From contig JAIRVP010000002.1 in assembly GCA_031253835.1 (NCBI GenBank), positions 1 through 64,000 of the forward strand: a DNA stretch of 64,000 nucleotides. Reading direction: 5' to 3'. Positions 1-64,000 of the stretch are shown in pieces; positions within the stretch are counted from its first letter, which is position 1, and the number at the start of each line of letters is the position of its first letter. Position numbers and translations under genes: made by a program. The stretch is from Burkholderia sp. (lineage in GTDB: Bacteria > Pseudomonadota > Gammaproteobacteria > Burkholderiales > Burkholderiaceae). The notes beneath the pieces are model-generated. The model made no database searches and was not told the origin of the DNA. It saw only the letters and a list, made by a program, of their open reading frames with translations.

Positions 1-119
1 ACGTGTCGATCACGGTGAAGCTGATCGCTCCGATCGCGATGGAAGAAGGTCTGCGCTTCGCGATCCGCGAAGGTGGCCGTACCGTCGGCGCCGGCGTCGT
101 CGCCAAGATCATCGAGTAA
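1..119 (+). CDS. tuf: elongation factor Tu, C-terminal fragment (cut by window start)
   Basis: Only the last 38 residues are present, read in frame from base 3 and ending [19 protein letters not shown], the near-invariant end of EF-Tu domain III. EF-Tu is the cytoplasmic GTPase that brings aminoacyl-tRNA to the ribosome. Its place directly before rpsJ fits the str-S10 gene order (fusA-tuf-rpsJ). Beta-proteobacteria usually carry two almost identical tuf genes; the tail alone cannot tell them apart, but the context makes this the copy next to S10. Confidence 0.95.
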
Positions 120-130
120 CATCGACGATC

Positions 131-153
131 CGCGGATCCCGGCGGGGTCCGCG
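131..153 (+). terminator. weak hairpin just after tuf
   Basis: A 9-bp stem (CGCGGATCC against GGGTCCGCG, one G-T pair) with a 5-base loop begins 11 bases after the tuf stop. It is followed by ATTTCT rather than a clean T run, so termination here would be weak. A better terminator follows at 182. Confidence 0.35.
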
Positions 154-181
154 ATTTCTGCGGTATGCAGTTGTACCGTCG

Positions 182-223
182 AAACCGGGTGTCCAGCTTG
201 CGCTGGCACCCGGTTTTGCTTTT
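182..223 (+). terminator. rho-independent terminator of tuf
   Basis: AACCGGGT and CCAGC pair with GCTGG and ACCCGGTT around a TTGC loop, with a small internal loop, and the stem runs into TTTTGCTTTT. This would end the str (tuf) transcript and separate it from the S10 operon. Confidence 0.8.
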
Positions 224-367
224 CCGGCGGCACGTTGCGCGGGCCGAGAAATGCACGCCACGGTTTCAGAATTTCGTGTAGAATCGCGGGCTTAGCAGTG
301 GAAGTACCGTCAGGAATGTGATGTCTCGCTCCCCGCAGGCGTCATGTTTCACGTTCTTTTAGTGTCC

Positions 368-384
368 GGCGATGCAACATCGCC
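368..384 (+). promoter_or_regulatory. hairpin in the rpsJ 5' leader
   Basis: A perfect 7-bp stem, GGCGATG and CATCGCC, with a CAA loop ends 11 bases before the rpsJ Shine-Dalgarno sequence (AAGGA, 396-400). It is followed by a short pyrimidine run (TCGCTCTTTT). In E. coli the S10 leader is the site of L4 feedback; whether this much simpler hairpin plays such a role is inference. No convincing -35/-10 pair was seen in 224-360; TAGAAT at 279-284 could be a -10. Confidence 0.4.
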
Positions 385-406
385 TCGCTCTTTTCAAGGA
401 ATCGTC

Positions 407-718
407 ATGCAGCAACAGAAAATCCGCATTCGCCTGAAGGCATTCGACTATCGTCTGATCGATCAATCGGCTGCCGAGATCGTCGATACCGCGAAGCGGA
501 CTGGCGCAATCGTCCGTGGCCCGGTGCCGCTGCCGACGCGCATTCAGCGTTTTGACATCCTGCGTTCGCCGCACGTCAACAAGACGTCGCGCGATCAGCT
601 CGAAATCCGTACCCACCAGCGCCTGATGGACATCGTCGACCCGACGGACAAGACCGTTGACGCGCTGATGAAGCTCGACCTGCCGGCTGGCGTCGACGTG
701 GAAATCAAGCTGCAGTAA
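407..718 (+). CDS. rpsJ: 30S ribosomal protein S10
   Basis: 103 residues, the normal S10 length. The start [16 protein letters not shown] is the S10 N-terminus; the upstream in-frame ATG at 344 would add 21 unrelated residues, and AAGGA at 396-400 points to 407. S10 sits in the head of the small subunit and doubles as NusE in transcription antitermination with NusB. First gene of the S10 block, followed by an unusually long 177-base gap that holds its own promoter. Confidence 0.97.
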
Positions 719-767
719 GGCTTCCAGCGCCGGTCGGCTTGCCGGGCGGTGCTAAGTCTTTGATTGC

Positions 768-796
768 TTGCAGAAAACGTGAGGTCGGGCTATAAT
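768..796 (+). promoter_or_regulatory. sigma70 promoter upstream of rplC
   Basis: TTGCAG at 768-773, a 17-base spacer and a perfect TATAAT at 791-796. Transcription would start near 803 and give a leader of about 90 bases before rplC. This is the best sigma70 match in the ribosomal block and suggests that rplC onward can be made independently of rpsJ. Confidence 0.75.
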
Positions 797-862
797 GCTT
801 GGCTTTTCGCGTATTCGCGTAAAAAAGTTGGGCCTTGCGTGCCCGGCATTTTGTAAATCAGC

Positions 863-882
863 CCCGACCAATCGCAGTCGGG
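863..882 (+). promoter_or_regulatory. hairpin touching the rplC ribosome binding site
   Basis: CCCGAC (863-868) and GTCGGG (877-882) form a 6-bp stem with an 8-base loop that ends 3 bases before the rplC Shine-Dalgarno GGAGA (886-890). It could affect ribosome access or be a target for feedback by an operon protein. Only the pairing is visible in the sequence. Confidence 0.35.
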
Positions 883-895
883 AATGGAGAAAATG

Positions 896-1546
896 ATGAG
901 CCTTGGACTCGTAGGTCGCAAGGTTGGCATGACCCGTATCTTCACGGCTGAAGGGGATTCGATTCCCGTCACCGTGCTGGACGTGTCGGACAACCGCGTG
1001 ACGCAGATCAAGACTGTTGAAACCGACGGCTACACGGCCGTGCAGGTTGCATTCGGCTCCCGTCGTGCATCGCGCGTGACGAAGCCGCTGGCAGGTCATC
1101 TCGCCAAAGCCGGTGTCGAAGCCGGTGAAATCCTCAAGGAATTCCGCATTGACGCGGCCAAGGCAGCTGAGCTGTCGAATGGCGCCGTGGTCGGTGCTGA
1201 TCTTTTCGAAGTGGGCCAGAAGGTCGACGTGCAAGGCGTGTCGATCGGTAAGGGCTACGCCGGTACGATCAAGCGTTACAACTTCTCCTCCGGCCGTGCC
1301 ACGCACGGTAACTCGCGCTCGCACAACGTGCCGGGCTCGATCGGTATGGCGCAGGATCCGGGTCGCGTTTTCCCGGGTAAACGCATGACGGGTCACATGG
1401 GTGACGTGACGGTGACGGTGCAGAACCTCGAAATCGCGCGTATCGACGCAGAGCGCAAGCTGCTGCTCGTGAAGGGTGCGATTCCGGGCGCGAAGGGCGG
1501 CAAGGTCTTCGTGACGCCGGCCGTCAAGACCAAGGGGGCGAAATAA
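896..1546 (+). CDS. rplC: 50S ribosomal protein L3
   Basis: 216 residues starting [16 protein letters not shown], the L3 signature, with the conserved region around [14 protein letters not shown] containing the Gln that PrmB methylates in E. coli. Earlier ATGs at 884 and 893 are in frame, but GGAGA at 886-890 is correctly spaced only for 896. L3 helps build the peptidyl-transferase region. The stop overlaps the rplD start by one base (TAATG). Confidence 0.96.
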
Positions 1547-2166
1547 TGGAACTCAAGCTCCTGAACGAAAATGGTCAGGAAGGTGCAGTGGTCAACGCAT
1601 CGGACGTCGTGTTCGGTCGTGACTACAACGAAGCGCTGATCCACCAGGTCGTCGTCGCTTACCAGGCGAATGCTCGCCAGGGTAACCGCGCACAGAAGGA
1701 CCGTGAGCAAGTCAAGCACACGACGAAGAAGCCGTGGCGCCAGAAGGGTACGGGCCGCGCTCGTGCCGGTATGTCGTCGAGCCCGTTGTGGCGTGGCGGT
1801 GGTCGTATCTTCCCGAATTCGCCGGAAGAAAACTTCTCGCACAAGGTCAACAAGAAGATGCATCGCGCAGGTCTCTGCTCGATCTTCTCGCAGCTGGCCC
1901 GTGAAGGCCGTCTGTCGGTCGTCGAGGACATCATCCTCGAAGCGCCGAAGACCAAGCTGCTGGCCGAAAAATTCAAGACCATGGGTCTCGACTCCGTGCT
2001 GATCATCACCGACACGGTTGACGAGAACCTGTACCTGGCATCGCGCAACCTGCCGCACGTGGCGATTGTCGAGCCGCGCTACGCTGACCCGCTGTCGCTG
2101 ATCTACTTCAAGAAAGTGCTGGTCACGAAGGCTGCGGTCGCCCAGATCGAGGAGTTGCTGTCATGA
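1546..2166 (+). CDS. rplD: 50S ribosomal protein L4
   Basis: 206 residues. The long exit-tunnel loop is recognisable by [14 protein letters not shown] and PLWRGGG near residues 63-87. L4 binds 23S rRNA and, in E. coli, represses its own operon. It is tightly coupled: its start overlaps rplC and its last four bases overlap the rplW start (ATGA). Confidence 0.96.
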
Positions 2167-2477
2167 GCGAGATTCGCAAGAACGATCATCGTTTGATGCA
2201 GGTCCTGCTCGCACCGGTGATCTCGGAAAAGGCGACGCTGGTTGCCGACAAGAACGAGCAAGTCGTGTTCGAAGTCGCACCGGATGCCACGAAGCAGGAA
2301 GTGAAGGCGGCTGTCGAGCTGCTGTTCAAGGTTGAAGTTGATTCCGTCAACGTGCTGGTTCAGAAGGGCAAGCAAAAGCGCTTTGGCCGTTCGATGGGCC
2401 GCCGCAAGGACGTGAAGAAGGCATATGTCTGCCTGAAGCCCGGCCAGGAAATCAACTTTGAAGCGGAGGCCAAGTAA
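2163..2477 (+). CDS. rplW: 50S ribosomal protein L23
   Basis: 104 residues with the L23 motifs [10 protein letters not shown] near the start and [10 protein letters not shown] near the end. L23 lines the exit of the peptide tunnel and is the docking point for trigger factor and SRP. It overlaps rplD by four bases, and rplB follows after two bases. Confidence 0.96.
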
Positions 2478-2479
2478 TC

Positions 2480-3307
2480 ATGGCAATCGTTAAAGTTAAG
2501 CCGACATCGCCGGGTCGCCGCGCGATGGTCAAGGTGGTCAACAAGAACCTGCACCAGGGCAAGCCGCACGCGGCACTGCTCGACTCGCAGAGCTCGACCG
2601 CCGGCCGTAACAACAACGGTCGTATCACCACGCGTCACAAGGGTGGTGGTCACAAGCAGCACTACCGTATCGTCGATTTCCGTCGCACGAAGGACGGCAT
2701 CCCGGCAAAGGTCGAACGTCTCGAGTACGACCCGAACCGTAGCGCGAACATCGCGCTGGTGCTCTACGCAGACGGCGAGCGTCGCTACATCATCGCCCCG
2801 AAGGGCCTGACCGTCGGCCAACAGCTGATGTCGGGTTCGGAAGCGCCGATCCGTGCAGGCAACACGCTGCCGATCCGCAACATTCCGGTCGGTACGACGA
2901 TCCACTGCATCGAGATGCTGCCGGGCAAGGGCGCGCAAATGGCGCGTTCGGCTGGCACGTCGGCCATGCTGCTGGCACGTGAAGGCGTCTACGCGCAGGT
3001 TCGTCTGCGTTCGGGCGAAATCCGCCGCGTGCACATCGAGTGCCGTGCAACGATCGGTGAAGTCGGTAACGAAGAGCATAGCCTGCGCCAGATCGGCAAG
3101 GCTGGCGCGAATCGCTGGCGCGGTATCCGCCCGACGGTGCGTGGCGTTGCGATGAACCCGGTTGATCACCCGCACGGTGGTGGTGAGGGCAAGACGGCTG
3201 CAGGTCGCGATCCGGTGAGCCCGTGGGGTACGCCGGCTAAGGGTTACCGCACCCGCAGCAACAAGCGCACGACGACGATGATCGTCCAGCGCCGTCACAA
3301 GCGTTAA
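2480..3307 (+). CDS. rplB: 50S ribosomal protein L2
   Basis: 275 residues, the usual length. The C-terminal segment [17 protein letters not shown] carries the conserved His needed for peptidyl-transferase assembly. A GGAGG sits 9 bases before the ATG. It belongs to the S10 block with short spacings on both sides. Confidence 0.97.
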
Positions 3308-3317
3308 GGAGTAGGCA

Positions 3318-3593
3318 ATGGCACGTTCTGTTAAAAAAGGTCCGTTCTGCGACGCCCATTTGCTGAAGAAAGTTGAGGCGGCTGCAGCTTCGCGCGACAA
3401 AAAGCCGATCAAGACCTGGTCGCGTCGCTCGACGATTCTGCCGGATTTCATCGGCCTGACGATCGCTGTTCACAACGGCCGTCAACACGTTCCGGTGTAC
3501 ATCTCGGAAAACATGGTCGGCCACAAGCTTGGCGAGTTCGCACTGACCCGTACGTTCAAGGGTCACGCAGCCGACAAGAAGGCCAAGAAATAA
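3318..3593 (+). CDS. rpsS: 30S ribosomal protein S19
   Basis: 91 residues beginning [15 protein letters not shown], typical S19, with the conserved [16 protein letters not shown] near the C-terminus. It forms a head-domain complex with S13 near the tRNA A site. AAGGAG precedes the start. Confidence 0.97.
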
Positions 3594-3605
3594 GGGGCAA
3601 TCAAG

Positions 3606-3935
3606 ATGGAAGTGAAAGCAATTCATCGCGGTGCCCGCATCTCGGCGCAAAAAACGCGCCTTGTGGCTGACCAGATCCGCGGTTTGCCGGTCGACAAGGC
3701 GCTGAACGTTCTGACGTTCTCGCCGAAGAAGGCGGCTGGCATCGTGAAGAAGGTTGTGCTGTCGGCAATCGCGAATGCGGAGCACAACGAAGGCGCCGAT
3801 ATCGACGAGCTCAAGATCAAGAGCATCTACGTCGATAAGGCTGCATCGCTCAAGCGTTTCACCGCGCGCGCCAAGGGCCGCGGTAACCGCATCGAGAAGC
3901 AATCCTGTCACATCACTGTGACGGTCGGGAATTAA
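3606..3935 (+). CDS. rplV: 50S ribosomal protein L22
   Basis: 109 residues. The beta-hairpin that reaches into the exit tunnel is at the C-terminal side ([17 protein letters not shown]). L22 with L4 makes the tunnel constriction, and changes there give macrolide resistance in many bacteria. Member of the S10 block. Confidence 0.97.
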
Positions 3936-3946
3936 GGAGCCATACG

Positions 3947-4747
3947 ATGGGACAGAAAATTCATCCGACTGGCTTCCGCCTGGCTGTCAGCCGCAATTGG
4001 GCTTCGCGTTGGTACGCGAACAACAACAATTTCGCGGCGATGCTGCAGGAAGACATCGGTGTTCGTGAATACCTGAAGAAGAAGCTGAAGAACGCTTCGG
4101 TCGGTCGGGTCGTCATCGAGCGTCCGGCGAAGAACGCGCGCATCACGATTTACAGCTCGCGTCCGGGCGTGGTCATCGGCAAGAAGGGCGAGGATATCGA
4201 GCAGCTGAAGACGGAACTGCAACGCCGCATGGGCGTTCCGGTTCACGTCAACATCGAAGAAATCCGCAAGCCGGAAACCGATGCTCAGCTGATCGCTGAC
4301 TCGATCACGCAACAGCTCGAGCGCCGGATCATGTTCCGTCGCGCGATGAAGCGTGCGATGCAGAACGCGATGCGTCTGGGTGCTCAAGGCATCAAGATCA
4401 TGAGCGCGGGCCGTCTGAACGGTATCGAAATCGCTCGTACGGAGTGGTACCGCGAAGGTCGCGTGCCGCTTCACACGCTGCGTGCTGATATCGACTACGC
4501 GACTTCGGAAGCGAAGACGACCTACGGGATCATCGGCGTCAAGGTGTGGGTCTACAAGGGCGATACGCTCGGCCGCAACGACGCACCGGTGGTGGAAGAA
4601 GTAGCCGAAGACAAGCGTCCGCGTCGCAATGCGCGTCCGGGCGACCGTCGTCCGCGCCGTGATGGCGAAGGCGGCGCTCCGGGTGCTCGCCGTGGCGCAC
4701 CGCGCCGTGGCGCCGGCAAGCCCGAAGACGGCAAGACTGGAGAATAA
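3947..4747 (+). CDS. rpsC: 30S ribosomal protein S3 with basic C-terminal tail
   Basis: 266 residues. The N-terminal KH domain has the GxxG-type loop VIGKKGEDI around residues 68-76, and the C-terminal S3 domain ends near residue 212. A low-complexity tail of about 50 residues follows, rich in Arg, Gly, Pro and Ala ([15 protein letters not shown] and [12 protein letters not shown]). E. coli S3 has 233 residues, so the tail is a real extension. S3 lines the mRNA entry channel, and the tail is placed to touch incoming mRNA (inference). Confidence 0.96.
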
Positions 4748-4749
4748 CG

Positions 4750-5166
4750 ATGCTGCAACCGAAACGCAGAAAGTATCGTAAAGAGCAGAAGGGTCGTAAC
4801 ACCGGCAAGGCGACGCGCGGCAACGCAGTGTCGTTCGGTGACTTCGGCCTGAAGGCTATCGGTCGCGGTCGTTTGACCGCACGCCAGATTGAAGCGGCGC
4901 GTCGTGCAATGACGCGTCACATCAAGCGTGGCGGCCGCATCTGGATCCGGATCTTCCCGGACAAGCCGATTTCGCAGAAGCCGGCCGAAGTGCGTATGGG
5001 TAACGGTAAGGGTAACCCGGAGTACTACGTCGCCGAGATTCAGCCGGGCAAGATGCTCTATGAAATGGACGGCGTAACCGAAGAACTGGCACGCGAAGCG
5101 TTCCGTCTGGCTGCAGCCAAGCTGCCGCTGAAGACGGCATTCATCGTGCGCCAGCTCGGCGCCTAA
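4750..5166 (+). CDS. rplP: 50S ribosomal protein L16
   Basis: 138 residues starting [17 protein letters not shown], canonical L16, with the conserved [16 protein letters not shown] segment near residues 81-98 where L16 contacts the A-site tRNA region. It starts two bases after rpsC. Confidence 0.97.
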
Positions 5167-5175
5167 GGAGAAAAC

Positions 5176-5370
5176 ATGAAGGCTTCCGAACTTCTCCAGA
5201 AAGACCAGGCCGCGCTCAACAAGGAGCTGGCGGACCTGCTGAAGGCGCAATTCGGCCTGCGCATGCAACTCGCGACCCAGCAGCTCACGAACACGAGCCA
5301 GCTGAAGAAGGTTCGTCGCGACATCGCACGTGTGCGGACCGTCATGACTCAGAAGGCGAACCAGAAATGA
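5176..5370 (+). CDS. rpmC: 50S ribosomal protein L29
   Basis: 64 residues, mostly two predicted helices, starting [18 protein letters not shown]; the C-terminal [14 protein letters not shown] is the L29 signature. It lies at the tunnel exit beside L23. Its stop overlaps the rpsQ start (ATGA). Confidence 0.96.
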
Positions 5371-5639
5371 ACGATAGCGTGAAAACCTCGCTGAAGCGGA
5401 CGCTGGTCGGTCGGGTCGTCAGCAACAAGATGGACAAGACCGTCACCGTGCTGATCGAGCACCGCGTCAAGCATCCGATCTACGGCAAGTATGTCGTGCG
5501 CTCGAAGAAGTACCACGCGCACGATGAAGCGAACACCTGCAACGAAGGCGATCTCGTCGAAATCCAGGAAACTCGTCCTGTTTCGAAGACGAAGGCCTGG
5601 ACGGTGTCGCGCCTTGTCGAAGCCGCTCGCGTCATCTAA
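5367..5639 (+). CDS. rpsQ: 30S ribosomal protein S17
   Basis: 90 residues with the S17 OB fold: [18 protein letters not shown] near the start and the motif [12 protein letters not shown] in the middle. It binds 16S rRNA early in assembly. Last gene of the S10 block; three hairpins follow directly. Confidence 0.96.
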
Positions 5640-5663
5640 GCGGGCAGCGCAGTAGGCAGTAAC

Positions 5664-5686
5664 AAGCACTTCTCCGCGAAGTGCTT
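5664..5686 (+). terminator. perfect hairpin after rpsQ
   Basis: AAGCACTTC and GAAGTGCTT pair perfectly (9 bp) around a TCCGC loop, 24 bases after the rpsQ stop. The expected T run is missing (GAAATCG follows), so it may protect the 3' end or act with the next two hairpins rather than terminate on its own. Confidence 0.5.
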
Positions 5687-5692
5687 GAAATC

Positions 5693-5705
5693 GCAAAGTT
5701 TTTGC
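5693..5705 (+). other. second small hairpin in the S10-spc gap
   Basis: GCAAA and TTTGC with a GTT loop form a 5-bp perfect stem, 6 bases after the previous hairpin and 6 before the next. The T run inside it partly overlaps the -35 region of the spc promoter. Confidence 0.35.
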
Positions 5706-5740
5706 TTGCGTGACCAGGATTATTTGTTATAATCCTGGTC
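5706..5740 (+). promoter_or_regulatory. spc promoter embedded in a perfect 12-bp inverted repeat
   Basis: TTGCGT (5706-5711), a 16-base spacer and TATAAT (5728-5733) make a promoter for rplN onward. The spacer and -10 lie within a perfect dyad, GACCAGGATTAT (5712-5723) and ATAATCCTGGTC (5729-5740), with a TTGTT loop and TTCCCTCTTT after it. In RNA reading through from rpsQ the same bases make a 12-bp hairpin, so the element may both stop S10 transcripts and start spc ones. The dyad is seen; its use as an operator is inference. Confidence 0.6.
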
Positions 5741-5948
5741 TTCCCTCTTTATGGGAGCCCCGTCGCGGGCGAAGTTGGTGGGGGAAGCGGACTGGCGCCA
5801 GCCTGTCCGAAAGATTCACCGAATTGCGATGGCGGGTTTCGTTTGCCGTCGCTGCTGTTCCAACCCAAGCAGCCGATTGGCTGACGGGACCAAGACTGAC
5901 CGTATGCATCATGGTGGTGCATCCGGATTAAGTTGGGAAAGACAAACC
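5741..5948 (+). other. long 5' leader of rplN, no gene seen
   Basis: About 200 bases between the spc promoter and rplN. Open frames here lack ribosome binding sites and family resemblance. No clear ribosomal-protein binding structure was recognised by eye. In E. coli S8 represses the spc operon, but at a site in rplE, so nothing is implied for this leader. Confidence 0.4.
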
Positions 5949-6317
5949 ATGATCCAGACCGAATCTCGGCTCGAAGTAGCCGACAACACGGGTGCACGTG
6001 AAGTCATGTGCATCAAGGTGCTCGGCGGCTCGAAGCGTCGTTATGCCGGCATTGGCGACATCATCAAGGTGACCGTCAAAGAGGCAACGCCGCGCGGGCG
6101 CGTGAAGAAAGGCGAAATCTACAACGCCGTGGTGGTCCGCACCGCCAAGGGCGTGCGCCGTCAAGACGGCTCGCTGATCAAGTTCGACGGCAACGCCGCT
6201 GTGCTTTTGAATAACAAGCTCGAGCCGATCGGCACCCGTATCTTCGGGCCGGTCACGCGTGAGCTGCGTAGCGAACGATTCATGAAGATCGTTTCGCTGG
6301 CGCCGGAAGTGCTGTAA
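5949..6317 (+). CDS. rplN: 50S ribosomal protein L14
   Basis: 122 residues starting [19 protein letters not shown], the invariant L14 start, so the longer in-frame extension upstream is rejected. L14 joins bridge contacts with the small subunit and is where the silencing factor RsfS binds. The ribosome binding site is modest (GGGAAAG). First gene of the spc block. Confidence 0.97.
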
Positions 6318-6326
6318 GGAGTCGCG

Positions 6327-6635
6327 ATGAACAAGATTCGCAAAGGTGACGAAGTCATCGTCGTTACTGGCAAGGACAAGGGCAAGCGCGGCGTCGTGCT
6401 GGCTGTCGGTGCTGAACATGTGACGGTTGAAGGTATCAACCTCGTCAAGAAGCATGTGAAGCCGAACCCGATGAAGGGTACGACGGGTGGCGTGGAAGCG
6501 AAGACGATGCCCCTGCATATTTCGAACGTCGCACTGGTCGACGCGAATGGCAAGGCGTCGCGTGTTGGCATCAAGGTCGAGGAAGGCAAGAAGGTTCGCT
6601 TCCTGAAGACGACCGGTGCCGTACTGAGCGCCTGA
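6327..6635 (+). CDS. rplX: 50S ribosomal protein L24
   Basis: 102 residues with the KOW motif near the start ([19 protein letters not shown]). L24 is one of the first proteins to bind 23S rRNA. AAGGAG lies 7 bases before the ATG; rplE follows after 16 bases. Confidence 0.97.
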
Positions 6636-6651
6636 CGCAGCGGAGTAAAAA

Positions 6652-7191
6652 ATGGCTCGTTTTCAAGAGTTTTACAAAGAAAAGGTTGTGCCCGGCCTGA
6701 TCGAGAAGTTCGGTTACAAGTCGGTCATGGAAGTGCCGCGCATCACCAAGATCACGCTGAACATGGGTCTTGGCGAAGCGATCGCTGACAAGAAGATCAT
6801 CGAGAACGCCGTTGGCGACCTCACGAAGATCGCCGGCCAGAAGCCGGTCGTCACGAAGGCTCGCAAGGCAATCGCAGGCTTCAAGATCCGCCAGGGTTAC
6901 CCGATCGGCGCGATGGTGACGCTGCGTGGCCAGGCGATGTACGAATTCCTCGACCGTTTCGTGACGGTTGCCCTGCCCCGCGTGCGAGATTTCCGCGGTG
7001 TGTCGGGTCGTGCTTTCGATGGCCGTGGCAACTACAACATCGGTGTGAAAGAGCAGATCATTTTCCCCGAAATCGACTACGACAAGATCGACGCACTGCG
7101 TGGGCTGAACATCAGCATCACGACGACTGCGAAGACCGACGACGAAGCAAAGGCTCTGCTCGCCAGCTTCAAGTTCCCGTTCAGAAACTGA
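6652..7191 (+). CDS. rplE: 50S ribosomal protein L5
   Basis: 179 residues, standard length, with [15 protein letters not shown] near the start and the motif [17 protein letters not shown] later on. L5 binds 5S rRNA and contacts P-site tRNA. Followed after 7 bases by the GTG start of rpsN. Confidence 0.97.
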
Positions 7192-7198
7192 GGTTACC

Positions 7199-7504
7199 GT
7201 GGCTAAACTGGCACTGATCGAACGTGAAAAGAAGCGCGCCCGCCTGGTCGCGAAGTTCGCAGCAAAGCGCGAAGCGCTGAAGGCGATCGTCGAAGACCAA
7301 AGCAAGTCGGAAGAAGAGCGCTACGAAGCACGCCTGGAGCTGCAGCAACTGCCCCGCAACGCAAACCCGACCCGCCAGCGTAACCGCTGCGCGATCACGG
7401 GCCGTCCGCGTGGCACGTTCCGTAAATTCGGCCTCGCGCGTAACAAGATTCGTGAAATCGCATTCCGTGGCGAGATTCCTGGCCTGACCAAGGCGAGCTG
7501 GTAA
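7199..7504 (+). CDS. rpsN: 30S ribosomal protein S14, zinc-free form
   Basis: 101 residues from a GTG start with GAGGT upstream. The segment [19 protein letters not shown] is the S14 signature. The CxxC pairs of the short zinc-binding type are missing and the length is about 100, so this is the zinc-independent form. It sits in the head of the small subunit. Confidence 0.96.
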
Positions 7505-7518
7505 TAGGAGAAACGTAA

Positions 7519-7914
7519 ATGAGCATGAGTGATCCTATCGCCGATATGCTGACTCGCATCCGCAACGCGCAGATGGTCGAGAAGGTATCGGTTGCGATGC
7601 CCTCGTCGAAGGTCAAGGTTGCAATCGCGCAAGTCCTCAAGGACGAAGGTTATATCGACGATTTCGCCGTGAAGGCGGAAGGTGCGAAGTCCGAACTGAA
7701 TATCGCGCTGAAGTACTACGCAGGTCGCCCGGTCATCGAACGCCTCGAGCGCGTGTCGAAGCCTGGTCTGCGCGTGTACCGCGGCCGTAACGACATTCCG
7801 CAGGTCATGAACGGCCTCGGCGTGGCTATCGTGTCGACGCCGAAGGGCGTGATGACCGACCGCAAGGCGCGCGCTACCGGCGTCGGCGGCGAAGTCATCT
7901 GCTACGTCGCTTAA
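7519..7914 (+). CDS. rpsH: 30S ribosomal protein S8
   Basis: 131 residues starting [19 protein letters not shown], with the C-terminal [11 protein letters not shown] typical of S8. S8 binds the central domain of 16S rRNA and is the autogenous repressor of the spc operon in E. coli. TAGGAGAAA precedes the start. Confidence 0.97.
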
Positions 7915-7932
7915 AGCCGAGGAGAGAGAAAC

Positions 7933-8463
7933 ATGTCTCGAGTAGGTAAGAGCCCGATCGCGCTGCAAGGCGCGGAAGTCAAGCTGGCCGACGGTGCAAT
8001 CACCGTCAAGGGCCCGCTGGGCACCATCACGCAAGCGATCAATCCGCTCGTGAACGTGGCGAACAACGACGGCACGCTGAATCTGTCGCCGGTCGACGAA
8101 AGCCGCGAAGCAAATGCACTGTCGGGCACGATGCGCGCGATTATCGCGAATGCCGTGCACGGCGTGACCAAGGGTTTCGAGCGCAAGCTGACGCTGGTTG
8201 GCGTCGGTTACCGTGCGCAAGCGCAAGGCGACAAGCTGAACCTGTCGCTGGGTTTCTCGCACCCGGTGGTGCACCAGATGCCGGAAGGCGTCAAGGCTGA
8301 AACCCCGACGCAAACCGAAATCGTGATCAAGGGGATCAACAAGCAACAAGTCGGTCAAGTGGCTGCGGAAGTCCGCGGTTACCGTCCGCCGGAGCCCTAT
8401 AAGGGCAAGGGCGTGCGTTATGCCGACGAGGTTGTGATCCTCAAAGAAACGAAGAAGAAGTAA
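7933..8463 (+). CDS. rplF: 50S ribosomal protein L6
   Basis: 176 residues. Starts [12 protein letters not shown] and carries the C-terminal motif [16 protein letters not shown], both diagnostic. L6 sits near the GTPase centre. GAGGAGAG upstream; normal spacing to rplR. Confidence 0.97.
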
Positions 8464-8475
8464 GGGTGCGCAATC

Positions 8476-8841
8476 ATGGATAAGACTCAATCTCGCCTGC
8501 GCCGCGCTCGCCAGACGCGTATCAAGATCGCTGAGCTGCAGGTCGCGCGTCTCGCCGTGCATCGCACGAACACGCACATCTACGCTCAAGTGTTCTCGCC
8601 CTGCGGCACCAAGGTGCTCGCCAGCGCGTCGACGCTCGAAGCTGAAGTGCGCGCCGAGCTCGCCGACAAGTCGGGCAAGGGCGGCAACGTTAATGCTGCG
8701 ACGCTGATCGGCAAGCGTATTGCCGAGAAGGCAAAGGCCGCCGGCATCGAATCCGTCGCCTTCGACCGCTCGGGCTTCCGCTACCATGGCCGCGTCAAGG
8801 CGCTGGCTGAGGCAGCTCGCGAAGCTGGGCTCAAGTTCTAA
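8476..8841 (+). CDS. rplR: 50S ribosomal protein L18
   Basis: 121 residues with [13 protein letters not shown] and the C-terminal [20 protein letters not shown], the L18 pattern. It binds 5S rRNA together with L5 and L25. Confidence 0.97.
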
Positions 8842-8855
8842 GGAAGGAATTCGTC

Positions 8856-9374
8856 ATGGCAAAGATGCAAGCGAAAGTTCAGGCTGACGAGCGCGACGAC
8901 GGCCTTCGTGAAAAGATGATTTCGGTCAATCGCGTGACCAAGGTCGTGAAGGGTGGCCGTATTCTCGGCTTCGCCGCACTGACCGTGGTTGGCGACGGTG
9001 ATGGCCGCATCGGTATGGGCAAGGGCAAGGCGAAGGAAGTGCCGGTCGCTGTCCAGAAGGCAATGGAACAAGCTCGCCGCAACATGTTCAAGGTGCCGCT
9101 CAAGAACGGCACGCTGCAACACGAAGTGCACGGCAAGCACGGCGCATCCGCTGTCCTCCTCGCTCCGGCGAAGGCAGGTACGGGCGTGATCGCCGGCGGC
9201 CCGATGCGCGCAGTGTTCGACGTGATGGGCGTTCAGAACGTCGTGGCGAAGAGCCACGGTTCGACGAACCCGTACAACCTCGTTCGCGCCACGCTGGACG
9301 GCCTGCGCAAGCAGTCCACCCCGGCAGACATCGCGGCGAAGCGCGGCAAGTCCGTCGAAGATATTTTGGGCTAA
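8856..9374 (+). CDS. rpsE: 30S ribosomal protein S5
   Basis: 172 residues. The double-stranded RNA-binding-like N-terminal domain ([19 protein letters not shown]) and the [15 protein letters not shown] segment are clear. S5 shapes the mRNA entry and decoding fidelity, and spectinomycin resistance maps here in other bacteria. AAGGAAGGA lies 8 bases before the start. Confidence 0.97.
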
Positions 9375-9389
9375 GCCCGGGTGGTCACC

Positions 9390-9572
9390 ATGTCTGAAAA
9401 AACTGTCAAGGTTCAGCTCGTCAAGAGCCTGATCGGGACCCGCGAAACGCACCGCGCAACCGTGCGTGGCCTGGGCCTGCGCCGACTCAATTCGGTCAGC
9501 GAGCTGCAGGACACGCCGGCGGTCCGCGGCATGATCAACAAGGTTTCGTACCTCGTTAAGGTCATCGCGTAA
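9390..9572 (+). CDS. rpmD: 50S ribosomal protein L30
   Basis: 60 residues from ATG 9390 ([14 protein letters not shown]). A GTG at 9381 would add three residues, but 60 is the family length. The GLGLRRLNS motif is typical of L30. It lies between rpsE and rplO as in most proteobacteria. Confidence 0.95.
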
Positions 9573-9598
9573 GCGGCCCTACGGATCAAGGAGTTGAT

Positions 9599-10033
9599 AT
9601 GGAATTGAATAACCTGAAGCCGGCCGCTGGCGCCAAGCACGCCAAGCGTCGCGTCGGTCGTGGCATCGGTTCGGGCCTCGGCAAGACGGCTGGCCGTGGT
9701 CACAAGGGTCAGAAATCGCGTTCGGGCGGCTTCCACAAAGTCGGTTTCGAAGGCGGTCAGATGCCGCTGCAACGTCGTCTGCCGAAGCGCGGCTTCACGT
9801 CGCTGACGAAGGAATTCGTCGGTGAAGTGCGCCTGGGCGACCTCGAGAAGCTGCCGGTCGACGAGATCGATCTGCTCGCACTGAAGCAAGCCGGCCTGGT
9901 CGGCGAGCTGACGAAGAGCGCAAAGATCATCGCGACGGGCGAACTGAAGCGCAAGATCGTCGTGAAGGGTCTCGGTGCCACCAAGGGTGCGCGCGCTGCG
10001 ATCGAAGCGGCTGGCGGTTCGTTCGCCGAGTGA
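9599..10033 (+). CDS. rplO: 50S ribosomal protein L15
   Basis: 144 residues with the Gly/Arg-rich N-terminal extension ([21 protein letters not shown]) that threads into 23S rRNA, followed by the globular domain. AAGGAG is 6 bases before the ATG. The stop codon is part of a hairpin (10031-10052) ahead of secY. Confidence 0.97.
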
Positions 10034-10052
10034 CACGCGTAGCGCGTCGTCA
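10031..10052 (+). other. hairpin between rplO and secY
   Basis: TGACACGCG pairs with CGCGT and GTCA (one bulged C) around a TAG loop. It includes the rplO stop and lies 12 bases before the GGAGAAGG that serves the TTG start of secY. It could tune read-through or secY translation; only the pairing is observed. Confidence 0.4.
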
Positions 10053-10075
10053 CTTGCATTCATCGGAGAAGGTAC

Positions 10076-11425
10076 TTGGCTAACAGCCCGAGTCTTGCAA
10101 AACCCGGTCGAAGCACGGCGAAATTCGGCGATCTGCGTCGGCGAGCGATGTTCCTGCTCCTGGCGCTGATCGTCTATCGCATCGGCGCGCACATTCCCGT
10201 GCCGGGCATCGATCCGGATCAACTGGCTAAGCTGTTCCAGAGCCAGGCGGGCGGCATCCTGGGCATGTTCAACATGTTCTCGGGTGGCGCGCTTTCCCGC
10301 TTCACGATCTTTGCGCTGGGGATCATGCCGTACATCTCGGCGTCGATCATCATGCAGTTGCTGGCGATCGTCTCGCCGCAGCTCGAGGCGCTGAAGAAGG
10401 AAGGGCAGGCAGGGCAACGGAAGATCACGCAGTACACGCGGTATTTCACTGTGGTGCTCGCGACCTTCCAGGCGTTCGGTATCGCGGCTGCGCTGGAAAA
10501 CCAGCCGGGCCTCGTCACCGATCCCGGCATGCTGTTCCGTCTGACGACGGTCGTGACGCTGGTTACCGGCACGATGTTCCTGATGTGGCTCGGCGAGCAG
10601 ATTACCGAGCGTGGTCTGGGCAACGGTATCTCGATCATCATCTTCGGCGGGATCGCAGCAGGGTTCCCGAATGCCGTGGGTGGGTTGTTCGAGCTGGTGC
10701 GTACGGGTTCGATGAGCATCATTTCGGCGATCATCATCGTCGTCCTGATTGCCGCGGTGACTTACCTGGTCGTGTTCATCGAACGCGGTCAGCGCAAGAT
10801 CCTCGTGAACTACGCGAAACGCCAGGTCGGCAACAAGATCTACGGTGGGCAGTCGTCGCATCTGCCGCTGAAGTTGAACATGTCGGGCGTGATTCCGCCG
10901 ATCTTTGCATCGTCGATCATTCTGTTCCCGGCAACGATTCTCGGCTGGTTCAGTACCGGTCAGCCGACGGGAAGCTGGATTTCCAATACGTTGCATAACG
11001 TAGCGGAAGCGCTGAAGCCGGGCCAGCCGGTCTATGTGCTGCTGTACACGCTGGCGATCGTGTTTTTCTGCTTCTTCTACACCGCACTGGTGTTCAACAG
11101 CAGGGAAACCGCGGACAACCTGAAGAAGAGCGGCGCGTTTGTTCCGGGCATCCGTCCGGGCGATCAGACCGCGCGATATATCGACCGCATCCTCACGCGT
11201 CTGACGCTGGCCGGTGCGATCTACATCGTCTTCGTGTGTCTGCTGCCGGAATTTCTGGTGCTGCGCTGGAACGTGCCGTTTTATTTTGGTGGAACGTCGC
11301 TGCTGATCATTGTCGTCGTCACGATGGACTTTATGGCGCAGGTGCAGTCGTACGTTATGTCGCAACAGTATGAGTCACTGCTCAAGAAGGCAAACTTCAA
11401 GGGCGGCAACATCCCGATGCGTTAA
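10076..11425 (+). CDS. secY: protein translocase subunit SecY (TTG start)
   Basis: 449 residues forming the ten-helix channel of the Sec translocon in the inner membrane. Recognisable parts are the first helix after [20 protein letters not shown], the plug region, and loops [20 protein letters not shown] and the C-terminal RTGGLN-like VKKANFKGG. The start is TTG at 10076, fixed by GGAGAAGG 4-11 bases upstream and by the family start [13 protein letters not shown]; no ATG lies close by in frame. Rare TTG initiation probably lowers its yield relative to the ribosomal proteins of the same transcript (inference). Confidence 0.96.
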
Positions 11426-11430
11426 GGACT

Positions 11431-11649
11431 ATGGCCAAAGACGATGTAATCCAGATGCAGGGCGAGGTGATTGAAAACCTCCCGAATGCGACCTTCCGTG
11501 TGAAGCTGGAAAACGGCCATGTCGTTTTGGGACATATTTCCGGAAAGATGCGGATGCACTACATCCGCATCCTGCCGGGCGACAAGGTGACGGTTGAGTT
11601 GACGCCTTACGATCTGTCTCGTGCGCGGATCGTGTTCCGGGCGAAGTGA
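11431..11649 (+). CDS. infA: translation initiation factor IF-1
   Basis: 72 residues, the full IF-1 S1/OB domain, starting [13 protein letters not shown] with [17 protein letters not shown] in the middle. IF-1 blocks the ribosomal A site during initiation. It follows secY after five bases and precedes rpmJ, the usual beta-proteobacterial placement. Confidence 0.96.
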
Positions 11650-11669
11650 TTTGAAAAAAGGGTATTATC

Positions 11670-11786
11670 ATGAAAGTGATGGCATCGGTTAAGCGCATTT
11701 GCCGCAATTGCAAGATCATCAAGCGCAAAGGCGTCGTTCGCGTGATCTGCAGCTCGGATCCGCGCCACAAGCAGCGCCAAGGCTGA
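11670..11786 (+). CDS. rpmJ: 50S ribosomal protein L36, zinc-binding form
   Basis: A 38-residue frame, [18 protein letters not shown] and onward, ending DPRHKQRQG. The Cys-x2-Cys, later Cys and final His form the zinc ribbon of the C+ type L36. It follows infA after 20 bases and precedes rpsM by 38. L36 is the last protein added to the large subunit. Confidence 0.95.
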
Positions 11787-11824
11787 CCGCGCGTTTGTTT
11801 GCGCTTTTTGTTTGAGGAAAAACA

Positions 11825-12190
11825 ATGGCTCGTATCGCAGGGGTTAACATCCCGAATCACCAGCACACCGAGATTGGCCTGACGGCTATCTTTGGTGTCG
11901 GCCGCACCCGTTCGCGCAGCATCTGCGTGGCAGCTGGCGTCGATTTTTCGAAGAAGGTCAAGGATCTGACCGACGCAGACCTGGAAAAGCTGCGTGAAGA
12001 AGTGGGCAAGTTTGTCGTCGAAGGCGATCTGCGCCGTGAAGTGACGATGAACATCAAGCGCCTGATGGACCTCGGTTGCTACCGTGGCGTCCGTCATCGC
12101 AAGGGCCTGCCGATGCGCGGTCAGCGTACGCGTACGAACGCACGTACCCGTAAGGGTCCGCGTCGTGCAGCGCAAGCGCTGAAGAAGTAA
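11825..12190 (+). CDS. rpsM: 30S ribosomal protein S13
   Basis: 121 residues beginning [19 protein letters not shown] with the C-terminal basic tail [18 protein letters not shown]13 contacts P-site tRNA and bridges the subunits. GAGGAAAAA precedes the start. First gene of the alpha block proper. Confidence 0.97.
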
Positions 12191-12218
12191 GCGGAACTGA
12201 CAGTTACAGGAAAACGTA

Positions 12219-12620
12219 ATGGCTAAGGCTTCGAATACCGCGGCGCAACGCGTTCGCAAAAAGGTTAAGAAGAACGTCGCTGAAGGCGTGGTTCACGTTC
12301 ACGCGTCGTTCAACAACACGATCATCACGATCACCGATCGCCAAGGCAACGCGCTGGCATGGGCGACGTCGGGCGGTCAGGGCTTCAAGGGCTCGCGCAA
12401 ATCGACGCCGTTCGCTGCCCAGGTCGCAGCCGAGTCGGCTGGCCGCGTCGCGATGGAATACGGTGTGAAGAATCTGGAAGTGCGGATCAAGGGCCCGGGC
12501 CCGGGTCGTGAGTCGGCAGTGCGCGCACTGCACGGCCTCGGCATCAAGATCACCGCGATTTCGGACGTCACCCCGATTCCGCACAACGGCTGCCGTCCGC
12601 CGAAGCGTCGTCGTATCTAA
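12219..12620 (+). CDS. rpsK: 30S ribosomal protein S11
   Basis: 133 residues, with [19 protein letters not shown] in the N-terminal third and the C-terminal [15 protein letters not shown] signature. It forms part of the platform near the mRNA exit. A terminator-like hairpin follows 31 bases after the stop. Confidence 0.97.
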
Positions 12621-12651
12621 GGATGTGCTGGCACGTTCGTGCTAGCGCATT

Positions 12652-12689
12652 GCCTGTCGCCGCTCAGCGTCGACGGGCGTTGCTTTTTT
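12652..12689 (+). terminator. terminator-like hairpin between rpsK and rpsD
   Basis: GCCTGTCGCCGC (12652-12663) pairs at 11 of 12 positions with GCGTCGACGGGC (12667-12678) around TCA, and a run of six T follows at 12684-12689. It lies inside the alpha operon, so it may act as a partial terminator setting the ratio of S13/S11 to S4 and RNA polymerase alpha. Confidence 0.6.
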
Positions 12690-12730
12690 GATTGACTAAG
12701 CCCACCGTTCGCCCCAAAGGGAGCGGACTA

Positions 12731-12750
12731 GCGCGGATTTCGATCCGCGT
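12731..12750 (+). promoter_or_regulatory. hairpin with TTCG loop upstream of rpsD
   Basis: CGCGGAT (12732-12738) and ATCCGCG (12743-12749) pair perfectly around TTCG, with an added G-T pair outside. UUCG loops are unusually stable in RNA. It ends 12 bases before the rpsD ribosome binding site AAAGGA (12762-12767). S4, the product of rpsD, is the alpha-operon repressor in E. coli, so a control role is plausible but not shown. Confidence 0.5.
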
Positions 12751-12774
12751 GACTGATTGATAAAGGAATGCAAA

Positions 12775-13398
12775 GTGGCACGTTATATCGGCCCCAAAGC
12801 CAAGCTGTCCCGCCGTGAAGGCACCGACCTGTTCCTGAAGAGCGCACGCCGCTCGCTCGCCGACAAGTGCAAGCTCGACAGCAAGCCGGGTCAGCACGGC
12901 CGCACCTCGGGCGCACGTACGTCCGACTACGGTACGCAGCTGCGTGAAAAGCAGAAGGTCAAGCGCATCTACGGCGTGCTGGAACGTCAGTTCCGTCGTT
13001 ACTTCGCCGAAGCCGACCGCCGCAAGGGCAACACGGGTGAAAACCTGCTGCAACTGCTCGAGTCGCGCCTCGACAACGTCGTGTATCGCATGGGCTTCGG
13101 CTCGACGCGCGCTGAAGCGCGTCAGCTGGTGAGCCACAAGTCGATCACCGTGAACGGCGTCGTCGCAAACGTCCCGTCGCAGCAAGTGAAGGCAGGTGAC
13201 GTCGTCGCGATCCGCGAAAAGGCGAAGAAGCAAGCGCGTATCGTCGAAGCGCTGTCGCTGGCCGAGCAAGGCGGCATGCCGAGCTGGGTTGCAGTCGATG
13301 CGAAGAAGTTCGAAGGCACGTTCAAGCAAATGCCGGAACGCGTCGAGATCGCAGGCGACATCAACGAAAGCCTGATCGTCGAATTGTATTCGCGTTAA
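12775..13398 (+). CDS. rpsD: 30S ribosomal protein S4 (GTG start)
   Basis: 207 residues from GTG 12775, with AAAGGA 7 bases upstream; [15 protein letters not shown] is the S4 N-terminus. The S4 RNA-binding domain is in the middle ([14 protein letters not shown], then [16 protein letters not shown]). S4 nucleates 30S assembly and in E. coli represses the alpha operon. It is bounded by terminator-like hairpins on both sides. Confidence 0.96.
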
Positions 13399-13409
13399 TC
13401 CGATTGACG

Positions 13410-13461
13410 GCCGAGGTACCCCGATTGCGTTGCGCAAGGAGGGGCCTCGGCTGTTTATTTT
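13410..13461 (+). terminator. terminator-like hairpin between rpsD and rpoA
   Basis: GCCGAGG (13410-13416) and CCTCGGC (13445-13451), extended by CCCC with GGGG, enclose a loop that can itself pair (TTGCG with CGCAA). TGTTTATTTT follows. The rpoA start is only 61 bases further on, so any termination must be partial. Confidence 0.6.
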
Positions 13462-13522
13462 CTGGTTGTTACCGGTCAGCCTTATCGGTGTAACGAGCCG
13501 AGGGTATTGAAAAGGAAAGCCC

Positions 13523-14500
13523 ATGCAAACCAGTTTGCTGAAACCCAAGATCATCGCCGTGGAATCGCTGGGCGAGAACCACGCGAGGGTGGTCATGGAA
13601 CCGTTCGAACGCGGTTACGGCCATACCTTGGGCAATGCGCTTCGCCGCGTGCTGCTGTCGTCTATGGTTGGCTACGCGCCGACCGAAGTCACGATCGCAG
13701 GCGTGGTGCACGAGTACTCGACGCTGGATGGCGTGCAGGAAGACGTGGTCAACCTGCTGCTGAACCTGAAGGGTGTGGTGTTCAAGCTGCATAACCGTGA
13801 CGAAGTGACGGTTACGCTGCGCAAGGAAGGTGAAGGCGTCGTCACGGCCGGCGATATCGAGCTGGCCCACGATTGCGAAGTCATCAACCCGAATCACGTG
13901 ATTGCGCACCTGTCGAAGGGCGGCAAGCTCGACGTTCAGATCAAGATCGAAAAGGGTCGCGGCTATGTGCCCGGCAACGTCCGTCGCTACGGCGAAGACA
14001 CGGCCAAGATCATCGGCCGCATCGTCCTCGACGCATCGTTCTCGCCGGTTCGCCGCGTGAGCTACGCTGTTGAAAGCGCACGTGTCGAGCAGCGTACCGA
14101 CCTCGACAAGCTCGTGATGAACATCGAGACGAGCGGTGTGATCACGCCGGAAGAAGCGATCCGTCAATCGGCCCGCATCCTGGTCGACCAGCTGTCCGTG
14201 TTCGCGGCGCTGGAAGGCACGGAAACGGCTGCCGAAGCACCGTCGCGTGCTCCGCAGATCGACCCGATCCTGCTGCGCCCGGTGGACGATCTCGAGCTGA
14301 CGGTTCGTTCGGCGAACTGCCTGAAGGCCGAGAACATCTACTACATCGGCGACCTGATCCAGCGCACGGAAAACGAGCTGCTGAAGACGCCGAACCTCGG
14401 TCGCAAGTCGCTCAACGAGATCAAGGAAGTGCTCGCTTCGCGCGGTCTCACGCTGGGCATGAAGCTCGAGAACTGGCCGCCGGCTGGTCTCGACAAGTAA
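13523..14500 (+). CDS. rpoA: RNA polymerase subunit alpha
   Basis: 325 residues. The N-terminal dimerisation domain has [19 protein letters not shown] near residue 20. The flexible linker lies near residues 232-245, and the C-terminal domain contains [18 protein letters not shown] and [13 protein letters not shown], the surface that binds UP elements and activators. AAAGGAAA precedes the start. A 14-bp perfect terminator follows directly. Confidence 0.97.
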
Positions 14501-14524
14501 GCCCGGTTGTTGCTGTAGTTGGCA

Positions 14525-14565
14525 AAGATGCGGATTTTCCTTTAAAATCCGCATCTTGCTTTTTT
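14525..14565 (+). terminator. rho-independent terminator after rpoA
   Basis: AAGATGCGGATTTT (14525-14538) pairs perfectly over 14 bases with AAAATCCGCATCTT (14544-14557) around CCTTT, and six T follow after GC (14560-14565). This is a textbook terminator, yet rplQ begins 71 bases later with no obvious promoter of its own. Confidence 0.8.
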
Positions 14566-14636
14566 CGCTACCGGCCCGTGCACCTTCGAGGTGCGATAGA
14601 AGAGCTGGATCAAAACTTTGAATCAAGGAAACTGAA

Positions 14637-15032
14637 ATGCGCCATCGTCATGGTCTGCGGAAACTGAACCGCACGAGCAGCCACCGTCTGGCTATGCTCC
14701 GTAACATGTCCAACTCGCTGATCGAGCACGAAGTCATCAAGACGACGCTGCCGAAGGCGAAGGAACTCCGTAAAGTCGTCGAGCCGCTGATCACGCTCGG
14801 CAAGAAGCCGTCGCTGGCAAACCGTCGCCTGGCGTTCAACCGCCTGCGCGATCGTGACTCGGTCGCGAAGCTGTTCGACGTCCTCGGTCCGCGTTTCGCG
14901 AACCGTCCGGGCGGCTACCTGCGCGTGCTGAAGTTCGGCTTCCGCGTGGGCGACAACGCACCGATGGCACTGGTCGAACTGCTCGACCGTCCGGAAGTCG
15001 ACGAAACGGAAAACGTGCAAGAAGCTGAATAA
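14637..15032 (+). CDS. rplQ: 50S ribosomal protein L17
   Basis: 131 residues starting [17 protein letters not shown], the invariant L17 start, with AAGGAAA upstream. It sits near the tunnel exit. It must be transcribed by read-through of the rpoA terminator or from a promoter in 14566-14620 that was not recognised. Confidence 0.97.
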
Positions 15033-15056
15033 GCTTCCGGTACGCTGCAGTATCTG

Positions 15057-15092
15057 AAAAGGGCCGAGCGATTGCTTGGCCCTTTTTGTTTT
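15057..15092 (+). terminator. terminator of the ribosomal protein operon
   Basis: AAAAGGGCC (15057-15065) and GGCCCTTTT (15078-15086) form a 9-bp stem; the loop can add AGC with GCT. TTTTTGTTTT follows. This ends the alpha block. Confidence 0.85.
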
Positions 15093-15233
15093 CGAGATGC
15101 CGGCTGCGATCGATTGTCGCAGGCCGGCGCCGGCAGCATTGCGCGGGCTGCGCTACGATACGGGCAGCCGGCGTGATCCGAGGATAGGCAATCCACGCCG
15201 GCAGGAGCCGCTAGACCAGCCAGGAGGGCGCGG

Positions 15234-15560
15234 ATGATCGTGGTGCTGATGCTGACGACGGTGCCCGATGCGGCGACGGCCACGGCGCTGTCCGACGGCG
15301 CGCTCGCCGCGCGGCTGGCCGCGTGCGTGTCGGAGCTCGGTGCGATCAAGTCGCGCTATCACTGGCAGGGCAAGGTCGAAACGGCCGACGAGATCCAGTT
15401 GCTGTTCAAGACGAGCCCCGTGCGGGCGCTCGAACTGGAGCGATTTATTCTCGCGCATCATCCCTACGAGACGCCCGAAATCGTCTCGTGGCAGACGACG
15501 GCATCGGCCGCGTACGGCCAGTGGGTGACCAGCGAAACTCAACGTCTATTTCATGTTTAA
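15234..15560 (+). CDS. cutA: divalent cation tolerance protein CutA
   Basis: 108 residues, the size of CutA1 trimers. Key parts are LAACVSELGAIKSRYHWQGK, where the family has the conserved Cys and W-x-G-K, and the C-terminal HPYETPEIVSW. The family is linked to metal tolerance and to DsbD-type proteins, though its exact role is unsettled. GGAGGG lies 7 bases before ATG. It overlaps dsbD by 8 bases, so the two are probably made together. Confidence 0.95.
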   Translation: MIVVLMLTTVPDAATATALSDGALAARLAACVSELGAIKSRYHWQGKVETADEIQLLFKTSPVRALELERFILAHHPYETPEIVSWQTTASAAYGQWVTSETQRLFHV

Positions 15561-17403
15561 CGGTATGGCGCTTTCCGTGCGCGTGCGCGCGCTGCGGTTC
15601 CTTGCAGTCCTGTTGTCGTTCGCGGTCCTGCTGGGCGGCCTGTCGGTCGCGCGCGCGGCCGACGATTTCCTCGATCCGTCGGTCGCGTTCAAGTTCAGCG
15701 CGAGCGAATCGCCGGGGCAGGTGGACGTCCGCTTCAAGGTCGCCAACGGCTACTACATGTACCGCGAGCGGTTCGCGTTCGCGGTGAAGAGCGGGCAGGC
15801 GACGCTCGGCGAGCCGCAATATCCGGCCGGCCACGTGAAGTTCGACCAGACGTTCCAGAAGAACGTCGAGACCTATCGTGACGAAGTCGTCATCCACGTG
15901 CCGGTGAAGCAGGCGGCCGGGCCGTTCGAGCTCGCGGTGACGTCGCAGGGGTGTGCCGACGAAGGGATCTGCTATCCGCCGGCCGAGCACGTCGTGAAGG
16001 TCGACGGTGCCGCGCTCGGCGCCGCATCGTCGTCCGGCGGCGACACGGCAGCCGCGGGCAGCTGGCTCGACAAGGTCACGAGCGCCGATTTCGCGCAGTC
16101 GCTGCTCGAAGGGCACGGTTTCTTCACGATCGTCGCACTGTATTTCGTCGCGGGCGTCGTGCTGAGCCTGCTGCCCTGCTCGTACCCGATGATTCCGATC
16201 GTGTCCGCGATCATCATCGGGCAGGGCACGCGCGCGACGCATGCACGCGGCTTCGCGCTGTCGCTGACCTACGTGGTCGGCATGGCGCTCGTCTACACGG
16301 TGCTCGGCATTGCCGCGGCGCTGGTCGGCCAGAGCCTCGGCGCGTGGCTGCAGAACCCGTGGGTGCTCGGCGCGTTCGGCGTGCTGCTGACCGCGTTCGC
16401 GGTGTCGCTGATCTCGGGCAAGGACCTCGCGTTGCCCGCACGCTGGCAGAACGGCGCAGCCGAAGCCTCGAGCACGCGCCAGGGCGGCCACTTCGTCGCG
16501 GTCGCGGCGATGGGCGCGTTGTCGGCGCTGGTGGTCGGTGCATGCATGACGGCGCCGCTGTTCGCCGTGCTCGCGTTCATTGCGCACACCGGCAATGCAC
16601 TGCTCGGCGGTGCGGCGCTGTTCGCGATGGGGCTGGGGCTCGGCGTGCCGCTGCTGGTCGTCGGCGTCGGTGCCGGGACGGTGCTGCCGCGCGCAGGCGC
16701 ATGGATGGACGGCGTGAAGGTGTTCTTCGGCATCGTGCTGCTCGCAGCCGCGCTGTGGATCGTGTGGCCGGTGCTGGCGGGCGGCCTGAAGATGGTGCTC
16801 GCCGCGTTGTGGCTGCTGATCGCGGCCGCGGCGCTCGGCCTGTTCACGCCGAATGCCGGCGCTGCGTCGATCTGGCGCCGTCTGGGCCGCGGCGTGGGCG
16901 CCGCGCTCGCGATCTGGGCCGCGACGCTGCTCGTCGGCCTGGCGGCCGGCTCGACGGATCCGGTGAAGCCGCTGGCCGTGCTGGCGGCACGCACGGTGGC
17001 GTCCGGCGGGGCGGCGACGGCCGGCGCGTCCGCCGTGCAGGACGGTCCCGCGTTTGCATCGGTGCGCTCCAGCGGCGAACTCGACACGCTGCTGAAGACG
17101 TCGGGCCAGCCCGTGATGCTCGACTTCTACGCCGACTGGTGCGTGAGCTGCAAGGAGATGGAGCATCTGACGTTCACCGACGCCCGTGTGCAGGCGCGCC
17201 TCGCGCAGCTCCACCTCGTGCGTGCGGACGTCACTGCGAACAACCCGGACGACCAGGCGCTGCTCAAGCGCTTCAACCTGTTCGGGCCGCCGGGCATCAT
17301 CTTCTTCGATCGCAGCGGCAACGAGATCGGCCGCGTGGTCGGTTATCAGGCGGCCGAGACGTTCCTGCGCAGCCTCGATCGCGCTGCGGTCCCGACGGTA
17401 TAG
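15553..17403 (+). CDS. dsbD: thiol:disulfide interchange protein DsbD
   Basis: 616 residues with the three DsbD parts. A signal sequence (to about residue 36, cleaved after ARA) leads to the periplasmic alpha domain with Cys134 and Cys140 (GCADEGICYPP). Eight membrane helices follow, with LLPCSYPMIP and VVGACMTAP carrying the two membrane Cys. The C-terminal thioredoxin-like domain has Cys530-Val-Ser-Cys533 (DWCVSCKEME). It passes electrons from cytoplasmic thioredoxin to periplasmic proteins, including cytochrome c assembly, which fits the genes downstream. Starts at 15553 or 15565 are both possible; neither has a good ribosome binding site. Confidence 0.95.
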   Translation: MFNGMALSVRVRALRFLAVLLSFAVLLGGLSVARAADDFLDPSVAFKFSASESPGQVDVRFKVANGYYMYRERFAFAVKSGQATLGEPQYPAGHVKFDQTFQKNVETYRDEVVIHVPVKQAAGPFELAVTSQGCADEGICYPPAEHVVKVDGAALGAASSSGGDTAAAGSWLDKVTSADFAQSLLEGHGFFTIVALYFVAGVVLSLLPCSYPMIPIVSAIIIGQGTRATHARGFALSLTYVVGMALVYTVLGIAAALVGQSLGAWLQNPWVLGAFGVLLTAFAVSLISGKDLALPARWQNGAAEASSTRQGGHFVAVAAMGALSALVVGACMTAPLFAVLAFIAHTGNALLGGAALFAMGLGLGVPLLVVGVGAGTVLPRAGAWMDGVKVFFGIVLLAAALWIVWPVLAGGLKMVLAALWLLIAAAALGLFTPNAGAASIWRRLGRGVGAALAIWAATLLVGLAAGSTDPVKPLAVLAARTVASGGAATAGASAVQDGPAFASVRSSGELDTLLKTSGQPVMLDFYADWCVSCKEMEHLTFTDARVQARLAQLHLVRADVTANNPDDQALLKRFNLFGPPGIIFFDRSGNEIGRVVGYQAAETFLRSLDRAAVPTV

Positions 17404-17445
17404 CCGAGGGGCGCCCGACGCGCCAACGGTCCCGGTCGACGGGCA

Positions 17446-17482
17446 AAAAAACGGCGGAACACCGAGGTGTCCCGCCGTTTTT
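17446..17482. terminator. two-way terminator between dsbD and hemB
   Basis: A long stem, ACGGCGG-A-ACACC against GGTGT-C-CCGCCGT, has an A run on its left and a T run on its right, so it can terminate both the plus-strand dsbD and the minus-strand hemB transcripts. Confidence 0.85.
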
Positions 17483-17504
17483 CGTTGGGCCTGCCGGCGC
17501 GCAA

Positions 17505-18536
<1,032 letters not shown>

Positions 18537-18573
18537 TTACGGAACCCTTAGGTGATTTTTGGGAGCGTTGGTA

Positions 18574-18579
18574 TATGAT
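18574..18579 (+). promoter_or_regulatory. -10 element for the hemB-engB small RNA
   Basis: TATGAT at 18574-18579 (5 of 6 match) with TGG just before TATATG gives an extended -10 look. The -35 (GTGATT, 18552-18557, spacer 16) is poor. GGAAC at 18541-18545 resembles a sigmaE -35, but no sigmaE -10 was found at the right distance. Confidence 0.45.
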
Positions 18580-18585
18580 AGCGAT

Positions 18586-18690
18586 CGAGCGGCACGCGTC
18601 GCGTGCAGCTCCCCGCTTCTCCTCCCTGAGCGGGTGCCTGTCGTTTTTCGATTAGGCTGTTTGACCCGCCGTTCAACGGCGGGTTTTTTT
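18586..18690 (+). ncRNA. probable small regulatory RNA between hemB and engB
   Basis: About 105 bases, facing engB. Four hairpins read in order: GCACG/CGTGC (18592-18606); CCCGCT/AGCGGG (18612-18634) whose 11-base loop is TCTCCTCCCTG; GCCT-TCG/CGA-AGGC (18636-18657) with a T5 loop; and a strong terminator ACCCGCCGTT/AACGGCGGGT (18664-18684) ending in seven T. The C/U-rich loop is complementary to Shine-Dalgarno sequences, a layout common in trans-acting small RNAs. Spot 42 in E. coli and ErsA in Pseudomonas also lie next to engB and face it. No protein frame of note is present. Start is inferred from the -10 at 18574. Confidence 0.7.
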
Positions 18691-18756
18691 ATGAGCCGGC
18701 CGAATCCGCAGGCGCCGTCAGGTGCGCGCCGCCGATCCCGGCCGCGCGTTGCCCGA

Positions 18757-19416
18757 TCATTGTGCTACAGGCTCGCTTTTTTCGTCGGCGACCGACGGCC
18801 GCAGCCAGCTCTCGATCAGCTCGTGTGCCTCGTCGAGCCCCGTGCGCTTCAGCGCGGAGAACAGCTGGACCGTCAGCTTGCCCTGGACGCCCTGGTCGCG
18901 ATACGCATCGAGCCCCTTTTGCGTGGTCCGCAGCGCATTGATGCTTTCCTGGCGCGTCAATTTGTCGCACTTGGTCAGCAGCGTGTGGATCGGCTTGCCG
19001 GTCGGCGTGAACCACTCGATCATGCGGCGATCGAGGTCGGTCAGCGGACGGCGCGAATCCATCATCAGGATCAGGCCGCAGAGCTGCGAGCGCGTCGCGA
19101 GGTAGGACGACAGCAGCATCTCCCAGTGCGCCTTGGCGGCGCCGGGCACTTCCGCGTAGCCGTAGCCGGGCAGGTCGACGAGGTTCGCGACGGGCTCGGC
19201 GGCCGGGCCGACGGAGAAGTAGTTGATATGCTGCGTGCGGCCGGGCGTCTTCGACGCGAAGGCCAGCCGCTTCTGGTTGCACAGCACGTTGATCGCCGTC
19301 GACTTGCCGGCATTCGAGCGGCCCGCGAACGCGATTTCCGGCTGGACCGTCGGCGGCAGGTCGCGCAGATGGTTGACGGTCGTGTAGAAGCGGGCTTGAT
19401 GGAGCAAAAAGGCCAT
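18757..19416 (-). CDS. engB: ribosome biogenesis GTP-binding protein EngB (YsxC/YihA)
   Basis: 219 residues with all G motifs: P-loop GRSNAGKS at residues 32-39, the switch I Thr in KTPGRTQ, DLPGYG, TKCDK and a late SA motif. The family is a GTPase needed for 50S maturation in the cytoplasm. It lies on the opposite strand from the small RNA, whose terminator ends 66 bases beyond the engB stop, so engB read-through would be antisense to it. Confidence 0.96.
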
Positions 19417-19494
19417 GGGAACCGGAAGGACGGGCGGCGCGAGCCGCTTGGTGGAGGCGGGGTAGCCCCGATAGGCGCGGGAGCTTTCAACACG

Positions 19495-19508
19495 ATATTG
19501 TACAATAT
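19495..19508. promoter_or_regulatory. perfect 14-bp palindrome between engB and cytochrome c4
   Basis: ATATTGTACAATAT is identical on both strands and contains TACAAT in each direction, usable as a -10 for both divergent genes. It lies 79 bases before engB and 123 before the cytochrome gene. No good -35 was found on either side, so an operator is as likely as a pair of -10 elements. Confidence 0.45.
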
Positions 19509-19630
19509 GGCGGTTTTACCGAAGGCCACCGGGCGCCTGCCTCGCGCTTTTATGTGGCTTCTGCGGTAGACTGGTCGCCGTCGTTTTTTGCAGAACCTCA
19601 AATTCCCACAAGACGAAACAGGGTGTGCGA

Positions 19631-20284
19631 ATGAATCGACTGTGCAAGTCTCTGATGGTGCTTCAGGTTGCAGCAGGGTTCGTAGGTTTCGTAGCGGAGG
19701 CAAACGCGGCGGATGCGGCAAAGCCGGATCTCGACCGCGGCAAGGCGATTGCCGGGCAAGTCTGCGCGTCGTGTCACGGCGCCGACGGCAATAGTGCGTC
19801 GGGCAGTTTCCCGAAGCTTGCCGGCCAGCATCCCGAATATCTGGTCAAGCAGTTGAACGACTTCAAGGCGCAGCCGGGCGCGAAGGGGCCGGTGCGTAAC
19901 AACGCGGTGATGGTCGGATTCGCGAGCGCGTTGAGCGCGGACGACATGCGCAACGTCGCCGCGTACTACGGGTCGCAGACGACGAAGCTCGGTACCGCAC
20001 GCGATGCGGCGACCGTGCCGGTCGGCCAGAAGATCTATCGCGGCGGCATCGCGGAGAAGGGCGTACCTGCCTGCGCGAGTTGCCACGGGCCGACGGGGCA
20101 GGGGATGCCGATCCAGTATCCGCGTCTGTCGGGGCAGTGGGCCGATTACACGGTCGCGCAGTTGACCGCGTTCCAGCAGGGTGCCGGCGCGCGCAACAAC
20201 AACGAGGCGATGCATCAGATCGCCACGCGCCTGTCGGACAACGAGATCAAGGCCGTCGCGGATTACATCGCGGGCCTGCGTTGA
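19631..20284 (+). CDS. dihaem cytochrome c4
   Basis: 217 residues. A signal peptide (cleaved near ANA, residue 26) precedes two similar haem domains, each with Cys-Ala-Ser-Cys-His: C45-H49 and C148-H152. Met ligands are likely in AVMVGFAS and in EAMHQI. Class c4 proteins carry electrons to terminal oxidases in the periplasm. ATG 19631 was chosen because AGGG lies 7 bases upstream; GTG 19625 is possible. The haem-attachment machinery (resB, ccsB) is just downstream. Confidence 0.93.
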   Translation: MNRLCKSLMVLQVAAGFVGFVAEANAADAAKPDLDRGKAIAGQVCASCHGADGNSASGSFPKLAGQHPEYLVKQLNDFKAQPGAKGPVRNNAVMVGFASALSADDMRNVAAYYGSQTTKLGTARDAATVPVGQKIYRGGIAEKGVPACASCHGPTGQGMPIQYPRLSGQWADYTVAQLTAFQQGAGARNNNEAMHQIATRLSDNEIKAVADYIAGLR

Positions 20285-20342
20285 CCGGCCGGTCGCGAAT
20301 GGAATGACCGGTCGCCCGAAGGGCGGCCGGAGTCAGAACAAG

Positions 20343-20387
20343 AAAAGGGTGGGGCGCCGCGCCAGTGCGGCCGCCTTGCCCTTTTTT
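20343..20387 (+). terminator. terminator between cytochrome c4 and resB
   Basis: AAAAGGG (20343-20349) pairs with CCC plus T (20379-20387), with a GC-rich inner stem (GGCGCCGC with GCGGCCGCC), and ends in six T. resB starts 20 bases later, so termination may be partial. Confidence 0.7.
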
Positions 20388-20406
20388 GTTGTCAGTCGGA
20401 GTTTGA

Positions 20407-22623
20407 ATGAGCGTTACCACGTCGGGGTTGCAGTCGAAGTCGGGTCAGGGTGCGTCGAAGCGCGCGGTCGAGCTGCTGAGCTCGATGCGCTTCGCGATCG
20501 CGCTGCTGGTGGTGCTGTCGATCGCGAGCATCATCGGTACGGTCCTGACCCAGGACGATCCGTATCCGAACTACGTGAACCAGTTCGGGCCGTTCTGGGC
20601 GGACATCTTCCGCTCGCTCGGCCTGTACAACGTGTACAGCGCGTGGTGGTTCATGCTGATCCTGATCTTCCTCGTCGTGTCGATCTCGCTGTGCGTGATC
20701 CGCAACGCGCCGAAGATGCTCGCCGATGCGAAGAGCTGGAAGGACAAGGTCCGCGAAGGCAGCCTGCGCGCGTTCCACCACAAGGCCGAGTACTCGGCTT
20801 CCGGCACGCGTGCGACCGTCGCGGCGACGCTCGCCACGTTCGTCACCAAGGCCGGCTACAAGCACGTCGTGCGTGAATCCGACGGCGCAACGCTGATCTC
20901 CGCGAAGCGCGGCGCGATGACCAAGTGGGGCTACATCTCCGCGCACCTCGCGATCGTCGTGATCTGTATCGGCGGCCTGCTCGACAGCAACCTGCCGATC
21001 AAATTCCAGATGTGGATGTTCGGCAAGAGCCCGGTCAACACGAGCGCGACGATCAGCGAGATCTCGCCCGACCATCGTCTGTCCGCGTCGAATCCGACGT
21101 TCCGCGGCTACGCGTGGGTGCCCGAGGGCCAGTTCGTGTCGACCGCGATCCTGAACCAGCCGAGCGGCTCGCTGATCCAGGACCTGCCGTTCTCGATCCA
21201 GCTGAACAAGTTCATCGTCGACTACTACACGACGGGCATGCCGAAGCTGTTCGCGAGCGACATCGTCGTGATCGATCGCGAGACCGGCCAGAAGATCCCG
21301 GCGCGCGTCGAGGTCAACAAGCCGTTCACGTACAAGGGCGTGTCGATCTACCAGTCGAGCTTCCAGGACGGCGGCTCGCAGATGCAGATGACGGCCTACC
21401 CGATGACGGGCGGCAATGCGGCGACCGTCCCCGTGAAGGGCACGATCGGCAGTTCGGCGCCGCTGCAGGTGCCGGGCGCCGACGGCGACACGATCGAGTT
21501 CTCCGATTTCCGCGCGATCAACGTCGAGAACATGGCCGACGCGAACGGCAAGCCGGACGTGCGCGGCGTCGCGACGACGAGCTCGCTGAAGGAAGTGTTC
21601 GACGAGCGGCTCGGCTCGGGCGCGAAGACGTCGAAGCCGACGCAGCTCCACAACATCGGCCCGTCGGTGCAGTACAAGATCCGCGGCAAGGACGGCCAGG
21701 CGCGCGAATTCAACAACTACATGCTGCCCGTCGACATGAACGGCGAGCGCGTGTTCCTCGCCGGCGTGCGCGCGAGCCCGAACGATCCGTTCCGCTACAT
21801 GCGGATCCCGGCCGACAGCCAGGATTCGATCGGCGAATGGATGCGCCTGCGCGCCGCGCTGGAGGATCCGGCCGTCCGTGCGGAAGCCGCCGCGCGCTTC
21901 GCGCAGCGTTCGCTGCCGGGCACCGACGCGTCGCTGCGCGGCCGCCTGCAGGACAGCGCCTCGAAGGTACTGACCCTGTTTGCCGCGAGCGACGACAGCG
22001 TCGGCCGCGGCGCCGACGGCCAGCCTGTCGGCGGCTTCCAGGCGGTGGCGACGTTCATCGACCGTTCGGTGCCGAAGGCCGAGCAGGAGAAGGCGGCGAG
22101 CCTGCTGCTGCGCATGCTCGAAGGCTCGATGTGGGAGGTCTGGCAGATCGCGCGCGAGCGCGCGGGCGAGCCGGCCGCCCAGCAGGGCACCGAGACGGTC
22201 CGCTTCGTGCAGAACGCGATCAATGCGCTATCCGACAGCTTTTTGTATGGATCGCCGGTCTATTTGCAGCTTGACTCATTCAAGCAGGTGCAAGCTTCGG
22301 TATTTCAGTTGACGCGCGCACCCGGCAAGAATCTGGTGTATCTTGGCAGCCTGCTGCTGGTCGCCGGCATCTTCTCGATGTTCTACGTGCGCGAGCGGCG
22401 CCTCTGGTTCTGGCTGAAGGACGCCGGTTCGGGCGTCGATGTGGTGATGGCAATGTCCACGGCCCGCAAGACCTTCGATTTCGAGAAAGAATTCGTGCAG
22501 ACGCGCGACGCGGCCGGCGTCGCCTTGCGCGCCGCACCTCGCGACGCCGCGCCCACCGGCACGGCTTCGACGGCCCGCCCGCCTGCCGGCAGCGGTTCCG
22601 ATTCCGAGAATTCCACCCGGTAA
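20407..22623 (+). CDS. resB: cytochrome c biogenesis protein ResB (system II)
   Basis: 738 residues. Two membrane helices lie near residues 25-48 and 78-98 (MRFAIALLVVLSIASIIGTV and WWFMLILIFLVVSISLCVI), a third near 165, then a very large periplasmic domain and a last helix near residues 640-660. The pattern is that of ResB/Ccs1, which with CcsA/CcsB moves haem across the membrane and attaches it to apocytochromes. It starts 122 bases after cytochrome c4 and leads directly into ccsB. Confidence 0.94.
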   Translation: MSVTTSGLQSKSGQGASKRAVELLSSMRFAIALLVVLSIASIIGTVLTQDDPYPNYVNQFGPFWADIFRSLGLYNVYSAWWFMLILIFLVVSISLCVIRNAPKMLADAKSWKDKVREGSLRAFHHKAEYSASGTRATVAATLATFVTKAGYKHVVRESDGATLISAKRGAMTKWGYISAHLAIVVICIGGLLDSNLPIKFQMWMFGKSPVNTSATISEISPDHRLSASNPTFRGYAWVPEGQFVSTAILNQPSGSLIQDLPFSIQLNKFIVDYYTTGMPKLFASDIVVIDRETGQKIPARVEVNKPFTYKGVSIYQSSFQDGGSQMQMTAYPMTGGNAATVPVKGTIGSSAPLQVPGADGDTIEFSDFRAINVENMADANGKPDVRGVATTSSLKEVFDERLGSGAKTSKPTQLHNIGPSVQYKIRGKDGQAREFNNYMLPVDMNGERVFLAGVRASPNDPFRYMRIPADSQDSIGEWMRLRAALEDPAVRAEAAARFAQRSLPGTDASLRGRLQDSASKVLTLFAASDDSVGRGADGQPVGGFQAVATFIDRSVPKAEQEKAASLLLRMLEGSMWEVWQIARERAGEPAAQQGTETVRFVQNAINALSDSFLYGSPVYLQLDSFKQVQASVFQLTRAPGKNLVYLGSLLLVAGIFSMFYVRERRLWFWLKDAGSGVDVVMAMSTARKTFDFEKEFVQTRDAAGVALRAAPRDAAPTGTASTARPPAGSGSDSENSTR

Positions 22624-22627
22624 CATC

Positions 22628-23818
22628 ATGGATCTCACGCAAGTTTCCTCCTCCCGTGCGGCGTCGGCCCAGGCGCCGGTTTCGTCGCCGCTGTTCGACG
22701 AACGTCCTTTCCTCGCGCGCCTGTCGCTGTTCGACTGGCTGTTCGCACTGGCGCTCGTGGCAGGCGCGGGCTATGCGCTCGTGCACTACAACGCGCACAT
22801 GGATTACTACGACAAGGCGGTGATGGTCGGCACCGTGCCGGCGCTGATCGCACTCGGCTGGCGCTGGAAGCCCGCGCGGCTGATGATGGCGTCGATCGCC
22901 GTACTGTCGCTGCTGTCGATCCAGATCTACCAGGGCGATCTCGCGCGCGCCGATTCGGCGTTCTTCCTCAAGTACTTCCTGTCGAGCCAGTCGGCGATCC
23001 TGTGGATGAGCGCGCTGTTCGTGCTCGCGACGATCTTCTACTGGATCGGCCTGCTCGCACGTTCGGAAACGGGCGCGGCGATCGGCCAGAAGCTCACGTG
23101 GGTCGCCGTGCTGATGGGCTTCACGGGGCTGATGGTGCGCTGGTACGAGTCCTACCTGATCGGCGCGGACGTCGGCCATATCCCCGTGTCGAACCTCTAT
23201 GAAGTGTTCGTCCTGTTCAGCCTGATCACCGCCCTGCTGTATCTGTATTACGAAGGCCACTACGGCACGCGTTCGCTCGGCGCGTTCGTGCTGCTGGTCA
23301 TCAGCGCTGCAGTCGGCTTCCTGATGTGGTACTCGGTCGCGCGCGACGCGCAGCAGATCCAGCCGCTCGTGCCGGCGCTGCAGAGCTGGTGGATGAAGAT
23401 CCACGTGCCGGCGAACTTCATCGGCTACGGCAGCTTCGCGCTGTCGGCGATGGTGTCGGTCGCGTACCTGATGAAGGAGCGCGGCGTGCTCGCCGATCGC
23501 CTGCCGACGCTCGAAGTGCTCGACGACGTGATGTACAAGTCGATCGCGGTCGGTTTCGCGTTCTTCACGATCGCGACGATCCTCGGCGCGCTGTGGGCCG
23601 CCGAGGCATGGGGCGGCTACTGGAGCTGGGACCCGAAGGAAACCTGGGCGCTGATCGTGTGGCTGAACTACGCGGCGTGGCTGCACATGCGGCTGATGAA
23701 GGGCCTGCGCGGCGCGGTCGCCGCCTGGTGGGCGCTCACGGGCCTGCTGGTCACGACGTTCGCGTTCCTCGGCGTCAACATGTTCCTGTCGGGGCTGCAC
23801 AGCTACGGCAAGCTGTAA
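22628..23818 (+). CDS. ccsB: cytochrome c biogenesis protein CcsB/CcsA (ResC), haem handler
   Basis: 396 residues with about eight membrane helices. The WWD haem-binding motif is clear: WGGYWSWDPKETWALIVW near residue 330, with flanking His residues in KIHVPANF and LHMRLMKG. It is the partner of ResB; together they form system II cytochrome c synthetase. Starts four bases after resB. Naming of CcsA and CcsB differs between species. Confidence 0.94.
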   Translation: MDLTQVSSSRAASAQAPVSSPLFDERPFLARLSLFDWLFALALVAGAGYALVHYNAHMDYYDKAVMVGTVPALIALGWRWKPARLMMASIAVLSLLSIQIYQGDLARADSAFFLKYFLSSQSAILWMSALFVLATIFYWIGLLARSETGAAIGQKLTWVAVLMGFTGLMVRWYESYLIGADVGHIPVSNLYEVFVLFSLITALLYLYYEGHYGTRSLGAFVLLVISAAVGFLMWYSVARDAQQIQPLVPALQSWWMKIHVPANFIGYGSFALSAMVSVAYLMKERGVLADRLPTLEVLDDVMYKSIAVGFAFFTIATILGALWAAEAWGGYWSWDPKETWALIVWLNYAAWLHMRLMKGLRGAVAAWWALTGLLVTTFAFLGVNMFLSGLHSYGKL

Positions 23819-23844
23819 GATTTCCGCCGCTCGTCCGACTATCG

Positions 23845-23881
23845 AACCGCCGGTGCACTGCGTGCCCGGCGGTTTTGTTTT
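23845..23881 (+). terminator. terminator after ccsB
   Basis: AACCGCCGG (23845-23853) and CCGGCGGTT (23866-23874) pair perfectly, and GCAC with GTGC can extend the stem within the loop. TTTTGTTTTG follows. It closes the cytochrome c assembly operon before msrP. Confidence 0.85.
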
Positions 23882-23977
23882 GTAACGGGCGGGCGAACCG
23901 GGCGTCGAACGGCGCAGGACGGGCCGGGTCGAACGCTCATGAAGCATGCGCGCCGCGCATGCAGGAGGAGCTGCACG

Positions 23978-24973
23978 ATGTGGATCAAACGGCCTTTGCG
24001 GAACGTACTGACCGGCGGTGATATCTCGCCGAGCGAGATCACGCCGCGCGCGGTATTCGAGAACCGGCGGCGCGTATTGCAGGCGGCCGGCCTCGCGGCG
24101 GCGGGTGGCCTGTTCGGCACCAGCAGCGCGGCCTTCGCCGCGTATGCGTCGCCCGACGCGCGGGCGGCGAAGCTCGTGGCAAAAACGAACCCGAAGTTCG
24201 TCGCGGCCGACAAGGTGACGCCATTCAAGGACATCACGTCCTACAACAACTTCTACGAATTCGGCACCGACAAGAGCGATCCGGCGCAGAACGCCGGCAC
24301 GCTGCGGCCGCGCCCGTGGCGCGTGAGCGTCGAAGGCGAGGTGCAGCACCCGAAAGTGTTCGATCTCGACGAACTGCTGAAGCTCGCGCCGCTCGAGGAG
24401 CGCGTGTACCGGCTGCGCTGCGTCGAAGGGTGGTCGATGGTGATCCCGTGGATCGGCGTGCCGCTGTCCGAGCTGATCAAGCGCGTGCAGCCGACCGGCA
24501 ACGCGAAATACGTGCAGTTCGTCACGCTCGCCGATCCGTCGCAGATGCCGGGCCTGTCGACGCCCGTGCTCGACTGGCCGTATTCGGAAGGGCTGCGGAT
24601 GGACGAGGCGATGAACCCGCTGACGCTGCTGACGATGGGTGTCTACGGGCAGGTGCTGCCGAACCAGAACGGCGCGCCGGTGCGGATCATCGTGCCGTGG
24701 AAGTACGGCTTCAAGAGCGCGAAGTCGCTCGTGAAGATCCGCTTCGTCGACAAGCAGCCGAAGACGAGCTGGAACACCTATGCGTCGAACGAGTACGGCT
24801 TTTATTCGAACGTGAACCCGAGCGTCGATCATCCGCGCTGGAGCCAGGCGACCGAGCGGCGCATCGGCGAGGATGGCTTCTTCACGCCGAAGCGCAAGAC
24901 GCTGATGTTCAACGGCTACGGCGATCTTGTCGCGTCGATGTATCAGGGCATGGACCTGAAGAAGAACTTCTGA
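23978..24973 (+). CDS. msrP: methionine sulfoxide reductase catalytic subunit MsrP (YedY)
   Basis: 331 residues from ATG 23978, set by AGGAGGAG 7 bases upstream; an earlier ATG at 23939 has no such site. A Tat signal is present: RRR at residues 30-32 then [15 protein letters not shown]. Cys148 in [15 protein letters not shown] is the molybdenum ligand. MsrP repairs oxidised Met in periplasmic proteins and receives electrons from MsrQ, encoded next. Confidence 0.95.
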
Positions 24974-24993
24974 GCGCGACAGTGAGAAACGAC

Positions 24994-25680
24994 ATGCCTC
25001 CTTCGACGCTCACGCCCGCGCGCGCCGCGGGCGCCGGACCGGCCGCACGCACGGCGCGGGCCGGTGCAGTCCGTCCCGCCGCGCCGCGCTGGCTCGTGCC
25101 GGCCAAGGGGCTGGTGTTCGCGGCCGGCCTCTATCCGCTTGCGCGTCTCGTGCTGTTCGGGCTGACCGACCGGCTCGGCGCGAATCCGATCGAATTCATC
25201 ACGCGTTCGACCGGCCTCTGGACGCTCGTCCTGTTGTGCATCACGCTCGCCGTCACGCCGCTGCGGCGCATGACGGGGTTCGCCGCGCTGCTGCGTTTTC
25301 GCCGGATGATCGGGCTGTTCGCGTTCTTCTACGCGACGCTGCACTTCACGACCTACCTGTGGTTCGACAAGTGGTTCGACGTCGTCGCGATCCTGAAGGA
25401 CGTCGGCAAGCGCCCGTTCATCACGGTCGGTTTCGCGGCGTTCGTGCTGCTGATTCCGCTCGCCGCGACGTCGACGCGCGCGATGGTGCGCCGGCTCGGC
25501 CGTCACTGGGCGACGCTGCATCGCGCGATCTACGCGATCGCGCTGTTCGGCGTGCTGCACTTCTGGTGGATGCGGGCCGGCAAGCACAATCTCGCGCAGC
25601 CGAAGCTGTACGCAACGATCGTCGCCGTGCTGCTCGGCTGGCGGCTGATTGCGTGGGGATGGCGGCGCGTGCGCGCGTGA
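24994..25680 (+). CDS. msrQ: MsrQ (YedZ), haem membrane subunit of the MsrPQ system
   Basis: 228 residues, six membrane helices, with His residues in FYATLHFTTYLWF, HWATLHRAIY and VLHFWWMRAGKH that match the haem ligands of the family. A Pro/Ala-rich N-terminal stretch of about 30 residues precedes the first helix. It passes quinone electrons to MsrP. Start 24994 is chosen; GTG 24982 is an alternative. Confidence 0.93.
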   Translation: MPPSTLTPARAAGAGPAARTARAGAVRPAAPRWLVPAKGLVFAAGLYPLARLVLFGLTDRLGANPIEFITRSTGLWTLVLLCITLAVTPLRRMTGFAALLRFRRMIGLFAFFYATLHFTTYLWFDKWFDVVAILKDVGKRPFITVGFAAFVLLIPLAATSTRAMVRRLGRHWATLHRAIYAIALFGVLHFWWMRAGKHNLAQPKLYATIVAVLLGWRLIAWGWRRVRA

Positions 25681-25699
25681 CGGCGCAGCCCGGAAAAAC

Positions 25700-25731
25700 A
25701 CAAGGCGATGACCGTGAAGTCATCGCCTTGT
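25700..25731. terminator. two-way terminator between msrQ and lptM
   Basis: ACAAGGCGATGAC (25700-25712) and GTCATCGCCTTGT (25719-25731) pair perfectly over 13 bases. The upstream AAAAAC gives a U run for the minus-strand lptM transcript; the plus strand has only a short T run. Confidence 0.8.
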
Positions 25732-25761
25732 TTCGCCAGCCGCGCGAGCGGCGTTGCGCCG

Positions 25762-26037
25762 TTACTTCGCGGCCGGGCTCGATGCCGGGGCGGGCACGGC
25801 CGATGCGCCGCTCGACAGCTCGGGCGACAGCATCAACGGCGAGCCCGACGTGTCGGGTGTATCTTCGGACGACGCGTTTTCATCGGTCGGCTTCACGTCC
25901 GACGGCGGCGTATCCTGCTGCTGGAGCGGCTTGGGCATCGGAGGCACGGTGGGCAGATAGAGCGCGCCGCTTTGACCGCAGCCGGCAAGAATCGCCAAAG
26001 CCGCTACAATCGCGCTCATCCGGAAAACGACTCGCAT
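25762..26037 (-). CDS. lptM: LptM-like small lipoprotein (YifL family)
   Basis: 91 residues from ATG at 26037. Lipobox LAGC with Cys20, then GQSGALYLP, the conserved LptM motif that mimics LPS in the LptD barrel. The rest is a Pro/Ser-rich tail with no fold visible. LptM helps oxidative maturation of the LptDE translocon in E. coli. In many gamma-proteobacteria lptM heads lptM-lysA-dapF; here nothing follows it but a terminator. Divergent from cyaY by 36 bases. Confidence 0.85.
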   Translation of the reverse strand: MRVVFRMSAIVAALAILAGCGQSGALYLPTVPPMPKPLQQQDTPPSDVKPTDENASSEDTPDTSGSPLMLSPELSSGASAVPAPASSPAAK

Positions 26038-26049
26038 GATCGTCCCTGA

Positions 26050-26400
<351 letters not shown>

Positions 26401-26438
26401 CGCGCCGGGGCGCCGGACCCCGAGCGTCGCAGCCAAAG

Positions 26439-26464
26439 AAAAAGCGCCCCGCGGGGCGCTTTTT
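26439..26464. terminator. two-way terminator between cyaY and mrcA
   Basis: AAAAAGCGCCCC and GGGGCGCTTTTT form a 12-bp perfect stem with a GC loop, with A and T runs on the two sides, serving both converging genes. Confidence 0.88.
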
Positions 26465-26482
26465 TCATGTCCGGGCCGGGTG

Positions 26483-28876
26483 TCAGTGGCCGCGGAACAG
26501 GTTCATGATGTCCTGCTTTTCCTGCTCGTCGACGTGCGGGACGGCTTCGTCGACGTTCTGCGCGGCCGGTGCCTGAGGCACACCGACCGTCGACACGAAA
26601 CCGTGACCCGGCGTGAATTCGGTGAAGTACAGCTCGCTGCCGAGCGACTCGACACCTTCGGGCACCGTCGGCTTGAACTCCGGCACGCCCTTCAGCGCCG
26701 CGCCCATGTACTCGATCCAGACCGGCAGCGACAGGCCGCCGCCCGTTTCGCGATCGCCGAGGCTGCGCGGGTTGTCGTAGCCGATCCATGCGATCGCGGC
26801 GAGCGTGTGCTGGTAGCCGGCGAACCACGCGTCGTGCGAATCGTTCGTCGTGCCGGTCTTGCCCGCGAGGTCGGTGCGCTTCAGGATGTTGGTCCGTGCG
26901 CCCGTGCCGCGCTGCGCGACGCTCTGCAGCAGGCTGTTCATCACGTACGCGTTGCGTGCGTCGATCGCGCGCGGTGCGTTCTGCTCGGCGACGAGCGGCT
27001 GCGCGCGCGCGACGATCACGCCGTTCGGATCGGTGACTTCGGCGATCAGGTACGGATTGACGCGGTAACCGCCGTTCGCGAACACCGAGTACGCGCCGGC
27101 CATCTGCAGCGGCGTGACCTGGCCCGCGCCGAGTGCCATCGGCAGGTAGGCCGGATGGCGGTCGGCGTCGAAGCCGAAGCGCGTGATGTACTGCTGCGCG
27201 TACTTCGTGCCGATGTGGTTCAGGATCCGGATCGACACGAGGTTGCGCGAGCGCTGCAGCGCGGTGCGCATCGACATCGGGCCTTCGAAGCCGCCGCCGT
27301 AGTTCTTCGGCTCCCACGGCTGGCCGCCCGTTTCGGCGGCGCTGAAGTACAGCGGGCCGTCGTTGATCACGGTTGCCGGCCCGAGGCCCTTGTCGAGCGA
27401 CGCCGAGTAGATGAACGGCTTGAACGACGAACCCGGCTGCCGCCACGCCTGCGTGACGTGGTTGAACTTGTTCTTGTTGTAGTCGAAGCCGCCGACGAGC
27501 GAGCGGATCGCGCCGTCCTGCGGAATGATCGACAGGAACGCGCCTTCGACCTGCGGCAACTGCGTGATCGACCATTTGCCGGTGTCGTTCTTCACGACGC
27601 GGACGATCGCACCGGGGCGGATGCGGCGGTTCGGCTGCGCGTTGGACGACAGCGCGCCCGACGCGAAGCGCAGGTTGTCGCCCTCGACCGTCGCCGTGCT
27701 GCCGTCGATGAATGCCACCGTGATCTGGCGCGGGCTCGCGGCCGTGACGACCGCGGCAATCAGCTCGCCGTTGTCGGGGTGTTCGAGCAGCGCGTCGTCG
27801 ATCGCCTGTTCGCGATCATCGGCACCGGCGGGCAGCTCGATGAAGCCTTCCGGCCCACGATAGCCGTGGCGGCGCTCGTAATCCATGATGCCCTTGCGCA
27901 GCGCGGTGTACGCGACCTGCTGGTCCGCGGAATCGATCGTCGTGACGACGTTGAAGCCGCGCGTGTAGGTCTCCTCGCGATACTGCGCGTACATCATCTG
28001 TCTGACCATTTCCGCGACGTACTCGGCGTGCACGCTGAAATCGCGGCCCGGGCCCTTGACGACGAGCGGTTGCGCGACGGCTTCGTCGTACTGCTCGCGC
28101 GTGATGAAGTTCAGCTCGAGCATCCGCTGCAGGATGTATTCCTGGCGCACCTTCGCGCGCTTCGGATTGACGACCGGGTTGTACGCGGACGGCGCCTTCG
28201 GCAGCCCCGCGAGCATCGCCGCTTCCGCGAGCGAGATGTCCTTCAGGTCCTTGCCGAAATAGACCCGCGCGGCGCTCGCGAAACCGTACGCGCGCTGGCC
28301 GAGATAGATCTGATTCATGTAGACCTCGAGAATCTGATCCTTCGTCAGCGCGCGCTCGATCCGGTACGCGAGCAGCATCTCGTAGATCTTGCGCGTGTAG
28401 GTCTTCTCGCTCGACAGGAAGAAGTTGCGTGCGACCTGCATCGTGATCGTGCTCGCGCCCTGCGACGCGTGGCCGTTCGTCAGCGCGACGAAGCCGGCGC
28501 GGACGATGCCGGTGAGATCGACGCCGCCGTGATCGTAGAAGCGCGCGTCCTCGATCGCGAGGATCGCCTTCTTGAGCGAGTCGGGCACGTCCTTGAAATG
28601 GACGACGTCGCGGCGCTCCTCGCCGAATTCGCCGATGAGCACGTGATCGGACGTATAGATGCGCAGCGGCACCTTCGGGCGATAGTCGGTCAGCGCGTCG
28701 AGCGACGGCATGTTCGGCCACGCGACGACGAGCGCGTAGCCGAGCACGAGGCCGCCGGCCACGACGAGGGCCACGCACATCGCGGCGAAGCCGAGCAGGA
28801 CTTTTTGCCACCAGGGTCGCTTCTTCGGCGCCGGGGCAGGAGGCGGGGACGTAGGGGTCGTGGATTGCATAGGCAT
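26483..28876 (-). CDS. mrcA: penicillin-binding protein 1A (bifunctional)
   Basis: 797 residues. Cytoplasmic Pro-rich tail, one membrane helix at residues 25-48, then the glycosyltransferase domain (EDARFYDHGGVD with the catalytic Glu, and ASTITMQVARNFF) and an inserted OB-like domain. The transpeptidase domain has SSFKPF (catalytic Ser), SRNL and AGKTGTTND. It polymerises and cross-links peptidoglycan. ATG 28870 is an alternative start six bases on. Divergent from the pil cluster, as mrcA is from hofM in E. coli. Confidence 0.96.
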   Translation of the reverse strand: MPMQSTTPTSPPPAPAPKKRPWWQKVLLGFAAMCVALVVAGGLVLGYALVVAWPNMPSLDALTDYRPKVPLRIYTSDHVLIGEFGEERRDVVHFKDVPDSLKKAILAIEDARFYDHGGVDLTGIVRAGFVALTNGHASQGASTITMQVARNFFLSSEKTYTRKIYEMLLAYRIERALTKDQILEVYMNQIYLGQRAYGFASAARVYFGKDLKDISLAEAAMLAGLPKAPSAYNPVVNPKRAKVRQEYILQRMLELNFITREQYDEAVAQPLVVKGPGRDFSVHAEYVAEMVRQMMYAQYREETYTRGFNVVTTIDSADQQVAYTALRKGIMDYERRHGYRGPEGFIELPAGADDREQAIDDALLEHPDNGELIAAVVTAASPRQITVAFIDGSTATVEGDNLRFASGALSSNAQPNRRIRPGAIVRVVKNDTGKWSITQLPQVEGAFLSIIPQDGAIRSLVGGFDYNKNKFNHVTQAWRQPGSSFKPFIYSASLDKGLGPATVINDGPLYFSAAETGGQPWEPKNYGGGFEGPMSMRTALQRSRNLVSIRILNHIGTKYAQQYITRFGFDADRHPAYLPMALGAGQVTPLQMAGAYSVFANGGYRVNPYLIAEVTDPNGVIVARAQPLVAEQNAPRAIDARNAYVMNSLLQSVAQRGTGARTNILKRTDLAGKTGTTNDSHDAWFAGYQHTLAAIAWIGYDNPRSLGDRETGGGLSLPVWIEYMGAALKGVPEFKPTVPEGVESLGSELYFTEFTPGHGFVSTVGVPQAPAAQNVDEAVPHVDEQEKQDIMNLFRGH

Positions 28877-28895
28877 ACCGGAAAACAGTCCCGCG

Positions 28896-28901
28896 ATTAT
28901 A
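28896..28901 (-). promoter_or_regulatory. -10 element of the mrcA promoter
   Basis: On the minus strand TATAAT lies 20 bases before the mrcA start. The best -35 is TCAGGA at 28920-28925 (spacer 18), which is weak. The rest of the 220-base gap to pilM is GC-rich with no other recognised element. Confidence 0.5.
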
Positions 28902-29096
28902 GCTGCCCGGTAAGACCGGTCCTGACGCGGGGGCCGCCCGCCGGAAAGTCGCGGGTCGGCGTGCCGCCAGTATGACCCGCGCGCGGCCGCCGTCAGCCGT
29001 TGCTGGCCGTTTGGCCGACTGTCGGCCGCGCGTGCCGCTTTGCAGAATCAGGTCTCGGAAACGCGGCATGGGCCGCGACGATTTCGGGAGGCTGGG

Positions 29097-30020
29097 ATGG
29101 CGGGACGATGGGTAGCGCGGTTTGCGCAGGGCAGGCACTGGTCGACGGGAATCGACGTCGGTGCCGATGAAGTGAGGGTGGTCGTGCTGAGCCGGCGCGG
29201 CCGGGTCGCGGATGTACGGGTCGAGGGGCTCGAGCGCGAGCCGGTCGGGCTGGCGGGTGGGCCGGAAGACGCGCGCTGGGCCGCGGTGGGGCGTGCGCTG
29301 GCGGCAGCCGTCGCGCGGCTGTCGGCGGCCGACGTGCGGTGCGACGCGCGCGGCGTGATGGCGCTGCGCGATGACGAGATACGCACGGCGACGCTCGACC
29401 TGGCCGGGCGTCACGACATCCCGGACGCCGCGCGGCAGGCGGCCGAGCGCATCTCGGGGCTGGCGCCGGACAGTTTCGCGTTCGACTGGCGGCCGCACGG
29501 CGGCGCGCGCTCCGGCGAGATCGCGGTGACCGTGGCCCCGCTGGCGCTGCTGGAGCGGCGGATCGACGTGGCCGCCCAGGCCGGCATCGACCTGACGGCG
29601 GTCGACGGCGAGTCGGCCGCCCTGCTGCGTGCGTTGCGCTATGCCGCGCAGTTCGAGCTCGACGCGCAGGGTTCGTACGCCGCGCTCTGGTTCTGCGATT
29701 CGGGCGTGCGCGGCTGGCGAATCGACGGGCCGTTGGCGGTCCCGGTGCTCACGCTGTCCGGCACGCTGCCGGAGGCGCTTCCCGATGCCCTGCGCCGGCG
29801 CGCGCTCGGGGCCGTGCGCTGCGTGTTCGTTGCCGGGGACGAGCGGAGCATCGCGCGCTTCGATACGTCCGTCGCCGAGATCGGCGATGTGCTCGGCTCG
29901 GCGGTGGTGCCGTTCGACTGCACGGGCTGGGACGCGCAGCCGTGCCCGCCTGCCGGCATGCCGGGCGGCCCGGCATTCGCGGTTGCGTTCGGGCTGGCGT
30001 TGCGCGGGGTGTGGGAATGA
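29097..30020 (+). CDS. pilM: PilM/HofM-like actin-fold ATPase
   Basis: 307 residues from ATG 29097 (GGGAGG upstream). GIDVGADEVRVVVLSRRG at residues 20-37 is the first phosphate-binding strand pair of the PilM/FtsA fold. PilM is the cytoplasmic ring protein that binds the PilN tail in type IV pili and DNA-uptake systems. The stop overlaps pilN (ATGA). An earlier TTG at 29040 has no ribosome binding site. Confidence 0.8.
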   Translation: MAGRWVARFAQGRHWSTGIDVGADEVRVVVLSRRGRVADVRVEGLEREPVGLAGGPEDARWAAVGRALAAAVARLSAADVRCDARGVMALRDDEIRTATLDLAGRHDIPDAARQAAERISGLAPDSFAFDWRPHGGARSGEIAVTVAPLALLERRIDVAAQAGIDLTAVDGESAALLRALRYAAQFELDAQGSYAALWFCDSGVRGWRIDGPLAVPVLTLSGTLPEALPDALRRRALGAVRCVFVAGDERSIARFDTSVAEIGDVLGSAVVPFDCTGWDAQPCPPAGMPGGPAFAVAFGLALRGVWE

Positions 30021-30625
30021 CGGCCGGTCAGGCGGCACTCGGCGGCTTCAACCTGCTGCCGTACCGCGAGCGACTGGCGCACGCGTTGCGGCGTCGCCGG
30101 GCTGCGCAGTGCGGGACGGCGATCCTGCTCGGCGTGCTCGGTGCCGCACTGTGGACGGGCGCGGCCACCTGGATGCGATGGCGCACGGATGCTGCTCGCG
30201 CAAGCGTGGAGACGCGGCTGCGGCAGTTGCAGCCGCAGGTGAATGCCGCGGCGCGCGCCGCCGATGCGGCGGCTGTCATCGCGCGGCGCGACGCGCAGGC
30301 CGCCGCGCTTGCCGCGCCGCACGGGCGCGTCGCAGGGCTGCTGGTGACACTGGTGCAGGTGCGCGACGACGGCGTCCGGCTCGACGCGCTGCGCACGACA
30401 CCGGGCGGGGCCGTGCTCGATGTGCGGGCCACGAGCTACCGGGCGGCCGCACGATGGCTCGCCGGGATGGCGCGCGAGCAGCGCGACTGGCGGATCGACG
30501 TGGATGCGTTGACGCCTGCGTCGAGTGCGCGGGTCCCGCTGGCCGGGATGCCGTTCCGGTTCTCGGTTCAGTTGCGCTGGCACGATGCGATGCCGTCGCG
30601 GACGACGTCGGGAGGTGGTGCATGA
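30017..30625 (+). CDS. pilN: PilN/HofN-like inner-membrane protein
   Basis: 202 residues. The N-terminus GGFNLLPYRE matches the INLLPWRE motif by which PilN docks on PilM. One membrane helix (residues 35-55) leads to a coiled-coil and ferredoxin-like periplasmic domain. Overlaps pilM and pilO by four bases each, so the three should be made in step. Confidence 0.82.
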   Translation: MTAGQAALGGFNLLPYRERLAHALRRRRAAQCGTAILLGVLGAALWTGAATWMRWRTDAARASVETRLRQLQPQVNAAARAADAAAVIARRDAQAAALAAPHGRVAGLLVTLVQVRDDGVRLDALRTTPGGAVLDVRATSYRAAARWLAGMAREQRDWRIDVDALTPASSARVPLAGMPFRFSVQLRWHDAMPSRTTSGGGA

Positions 30626-31476
30626 CGGCGATCACGCATTGGCCTGCGCCGCACGGCGGTGCGTGGCCGAGCGGCATGCGGCGGGTGTCGCCGGGGGCCT
30701 TGCATGCGGCAGGCTGCGTGCTGGCGTTCGTGGCCGTGCTGGCAGGCGGCATTCATCTGGTGAATGCCGCCGACTGGAGCGGGCTCGCGCATAGTCGCGC
30801 GTTGCTGGCTGCCGCGCAGGGGCGTGTGGTCGACGCGCAGCGCGTACTTGTGTCCGCGGAATCGCGGCGCGGCGCCCATCCGGCGCCGGCGCATGACGAC
30901 CGTGCGTCGCGTGTGCCGGAATGGGCCGCGCTGATGCTGGAACTGGCCGATCTTGCCGCGTCGAGCGGGTTGCACGGCGTAGCGATCGAGCCGCAGCGCA
31001 CCGACGGCGCGGCGCCGGACGGCCGGCGCACCGTGCGCATCGCCGCGGACGGCGGCTTTCGCGCGTTGTCGCAGATGGTCGGCGGGCTCGCGCGTTTTCC
31101 GGTGCTGGCGGTGCCGTCGGCGCTGCGTGTCGAGCGAGGCGCGCAGTCGACGCGGGTGGGCATGTCTGTCGACGTGTTTCCGGCGCTGCCGGCCGCATCG
31201 CCAGCAGGCGGCACGGTGCCGCTTCAAGCTGCTGCGCTCGACGCCGATCCGTTCGGCGGGGAAGCCGATGGGCTGGCGGCCCGCCTCGCCGGCACGATTC
31301 GCGACGCGCGTGCCGGTCTCGCGTTGTTCGACGACGGCGACGGCGCGTTCACGACCGTCGCGCCCGGCGAAGCGCTCGGGGCGGCGCGCGTGATACGCGT
31401 CGAGCCTGCGGCGGTGATGCTCGCAATGGCGGACGGCGCGCACCGGGTCGTCCTCGACGAAGGAGGGCGGCCATGA
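30622..31476 (+). CDS. PilO-like protein fused to a PilP-like domain
   Basis: 284 residues. A membrane helix (about 28-50) and coiled-coil are followed by a PilO-type domain to about residue 200. Residues 206-284, starting DADPFGG, read like the PilP beta domain: LAGTIRDARAGLALFDDG, then VAPGEALGAARVIRV and AVMLAMADGAHRVVL. No separate pilP lies between this gene and the secretin, so the two functions appear joined. GGAGG is 6 bases before the ATG. The fusion is inferred by eye and needs a profile search. Confidence 0.7.
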   Translation: MTAITHWPAPHGGAWPSGMRRVSPGALHAAGCVLAFVAVLAGGIHLVNAADWSGLAHSRALLAAAQGRVVDAQRVLVSAESRRGAHPAPAHDDRASRVPEWAALMLELADLAASSGLHGVAIEPQRTDGAAPDGRRTVRIAADGGFRALSQMVGGLARFPVLAVPSALRVERGAQSTRVGMSVDVFPALPAASPAGGTVPLQAAALDADPFGGEADGLAARLAGTIRDARAGLALFDDGDGAFTTVAPGEALGAARVIRVEPAAVMLAMADGAHRVVLDEGGRP

Positions 31477-33095
31477 CGCAGTACGGCTGTTGGGTGCTCG
31501 CCGTCTGGGCCGGATTGACGGCGGCCAGTGCCGGCGCGTCGTTGCCGCCGCTGCCGGCCGTCTGGCCTGCTGCGTCGACGGAGGTGCCGGCGCCGGGTCT
31601 GCCGCTGCCTCAAGGGATGGTGGACACCGCGGTACCGGAAGAAGCCGGCCCGCCGCCGTTCGACCAGGCCGCTCGCGCGGTGCTTCAGGCGGAACCCGCC
31701 GTACCGGCGCCGCAGCTGGAGGGACCGCCGATCCCGTTGGCGCCGCCGGCCCGGATGAGCGACGCCGCGGCGCGGCAACCCGACGATGCGGACGACGCGC
31801 GGCGGATCTCGCTGAATCTGCAGGGTGCCGGGCTCGCGGCCGCGTTCGATGCGTTCGCGCGGTTCACGGGGCTCAATATCGTCGTCGGCGAGCAGGTGCG
31901 TGGCACGGTCACGTTACGTCTGAACAATGTCCGCTGGCGCGAGGCGTTCGACACGCTGCTCGACACGCACGGGCTCGCGATGTCCCGGCGCGGCAACGTG
32001 ATCTGGGTCACGCCGGCGGCCGAGCTGGCCGCCCGTGAGCGCGAGCGCTTCGAAATGCATGCGCGGGCCGCCGATCTGGAGCCGCTGGCGAGCCGCACGT
32101 TCGCGCTGCACTACCCGCGCGCGCAGGACGTGCAACGGCTGCTGGCCGGCGCGACCGGCCAGCGCCTGCTGTCGAAACGCGGCGCCGCGGCGGCCGATCC
32201 GCGCACGAACCTGCTGTTCGTCACCGATCTCGCGCCGCGCATCGCGCAGATCGCGGGCCTGATCGACGCGATCGACCGGCCGTCACGGCAGGTCCGGATC
32301 GAGGCGCGCATCGTCGAAGGCGAGCAGGGCTTCTCGCGCAACCTCGGCGCGCGCGTCGCGCTGCGGGCGCAGGGGCGGCCGTCGGCGGGCGAGGGCGCTA
32401 CCTTCACGGCGGACGCGCGCAACGCGCTCGACCTGGCCGCGCGGCCGCTCGGCGGTTTCGATGCGGCGACCGCCGGCTTCACGCTGTTCGCCGCGCCGCT
32501 CAGCCGCGTACTCGACGTCGAACTGAGCGCGCTCGAGGCGCAAGGGCGGGGTCAGATCGTTTCGCGGCCGCGCGTGGTGACGGCCGACCGCGTCAAGGCC
32601 ATCGTCGAGCAGGGTTCGGAGCTGCCGTATCAGGCGAAGGTGGGCAACGGCATGAGCGGCGTGCAGTTCCGCCGCGCGACGCTCAAGCTCGAGGTCGAGC
32701 CCCAGATCACGCCGGACGGCCGCGTGGTGCTCGACCTGGACGTGACGAAGGACAGCGTCGGCGAGCCGACGGCGGCCGGCCCCGCCATCCATACGAAGCA
32801 TGTACAGACGCGTGTCGAGGTCGAGAATGGCGGGACGGTCGCGATCGGCGGCATCTATGAGCAACTGAACCGGAACGATGTGACGCGCGTGCCGCTCTTG
32901 GGCAAAATACCGTTTCTGGGCGCGCTTTTCCGGCACCGCGCGCAGCGCGACCAGCGCAACGAACTGGTCGTGTTCATCACGCCGACCGTCGTCGATGCGC
33001 GTTGCGATGCGCGCGGCGCGGGCGACGCGGATGCCGATAAAACGGGGCCGGAAGCCGCCGGCGCAGGCTCGACAAGGCAGCCGCTTTGCCAGTAA
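31473..33095 (+). CDS. pilQ: PilQ/HofQ-like secretin, short form
   Basis: 540 residues. Signal peptide, a Pro-rich linker to about residue 100, then [27 protein letters not shown] (secretin N-terminal STN-type domain, residues 111-137) and an N1 domain. The secretin barrel has [18 protein letters not shown] and [18 protein letters not shown]. The AMIN domains of full PilQ are missing, making it closer in size to HofQ/ComE secretins of DNA uptake. It forms the outer-membrane pore. Confidence 0.85.
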
Positions 33096-33135
33096 GCTGC
33101 GCCACACACCAGCAAGATTGAAGCAGAGGAAGCCG

Positions 33136-33690
33136 TTGCAAGCGCGGGACCCACATGCAAACGTATTTTTCGTCGGCCTTATGGGAGCGGGTAAGACCAC
33201 CGTGGGCCGTGCAGTCGCGCGCCGGCTCGACAGGACGTTCTTCGACTCCGACCACGAAATCGAGGCACGCACGGGCGCGCGCATTCCGGTGATCTTCGAG
33301 ATGGAAGGCGAGGCCGGGTTTCGCGATCGCGAAACGCAGGTGATCACCGATCTCACGCAGCGCGAGAACATCGTGCTCGCGACGGGCGGCGGCGCGGTAC
33401 TGCGCCCGGAAAATCGCGACTGCCTGAAAAGCAACGGCATCGTCGTCTACCTGCGCGCCAATCCGCACGATCTGTGGCTGCGCACGCGCAAGGACAAGAA
33501 CCGCCCGCTGTTGCAGACCGAAGACCCGAAGGGGCGTCTCGAAGCACTGTATGAAGTGCGCGACCCGCTGTACCGCGAATGCGCGGATTTCGTCATCGAG
33601 ACCGGCCGTCCGTCGGTCAACGGTCTTGTCAACATGGTGCTGATGCAACTCGAACTGGCGGGCGTCATCGCCAAGCCGCTACAAGCATGA
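33136..33690 (+). CDS. aroK: shikimate kinase (TTG start)
   Basis: 184 residues from TTG 33136, with GAGGAAG just upstream; the next ATG is inside the conserved core. P-loop GLMGAGKT at residues 14-21, shikimate-binding DSDHEIE, FRDRE and ATGGGAVLR. It makes shikimate 3-phosphate in aromatic amino-acid synthesis. The stop overlaps aroB (ATGA). A pil-aroK-aroB order is widespread in proteobacteria. Confidence 0.94.
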
Positions 33691-34766
33691 TTACTGTCAA
33701 CGTCGATCTGGGCGACCGCGCCTATCCGATTCACATTGGTGCCGGCCTGATCGGCCGCACCGAGCTGTTCGCGCCTCACATCAAGGGTTCGTCCGTCACG
33801 ATCGTCACCAACACGACGGTCGATCCGCTCTACGGCGACGCGCTGCGCGCGGCGCTCGCGCCGCTCGGCAAGCGCGTATCGACGGTCGTGCTGCCGGACG
33901 GCGAGGCATACAAGAACTGGGAAACGCTGAACCTGATCTTCGACGGCCTGCTGACCGAACGCGCGGATCGCAAGACGACGCTCGTCGCGCTCGGCGGCGG
34001 CGTGATCGGCGACATGACGGGCTTTGCCGCCGCGTGCTACATGCGCGGCGTGCCGTTCATCCAGGTGCCGACGACGCTGCTGTCGCAGGTCGATTCGTCG
34101 GTCGGCGGCAAGACGGGCATCAACCACCCGCTCGGCAAGAACATGATCGGCGCGTTCTATCAGCCGCAGGCCGTGATCGCGGATATCGGCGCGCTGACGA
34201 CGCTGCCCGATCGCGAACTGGCGGCCGGCGTCGCCGAAGTCATCAAGACCGGCGCGATCGCCGATGCGGCCTTCTTCGACTGGATCGAGGCGAACGTCGA
34301 CGCACTGAACCGTCGCGAGCCGGCTGCGCTCGCGCATGCGGTGAAGCGTTCGTGCGAGATCAAGGCGAGCGTCGTCGCGGCCGACGAGCGGGAAGGCGGC
34401 CTGCGCGCGATCCTGAATTTCGGCCACACGTTCGGCCACGCGATCGAGGCCGGGCTCGGCTACGGCGAGTGGCTGCACGGCGAGGCGGTCGGCTGCGGGA
34501 TGGTGATGGCCGGCGACTTGTCGGCGCGGCTCGGCCTGCTCGACGAAGCGTCGCGGCAGCGGCTCGACGCGGTGATCGCGGCCGCGCATCTGCCGACCCG
34601 CGGGCCCGCGCTCGGCGACGCGCGCTACATGGACCTGATGCGCGTCGACAAGAAGGCCGAGGCCGGCGCGATCAAGTTCATCCTGCTGAAGCGATTCGGC
34701 GATACGCTGATTACGGAAGCGCCAGACGAAGCGGTGTTCGCTACACTGGCGCAGACGACCCGCTAA
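33687..34766 (+). CDS. aroB: 3-dehydroquinate synthase
   Basis: 359 residues. NAD-binding [19 protein letters not shown], the metal/catalytic residues in [13 protein letters not shown] and [10 protein letters not shown], and [14 protein letters not shown] are all present. It converts DAHP to dehydroquinate, the second step of the shikimate pathway. Translationally coupled to aroK. Confidence 0.97.
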
Positions 34767-34807
34767 CGGCGGCCCGGATGCCCCGGCGCCCCTGACATGG
34801 AGGAGAC

Positions 34808-36016
34808 GTGAGCGAGACATCCAGCAGCACACTGCCCGAAGCCAGCCGCGCATCCGCTGCGCCGGTGGCCGAGCCGCCGACGCTGGCGGCGCTGGAAGCC
34901 CATCTCGCTCCGTATGCCGCACACGCGTCGCAGTCGCGCGGCCGCCGCCATCCGGAAACGCCGCCGGCGGCGCGCACCGAATTCCAGCGCGACCGCGACC
35001 GCATCGTCCATTCGACCGCGTTCCGCCGGCTCGAATACAAGACGCAGGTCTTCGTCAATCACGAAGGCGACCTGTTCCGTACGCGCCTCACGCACAGCCT
35101 CGAAGTCGCGCAGATCGCGCGTTCGGTCGCGCGCAACCTGCGCCTGAACGAGGATCTCGTCGAAGCGATTTCGCTCGCGCACGATCTCGGCCATACGCCG
35201 TTCGGCCATGCCGGGCAGGATGCGCTGAATGCGTGCATGCGTGACCACGGCGGTTTCGAGCACAACCTGCAGAGTCTCGCGGTCGTCGACGAGCTCGAGG
35301 AGCATTACGGCGCGTTCAACGGGCTGAACCTGTGCTTCGAGACGCGCGAAGGCATCCTGAAGCATTGCTCGCGCGAGAATGCGCGCAAGCTCGGCGCGCT
35401 CGGCGAGCGTTTCCTGCAGGGCCGCCAGCCGTCGCTCGAAGCGCAGCTCGCGAATATCGCGGACGAAATCGCGTACAACAACCATGACGTCGACGACGGC
35501 CTGCGCTCCGGCCTGATCACGATCGAGCAGCTCGCGGAAGTCGAGCTGTGGCAGCGCCACTACGAAGCGGCGCTCGCTGAATTCCCGCAACTCGAAGGCC
35601 GCCGGCTCGTGCACGAGACGGTGCGCCGCATCATCAACACGCTGATCGTCGACCTGATCGACGAGACGACGCGCAACCTCGCGCGCGTCGCGCCTGCGTC
35701 GCTCGACGACGTGCGCGACGCGCCGCCGCTCGTGTCGCACAGCGCGACGGTCGCCGCGCAGGCGGCCGCGCTCAAGCGCTTCCTCTTCAAGAACCTGTAT
35801 CGCCACTACAAGGTGATGCGCATGGCCAGCAAGGCGCAGCGCGTCGTCACGGGGCTGTTCGACGCGTTCATCGACGATCCGCGCCTGCTGCCGCCGCCGT
35901 ACCAGTCCGACGACGCGGCACATCAGCCGCGCCTCGTCGCGCACTACATCGCCGGCATGACCGACCGCTTCGCGCTGAAGGAATATCAGCGCCTGTTCGT
36001 CATCAGCGACAACTGA
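34808..36016 (+). CDS. dgt: deoxyguanosinetriphosphate triphosphohydrolase-like protein (GTG start)
   Basis: 402 residues from GTG 34808 with GGAGGAG upstream. HD-domain metal ligands are seen in [23 protein letters not shown] and [12 protein letters not shown]. The family cleaves dNTPs to nucleosides and triphosphate. It trails aroB by 41 bases, probably in the same operon. Confidence 0.93.
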
Positions 36017-36033
36017 CTGTCACAAACGATCAC
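36017..36033 (+). promoter_or_regulatory. possible weak Pho box upstream of ugpB
   Basis: CTGTCAC (36017-36023) matches a PhoB half-site fully; CGATCAC at 36027-36033 matches 5 of 7 but at a 10-base rather than 11-base repeat. E. coli ugp belongs to the Pho regulon. It starts at the dgt stop region, 74 bases before ugpB. Suggestive only. Confidence 0.3.
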
Positions 36034-36106
36034 TAGACTTCGCCGGTTCAATGGCGACGGGAATGTTGCACACGCTGTTGGTAACGTTTTCATAGGAGAG
36101 AGGTCG

Positions 36107-37441
36107 ATGAAGAAGAAGCCTGCGGGGACACTGGTTCGTTCGATCGCGCTCGGCGGCGCGCTGATGTTCGGGGTGCAGCACGTGGCGCTCGCCGCGACGG
36201 AAATTCAGTTCTGGCATGCGATGGAGGCCGCGCTCGGCGAGCGCGTCAATGCGATCGCCGACCAGTTCAACGCGTCGCAAAGCGACTACAAGATCGTGCC
36301 GGTCTTCAAGGGCACCTACGACCAGGCGCTCGCGGCCGGCATCGCCGCGTATCGGAGCGGCAATGCGCCGGCGATCCTCCAGGTCTACGAAGTCGGCACG
36401 GCCACGATGATGCAGGCGAAGAAGGCCGTCGTGCCGGTCTCCGACGTGTTCAAGCAGGCCGGCGTGCCGCTCGACGAAAAGGCGTTCGTGCCGACCATCG
36501 CGAGCTACTACAGCGACGCGAAGACGGGCCATCTCGTGTCGATGCCGTTCAACAGCTCGACGCCGGTGCTGTACTACAACAAGGACGCGTTCAAGAAGGC
36601 CGGCCTCGATCCGAACCAGCCGCCGAAGACGTGGGCCGACGTGAAGGCCGATGCCGAGAAGCTGCGCAAGTCGGGAATGGCGTGCGGCTTCACGACCGGC
36701 TGGCAGGGCTGGATCCAGCTCGAGAACTACAGCGCGTGGCACGGTCTGCCGTTCGCGAGCCGCAACAACGGCTTCGACGGCACCGACGCCGTCCTCGAAT
36801 TCAACAAGCCGCAGCAGATCGCGCACGTCTCGTTCCTGCAGCAGATGGCGAAGGACGGCACGTTCACGTACGCGGGCCGCAAGGATGAAGCGTCGGCGAA
36901 GTTCTACAGCGGCGACTGCGGGATCATGACGACGTCGTCGGGCGCGCTCGCGAACGTGCAGAAGTTCGCGAAGTTCAGCTACGGCACCGGGATGATGCCG
37001 TACGACGCCAACGTAAAGGGCGCCCCGCAGAACGCGATCATCGGCGGCGCGAGCCTGTGGGTGCTGGCCGGCAAGGATCCCGCAACCTACAAGGGCGTTG
37101 CGAAATTCCTCGCGTACCTCGCTTCGCCGGCCGTCGCCGCGAAGTGGCACCAGGACACGGGCTACCTGCCGGTCACGACCGCCGCGTACGACCTGACGCG
37201 CCAGCAGGGCTTCTACGCGAAGAACCCGAGCGCCGAAACCGCGATCAAGCAGATGCTGAACAAGCCGCCGCTGCCGTACACGAAGGGGCTGCGCCTGGGC
37301 AACATGCCGCAGATCCGCACGGTCGTCGACGAGGAGTTCGAACAGGTCTGGGCGCAGAAGAAGTCGCCGAAGGACGCGCTCGATTCGGCCGCGTCGCGCG
37401 GCGACGAACTGCTGCGCCGCTTCGAGAAGTCGGGCGGCTGA
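36107..37441 (+). CDS. ugpB: sn-glycerol-3-phosphate-binding periplasmic protein UgpB
   Basis: 444 residues with a Sec signal cleaved near ALA (about residue 29). The mature protein starts [19 protein letters not shown], the UgpB pattern, and contains [19 protein letters not shown] with ligand-binding aromatic residues. It delivers glycerol-3-phosphate and glycerophosphodiesters to UgpAEC. GGAGAGAGG precedes the start. Confidence 0.96.
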
Positions 37442-37457
37442 GCACGCATCGCTTCGT

Positions 37458-37499
37458 GCCGCCGGCGGCGTCGCGCGTGAGCGCGTGCCGGCCGGCGGC
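37458..37499 (+). other. large hairpin between ugpB and ugpA
   Basis: GCCGCCGGC (37458-37466) and GCCGGCGGC (37491-37499) pair perfectly, with more pairing inside the 24-base loop. No T run follows. Such hairpins often keep binding-protein mRNA stable and in excess over permease mRNA; that role is inferred. Confidence 0.5.
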
Positions 37500-37537
37500 G
37501 CGGTTTCCTTTCCGTTTCGCCTGACCGGATATCCGCG

Positions 37538-38416
37538 ATGCAATCCCGTTTCGGTACGAGCCTGGTGCCGTACCTGCTGATCGCGCCGCAGCTCGCGATC
37601 ACTGCCGTGTTCTTCCTGTGGCCGGCCGGCGTCGCGCTGTGGCAGTCGACGCAGATGCAGGACGCGTTCGGCACGTCGAGTGAATTCGTCGGCTTCGCGA
37701 ACTTCACGCACCTGTTCGCCGATCCGCTGTATCTCGATTCGTTTCGCACGACGCTCGTGTTCAGCGGGCTCGTCACGGTGAGCGGGCTCGTCGTGTCGCT
37801 GCTGCTCGCCGCGTGCGCCGATCGCGTGATCCGCGGCGCGCGCGTGTACCGCACGCTGCTGATCTGGCCGTACGCGGTCGCGCCGACGATCGCGGCCGTG
37901 CTGTGGGCGTTCCTGTTCAACCCCAGCATCGGCCTGATCACCTATGCGCTCGCGAAGGGCGGCATCGTGTGGAACCACGCGCTGAACGGCGGGCAGGCGA
38001 TGTTCCTGGTCGTGCTGGCATCGGTGTGGAAGCAGGTGAGCTACAACTTCCTGTTCTTCTACGCGGGCCTGCAGGCGATCCCGCGCTCGCTGATCGAGGC
38101 GGCGGCGATCGACGGCGCCGGGCCGGTGCGGCGCTTCTTCAACATCGTGCTGCCGCTGCTGTCGCCGACGAGTTTCTTCCTGCTGGTCGTGAACCTCGTC
38201 TATGCGTTCTTCGACACCTTCCCGGTGATCGACGCGGCCACCGGCGGCGGCCCGGCGCAAAGCACGAAGACGCTGATCTACAAGATCTTCGCGGAGGGCT
38301 TCCAGGGGCTCGACATCGGCAGCTCGGGCGCGCAGTCGGTCGTGTTGATGATCATCGTCGTCGGGCTCACGGTGATCCAGTTCCGCTTCGTCGAACGCAG
38401 GGTGCAATACGCATGA
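37538..38416 (+). CDS. ugpA: glycerol-3-phosphate ABC transporter permease UgpA
   Basis: 292 residues, six membrane helices. The EAA loop that docks on UgpC is [21 protein letters not shown] near residues 186-206. Overlaps ugpE by four bases. Confidence 0.96.
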
Positions 38417-39258
38417 TCGAAAATCGCAAGGGCTTCGACCTGTTCTGCCACGCGGTGCTGATCGCGGGCGTCGTGCTGATCGTGTTCCCCGTCTACGTCG
38501 CGTTCTGCGCGGCGACGATGAACGCGCAGGAAGTGTTCACGATCCCGCTGTCGCTGGTGCCGAGCACGCACCTGCTGGAGAACATCGCGTACATCTGGGG
38601 GCACGGCAGCGGCGGCACGACGGCGCCGTTCGGCCGGCTGCTCGTCAACAGCTTTGTGATGGCGCTCGGGATCGCGGTCGGCAAGATCTCGGTGTCGATC
38701 CTGTCCGCTTACGCGATCGTCTATTTCCGCTTCCCGTTCCGCAACACGGCGTTCTGGCTGATCTTCATCACGCTGATGCTGCCGGTGGAAGTGCGGATCT
38801 TTCCGACCGTGCAGGTGGTGTCGACACTGCACCTGACGAACACGTACGCCGGGCTCACGATGCCGCTGATCGCATCGGCGACTGCGACGTTCCTGTTCCG
38901 CCAGTTCTTCATGACGCTGCCCGACGAGCTGATGGATGCCGCGCGCATCGACGGCGCGGGGCCGCTGCGGTTCTTCTGGGACGTCGTGCTGCCGCTGTCG
39001 AAGACGAGCATCGCGGCGCTGTTCGTGATCACGTTCATCTATGGCTGGAACCAGTATCTGTGGCCGATCCTGATCACGACGGAAGCGTCGCTGTCGACGG
39101 CGGTGGTGGGCATCAAGACGATGATCGCGAGCGGCGACGCCGCGACCGAATGGCAATACGTGATGGCGGCGACGCTGCTGGCGATGATCCCGCCGCTCGT
39201 CGTCGTGCTGGCGATGCAGCGCTGGTTCGTGCGCGGCCTCGTCGATTCCGAGAAATGA
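38413..39258 (+). CDS. ugpE: glycerol-3-phosphate ABC transporter permease UgpE
   Basis: 281 residues, six helices, EAA loop [20 protein letters not shown]. Start at the ATGA overlap with ugpA; the much longer open frame upstream is a shadow of ugpA. Forms a heterodimer with UgpA in the inner membrane. Confidence 0.96.
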
Positions 39259-39290
39259 ACAACGGACGGTAACCGGGAGAAGGACCAGGT

Positions 39291-40376
39291 ATGGCTGCGC
39301 TGAGCTTGAAGGGCGTCAGGAAATCCTACGACGGCAAGCAGCACGTGCTGCATGGCATCGACGTGGAGATCGCGGACGGCGAATTCATCGTGCTGGTCGG
39401 CCCGTCGGGGTGCGGCAAGTCGACGTTGCTGCGGATGATCGCGGGGCTCGAGTCCGTGACGGACGGCGAGATCGCCATCGGCGAGCGTGTCGTCAACACG
39501 CTGGAGCCGAAGGATCGCGACATCGCGATGGTGTTCCAGAACTATGCGCTGTACCCGCACATGACGGTCGCGCAGAACATGGGCTACGGGCTGAAGATCC
39601 GCGGGATCGAGCGTGCGACGATCGATTCGCGGGTGGCCGCGGCCGCGAAGATCCTCGAGCTCGAGCCGCTGCTCGCGCGGCGGCCGCGCGAGCTGTCGGG
39701 CGGCCAGCGGCAGCGCGTCGCGATGGGCCGCGCGATCGTGCGCGAGCCGTCGGTGTTCCTGTTCGACGAGCCGTTGTCGAACCTCGACGCGAAGCTGCGC
39801 GTGCAGATGCGGCTCGAGATCCAGCGGCTGCATGCGCGGCTCGGGACGACGAGCGTCTACGTGACGCACGACCAGATCGAGGCGATGACGCTCGCGCAGC
39901 GCGTGATCGTGATGAACCGCGGCTACGCGGAGCAGATCGGCGCGCCGGTCGACGTGTACGAGAAGCCGGCAACGGTGTTCGTCGCGGGCTTCATCGGCTC
40001 GCCGGCGATGAACCTGATGCACGGCCGGCTGTCGGAAGACGGCGCGACCTTCACGGTCGCGGGCGGCGGCCCCGCACTGCCGGTCGCCGGCGCACCCGGC
40101 ATCGGCGCGAAGATCGCCACCGGGCGCGACTGGGTGCTCGGCGTGCGTCCCGAGCACATGACGCCGCAGCCGGGCGTCGCGCAGGCGACGCTGCCGGTCG
40201 ACTCGTGCGAGCTGCTCGGCGCGGACAACCTCGCGCACGGCCGCTGGGGCAATCACGACGTCGCGGTGCGCCTGCCGCACGCGGACCGTCCTGCGCGCGG
40301 CACGGCGCTGGCGGCTGCGCTGCCCGCGCACCGGCTGCATTTCTTCGATCCCGAGACCGGCAAGCGTGCCGGCTGA
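39291..40376 (+). CDS. ugpC: glycerol-3-phosphate ABC transporter ATPase UgpC
   Basis: 361 residues. Walker [11 protein letters not shown]-loop [10 protein letters not shown], signature LSGGQRQRV, Walker [13 protein letters not shown] and THDQIEAM. The C-terminal third is the MalK-type regulatory TOBE domain, the likely contact for inhibition by transport-linked enzymes. Confidence 0.96.
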
Positions 40377-40404
40377 ACCTGCTGCATTGGCCGAGAGACC
40401 GACG

Positions 40405-41175
40405 ATGACCCTCCGCACCGACTGGCCCTATCCGCGCGTCGTCGCCCATCGCGGCGGCGGCACGCTCGCGCCGGAGAACACGCTTGCCGGGCTCGACGAG
40501 GGCGCGCGTCGCGGGCACCGGATGGTCGAGTTCGACGCGAAGCTGTCGGCCGACGACGTGACGTTCCTGCTGCACGACGACACGGTCGACCGGACGTCGA
40601 ACGGCCAGGGCGCGGCGGCCGGCATGCGCTATGCGGCGCTGGCCGCGCTCGACGCAGGCGCGTGGCGCGACGCGCGCTTCGCGGGCGAACGGATGCCGAC
40701 GCTCGAAGCGGCGGCGGCGCGCTGCATCGCGCACGGGCTGGCCGCGAATGTCGAGATCAAGCCGTGCCCGGGGCGCGAGCGCGAAACCGGGCAGCGCGTG
40801 GCGGCCGATGCTGCCGCGTACTGGCGCGATGCCGCGGTGCCGCCGCTGCTGTCGTCGTTCTCGTTCGATGCACTGCAGCAGGCGCGCGCGACCGAGCCGG
40901 CATTGCCGCGCGGGATGCTCTACGAAGCCGTGCCGGACGACTGGCATGCGCAGGTCGTCGGCGCGCTCGGCTGCGTATCGTTGCATGCAGACCACAAACG
41001 GCTCGACGAACCGCTCGTGCGCGCGATCAAGGCGGCCGGGCTGCGCATCCTGGTTTACACGGTGAACGACCTCGAACGGGCGCGCGAACTCGCCCGCTGG
41101 GGCGTCGATGCGGTCTGCACGGACCGGATCGACCTGATCGCCCCCGATGCACTGGACGACATCGCCGTCGTCTAG
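40405..41175 (+). CDS. ugpQ: glycerophosphodiester phosphodiesterase UgpQ
   Basis: 256 residues without a signal peptide. VVAHRGGGTLAPENTLAG carries the catalytic His and metal-binding Glu, FDAKLSADDVTFLLHDD the second metal site and catalytic His, and NVEIKP the later Glu. It splits imported glycerophosphodiesters to glycerol-3-phosphate plus alcohol in the cytoplasm. Last gene of ugpBAECQ, the same gene order as in E. coli. Confidence 0.95.
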   Translation: MTLRTDWPYPRVVAHRGGGTLAPENTLAGLDEGARRGHRMVEFDAKLSADDVTFLLHDDTVDRTSNGQGAAAGMRYAALAALDAGAWRDARFAGERMPTLEAAAARCIAHGLAANVEIKPCPGRERETGQRVAADAAAYWRDAAVPPLLSSFSFDALQQARATEPALPRGMLYEAVPDDWHAQVVGALGCVSLHADHKRLDEPLVRAIKAAGLRILVYTVNDLERARELARWGVDAVCTDRIDLIAPDALDDIAVV

Positions 41176-41231
41176 CGGCCACGGCGGCGCCGGGTGCGAT
41201 CCTTGCGGGTGCGTGCCTGACGCGAAAAAAC

Positions 41232-41264
41232 AACGCCCCGGCGGGATTTCCGCCGGGGCGTTTT
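41232..41264. terminator. two-way terminator between ugpQ and ompW
   Basis: AACGCCCCGGCGG (41232-41244) and CCGCCGGGGCGTT (41250-41262) pair perfectly over 13 bases, with AAAAAAC before and TTTT after, suiting both converging operons. Confidence 0.88.
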
Positions 41265-41344
41265 GCATCGTGGAGACGTTACGTCAGGAAAAATCCGCTA
41301 CAAATTGCAGCAGGATTAACCATTCCCCAAATATTCGACTACGC

Positions 41345-42076
41345 TTAGAAGCGGTAGCCGACGTTGAGGTACGTCACGATCGGGTTCAGCGAGATGTGAG
41401 CCTTCGACGTTTCCGTCAGCGTACCGACCGGCGTGCGGCGGGCCGTCGTGAAGGTCGCGGTCACGCTGACCGGGATGTACGACATCGAGAAGCCGGCGAA
41501 CCAGTGTTTCGTGAAGTTGTACGTGAAGCCGGCATTGAACACGGGCGCCCACTGGTTGCTGGTCTGCGCGCTGGTCGGGCCGCCGAGCACGCCGTTCTCG
41601 AACGCGCTGTTCGTGATCTTCGCGCCGGTAAACCAGATATACGTTGCGCCGACGCCGACATACGGACGGAACTTCGCGTTGGCGTCGTTGAAGTAGTACT
41701 TGAGGAGGAGCGCGGGGCTCCACTGGTACGCGCGGCCTAGCGTACCGAAATTCGAGAACTGGCCCTTGCCGGTGATGTCGAACTTCGGCGGGATGCCGGC
41801 GATGAACTCGGTGGCGATGTGGTCGGTCACGAAGTAACCGGTCGCCAGCGCGAGCGTGTCGGCGTCACTGATGCCGGCACCGGTGTTGGGAACCGACTGG
41901 TTGATGGGCGTGCCGCCTACGCCGTAGACGAACAGCGGGTCGCTGCTGTCCTGCGGTGCGAGGTGCAGCCAGCCGGTGCTGACGTAGAAATCACCTGCGG
42001 ATTGTGCATGTGCCGTACCGCCCGCAAACGTGAATGCGAGCGCTGCGGCCCCCGTAATGGCCAGTTTTCGTTTCAT
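41345..42076 (-). CDS. ompW: OmpW-family outer-membrane protein
   Basis: 243 residues from ATG 42076, set by GGAGGAGAC on the minus strand; a further upstream ATG is rejected. Signal peptide cleaved after AHA (about residue 22). The rest alternates as an eight-strand beta-barrel and ends in a Tyr-Arg-Phe C-terminus (VGYRF), the BAM recognition end. The family forms small hydrophobic channels. The gene is alone and has its own promoter. Confidence 0.93.
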   Translation of the reverse strand: MKRKLAITGAAALAFTFAGGTAHAQSAGDFYVSTGWLHLAPQDSSDPLFVYGVGGTPINQSVPNTGAGISDADTLALATGYFVTDHIATEFIAGIPPKFDITGKGQFSNFGTLGRAYQWSPALLLKYYFNDANAKFRPYVGVGATYIWFTGAKITNSAFENGVLGGPTSAQTSNQWAPVFNAGFTYNFTKHWFAGFSMSYIPVSVTATFTTARRTPVGTLTETSKAHISLNPIVTYLNVGYRF

Positions 42077-42104
42077 TGTGTCTCCTCCGATCAAAGGCGT
42101 GCTC

Positions 42105-42134
42105 ATTATGACGACTGCGTTTAAAACCAAACAA
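42105..42134 (-). promoter_or_regulatory. promoter of ompW
   Basis: On the minus strand TTGTTT (42129-42134) and CATAAT (42105-42110) are 18 bases apart, about 29 bases before the ompW start. No clear FNR-type box was seen, although ompW is oxygen-regulated in some bacteria. Confidence 0.5.
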
Positions 42135-42269
42135 GCTCGTAAGTTAGAGTTTTCTCCCTAGGATTCGTACGACCGTACGCTTTCGCGCCCCGCGAGGACA
42201 GGCATTCTACGCAGGTGCGCATTTTCGGACCTCCGGGTATTTCCTAACGCGTTCAAACGGACATTCAGC

Positions 42270-42983
42270 ATGGCACGGTTAGCACGACTCTACGTTCCCG
42301 ACCAGCCGCAGCACGTGATACTGCGCGGCCTGGATCAGCAACCCGCGTTCGTCGACGACCAGGACTACGAACTCTTCATCGATTGCCTGAAGGCCGCCGC
42401 GCGCGATCATCACCTGTCGGTGCACGCCTACGTGCTGCTGCCGCGCCAGGTGCAACTCCTCGTGACGCCGAGCGACGAGGCAAGCCTGCCGAAAGCGATG
42501 CAGGCCGTCGGTCGTCGCTACGTCGCGCATTTCAACCGGCGCTACTCGCGGCGCGGCACGCTGTGGGAAGGCCGCTATCGCGCGACCGTGATCGAAGGCG
42601 AGCGCTATTTCCTGCTCGCGAGCCGCGTGGTCGAAATGAGCCCGGTGCGTTCGCAGCTCGTCGCGACGCCCGAGGCCTATCGCTGGTCGAGCTACCGGCA
42701 TCACGTCGGGCTCACCGTCGACAGCCTGATCACCGACCATCCGCTCTACTGGGCGCTCGGCAATACGCCGTTCGACCGCCAGCGCGCGTACAAGGAGCTG
42801 TGCGAGCAGCCGCTCGACGAGCGGCAGGCCGACCAGCTGCAGCAGGCGACGCTGAAGGGCTGGGTGCTCGGCGGCGAGCATTACCGCGAGTGGGCGGCGC
42901 GTACCGCGAACCGGCGCGTGTCGCCGCTGCCGCGCGGACGCCCCAGAAAGGTGCGTGAGAACACGCCGCCGATCCAGCAGTAG
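42270..42983 (+). CDS. RAYT/IS200-like transposase-fold protein with degenerate active site
   Basis: 237 residues of the Y1 transposase fold (TnpA-REP type): MARLARLYVPDQPQHVILRG start, then YVLLPRQVQLLV where active members have HVH, and GTLWEGRYRATVIEGERYFLLASRVVEMSPVR where active members have RYIELNPVR. The metal-binding His pair is Gln60-Val-Gln62 and the catalytic Tyr position is Val120. The C-terminus has RGRPRK (222-227), an AT-hook-like DNA-binding motif. No inverted repeats or REP pairs flank it. It has its own terminator and sits intact before gltB. Likely a domesticated DNA-binding protein rather than a mobile element; function unknown. Confidence 0.8.
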   Translation: MARLARLYVPDQPQHVILRGLDQQPAFVDDQDYELFIDCLKAAARDHHLSVHAYVLLPRQVQLLVTPSDEASLPKAMQAVGRRYVAHFNRRYSRRGTLWEGRYRATVIEGERYFLLASRVVEMSPVRSQLVATPEAYRWSSYRHHVGLTVDSLITDHPLYWALGNTPFDRQRAYKELCEQPLDERQADQLQQATLKGWVLGGEHYREWAARTANRRVSPLPRGRPRKVRENTPPIQQ

Positions 42984-43003
42984 TGCCGGAAAGGCGGGTC
43001 AGG

Positions 43004-43031
43004 AGCGGCGCTGCGGGCGCCGCTTCTTTTT
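43004..43031 (+). terminator. terminator after the RAYT-like gene
   Basis: AGCGGCGC (43004-43011) and GCGCCGCT (43017-43024) pair perfectly around TGCGG, followed by TCTTTTTG. Confidence 0.8.
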
Positions 43032-43041
43032 GCACCAAAAT

Positions 43042-43099
43042 GATACGGCCCCAATAAAATGGCACCAGATCGATGCATCTGTTTAAGTGGGGTCGTATC
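43042..43099 (+). promoter_or_regulatory. long dyad upstream of the gltB promoter
   Basis: GATACGGCCCCA (43042-43053) and TGGGGTCGTATC (43088-43099) are inverted copies matching at 11 of 12 bases, 34 bases apart. The right arm ends 12 bases before the -35 of gltB. The placement and spacing suit a dimeric regulator that loops or spans several turns. TGCACCAAAATG at 43031-43042 resembles half an NtrC site. Confidence 0.5.
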
Positions 43100-43111
43100 A
43101 AGCGGTTTTTG

Positions 43112-43141
43112 TTGCTATTCCCTTGATTCGTCGCGTATATT
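43112..43141 (+). promoter_or_regulatory. promoter of gltB
   Basis: TTGCTA (43112-43117), spacer of 18, TATATT (43136-43141). Transcription would start near 43148, leaving a leader of about 124 bases. Confidence 0.5.
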
Positions 43142-43271
43142 CCGAATTCCGGTGGCCCGGGCGAAGCATGCCCGACCACTGTCGGCCGCGCCGTCTCCCG
43201 TCGGGAGCGGGATCGACGGCAACAAGAAAACGGTTCAACGGCCTCCAGGCCCCCTTTACGACGGTGTCCCC

Positions 43272-47975
<4,704 letters not shown>

Positions 47976-48060
47976 GCGACGAACGACATAGCGAATGCCG
48001 CGCGCGCATGACTGCCGCGCGCGGCTCCCCCACCCGATACACCGAACAGAAGAGCACCTT

Positions 48061-49527
48061 ATGGGCAAGGCAACCGGTTTTCTGGAGTTCGAACGCCGCC
48101 ACGAGGCGTACGAAGCACCGCTCACGCGCGTGAAGCACTACAAGGAATTCGTCGCGGCACTGACCGACGCGGACGCGAAGGTCCAGGGCGCGCGCTGCAT
48201 GGATTGCGGCATCCCGTTCTGCAACAACGGCTGCCCGGTCAACAACATCATTCCCGACTTCAACGATCTCGTTTACCGCCAGGACTGGCAGCAGGCGATC
48301 GAAGTCCTGCACTCGACCAACAACTTCCCGGAATTCACGGGCCGTATCTGCCCGGCGCCGTGTGAAGCGGCGTGTACGCTCGGGATCAACGACGACCCGG
48401 TCGGCATCAAGTCGATCGAGCACGCGATCATCGACAAGGCCTGGGCGGAAGGCTGGGTGAAGCCGCTGCCGGCCGAGCACAAGACGGGCAAGAAGGTTGC
48501 GGTCGTCGGTTCGGGCCCTGCGGGCCTCGCCGCCGCGCAGCAGCTCGCGCGTGCGGGCCACGACGTGACGGTGTTCGAGAAGAACGACCGTGTCGGCGGC
48601 CTGCTGCGTTACGGGATCCCCGACTTCAAGCTCGAGAAGTGGCTGATCGACCGCCGCATGCGCCAGATGGAAGCGGAAGGCGTGACGTTCCGCACCAGTG
48701 TGTTCATCGGCAAGGATCCGCTGCCCGAGTCGATCGGCAGCCTCGCGAAGGAAACCATTTCGCCGGACACGCTGAAGGAAGAATTCGACGCGGTCGTGAT
48801 TGCCGGCGGCTCGGAAACGCCGCGCGACCTGCCGGTGCCGGGCCGCGAGCTCGCGGGCGTCCATTTCGCGATGGACTTCCTGCCGCAGCAGAACCGCGTG
48901 AACGCAGGCGACAAGCTGGTCGACCAGCTGCTCGCGAAGGGCAAGCACGTGATCGTGATCGGCGGCGGCGATACGGGTTCGGACTGCGTCGGCACGTCGA
49001 ACCGTCACGGCGCGAAGCAGGTCACGCAGTTCGAGCTGCTGCCGCAGCCGCCGGAAGAGGAAAACAAGCCGCTCGTGTGGCCGTACTGGCCGATCAAGAT
49101 GCGGACGTCGTCGTCGCACGACGAAGGCTGCGAACGCGACTGGGCGGTCGCGACGAAGCGCCTCGAAGGCAAGAACGGCAAGGTCGAGAAGCTGGTCGCG
49201 GTGCGCGTCGAGTGGAAGGACGGCAAGATGCAGGAAGTGCCGGGTTCCGAATTCGAGATGAAGGCCGACCTCGTGCTGCTCGCGATGGGCTTCACGCAGC
49301 CGGCGGCGCCCGTGCTCGACGCGTTCGGCGTCACGAAGGACGCACGCGGCAACGCACGTGCGGCGACCGAAGGCGATCGTTCGTACTACACGTCGGTCGA
49401 CAAGGTGTTCGCGGCAGGCGACATGCGTCGCGGCCAGTCGCTCGTGGTATGGGCGATCCGGGAAGGGCGCCAATGCGCGCGCTCGGTCGATGCGTACCTG
49501 ATGGGCCATACGGAACTGCCGCGCTGA
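48061..49527 (+). CDS. gltD: glutamate synthase (NADPH) small subunit
   Basis: 488 residues from ATG 48061. N-terminal Cys-rich motif [17 protein letters not shown] and later CPAPCEAAC bind the two 4Fe-4S clusters. FAD site [15 protein letters not shown], then NADPH site GGGDTGSDC. It supplies electrons to GltB. Separated from gltB by 85 bases. Confidence 0.97.
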
Positions 49528-49558
49528 GCTGAATCGCGCGAGCGGGTTTCGACGAAAG

Positions 49559-49589
49559 CCGGGCGTCCGACAGGGCGCCCGGTTTTTTT
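49559..49589 (+). terminator. terminator after gltD
   Basis: CCGGGCG (49559-49565) and CGCCCGG (49576-49582) form a 7-bp stem followed by seven T. Its T run touches the stop of the converging small gene. Confidence 0.82.
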
Positions 49590-49986
49590 ATTTTTGAGGC
49601 TGGGGGCGATCGCGGGCTTGTCCGGTTTGATCGGCGGGCTGATCCCTGGCTTCCCCATAGCTCGAAAGCTGCTCGTTGCAATCGATCATCGCGGAATATC
49701 GGGTTCCCTCAACGCGCAGCGGGAATTCCCACACACCCAGCTTCCACGCGTGATACTGCGGCGCGCCGTCGAGCCGGATGCTGTCCGGCGGTATTCCCTG
49801 TTCTTCGAGAAGACGGGCCTGGACTTTTTTGCGTAGCGTATCGAGAGACATGTCTGCGCAACTGCCTTCGGTCCGCTCATATCGGGAAGTCGCGACGACG
49901 ATGAACAGCAGCGTATAGGCGCAGATTACCGCGCCAGCTAGCCAAAGAACCAATTTGAGAACTCCGCGCATGGCTCTGGAAATCAT
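49588..49986 (-). CDS. hypothetical single-pass membrane protein
   Basis: 132 residues, not recognised. One hydrophobic helix at residues 8-32, then a likely periplasmic domain with Cys43 and Cys103, which could form a disulfide, and a polar Gln/Asp/Pro-rich tail. The base composition is lower in GC than in all neighbours, suggesting later arrival. Start 49986 or 49971; neither has a strong ribosome binding site. No partner genes are adjacent, so no function is proposed. Confidence 0.55.
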   Translation of the reverse strand: MISRAMRGVLKLVLWLAGAVICAYTLLFIVVATSRYERTEGSCADMSLDTLRKKVQARLLEEQGIPPDSIRLDGAPQYHAWKLGVWEFPLRVEGTRYSAMIDCNEQLSSYGEARDQPADQTGQARDRPQPQK

Positions 49987-50636
49987 GAAGTGCCCGATAT
50001 CGACGTAAAGAACATGTCATATCCCGTGCAGTGGCGATTGCGATGATTGATTCGCAGGCCTGAACGTAAGACGGTTATATTTCTTGCTGCGATCGGCAAG
50101 GAATTTTTCCTGCACGTCTTCGTGATGGAGTTGTCGGGATTGATCCTGCGAACGGATATGAAACGAGATTCATGGAGGCGGGCGATGGCTCCTCCTTGTC
50201 TCGGAATCCCCCGTATGCCGTCTCTGGGCAAGGGAGAGCTGAAGATGCAGATCGGCTGGCCGATCCGTTCCCGTTGCGTAGCCTTCCCGCGGGAGTCGAG
50301 AAAAATCGAAATGCGGGAACGCTTTTCTCTCCATGTCCTGTTGGTGGGGCAATGTGTCGAACAGTTGCGAAAGGAGGCCTGCTTCGAGCTTTCAATCGGT
50401 GCGTTGGAGCAGCGCACAATTCATGGTGCCCCGGGCATATAGCCTCGCGGACTGTTGCATCCGGGACCCCGCATTTTCGCGAAGCGTCGTCTAACCTGAT
50501 GACATCCGGCTTCGATTTCTCGCCATCTCAATTCCTTTCGTTTTGTAATAATCCTTGGAAACTGTCATATCATGTCGCCCCTCGGGCCGCATTCGCGGTG
50601 GCCGCATGTGACTGACCCTATTTACAAGGACTCTGG
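49987..50636. other. 650-base lower-GC stretch without a supportable gene
   Basis: Several overlapping open frames exist on both strands (for example 50047-50442 plus and 49983-50417 minus), but none has a good start site, recognisable motif or the codon bias of the region. The text is visibly richer in A and T than the rest of the window. It may be remnant foreign DNA together with the control region of the next symporter gene. Confidence 0.5.
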
Positions 50637-52130
50637 ATGGAAGCATTCGTGCAAGGGCTGATCGAAGCCGTCAACGGCGTGCTGTGGAACTACGTGCTGA
50701 TCGCGCTGCTGCTCGGCGCCGGCGCGTGGTTCACATTGCGGTTCCGGATGATCCAGCTGAAGGCGCTGTTCCTCAGCATGAAGCTGGTCGGCAGCAAGGG
50801 CGAACCGGGCAGCATCTCGTCGTTCCAGGCGTTCGCGACCGGGCTCGCGAGCCGCGTCGGCACCGGCAACATCGCCGGCGTCGCGGTCGCGCTGACGGTC
50901 GGCGGGCCGGGCGCGATCTTCTGGATGTGGATGACCGCGCTCGTCGGGATGTCGTCCGCGTTCGTCGAAGCGACGCTCGCGCAGATCTTCAAGGTGTCGC
51001 ACCCGGACGGCAGCTTCCGCGGCGGCCCCGCGTACTACATCCAGACAGGCCTGCGCTCGCGCGGCTTCGGCGTGCTGTTCTCGCTGTCGCTGATCCTCGC
51101 GTTCGGCTTCGTGTTCAACGCGGTGCAGGCGAACGCGATCGCCGATGCGTTCCATACGTCGTTCGGCTGGAGCCGCGAGACGGTCGGCCTCTGTCTCGTG
51201 CTGCTGTCGGCACCGATCATCTTCGGCGGGATCCGCCGCATCGCGACGGTCGCGCAGGTGATCGTGCCGCTGATGGCGATCGGCTACCTCGCGCTCGCGG
51301 TCTACGCGGTCGCTACGCACATCGCGCTGGTGCCGGGCGTGATCGCGCTGATCGTCAAGAGCGCGTTCGGCCTCGAGCAGGCGGCCGGCGGCCTGACGGG
51401 CTATGCGGTCAGCCAGGCGATCGCGATCGGCGTGAAGCGCGGGCTGTTCTCGAACGAAGCCGGGATGGGCAGCGCGCCGAACGCGGCCGCGACCGCGAGC
51501 ACGCGGCACCCGGTCACGCAGGGGCTGATCCAGATGCTCGGCGTGTTCGTCGACACGATCGTGATCTGCAGCGCGACCGCGTTCGTGATCCTGCTGTCGG
51601 GGCGGTACGAGCTCGGCACCGGGATGGAGGGCGCGGCGCTCACGCAGCGCGCGATCTCGAGCCACGTCGGCGACTGGGGCGGCATCTACATGGCCGTCGC
51701 GATCTTCTTCCTCGCGTTCTCGTCGGTGATCGGCAACTACGCGTATGCGGAAGGCAACGTCGAATTCATCACGAAGCGGCGCGGCGTGCTGCCGCTGTTC
51801 CGCGTCGCGGTGCTCGCGATGGTGATGTTCGGCAGCGTCGGCCAACTGCCGCTCGTGTGGGCGATGGCCGATACGAGCATGGGGCTGATGGCGATCATCA
51901 ACCTGATCGCGATCCTCGCGCTCGGCAAGTATGCACATGCCGCGTGGGTCGACTATCGCCGCCAGCGCGCGGCCGGCATCGCCGATCCGGTGTTCACGCG
52001 CAACACGATCCCCGAGCTCGCGCGCGTGCTGCCGGCCGACGTGTGGGGCGAGCATGGCCCGCTGCCGCAGCGTCCGGCGGCGTCGGCCGACGCCGCTGGC
52101 GCGCCGCGCGGCGCGGTGCGCGAGTCATGA
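50637..52130 (+). CDS. alanine/glycine:cation symporter (AGCS family)
   Basis: 497 residues, about eleven membrane helices. Family motifs: ASRVGTGNIAGVAVALTVGGPGAIFWMW, FRGGPAYYIQTGL, and RGLFSNEAGMGSAPNAAATA. It imports small neutral amino acids with Na+ in the inner membrane. AAGGA lies upstream. A D-amino-acid dehydrogenase gene nearby suggests D/L-alanine use. Confidence 0.93.
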   Translation: MEAFVQGLIEAVNGVLWNYVLIALLLGAGAWFTLRFRMIQLKALFLSMKLVGSKGEPGSISSFQAFATGLASRVGTGNIAGVAVALTVGGPGAIFWMWMTALVGMSSAFVEATLAQIFKVSHPDGSFRGGPAYYIQTGLRSRGFGVLFSLSLILAFGFVFNAVQANAIADAFHTSFGWSRETVGLCLVLLSAPIIFGGIRRIATVAQVIVPLMAIGYLALAVYAVATHIALVPGVIALIVKSAFGLEQAAGGLTGYAVSQAIAIGVKRGLFSNEAGMGSAPNAAATASTRHPVTQGLIQMLGVFVDTIVICSATAFVILLSGRYELGTGMEGAALTQRAISSHVGDWGGIYMAVAIFFLAFSSVIGNYAYAEGNVEFITKRRGVLPLFRVAVLAMVMFGSVGQLPLVWAMADTSMGLMAIINLIAILALGKYAHAAWVDYRRQRAAGIADPVFTRNTIPELARVLPADVWGEHGPLPQRPAASADAAGAPRGAVRES

Positions 52131-52702
52131 ACGGCGACCGGCTCCGTGCGTTCGTCGCGCTGATGCCCGATGCGGCGTCGCGCGACGCGCTGCACGCGTT
52201 GCCGGTCACCCGTGGCGCGCGGCGCACGCTGCCCGCGCAACTGCACATGACGCTCGCGTTCATCGGCGCGATCGAACGCGAGCGGTGCGATGCGCTGGCC
52301 GCGCACCTGCCTGCGCTCGCGGCCGCGCATGCGCTGCCGTTGCTGCCCGTCGAGCGGATCGCGTGGTGGCCGAGCCTGCCGCGCGCGAGGCTGATCGTCG
52401 CGGAGCTGGCGGCCGACCCCGCATGCGTCGCATTGAATGCCGGGTTGTCGGCACTGCTGCGCGAACTCGGCGTGCCGGCCGACCGGCGGCCGTTCCGGCC
52501 GCACGTGACGCTCGCGCGGCTGCCGCACGATGCGATCGGGCAGCCTGCGCACGGCGGCGCGCCGGGGCGGCAGGTCGTGCTGCGCGTCGAAGCGCTGACG
52601 CTGTTTGAAAGCCGGCTGTCGCACGAAGGCGTGTCGCACCGGCCGATCGTGTCGGCGCCGATCGCACGCGCGGACGGCAACGCCGACGCCTACCGGCCGT
52701 AG
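52127..52702 (+). CDS. thpR: RNA 2',3'-cyclic phosphodiesterase ThpR (2H family)
   Basis: 191 residues with two HxT motifs: LHMTLAFIG near residue 41 and FRPHVTLARLP near residue 126, the 2H phosphoesterase pair. It hydrolyses 2',3'-cyclic phosphate RNA ends or acts as a 2'-5' ligase. Overlaps the symporter gene by four bases. Its last 13 bases overlap the end of dadA on the other strand. Confidence 0.9.
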   Translation: MNGDRLRAFVALMPDAASRDALHALPVTRGARRTLPAQLHMTLAFIGAIERERCDALAAHLPALAAAHALPLLPVERIAWWPSLPRARLIVAELAADPACVALNAGLSALLRELGVPADRRPFRPHVTLARLPHDAIGQPAHGGAPGRQVVLRVEALTLFESRLSHEGVSHRPIVSAPIARADGNADAYRP

Positions 52703-53973
52703 CGCGCGAGCGTCAGGCCCGACAGGTCGATCTCCGGCTCGCGTCCGGTGACGAGATCCGCGACCACCTTTCCCGAACCCATCGACATCGCCCAGCCCGT
52801 CGAGCCGTGGCCCACATTGAGCCAGAGCCCGTCGATCCCGCTCGCGCCAAGGAGTGGCGGACCATCGGGCGTCATCGGCCGGCGGCCGACCCAGAAGCGC
52901 GCCGATGCGCGATCGGCTGCCTCGGGGAACCAGTCGTCGAGCACCTTCATCAGCGTATCGAGCGCCTGCTGCCGCAGCGCCGCATGCCGGTTGCCGAGCT
53001 CCGCGGTGCCCGCGACGCGCAGCGTCGGGCCGAAGCGCGTGATCGCCGTCTTCAGCGATTCGTCCATCAGCGCGGCGCGTGGCGCCTTTTCAGCGTCGAC
53101 GATCGCGAGCGTCGCCGAATAGCCCTTCACCGGGTACAGCGGCACATCGATCCCGTACGGCCGCAGCAGGCCGGCGCTGTCGACGCCGAGCGCGACGACG
53201 ATCGCGTCGGCCGCGAGCAGCGCATCGCGTTGCGCGGCATCGCCTGCATCGCGCGAATCGATCCGCACGCCGCGCACCGTGCCGCCCGCGACCTCGAGCG
53301 CGCGGATCTCGGTGCGAAAGCGGAACGTCACGCCGTGCGCTTCGCACAGCGCCCGCAGTTCGCGCGTGAAGCGCGCGCAGTCGCCGGCTTCGTCGTCGGG
53401 CAGGTAGATGCCGCCGACGGGCGCCTGCCGCGCCCAGCGCAGGCCCGGTTCGATCGCCGTGCAGCCGGCCGCGTCGAGTTCGCGAAACGCGATGCCGGCG
53501 TCGCGCAGCACTTTCAGCGCGGGTTGCACCATCTCGACGTCGAACGCGCCGCGCAGCAGCTGCAGGTAGCCGCGGCTCGCGCCGTAGTCGAACGGATAAC
53601 GCTCGCGAAACGCATGCAGGCACGCGCGGCTGTAATACGCGACGCGCTGCATCCGCTGCTTGTTCACGCGGAACCGCTCGAACTCGCATTCGCGCAGCCA
53701 GCGCGCGATCCAGCGCCACTGCGCGGCGTCGAGCGTCGGCCGGAAGATCAGCGGCGACGCCGGCTTGAACAGGTACTTGAGGATCTTGCCGGGCATCCCG
53801 GGCGCGGCCCACGGCGTCACGTAGCCGGGCGCGATCACGCCCGCGTTGCCGAGGCTCGTCGCCTGCGCGACGTCGGCCTCGCGTTCGATCACGGTGACGT
53901 CGCAGCCTGCTTCGCGCAGGTGCCAGGCGGTGGTGACGCCGATCACGCCGGCGCCGAGAACGATCACGTGCAT
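52690..53973 (-). CDS. dadA: D-amino acid dehydrogenase, DadA-type
   Basis: 427 residues. N-terminal FAD site VIVLGAGVIGVTTAWHLREAG, then SLGNAGVIAPGYVTPWAAPG, and the C-terminal WLNVGHGSTGWAMSMGSGK, all typical of DadA. It oxidises D-alanine and other D-amino acids and passes electrons to the respiratory chain at the inner membrane. It follows the MFS gene after 31 bases on the same strand. Burkholderia may have several paralogues. Confidence 0.92.
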   Translation of the reverse strand: MHVIVLGAGVIGVTTAWHLREAGCDVTVIEREADVAQATSLGNAGVIAPGYVTPWAAPGMPGKILKYLFKPASPLIFRPTLDAAQWRWIARWLRECEFERFRVNKQRMQRVAYYSRACLHAFRERYPFDYGASRGYLQLLRGAFDVEMVQPALKVLRDAGIAFRELDAAGCTAIEPGLRWARQAPVGGIYLPDDEAGDCARFTRELRALCEAHGVTFRFRTEIRALEVAGGTVRGVRIDSRDAGDAAQRDALLAADAIVVALGVDSAGLLRPYGIDVPLYPVKGYSATLAIVDAEKAPRAALMDESLKTAITRFGPTLRVAGTAELGNRHAALRQQALDTLMKVLDDWFPEAADRASARFWVGRRPMTPDGPPLLGASGIDGLWLNVGHGSTGWAMSMGSGKVVADLVTGREPEIDLSGLTLARYGR

Positions 53974-54004
53974 GCGGTTTCCGGAACGAAGCGGTGGTGC
54001 ACGA

Positions 54005-55267
54005 TCACGATGCGACGGCCGGATCGTCGACGAGCGACTTGCCGCGCGTTTCCGGCAGCACGAGCGCGGCGACGATCACGAGCAGGTAGCCGCCGCCCGC
54101 GACGAGGCCGATTGCCTTCACGAGCGACATCGACTGCGACAGCGAGCCGACGAGGATCGGGAAGAACGAGCCGAGCCCGCGGCCGAGGTTGTAGCAGAAG
54201 CCCTGGCCCGAGCCGCGGATCGCGCCCGGATACAGTTCGGACAGGTAGGCGCCGACGCCCGCGAAGATCCCCTGCACGACGATGCCGAGCGGGAAGCCGA
54301 GCAGCAGCATCGCGGTATCGGTGATCGGCAGCATCGTGTAGGCCATGCCGAGCGAGAACGAGCCGATCGCGAACAGGATGAACGATGCGCGGCGGCCGAG
54401 CCGGTCGGACAGGATCGCGCCGACCACGTAGCCGACGAACGAGCCGACGATCAGCACGACGAGATAGCCGCTCGTGTTGAACACCGACAGGTGGCGGACG
54501 GTTTTCAGGTAGGTGGGCAGCCACGTCGTGATCGCGTAGTAGCCGCCGAGCATCCCGGTGCACAGCGCGCTGCCGAACAGCGTCGCGCGCAGGTGCGGCG
54601 GCGAGAAGATCTCGAGGAAGTGGCCCGACACGCGGCCTTCGTCGCGCGCGCGGCGCGTGGCCGTGTAGATGTCGGGATCGCTGACGTTGCGGCGGATGTA
54701 CAGGATCCACAGCGCGGGCGCGATGCCGATCCAGAAGCATGCGCGCCACGCGACCTGCTCGGGCAGCAGCGCGAAGAACGCCCAGTAGAGGATCGCGGCC
54801 GCGGCCCAGCCGAACGACCAGCTGCTCTGCACGGTGCCGACGGCCTTCGCGCGATGTTCGGGCGAGCGGATCGTCTCGGCCATCATGATCGTCACGACCG
54901 ACCACTCGCCGCCGAAGCCGAAGCCCTGCAGCGTGCGCGTGGCGAGCAACTGCCAGAACGAATGCGTGAAGCCGGACAGGCACGTGAACAGCGCGAACGT
55001 CGCGATCGTCCACTGCAGCACGCGCACGCGGCCGTAGCGGTCGGCGAGGATGCCGGCGGCCCAGCCGCCGATCGCCGACGAGATCAGCGAACTCGTCGCG
55101 ATCATCCCGGCCTCGCTCTTCGACATGCCCCACGTGGCGATCAGCGTCGGAATCAGGAACGAATAGATCATGAAGTCGAACGCATCGACCGCGTAGCCGC
55201 CGAAGCCGGCGTACAGCGTCCGGCGCTCGCGCGTCGACAATTCGGTGAACCACTGGAATGCCTGCAT
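54005..55267 (-). CDS. MFS transporter, metabolite:proton symporter type
   Basis: 420 residues, twelve helices. GYAVDAFDFMIYSFLIPTL in helix 1 carries the DxxD-type acidic residues of carboxylate symporters. The A motif appears as GGWAAGILADRYGR and again as GAILSDRLGRR. Upstream of dadA in the same direction, so the substrate may relate to D-amino acids or keto acids, but this is a guess. Confidence 0.85.
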   Translation of the reverse strand: MQAFQWFTELSTRERRTLYAGFGGYAVDAFDFMIYSFLIPTLIATWGMSKSEAGMIATSSLISSAIGGWAAGILADRYGRVRVLQWTIATFALFTCLSGFTHSFWQLLATRTLQGFGFGGEWSVVTIMMAETIRSPEHRAKAVGTVQSSWSFGWAAAAILYWAFFALLPEQVAWRACFWIGIAPALWILYIRRNVSDPDIYTATRRARDEGRVSGHFLEIFSPPHLRATLFGSALCTGMLGGYYAITTWLPTYLKTVRHLSVFNTSGYLVVLIVGSFVGYVVGAILSDRLGRRASFILFAIGSFSLGMAYTMLPITDTAMLLLGFPLGIVVQGIFAGVGAYLSELYPGAIRGSGQGFCYNLGRGLGSFFPILVGSLSQSMSLVKAIGLVAGGGYLLVIVAALVLPETRGKSLVDDPAVAS

Positions 55268-55318
55268 GCTTGCCGCCCCCTCTCGTCTTGTCTCGTCTCG
55301 CGCTGCCGCGTGGCGGTT

Positions 55319-55347
55319 ATTTTACGGGCGCGATCGCGCGCGCCAAA
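55319..55347 (-). promoter_or_regulatory. promoter of the MFS-dadA pair with palindrome in spacer
   Basis: Minus-strand TTTGGC (55342-55347) and TAAAAT (55319-55324) lie 17 bases apart. The spacer contains a perfect 12-bp palindrome GCGCGATCGCGC (55328-55339), which could be an operator, although GC-rich palindromes are common in this genome. Confidence 0.4.
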
Positions 55348-55395
55348 AAGGCGGCTGCAGGTTCGTGCGGGCAAGCAGGCAAGAGGGGAGGCGCG

Positions 55396-56172
55396 TCAGA
55401 GCGTCAGGCCGCCGTCGACGTGAATGACCTGGCCGGTAATCTGCCGCGCCGCATCGGACAGCAGGAACGCGATCAGCGCGGCGACATCGTCGGGTTCGGC
55501 GATCCGGCCGAGCGGCGTCGCCTGTTCGGCCTGCGCCCACGCGGCGGCGTTGCCGGCGCTCGGGCCGTGGTCCTTGCGCGTGAAGCCCGGCGCGACCGCG
55601 TTCACGGTGATGCCGTGCGCGGCGAATTCGGCGGCGGCGGTGCGCACGAGCGATTCGAGCGCGGCCTTCGCGGCGGCGGTCGCCGCGAACGGCGCATCGG
55701 CGCGGTAGCGGTGCGCGACGAACGAACTGACCGCGACGATCCGCGGGGCGTTCGACGCTTCGAGCAGCGGCCGTGCGCGGCCCGCGAGCGCGGAGAACGC
55801 GCCGGGCATCGCCGCGAAGGCGGAGGCGAGCGCGTCCGGGGAAAGACCGGAGAAGGATTGCCGCGCGGCGAAGCCGGCGTTCGCGACGAGCTGGTCGAGC
55901 CTGCCGAAGCGCGTGGCGGTGGTATCGACCAGCGCGGCGGCGACACCCGGTTCGCCGAGATCGCCGGTCAGCGTGAGGCACTCGGCGCCGGCCGCCGTGC
56001 ACGCACGGGCGACTTCGGCGAGCCGCACCCGCGCCGCATCGTCCGCGCCGCGCGCATGCAGCGCCAGCGCGATGCCGGGCGCCGCGAGCCGCCGGGCGAG
56101 CGCCGCGCCGATCCCCGAGCCTGCGCCGGTGATCAGCGCGATGCGTTCGAGGTGCGCGGCGCGTGCGCTCAC
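55396..56172 (-). CDS. short-chain dehydrogenase/reductase-like protein lacking the catalytic Tyr
   Basis: 258 residues from GTG 56172, overlapping the stop of the upstream ABC gene (GTGA). Rossmann motif TGAGSGIG (residues 15-22), NAG at 98-100 and Ser150 fit the SDR family, and the C-terminus HVDGGLTL is typical. Where active members have Tyr-x3-Lys, this one has Thr165-AAA-Lys169, so the proton-relay Tyr is absent. Substrate unknown; it may bind NAD(P) without normal catalysis. Confidence 0.82.
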   Translation of the reverse strand: MSARAAHLERIALITGAGSGIGAALARRLAAPGIALALHARGADDAARVRLAEVARACTAAGAECLTLTGDLGEPGVAAALVDTTATRFGRLDQLVANAGFAARQSFSGLSPDALASAFAAMPGAFSALAGRARPLLEASNAPRIVAVSSFVAHRYRADAPFAATAAAKAALESLVRTAAAEFAAHGITVNAVAPGFTRKDHGPSAGNAAAWAQAEQATPLGRIAEPDDVAALIAFLLSDAARQITGQVIHVDGGLTL

Positions 56173-57938
56173 GCGGCGACCTTGTCGCCGGCGTTCACGC
56201 GCTCGACGTTGATCGTGCCGACGTGGAACGCGGCCAGCGACTCGCGGTGCGCGATGCTGACGATCGCGGCCTGCGGCAGCCGTTCGGCGAACAGGTGATA
56301 GAGGCGTGCCTCGTTGTCGGCGTCGAGCGCGCTGGTGGCTTCGTCGAGGAACAGGAAGTCGGGCTTGTGCAGCAGCACGCGAGCGCCGGCAAGGCGCTGC
56401 TGCTCGCCCGGCGACAGCACGCGCGTCCAGTGCGCGGTCTCGTCGAGGCGTTCGACGTAATCCTCGAGGCGGCACGCGCGCAGCGCATCGCGGCACGCGT
56501 CGTCGCTGAACGCGTCGGGCGTCGCCGGATAGGTGAGCGCGGCCTTCAGCGTGCCGATCGGCAAATAGCTCGTCTGCGGCACGAACATCATTCGCGCGCC
56601 GACCGGCGCATCGATCGCGCCGTCGCCGAACGGCCACAGGCCCGCGAGCGCACGCATGAACGTGCTCTTGCCGGAACCCGACTTGCCGATCACGAGCCAG
56701 CGCGAGCCCGGCTCGATCGTGACGTTGCCGATGTTCGCGAGCGCGTTGCCGTTCGGCAGCGCGAGCTTCAGCGACGACGTCGACAGCTTCGCGCCGTCGA
56801 TGTAGTGGAGATTGATGCCGCCGTGCTCGGTCGCGGGCGACAGGCTTTCCTTCAGGTGCGACGTGCCCATCACGCGCTTGAATTCACGCAGACGGTTGAC
56901 GGTGGCGCGCCATTCGACGAGCGAACCGTAACTGTTGATGAACCACGAAAACGAATCGCTGACGTTACCGAACGCTTGCGCAATCTGCATTAGCGTCCCG
57001 AACGAAAACGCACCAGCGAAGTAAGCCGGCGCCGCGGCGATCAACGGGAAGATATTTGCGACTTGGCTATAAAAGTTCAGCACGAAGTTCAGCCGCATCG
57101 TGTACTTCATCAGACGCCACCAGTTGTCGCGGATGCGGCCAAACAGATGCCGTGCATGATCGCCTTCGAACTGGGCGCCTTCATAGAAGGCGATCTGCTC
57201 AGCATTTTCGCGCACGCGGATCATGCCGAAGCGAAAGTCTGCTTCGACGCGTTGCTGCTGGTAGTTGATCGAGACGAGTGGATGGCCGGCCCGATGCATT
57301 AGATACGAGCCGATCAGCGCGTAGAGCGCGGCCACCCACACCATGTAGCCAGGAATCACTAGTGACGTACCGCCGATCGGCAAAGTCACTGGGCCGGCGA
57401 GTGTCCAGAGGATCACGGTGAATGATGCGAGGGATGCCAACGTCGACAGCAGGTCGAGCGACAGCGACAGCGAAGTGGACGCGAATGCCTGTAGGTCGTC
57501 TGTGATGCGCTGGTCCGGGTTGTCAGTCAGTCGATCGCGCTCGATCCGATAAAACGCACGATCGTTCAGCCATTCATCGAGATACAGGTTCGTAAGCCAT
57601 TGACGCCAGCGGAACGAGAGCATCTGCGTCAGGTAGCGGCGGAACACGAACAGAATGATGGCGCCGAACCCGATGGCGCAAAACTCGAGCATCAGGTGTG
57701 GGAAATGCTGTGCGTCCTTTGCCTGTAGGGTGTTCGTGAAGCGTCCGTACCATCCGTTGAAGCGCACGCTGAGCCATACGCTCGCGAAGTTCATTGTGAT
57801 GATCGTGACCAGCAGGCCCCACGCGATCTTCCATTCGGACGATACCCAGTAGGGCTTGATGAGGCTCCATGCGGATACCGGGCGCTCGTCCTGCGGCGCG
57901 TCGGAGGCGGAGCGGACGGGATCGATCGATTGGGTCAT
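56169..57938 (-). CDS. SbmA/YddA-type ABC transporter (fused membrane and ATPase domains)
   Basis: 589 residues from ATG 57938 with AGGAAGC upstream. Membrane domain to about residue 360 with six helices and the family stretch RFNGWYGRFTNTLQAKD. ATPase domain: Walker A GKSGSGKST near 416-424, signature LSPGEQQRLAGA near 508, Walker B FLFLDEATSALD. Relatives move peptides, cobalamin or long-chain lipids. About 57050-57700 (residues 80-295) looks lower in GC than its surroundings. Coupled by overlap to the SDR-like gene. Confidence 0.87.
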   Translation of the reverse strand: MTQSIDPVRSASDAPQDERPVSAWSLIKPYWVSSEWKIAWGLLVTIITMNFASVWLSVRFNGWYGRFTNTLQAKDAQHFPHLMLEFCAIGFGAIILFVFRRYLTQMLSFRWRQWLTNLYLDEWLNDRAFYRIERDRLTDNPDQRITDDLQAFASTSLSLSLDLLSTLASLASFTVILWTLAGPVTLPIGGTSLVIPGYMVWVAALYALIGSYLMHRAGHPLVSINYQQQRVEADFRFGMIRVRENAEQIAFYEGAQFEGDHARHLFGRIRDNWWRLMKYTMRLNFVLNFYSQVANIFPLIAAAPAYFAGAFSFGTLMQIAQAFGNVSDSFSWFINSYGSLVEWRATVNRLREFKRVMGTSHLKESLSPATEHGGINLHYIDGAKLSTSSLKLALPNGNALANIGNVTIEPGSRWLVIGKSGSGKSTFMRALAGLWPFGDGAIDAPVGARMMFVPQTSYLPIGTLKAALTYPATPDAFSDDACRDALRACRLEDYVERLDETAHWTRVLSPGEQQRLAGARVLLHKPDFLFLDEATSALDADNEARLYHLFAERLPQAAIVSIAHRESLAAFHVGTINVERVNAGDKVAA

Positions 57939-58173
57939 GTGCTTCCTGATGAGTAGCCGGCGCGCGGGCCGGGCGAAGCCGGGCGCGCGCCGCGATACGG
58001 CATGCCGGGGCGCGGCGCCGACTGACGGCGGGCGCAGCGATGGTCGCCCGCGCGTCTTAAACGGCACTTAAGGGCCGGCGGTGACGCGGCAACCGGCCGC
58101 TCGCGCGGCCGGCCTGCGGGCATTGTGCCAGAGCGGCGCGACGCGCCGGCGAATTTGCCCCACGGGGGACAGT

Positions 58174-58203
58174 TTGCGGCGCTTTCCGCTTTTATGGTCT
58201 AAT
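58174..58203 (+). promoter_or_regulatory. promoter of the thi operon
   Basis: TTGCGG (58174-58179), spacer of 18, TCTAAT (58198-58203). Transcription would begin near 58210, four bases before stem P1 of the riboswitch, a good fit. Confidence 0.55.
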
Positions 58204-58213
58204 GGCCGACGAC

Positions 58214-58320
58214 GAAACAGGGGTGCTCCGTGGCGCGGCCGGCAGATGTTCCGGGCAGCGCAGCGAGGCTGAGAAAAACCCTTTGCACCCGATCCGGGTA
58301 ATACCGGCGAGGGAAGTTTC
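58214..58320 (+). ncRNA. TPP riboswitch (THI element)
   Basis: GAAAC (58214-58218) pairs with GTTTC (58316-58320) as P1. The conserved pyrimidine-sensor half reads GGGGTG then GGCTGAGA (58267-58274), and the pyrophosphate half reads CCCGATCCGGGTAATACC then GGCGAGGGAAG. It senses thiamin pyrophosphate and turns down the thi genes. The middle arm (58226-58262) is long and GC-rich, a variable part of the class. Confidence 0.95.
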
Positions 58321-58377
58321 TGATCCCGCCGGGTCGCGCTGGCCGCCATCCCACATGGTCAGCGCCCGAGTCCGCCC

Positions 58378-58408
58378 GGCCGGCCTTTGCTGCCGGTTTC
58401 GTCCTTTT
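58378..58408 (+). terminator. possible expression-platform terminator of the riboswitch
   Basis: CCGGC (58380-58384) and GCCGG (58392-58396), plus two G-T pairs, are followed by TTTCGTCCTTTT. The stem is short, so control may equally be at the ribosome binding site GGAAGGA (58431-58437). Confidence 0.4.
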
Positions 58409-58440
58409 GGGTACGCGCATTGCGCGTTACGGAAGGAATG

Positions 58441-58560
58441 ATGACCGCACAATCTTCAGTCTTTTGCTTGATTCCCGGCCCGATGTCGCGTGCGTTCGCA
58501 CGTGGCGGCGCGCATGCGTCGACGCTCGCCGCGCGCGTTCGCACGGAGGGCGCGCGATGA
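58441..58560 (+). CDS. 39-codon leader ORF between TPP riboswitch and thiO
   Basis: Starts ATG 58441 (or ATG 58438) just after GGAAGGA and encodes MTAQSSVFCLIPGPMSRAF and a basic C-terminal half ending VRTEGAR. Its stop TGA (58558-58560) overlaps the thiO ATG as ATGA, the same coupling used by real gene pairs here. It has a better-placed ribosome binding site than many genes in the window. It is not recognised as any family; it may be a coupling or leader peptide that relays riboswitch control to thiO. Confidence 0.5.
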   Translation: MTAQSSVFCLIPGPMSRAFARGGAHASTLAARVRTEGAR

Positions 58561-59693
58561 ACGTCCAGGATGCACGGCCCGATTTCGCGGTGCTCGGCGG
58601 CGGCCTTGTCGGTCGCCTGATCGCGTGGCGGCTCGCGGGCGACGGGCATCGCGTCGCGCTCTACGAGCGCGGCGGCCCGGACGGCGAGCAATCGGCTGCG
58701 TGGATCGCGGCCGCGATGCTCGCGCCGCTCGCGGAAGCGGCGAGCGCGGAGCTGCTGATTACCGAGCTCGGCGCCGCATCGCTCGAACGCTGGCCGCAAT
58801 GGCTCGCGGAACTGCCCGAACCCGTTTTCTTCCAGCATCACGGCACGCTCGTCGTCTGGCACCACGCGGACCGCGCGGAGGCGCCGCTGTTCGAGCGGCG
58901 CGTGCGCGCGAACGCGCCGGCCGACCTGTTCGACGGCGGCTTCGTGACGCTCGCCGGTGCGCAGGTCGATGCGGCCGAGCCGACGCTCGCCGGTCGTTTC
59001 GCACGCGGCCTGCTGCTGCCGCGCGAAGGCCAGCTCGACAATCGCCAGGCGCTGCGCGCGCTGGCGGCGGGCCTCGCCGAGCGCGGCGTCGACCTGCACT
59101 GGCACGTCGCGATCGACGACGCGAACCTGCCCGCCGCGCATTTCACGATCGATTGCCGCGGGCTCGGCGCGAAATCCGCGCTGCCCGCGCTGCGCGGCAT
59201 CCGCGGCGAAGTCGCGCGCGTGCACGCGCCCGGCATCGGGCTCACACGGCCCGTGCGGCTGCTGCATCCGCGCTACCCGCTGTACATCGCGCCGAAGCAG
59301 GACGATCTCTATGTGATCGGCGCGACCGAGGTGGAGGGCGAGGACATGTCGCCCGTCAGCGTGCGTTCCGCGCTCGAACTGCTGAGCGCGGCGTTCTCCG
59401 TGCATCCGGCGTTCGGCGAGGCGCGCATCCTCGAACTCAATGCGCAGTGCCGGCCGACGCTGCCCGATCATCGCCCGGCGGTGATCTGGGACGGCGCGTC
59501 GACGCTCGCCGTCAACGGCCTGTACCGGCACGGCTTCATGATCGCGCCGGAAGTCGCGCACGCGGCCGTCGCGTTCGCGCAAGCTGCGCTCGGCGGCGCG
59601 TTCGGCGATGCCGACGCGTTCGCCGCGTGGCGCGACGCCGCGCGCTGGCCGACGCTCCTTCATCACCGCAACGACGCGCGCCAGCCGGCCTGA
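58557..59693 (+). CDS. thiO: glycine oxidase ThiO (FAD-dependent)
   Basis: 378 residues from ATG 58557 with GGAGGG upstream. FAD-binding VLGGGLVGRLIAWRLAGDGH at residues 11-30, then GEQSAAWIAAAMLAP, and C-terminal NGLYRHGFMIAPEVA. It oxidises glycine to the iminoacetate used for the thiazole ring of thiamin. First enzyme gene after the riboswitch. Confidence 0.92.
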   Translation: MNVQDARPDFAVLGGGLVGRLIAWRLAGDGHRVALYERGGPDGEQSAAWIAAAMLAPLAEAASAELLITELGAASLERWPQWLAELPEPVFFQHHGTLVVWHHADRAEAPLFERRVRANAPADLFDGGFVTLAGAQVDAAEPTLAGRFARGLLLPREGQLDNRQALRALAAGLAERGVDLHWHVAIDDANLPAAHFTIDCRGLGAKSALPALRGIRGEVARVHAPGIGLTRPVRLLHPRYPLYIAPKQDDLYVIGATEVEGEDMSPVSVRSALELLSAAFSVHPAFGEARILELNAQCRPTLPDHRPAVIWDGASTLAVNGLYRHGFMIAPEVAHAAVAFAQAALGGAFGDADAFAAWRDAARWPTLLHHRNDARQPA

Positions 59694-59725
59694 CGCGCGC
59701 CGCCGACCGAATCCGACCGAGCCTC

Positions 59726-59923
59726 ATGGATATCCAGATCAACCAACAGACCCTGACGCTGCCCGACGGCGCGACCGTGGCCGACGCGCTTGCCGCGTAT
59801 GGCGCGCGTCCGCCGTACGCGGTCGCGCTGAACGGCAATTTCGTCGCGCGCACGCAGCATGCGGCGCGCGCGCTCGCGGCGGGCGACAAACTCGACGTCG
59901 TGCACCCCGTCGCGGGCGGCTGA
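59726..59923 (+). CDS. thiS: sulfur carrier protein ThiS
   Basis: 65 residues with a ubiquitin-like fold and the diagnostic C-terminal Gly-Gly (VHPVAGG) that is adenylated and thiocarboxylated. Motifs DIQINQQTLTLPDG and YAVALNGNFV. It donates sulfur to ThiG, encoded 38 bases downstream. Confidence 0.94.
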   Translation: MDIQINQQTLTLPDGATVADALAAYGARPPYAVALNGNFVARTQHAARALAAGDKLDVVHPVAGG

Positions 59924-59961
59924 GCGCCGCCGGTTCGTCCCCGCTCTTCCAGGAAAACGAC

Positions 59962-60777
59962 ATGACGTCCCTCACATCCGCCGACGCGCTGACGCTGTAC
60001 GGCGAAACCTTCGCAAGCCGCGTGCTGCTCGGCACGTCGCGCTATCCGTCGCTGCAGTCGCTGTCCGATTCGATCGCCGCCTCGCGGCCCGGGATGGTGA
60101 CGGTCGCGCTGCGCCGCCAGATGACGGGCGGCACGGCCGAGGCCGGCTTCTTCGACCTGCTCAAGCGCCACGCGGTGCCGCTGCTGCCGAACACGGCCGG
60201 CTGCCAGACCGTCGCCGAGGCCGTGACGACCGCGCACATGGCGCGCGAGGTGTTCGGCACCGACTGGATCAAGCTCGAGCTGATCGGCGACGACTACACG
60301 CTGCAGCCCGATCCGGTCGGGCTGATCGAGGCCGCCGCGCAACTGGTCAAGGACGGCTTCAAGGTGCTGCCGTACTGCACCGAGGATCTCGTGATCGGCC
60401 GGCGCCTGCTCGACGCCGGCTGCGAGGCGCTGATGCCGTGGGGCGCGCCGATCGGCACGGGCAAGGGCGTCGTGAACCCGTACGGCCTGCGCGTGCTGCG
60501 CGAGCGGCTGCCCGACGTGCCGCTGATCGTCGACGCGGGGCTCGGCGTGCCGTCGCACGCGTGCCAGGTGATGGAGTGGGGTTTCGACGGCGTGCTGCTG
60601 AACACGGCGGTATCGCAGGCCACGCACCCGGAAATCATGGCGCGCGCGTTCGCGCAGGGCGTCGAAGCCGGTCGTGCCGCGTATCTGGCCGGGCCGATGG
60701 ATGCGCGCGAGACCGCGCACGCGAGCACGCCGGTCGTCGGGATGCCGTTCTGGCACCAGGACGGGGGCGGCGCATGA
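59962..60777 (+). CDS. thiG: thiazole synthase ThiG
   Basis: 271 residues, TIM barrel. SRVLLGTSRYPS near residue 18, IKLELIGDD with the catalytic Lys, LPYCTEDLVIGRRL, PWGAPIGTGKG and GVLLNTAVSQA are all conserved. It builds the thiazole phosphate from DXP, iminoacetate and ThiS-thiocarboxylate. Overlaps thiE by four bases. Confidence 0.96.
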   Translation: MTSLTSADALTLYGETFASRVLLGTSRYPSLQSLSDSIAASRPGMVTVALRRQMTGGTAEAGFFDLLKRHAVPLLPNTAGCQTVAEAVTTAHMAREVFGTDWIKLELIGDDYTLQPDPVGLIEAAAQLVKDGFKVLPYCTEDLVIGRRLLDAGCEALMPWGAPIGTGKGVVNPYGLRVLRERLPDVPLIVDAGLGVPSHACQVMEWGFDGVLLNTAVSQATHPEIMARAFAQGVEAGRAAYLAGPMDARETAHASTPVVGMPFWHQDGGGA

Positions 60778-61898
60778 GCGCGCGCTTCGCCGATGCATTC
60801 TGGCCGCCGGCCGACGAGCTGGCCGAAGCGGCCGAACGGATTCGGGCCCGCCTTGGCGACTGGCCGGACGGCGCGGCGCCGTGGCGGCTCTGCGTGGCGG
60901 CGCCCGACGTGCCGGCCGACGGCGACGTGCTGATTGTTTCGGCCGGCGACCGCACCGCGCAGGCGCGCGCGTCGGCCGCGTCGCGGCCGGCCTCGCCGGC
61001 TGCGGTCGCAATCGAATTCGACGAGCAGGGTGCGGTGCTACATGCGGCGGGCGTGCGCCACGCGCTGGAAGCCGTGCATCCGCTCGCGGACGACTGGATC
61101 GCAGCACTCGCGGCGTTCCTCGATTGCGGCTTCGCGCCGGTCGACGCGCTGGTGCTCGCGCTGGCGTGGCGCGACGGCGACGAGACGCGCGCCGCCGATG
61201 CGTGGCCGGTCGACGCCGCGCGGTTCCCGCGGGTCGCCGGGCTGCCGCCTGTGCCGGAGCCGGCGTTCGCGCCGTGCCCCGCGCAACTCGGCCTCTATCC
61301 GGTCGTGCCGGACGCCGAATGGGTCGAACGCGTGCTCGATGGCGGCGCGCGGACCGTGCAACTGCGCGTGAAAGGCGCGACGCCGGACGTGCTGCGCCGG
61401 GAAATCGCGCGCGCGGTCGCGGCGGGGCGCCGCTATCCCGATGCGCGTGTGTTCATCAACGATCACTGGCAGATCGCGGCAGAAGAGGGCGCGTACGGCG
61501 TTCATCTGGGTCAGGAAGACCTCGAAACGGCCGATCTGGCCGCGATCGCGCGTGCGGGCCTGCGGCTCGGACTTTCGAGCCATGGTTATTACGAGATGTT
61601 GCGGGCGTTGCACGCGCGCCCGAGCTACCTCGCGCTCGGCCCCGTGTACGCGACCGCCACGAAGGCCGTTGCTGCGCCGCCACAGGGCCTCGCTCGGATT
61701 GCCCGCTATGCGCGCTTCGCGGGCACGCGGGCGCCGCTCGTCGCGATCGGCGGGGTAGGGCTCGACGCGCTGCCGGCCGTGCTGGCGACGGGCGTCGGCA
61801 GCGTTGCGGTGGTCAGTGCGGTCACGGGCGCAGCCGACTATCGGACTGCGCTTATTGCGCTGCAGCAATGTTTTCCCGGACAATTTGACAATCATTGA
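60774..61898 (+). CDS. thiE: thiamin-phosphate synthase ThiE with long N-terminal extension
   Basis: 374 residues. The last 200 are ThiE: VQLRVKG, FINDHWQIAAEEGAYGVHLGQ, LSSHGYYEM, YLALGPVYATATK and VAIGGVG. About 170 residues precede it; they lack a clear active site, but DDWIAALAAFLDCGFAPVDALVLALAWR looks like the last helices of a ThiD kinase. It couples thiazole and pyrimidine phosphates to thiamin phosphate. Typical ThiE has about 210 residues, so the extension is notable. Confidence 0.9.
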   Translation: MSARFADAFWPPADELAEAAERIRARLGDWPDGAAPWRLCVAAPDVPADGDVLIVSAGDRTAQARASAASRPASPAAVAIEFDEQGAVLHAAGVRHALEAVHPLADDWIAALAAFLDCGFAPVDALVLALAWRDGDETRAADAWPVDAARFPRVAGLPPVPEPAFAPCPAQLGLYPVVPDAEWVERVLDGGARTVQLRVKGATPDVLRREIARAVAAGRRYPDARVFINDHWQIAAEEGAYGVHLGQEDLETADLAAIARAGLRLGLSSHGYYEMLRALHARPSYLALGPVYATATKAVAAPPQGLARIARYARFAGTRAPLVAIGGVGLDALPAVLATGVGSVAVVSAVTGAADYRTALIALQQCFPGQFDNH

Positions 61899-61920
61899 CC
61901 GCAGGGCCCGGAACGGCGTC

Positions 61921-61950
61921 ACGACATCATTCCAATGCAGGCCCTATAAT
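61921..61950 (+). promoter_or_regulatory. promoter of the mla operon
   Basis: TATAAT at 61945-61950 is perfect; the -35 is ACGACA at 61921-61926 with an 18-base spacer (4 of 6). The start would be near 61957, 26 bases before mlaF. No terminator was seen after thiE, so read-through from thi is possible. Confidence 0.55.
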
Positions 61951-61982
61951 TCGGCGTTCTGCGTAAAAGGACTGTCAGCTCC

Positions 61983-62804
61983 GTGAGCCCCACTCCTACC
62001 GAGACCCTGCTGGAACTTCGCGATGTCGACTTTGGCTACGGCGACCGCCTCGTCCTGTCCAACCTGAACCTGCGCTTCGGGCGCGGGCAGGTCGTCGCGG
62101 TCATGGGCGGCTCGGGTTGCGGCAAGACCACCGTGCTGCGCCTGGTCGGCGGCCTCGTGCGTGCGCGCCGCGGCCAGGTGCTGTTCGACGGCGCCGATGT
62201 CGGCGCGCAAACGCGCGACGGCCTGTATGCGCTGCGCCGCAAGATGGGCATGCTGTTCCAGTTCGGCGCGTTGTTCACCGACATGTCGGTGTTCGAGAAT
62301 GTCGCGTTCGCGCTGCGCGAGCATACCGACCTGCCCGAAGACCTGATTCGCGACCTCGTGCTGATGAAGCTCAACGCGGTCGGCCTGCGTGGCGCGCGCG
62401 ACCTGATGCCGTCCGAGGTGTCGGGCGGGATGGCGCGCCGCATTGCGCTGGCGCGCGCGATCGCGCTCGATCCGCAGCTCATCATGTACGACGAGCCGTT
62501 CGCGGGCCTCGACCCGATCTCGTTCGGCATCACCGCGAACCTGATCCGCACGCTGAACCAGGCGCTCGGCGCGACGTCGATCCTCGTCACGCACGACGTG
62601 CCGGAATCGTTCGCGATCGCCGATTACGTGTATTTCCTGGCCAACGGCGGCGTGCTCGCGCAGGGCACGCCCGACGAGCTGCGCGCGTCGACCGATCCGA
62701 GCGTGCGGCAGTTCATCGACGGCGCGCCGGACGGCCCGTTCAAATTTCATTACACGAGCCCGCCGCTCGCAGCGGATTTCGGGCTCGGCGGAGGGCGCGC
62801 ATGA
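61983..62804 (+). CDS. mlaF: phospholipid ABC transporter ATPase MlaF (GTG start)
   Basis: 273 residues from GTG 61983. Walker [11 protein letters not shown]-loop [19 protein letters not shown], signature VSGGMARR, Walker [14 protein letters not shown] and THDV. The altered signature (SGGMARR) is typical of MlaF/Ttg2A. With MlaE and MlaD it moves phospholipids between inner and outer membranes. Overlaps mlaE (ATGA). Confidence 0.95.
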
Positions 62805-63568
62805 TCAGCGCGATCGGACGTTACGTCATCGGCGGCCTCGAGCGCGCGGGCTACGGCACGCGGCTGTTCGTGCGCCTCGTGCTGGAATTCTTCCCGCTGC
62901 TACGCCGGCCGCGGCTGGTCACGAAGCAGATCCACTTCCTCGGCAACTATTCGTTCGTGATCATTGCCGTGTCGGGTCTGTTCGTCGGCTTCGTGCTCGG
63001 CCTGCAGGGGTATTACACGCTGAACCGCTATGGTTCCGAGCAGGCGCTCGGCCTGCTGGTCGCGCTGTCGCTCGTGCGCGAGCTCGGGCCGGTCGTCACC
63101 GCGCTGCTGTTCGCGGGCCGAGCGGGCACGTCGCTCACGGCCGAGATCGGTCTGATGAAAGCCGGCGAACAGCTCACCGCGCTCGAGATGATGGCGGTCG
63201 ACCCGATCAAGACGGTGATCGCGCCGCGCCTGTGGGCGGGCATCATCGCGATGCCGCTGCTCGCCGCGATCTTCAACGCGGTCGGCGTGCTCGGCGGCTA
63301 CTTCGTCGGCGTCGTGCTGATCGGCGTCGATCCGGGCGCGTTCTGGTCGCAGATGCAGGGCGGGGTCCAGGTCTGGGCCGACGTCGGCAACGGCGTGCTG
63401 AAGAGCATCGTGTTCGGGTTCGCCGTAACCTTCATTGCGCTGTATCAAGGGTATGAAGCGAAGCCCACGCCCGAAGGCGTGTCGCGCGCGACCACCAAGA
63501 CGGTCGTGTTCGCGTCGCTCGCCGTACTCGGCCTCGATTTCCTGCTGACCGCGCTGATGTTCAGCTAA
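62801..63568 (+). CDS. mlaE: phospholipid ABC transporter permease MlaE
   Basis: 255 residues, about five to six membrane helices. [28 protein letters not shown], then [17 protein letters not shown], is the MlaE family signature. Inner-membrane core of the Mla complex. Confidence 0.96.
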
Positions 63569-63598
63569 GCCTCAGCCAAGCCAAATTTTGGGATGACG

Positions 63599-64000
63599 AT
63601 GAAAAAGACTGCTCTCGACTTCTGGGTCGGCCTGTTCGTGGTGGTGGGCTTCCTTGCGGTGCTGTTCCTGGCGCTGAAGGTCGGCAACATGAGCTCGCTG
63701 TCGTTTCAGCCGACCTATGCAGTGAGGATGAAATTCGACAATATCGGCGGGTTGAAGCCGCGCGCGGCCGTGAAGAGTGCCGGCGTCGTGGTCGGCCGCG
63801 TGAAGTCGATCGGCTTCGACACGAACACGTACCAGGCGCTCGTGACGATCGATGTCGACGGCCAGTACCCGTTCCCGAAGGATTCGTCGGCGAAGATCCT
63901 GACGTCGGGCCTGCTCGGCGAGCAATATATCGGTCTCGATCCGGGCGGTGACACGGAAATGCTGAAGGCCGGCGATACGATCACGATGACGCAATCGGCG
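63599..64000 (+). CDS. mlaD: phospholipid-binding protein MlaD, N-terminal part (cut by window end)
   Basis: 134 residues are present. One membrane helix (residues 6-25, FWVGLFVVVGFLAVLFLAL) is followed by the MCE domain, seen as VRMKFDNIGGLKPRAAVKSAGVVVGRV and SGLLGEQYIGLDPGG. MlaD forms the periplasmic hexameric ring that shuttles lipid. ATG 63593 is also possible; GGGA lies at the right distance for 63599. Confidence 0.93.
   Translation, partial: MKKTALDFWVGLFVVVGFLAVLFLALKVGNMSSLSFQPTYAVRMKFDNIGGLKPRAAVKSAGVVVGRVKSIGFDTNTYQALVTIDVDGQYPFPKDSSAKILTSGLLGEQYIGLDPGGDTEMLKAGDTITMTQSA

Follow-up and report, generated by a model that had tools for sequence, protein, structure and literature searches.

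The closest described counterpart of the RNA treated here is ncS04 of Burkholderia cenocepacia J2315, which is listed as anti-hemB with a length of 105 nt and the arrow pattern <- -> <- (PMC5688073, PMC4603805). The start of ncS04 was taken from dRNA-Seq and its 3' end was determined by RACE. The RNA was seen on Northern blots, its co-purification with Hfq is cited, and qPCR revealed no significant change in seven tabulated conditions (Table 2) (PMC5688073, PMC4603805). In their passages on ncS04 the published accounts name neither a function nor mRNA targets. A 2012 study of B. pseudomallei includes Anti-hemB in its table of homologues (PMC3521395), and a review gives hemB as the predicted target of Bc7. 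Judging from this predicted target and from the cited Hfq binding of ncS04, Bc7 is probably the RF02837/ncS04 RNA.

In Pseudomonas the small RNA ErsA was reported in the gap between polA and engB (PMC8575079), and it is reviewed as a sigma-22 dependent RNA that acts at the ribosome binding site together with Hfq. Spot 42 (spf) of E. coli is located between polA and yihA (engB) and faces engB; a CRP site has been described upstream of spf (PMC3295665). The Xanthomonas RNA sX13 lies downstream of polA, has a length of 115 nt and forms three hairpins with C-rich loops, and these loops repress mRNAs with G-rich motifs near their start sites (PMC3771888). The authors of that study raised the question of whether small RNAs are encoded next to polA in other bacteria too (PMC3771888). 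A search of the literature, covering open-licence papers, found no publication describing a common family of these RNAs.

We analyzed a stretch of 64,000 nucleotides from a Burkholderia sp. genome (contig JAIRVP010000002.1), called the window in the following. Pfam identified hemB (ALAD; 17505-18503, minus strand), engB (MMR_HSR1; 18757-19416, minus strand) and a cytochrome c gene beyond engB. The small RNA lies between hemB and engB on the opposite strand. An Rfam covariance search, which the earlier note had proposed as a check, matched 18610-18692 to RF02837, "Burkholderia RNA 7 (anti-hemB)", with 85.6 bits (cut-off 49.5) over model positions 1-81 of 81. The window RNA is the already known RF02837 (anti-hemB, ncS04) small RNA, which had gone unnoticed in the earlier note; since it was already catalogued, the window adds one more copy. 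The consensus hairpins and the terminator of RF02837 are present in the window copy, as seen in alignment and fold, and the copy shows no difference from the family. Like ncS04, the window RNA has the arrows <- -> <- and a length of 105 nt, although the latter value is taken over from ncS04, which lies between BCAL0264 and BCAL0265, presumably hemB and engB. A covariance model trained on sequences of the order only (R1) matched 18588-18691 with 84.6 bits, the sole match at E ≤ 10 in the window. If the RNA ends at 18692, the length of ncS04 places its start at 18588. The features of the locus are as follows.

18551..18558, plus strand: putative degenerate -35 region GGTGATTT, from a fixed-distance comparison; relatives have GGAACTT or GGAAACTT there
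18572..18580, plus strand: -10 region TATATGATA, read directly from the sequence, with TATGAT at 18574-18579
18588..18692, plus strand: small RNA of the anti-hemB / ncS04 type, 105 nt, from the RF02837 and R1 matches
18588..18611, plus strand: 5' hairpin, variable in sequence, from the fold, its first pair using 18587; unpaired in the alignment consensus
18612..18634, plus strand: hairpin with the anti-Shine-Dalgarno loop, from the fold; 11-base loop 18618-18628, TCTCCTCCCTG
18636..18657, plus strand: third hairpin, from the fold
18663..18692, plus strand: intrinsic terminator with U tail; 10-pair stem 18663-18685, U tail to 18692

The earlier note had claimed an independent RNA of about 105 bases with a TATGAT -10, three hairpins, a strong terminator and an 11-base anti-Shine-Dalgarno loop in the second hairpin, and each of these elements was recovered. 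The RF02837 and R1 matches and the 105-nt ncS04 counterpart agree with the claimed RNA, the hexamer is present, and all three hairpins and the terminator fold. The minimum free energy of the window RNA is -54.5 kcal/mol compared to -34.8 ± 3.6 for shuffled sequences (z -5.5; 0 of 200 shuffles as low), and the z-score published for ncS04, -5.5, is near this value (PMC5688073, PMC4603805). For eight bases of the loop, UCCUCCCU, the predicted probability of being unpaired is 1.0. A GGAAC reported upstream is indeed present, at 18541, although at a position different from that of the -35 region of the relatives (18551-18558). Elsewhere in the window a TPP riboswitch was found at 58209-58332 on the plus strand, above its Rfam cut-off (63.1 bits).

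The distribution of RF02837 was determined in genomes of the family and the order of the window. At E ≤ 0.001 a match was obtained in 277 of 299 family genomes, 241 of them above the cut-off, and in 232 of 300 order genomes, 190 of them above the cut-off; in the order 112 of 134 genera were matched. No match at this threshold was found in 22 family and 68 order genomes. We take the sampled family, order and class to be Burkholderiaceae, Burkholderiales and Gammaproteobacteria, respectively; in GTDB the Burkholderiales correspond roughly to all beta-proteobacteria. Because of the 190 order genomes above the cut-off, the RNA family is wider than the name of RF02837.

Both hemB and engB flank the RNA in 47 of 51 family loci above the cut-off. 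The exceptions are L042 with hemB only, L046 with engB only, and L054 and L055 with neither gene. In the latter two, which belong to two genera of the family, a copy of about 50 bits (match from 1501, plus strand) lies away from hemB-engB, and its upstream neighbour resembles by eye a cytochrome c protein. Outside the family, 47 order loci (L065-L111) were examined; hemB and engB are both present in 33 of them, engB only in 8, hemB only in 1 and neither in 5. The RNA runs in the same direction as engB in seven of the eight loci with engB but no detected hemB; in the eighth, L091, it faces engB, and the contig ends 66 bases past the match. The orientation facing engB is common, not fixed. In three of the loci lacking hemB (L077, L088 and L092, from three families) the next gene beyond the RNA resembles by eye a CheY/PilG-type response regulator. 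One order genome (G526) carries six RF02837 matches, four of them above the cut-off, at L102, L120 and other places, and the two copies that were fetched are located neither beside hemB nor beside engB.

The neighbourhood of engB was then compared across the class. Of 143 class genomes 123 had an engB match, and 80 of these were taken by rank; ten were skipped by hand, namely the window's own genome, another from the order of the window and eight more, mostly with engB close to the contig start. A cytochrome c gene is located 5' of engB in 54 of the 80 loci, as in the window, and elsewhere in one more; polA lies 3' of engB in 32, and hemB was detected in none of the 80. Searching these loci with R1 yielded 48 matches at E ≤ 1 (best 57.4 bits, E 6e-19). 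Four of them, weaker than 3.3e-4, were dropped. The 44 retained at E ≤ 3.3e-4 are spread over 42 of the 80 loci, which belong to other families of the class. Each of the 44 is located 3' of engB; 42 face the gene, 2 run the same way as it, and 24 reach E ≤ 6e-11. No R1 match at E ≤ 1 was obtained in 35 of the 80 loci. The covariance models were controlled by their calibration and by the 64-kb window.

When 369 whole genomes of the class were searched, R1 gave a match in 154, including 3 from the order of the window, and none at E ≤ 0.001 in 215. For 48 genomes with engB and an R1 match, one match per genome was listed and weaker ones are absent from the listing: 37 of these matches lie within 1.5 kb 3' of engB, 35 of them facing it, and 11 lie elsewhere. 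At its own cut-offs Rfam names the RNA in one of 20 such class loci (L186, RF02837, 50.7 bits). Apparently, RF02837 belongs to a kinship far older and broader than the name conveys. One class genome (L207, 2472-3229, minus strand) carries four tandem copies of the engB-side RNA, each of about 120 nt with a spacing of about 210 nt. A second model, trained on the class (R2), gave a match in 54 of 249 genomes across the phylum. Outside the class its best score was 36.6 bits; there, 11 genomes of a single family, f244 (L306 etc.), were matched, and these matches may represent a remote relative of the RNA or a look-alike.

Conservation of structure was examined in two alignments. The first (A1) contains 51 order sequences, 14 from the family and 37 from outside, mostly from strong RF02837 loci. 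The second (A3) contains 35 class matches with E ≤ 1e-6; they were taken from 30 chosen loci and include tandem copies. In A1, 94.4% of the cells pair, 12 of 19 pairs are changed on both sides, and the covariation of 0.286 exceeds that of shuffled alignments (0.111 ± 0.009). Three of the four modelled pairs of the third hairpin and all eight of the terminator are changed on both sides. The loop hairpin has one pair only of this kind; its stem hardly varies in A1, so that its support within the order is conservation. In A3 all seven pairs of the loop hairpin are changed on both sides, and the covariation of 0.527 (shuffled 0.151 ± 0.013), which is lost when the partners are slid, leans towards structure because this alignment was fitted to the model.

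The loop itself is well kept. The sequence CCTCCCTGA is found in 47 of 51 A1 sequences; of the 35 A3 sequences, 34 have CTCCC and 20 have the longer CTCCCTGA. According to prediction, CUCCCU is mainly unpaired in all 49 A1 sequences that hold it, as is the loop core in 30 of the 35 A3 sequences. Stems and loop that were not conserved in relatives had been named earlier as evidence that would speak against the RNA; both are kept, with compensatory changes. In many order copies outside the family (L065-L105) the terminator hairpin carries a second C-rich loop, e.g. CTCCCCTTT; the terminator of the window copy has a short loop only.

Unpaired CU-rich stretches complementary to ribosome binding sites also occur in RF02278 (Betaproteobacteria toxic small RNA), which differs from the window RNA by its double hairpin structure. 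Membership of the window RNA in RF02278 was rejected (16.3 bits, cut-off 50); a true RF02278 copy is present elsewhere in the same genome (L004). At L123 (1501-1592, plus strand) a loop hairpin of the anti-hemB kind is, as seen by eye, directly followed by a double hairpin with terminator that resembles RF02278; two anti-ribosome-site RNAs may be fused here.

Since the loop of the window RNA resembles the anti-Shine-Dalgarno sequence, it might mimic the corresponding end of 16S rRNA and lower translation broadly instead of selecting targets, perhaps like the RF02278 RNAs. Cloned in E. coli, these are described as toxic, and B. cenocepacia is reported to have grown more slowly when one such RNA, ncS27, was overexpressed. 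We consider such broad action rather unlikely, because the stretch conserved in nearly all A1 sequences exceeds the Shine-Dalgarno core, the other hairpins are conserved too, Hfq association is cited and the score for RF02278 stays far below its cut-off.

Sigma-E promoters have the form GAACTT-N14-18-TCNNA. A sigma-E-type promoter was counted when this pattern reached a score of at least 8 upstream of the RNA. This was observed for 34 of the 44 class copies (shuffles 4.3%) and for 39 of the 47 order copies outside the family (L065-L111; shuffles 4.2%), mostly with a spacing of 16 or 17. For the family, 28 of the 51 loci were evaluated after near-identical ones had been left out. Nine of these 28 copies reached the score (shuffles 3.3%). 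A -10 region of the form TATRTSATM, similar to TATATGATA, was present in 22 of the 28 family copies and in 0 of the 47 order copies outside the family.

The window copy (L001) has a sigma-E-type score of 6.5, below 8. A simple sigma-70 scan found no two-hexamer promoter at the window RNA either, so that the window shows a -10 region without a good -35 region. In a fixed-distance comparison GGTGATTT of the window (18551-18558) stands opposite GGAAACTT of L037, and TGATA (18576-18580) stands opposite TCATA of the same locus. Intermediate forms were observed: AGAACTT followed by ATCATA in L046, GAAACTT followed by ATCATA in L037, and GGTGATTT followed by ATGATA in the window. On the basis of these sequences we read the series as a stepwise change in the window's family, which would have led from a sigma-E promoter to one of the housekeeping type. 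Such a change fits the absence of ncS04 induction reported in B. cenocepacia. It would be incomplete in the family, because nine of 28 copies still reach the sigma-E score.

The relationship to ErsA was investigated in a scan of named genomes comprising 80 loci, nearly all from Pseudomonas or Stutzerimonas and including P. aeruginosa PA7 (L262). The polA-engB gap of L262 contains TGAACTT-N16-GTCAGA, and C-rich loops are present both in its terminator and, judged by eye, in a hairpin in the middle. A strict promoter pattern was found in 38 of 78 loci of this set, two short loci being omitted (shuffles 1.1%). Like the window RNA, ErsA adjoins and faces engB. It shares the sigma-E-type promoter with the relatives in class and order, whereas the window copy stays below that score, and its terminator has a C-rich loop. 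Unlike the window RNA, it has no CCTCCCTGA hairpin; CTCCCT[GA]A occurs in one of the 80 loci.

R1 marks the place of ErsA weakly in 62 of the 80 loci (E 0.00015 to 0.13). With R2 the place was matched in 22 of 25 chosen loci, mostly ones already matched by R1, at 24.5-32.6 bits, and no match was obtained in the three Stutzerimonas loci among the 25. Matches of 24-30 bits are also scattered in whole genomes, and therefore the sequence evidence for ErsA counts only together with place, direction and promoter. Common descent of the window RNA and ErsA is likely, because many class engB-side RNAs share promoter type, hairpin, loop and place.

The earlier note had weighed distant descent against repeated use of the engB locus, with Spot 42 and ErsA as possible counterparts. 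A link to the class engB-side RNAs was found and is likely for ErsA; kinship with Spot 42 is unsupported. Spot 42 is the best R1 match in its own 6-kb locus (13.3 bits, E 3e-4; next 4.7), but this match rests on the terminator and skips the loop hairpin. R2 likewise finds Spot 42 as the best match in its own locus, with 17.1 bits compared to 17.2 bits for an unrelated place in the window. Among the 13 Rfam matches listed for 18400-18800 at E ≤ 5 there was no match to the Spot 42 family. Spot 42 shares the engB-side place with the window RNA and little else.

sX13 resembles the window RNA by its description, with a place downstream of polA, three hairpins and C-rich loops. It differs in being described as restricted to the Xanthomonadaceae, Hfq-independent and located before a hypothetical gene (PMC3771888).

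Different small RNAs could have taken the engB-side gap repeatedly, with C-rich loops arising independently. Spot 42 and sX13 both adjoin polA and lack mutual sequence similarity, and C-rich loops are known in unrelated small RNAs (PMC3771888); the model scores of ErsA are modest as well. For the class RNAs as a whole such convergence is quite improbable, since the order of the elements, the loop, and the kind and distance of the promoter would all have to converge, and since 24 class matches reach the low E-values given above. For Spot 42 and sX13 convergence may apply.

We now turn to the explanation that we hold to be probable: an Hfq-assisted RNA that acts in trans against ribosome binding sites, descends from an old engB-side RNA and has undergone promoter drift. 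Within it we infer the mode of action, the targets, the sigma factor use and its change, and the descent of ErsA. The small RNA would be transcribed towards engB from its own promoter and end at its own terminator. Its single-stranded loop, UCUCCUCCCUG, would pair in trans, assisted by Hfq, with the purine-rich ribosome binding sites of some mRNAs and lower their translation. The ancestor would be an older engB-side RNA that was probably activated through sigma-E, the envelope-stress sigma factor, and from which the RNAs next to engB in many other class families, and probably also ErsA, would be derived. In the lineage of the window the promoter would have drifted to a housekeeping-like -10 region, and the RNA would now be made steadily.

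With up to one mismatch allowed, a search with the 13-base loop complement yielded 5 sites including the RNA itself, compared to 2 for a backwards control. Three of the four non-self sites have no start codon in place. The remaining one, CAGGGAGGAGAAC, is a ribosome binding site located 4 bases upstream of the start codon (ATG) of a gene that is predicted to encode a metal-dependent hydrolase (PF10118). It is a 12-base perfect complement, and the duplex was calculated at -25.2 kcal/mol; 0 of nearly 3000 random stretches were as strong. The hydrolase mRNA is a candidate target, as yet only a lead without statistical support.

The start of hemB, in contrast, pairs with the loop at only -6.4 kcal/mol (median of random stretches -6.8), and the hemB-antisense reading of the Rfam name is unsupported. 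A cis-acting role, in which the RNA would serve as antisense to the hemB leader or to a read-through transcript of engB and hemB, is highly improbable. In its favour, engB and hemB share one strand, the RNA between them lies on the opposite one, and hemB adjoins the RNA in 47 + 1 of the 51 loci of the family and in 34 of the 47 order loci. Against it, hemB was detected in none of the class engB loci, where polA is often found, the RNA mostly runs the same way as engB in the engB-only order loci, some copies lie away from both genes or in tandem, and the conserved part is the loop. Action in trans is favoured by the constancy of the loop despite changing neighbours and directions, and by the occurrence of tandem copies.

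Taken together, "Burkholderia RNA 7" is in our view probably the Burkholderia branch of an ancient sigma-E-driven anti-Shine-Dalgarno RNA that was present beside engB in the common ancestor of beta- and gamma-proteobacteria. It would persist as ErsA and, in many families of the gamma-proteobacteria, as an RNA next to engB, and would have been released from sigma-E stepwise in the window's family. The searches performed here answer the question raised by the authors of the sX13 study, as a small RNA is found at the polA locus in many families. They also tie a little-studied Burkholderia RNA to ErsA, for which targets and regulation have been reported. The reading predicts that the RNA would respond to envelope stress in most relatives outside the window's family and would not do so in Burkholderia.
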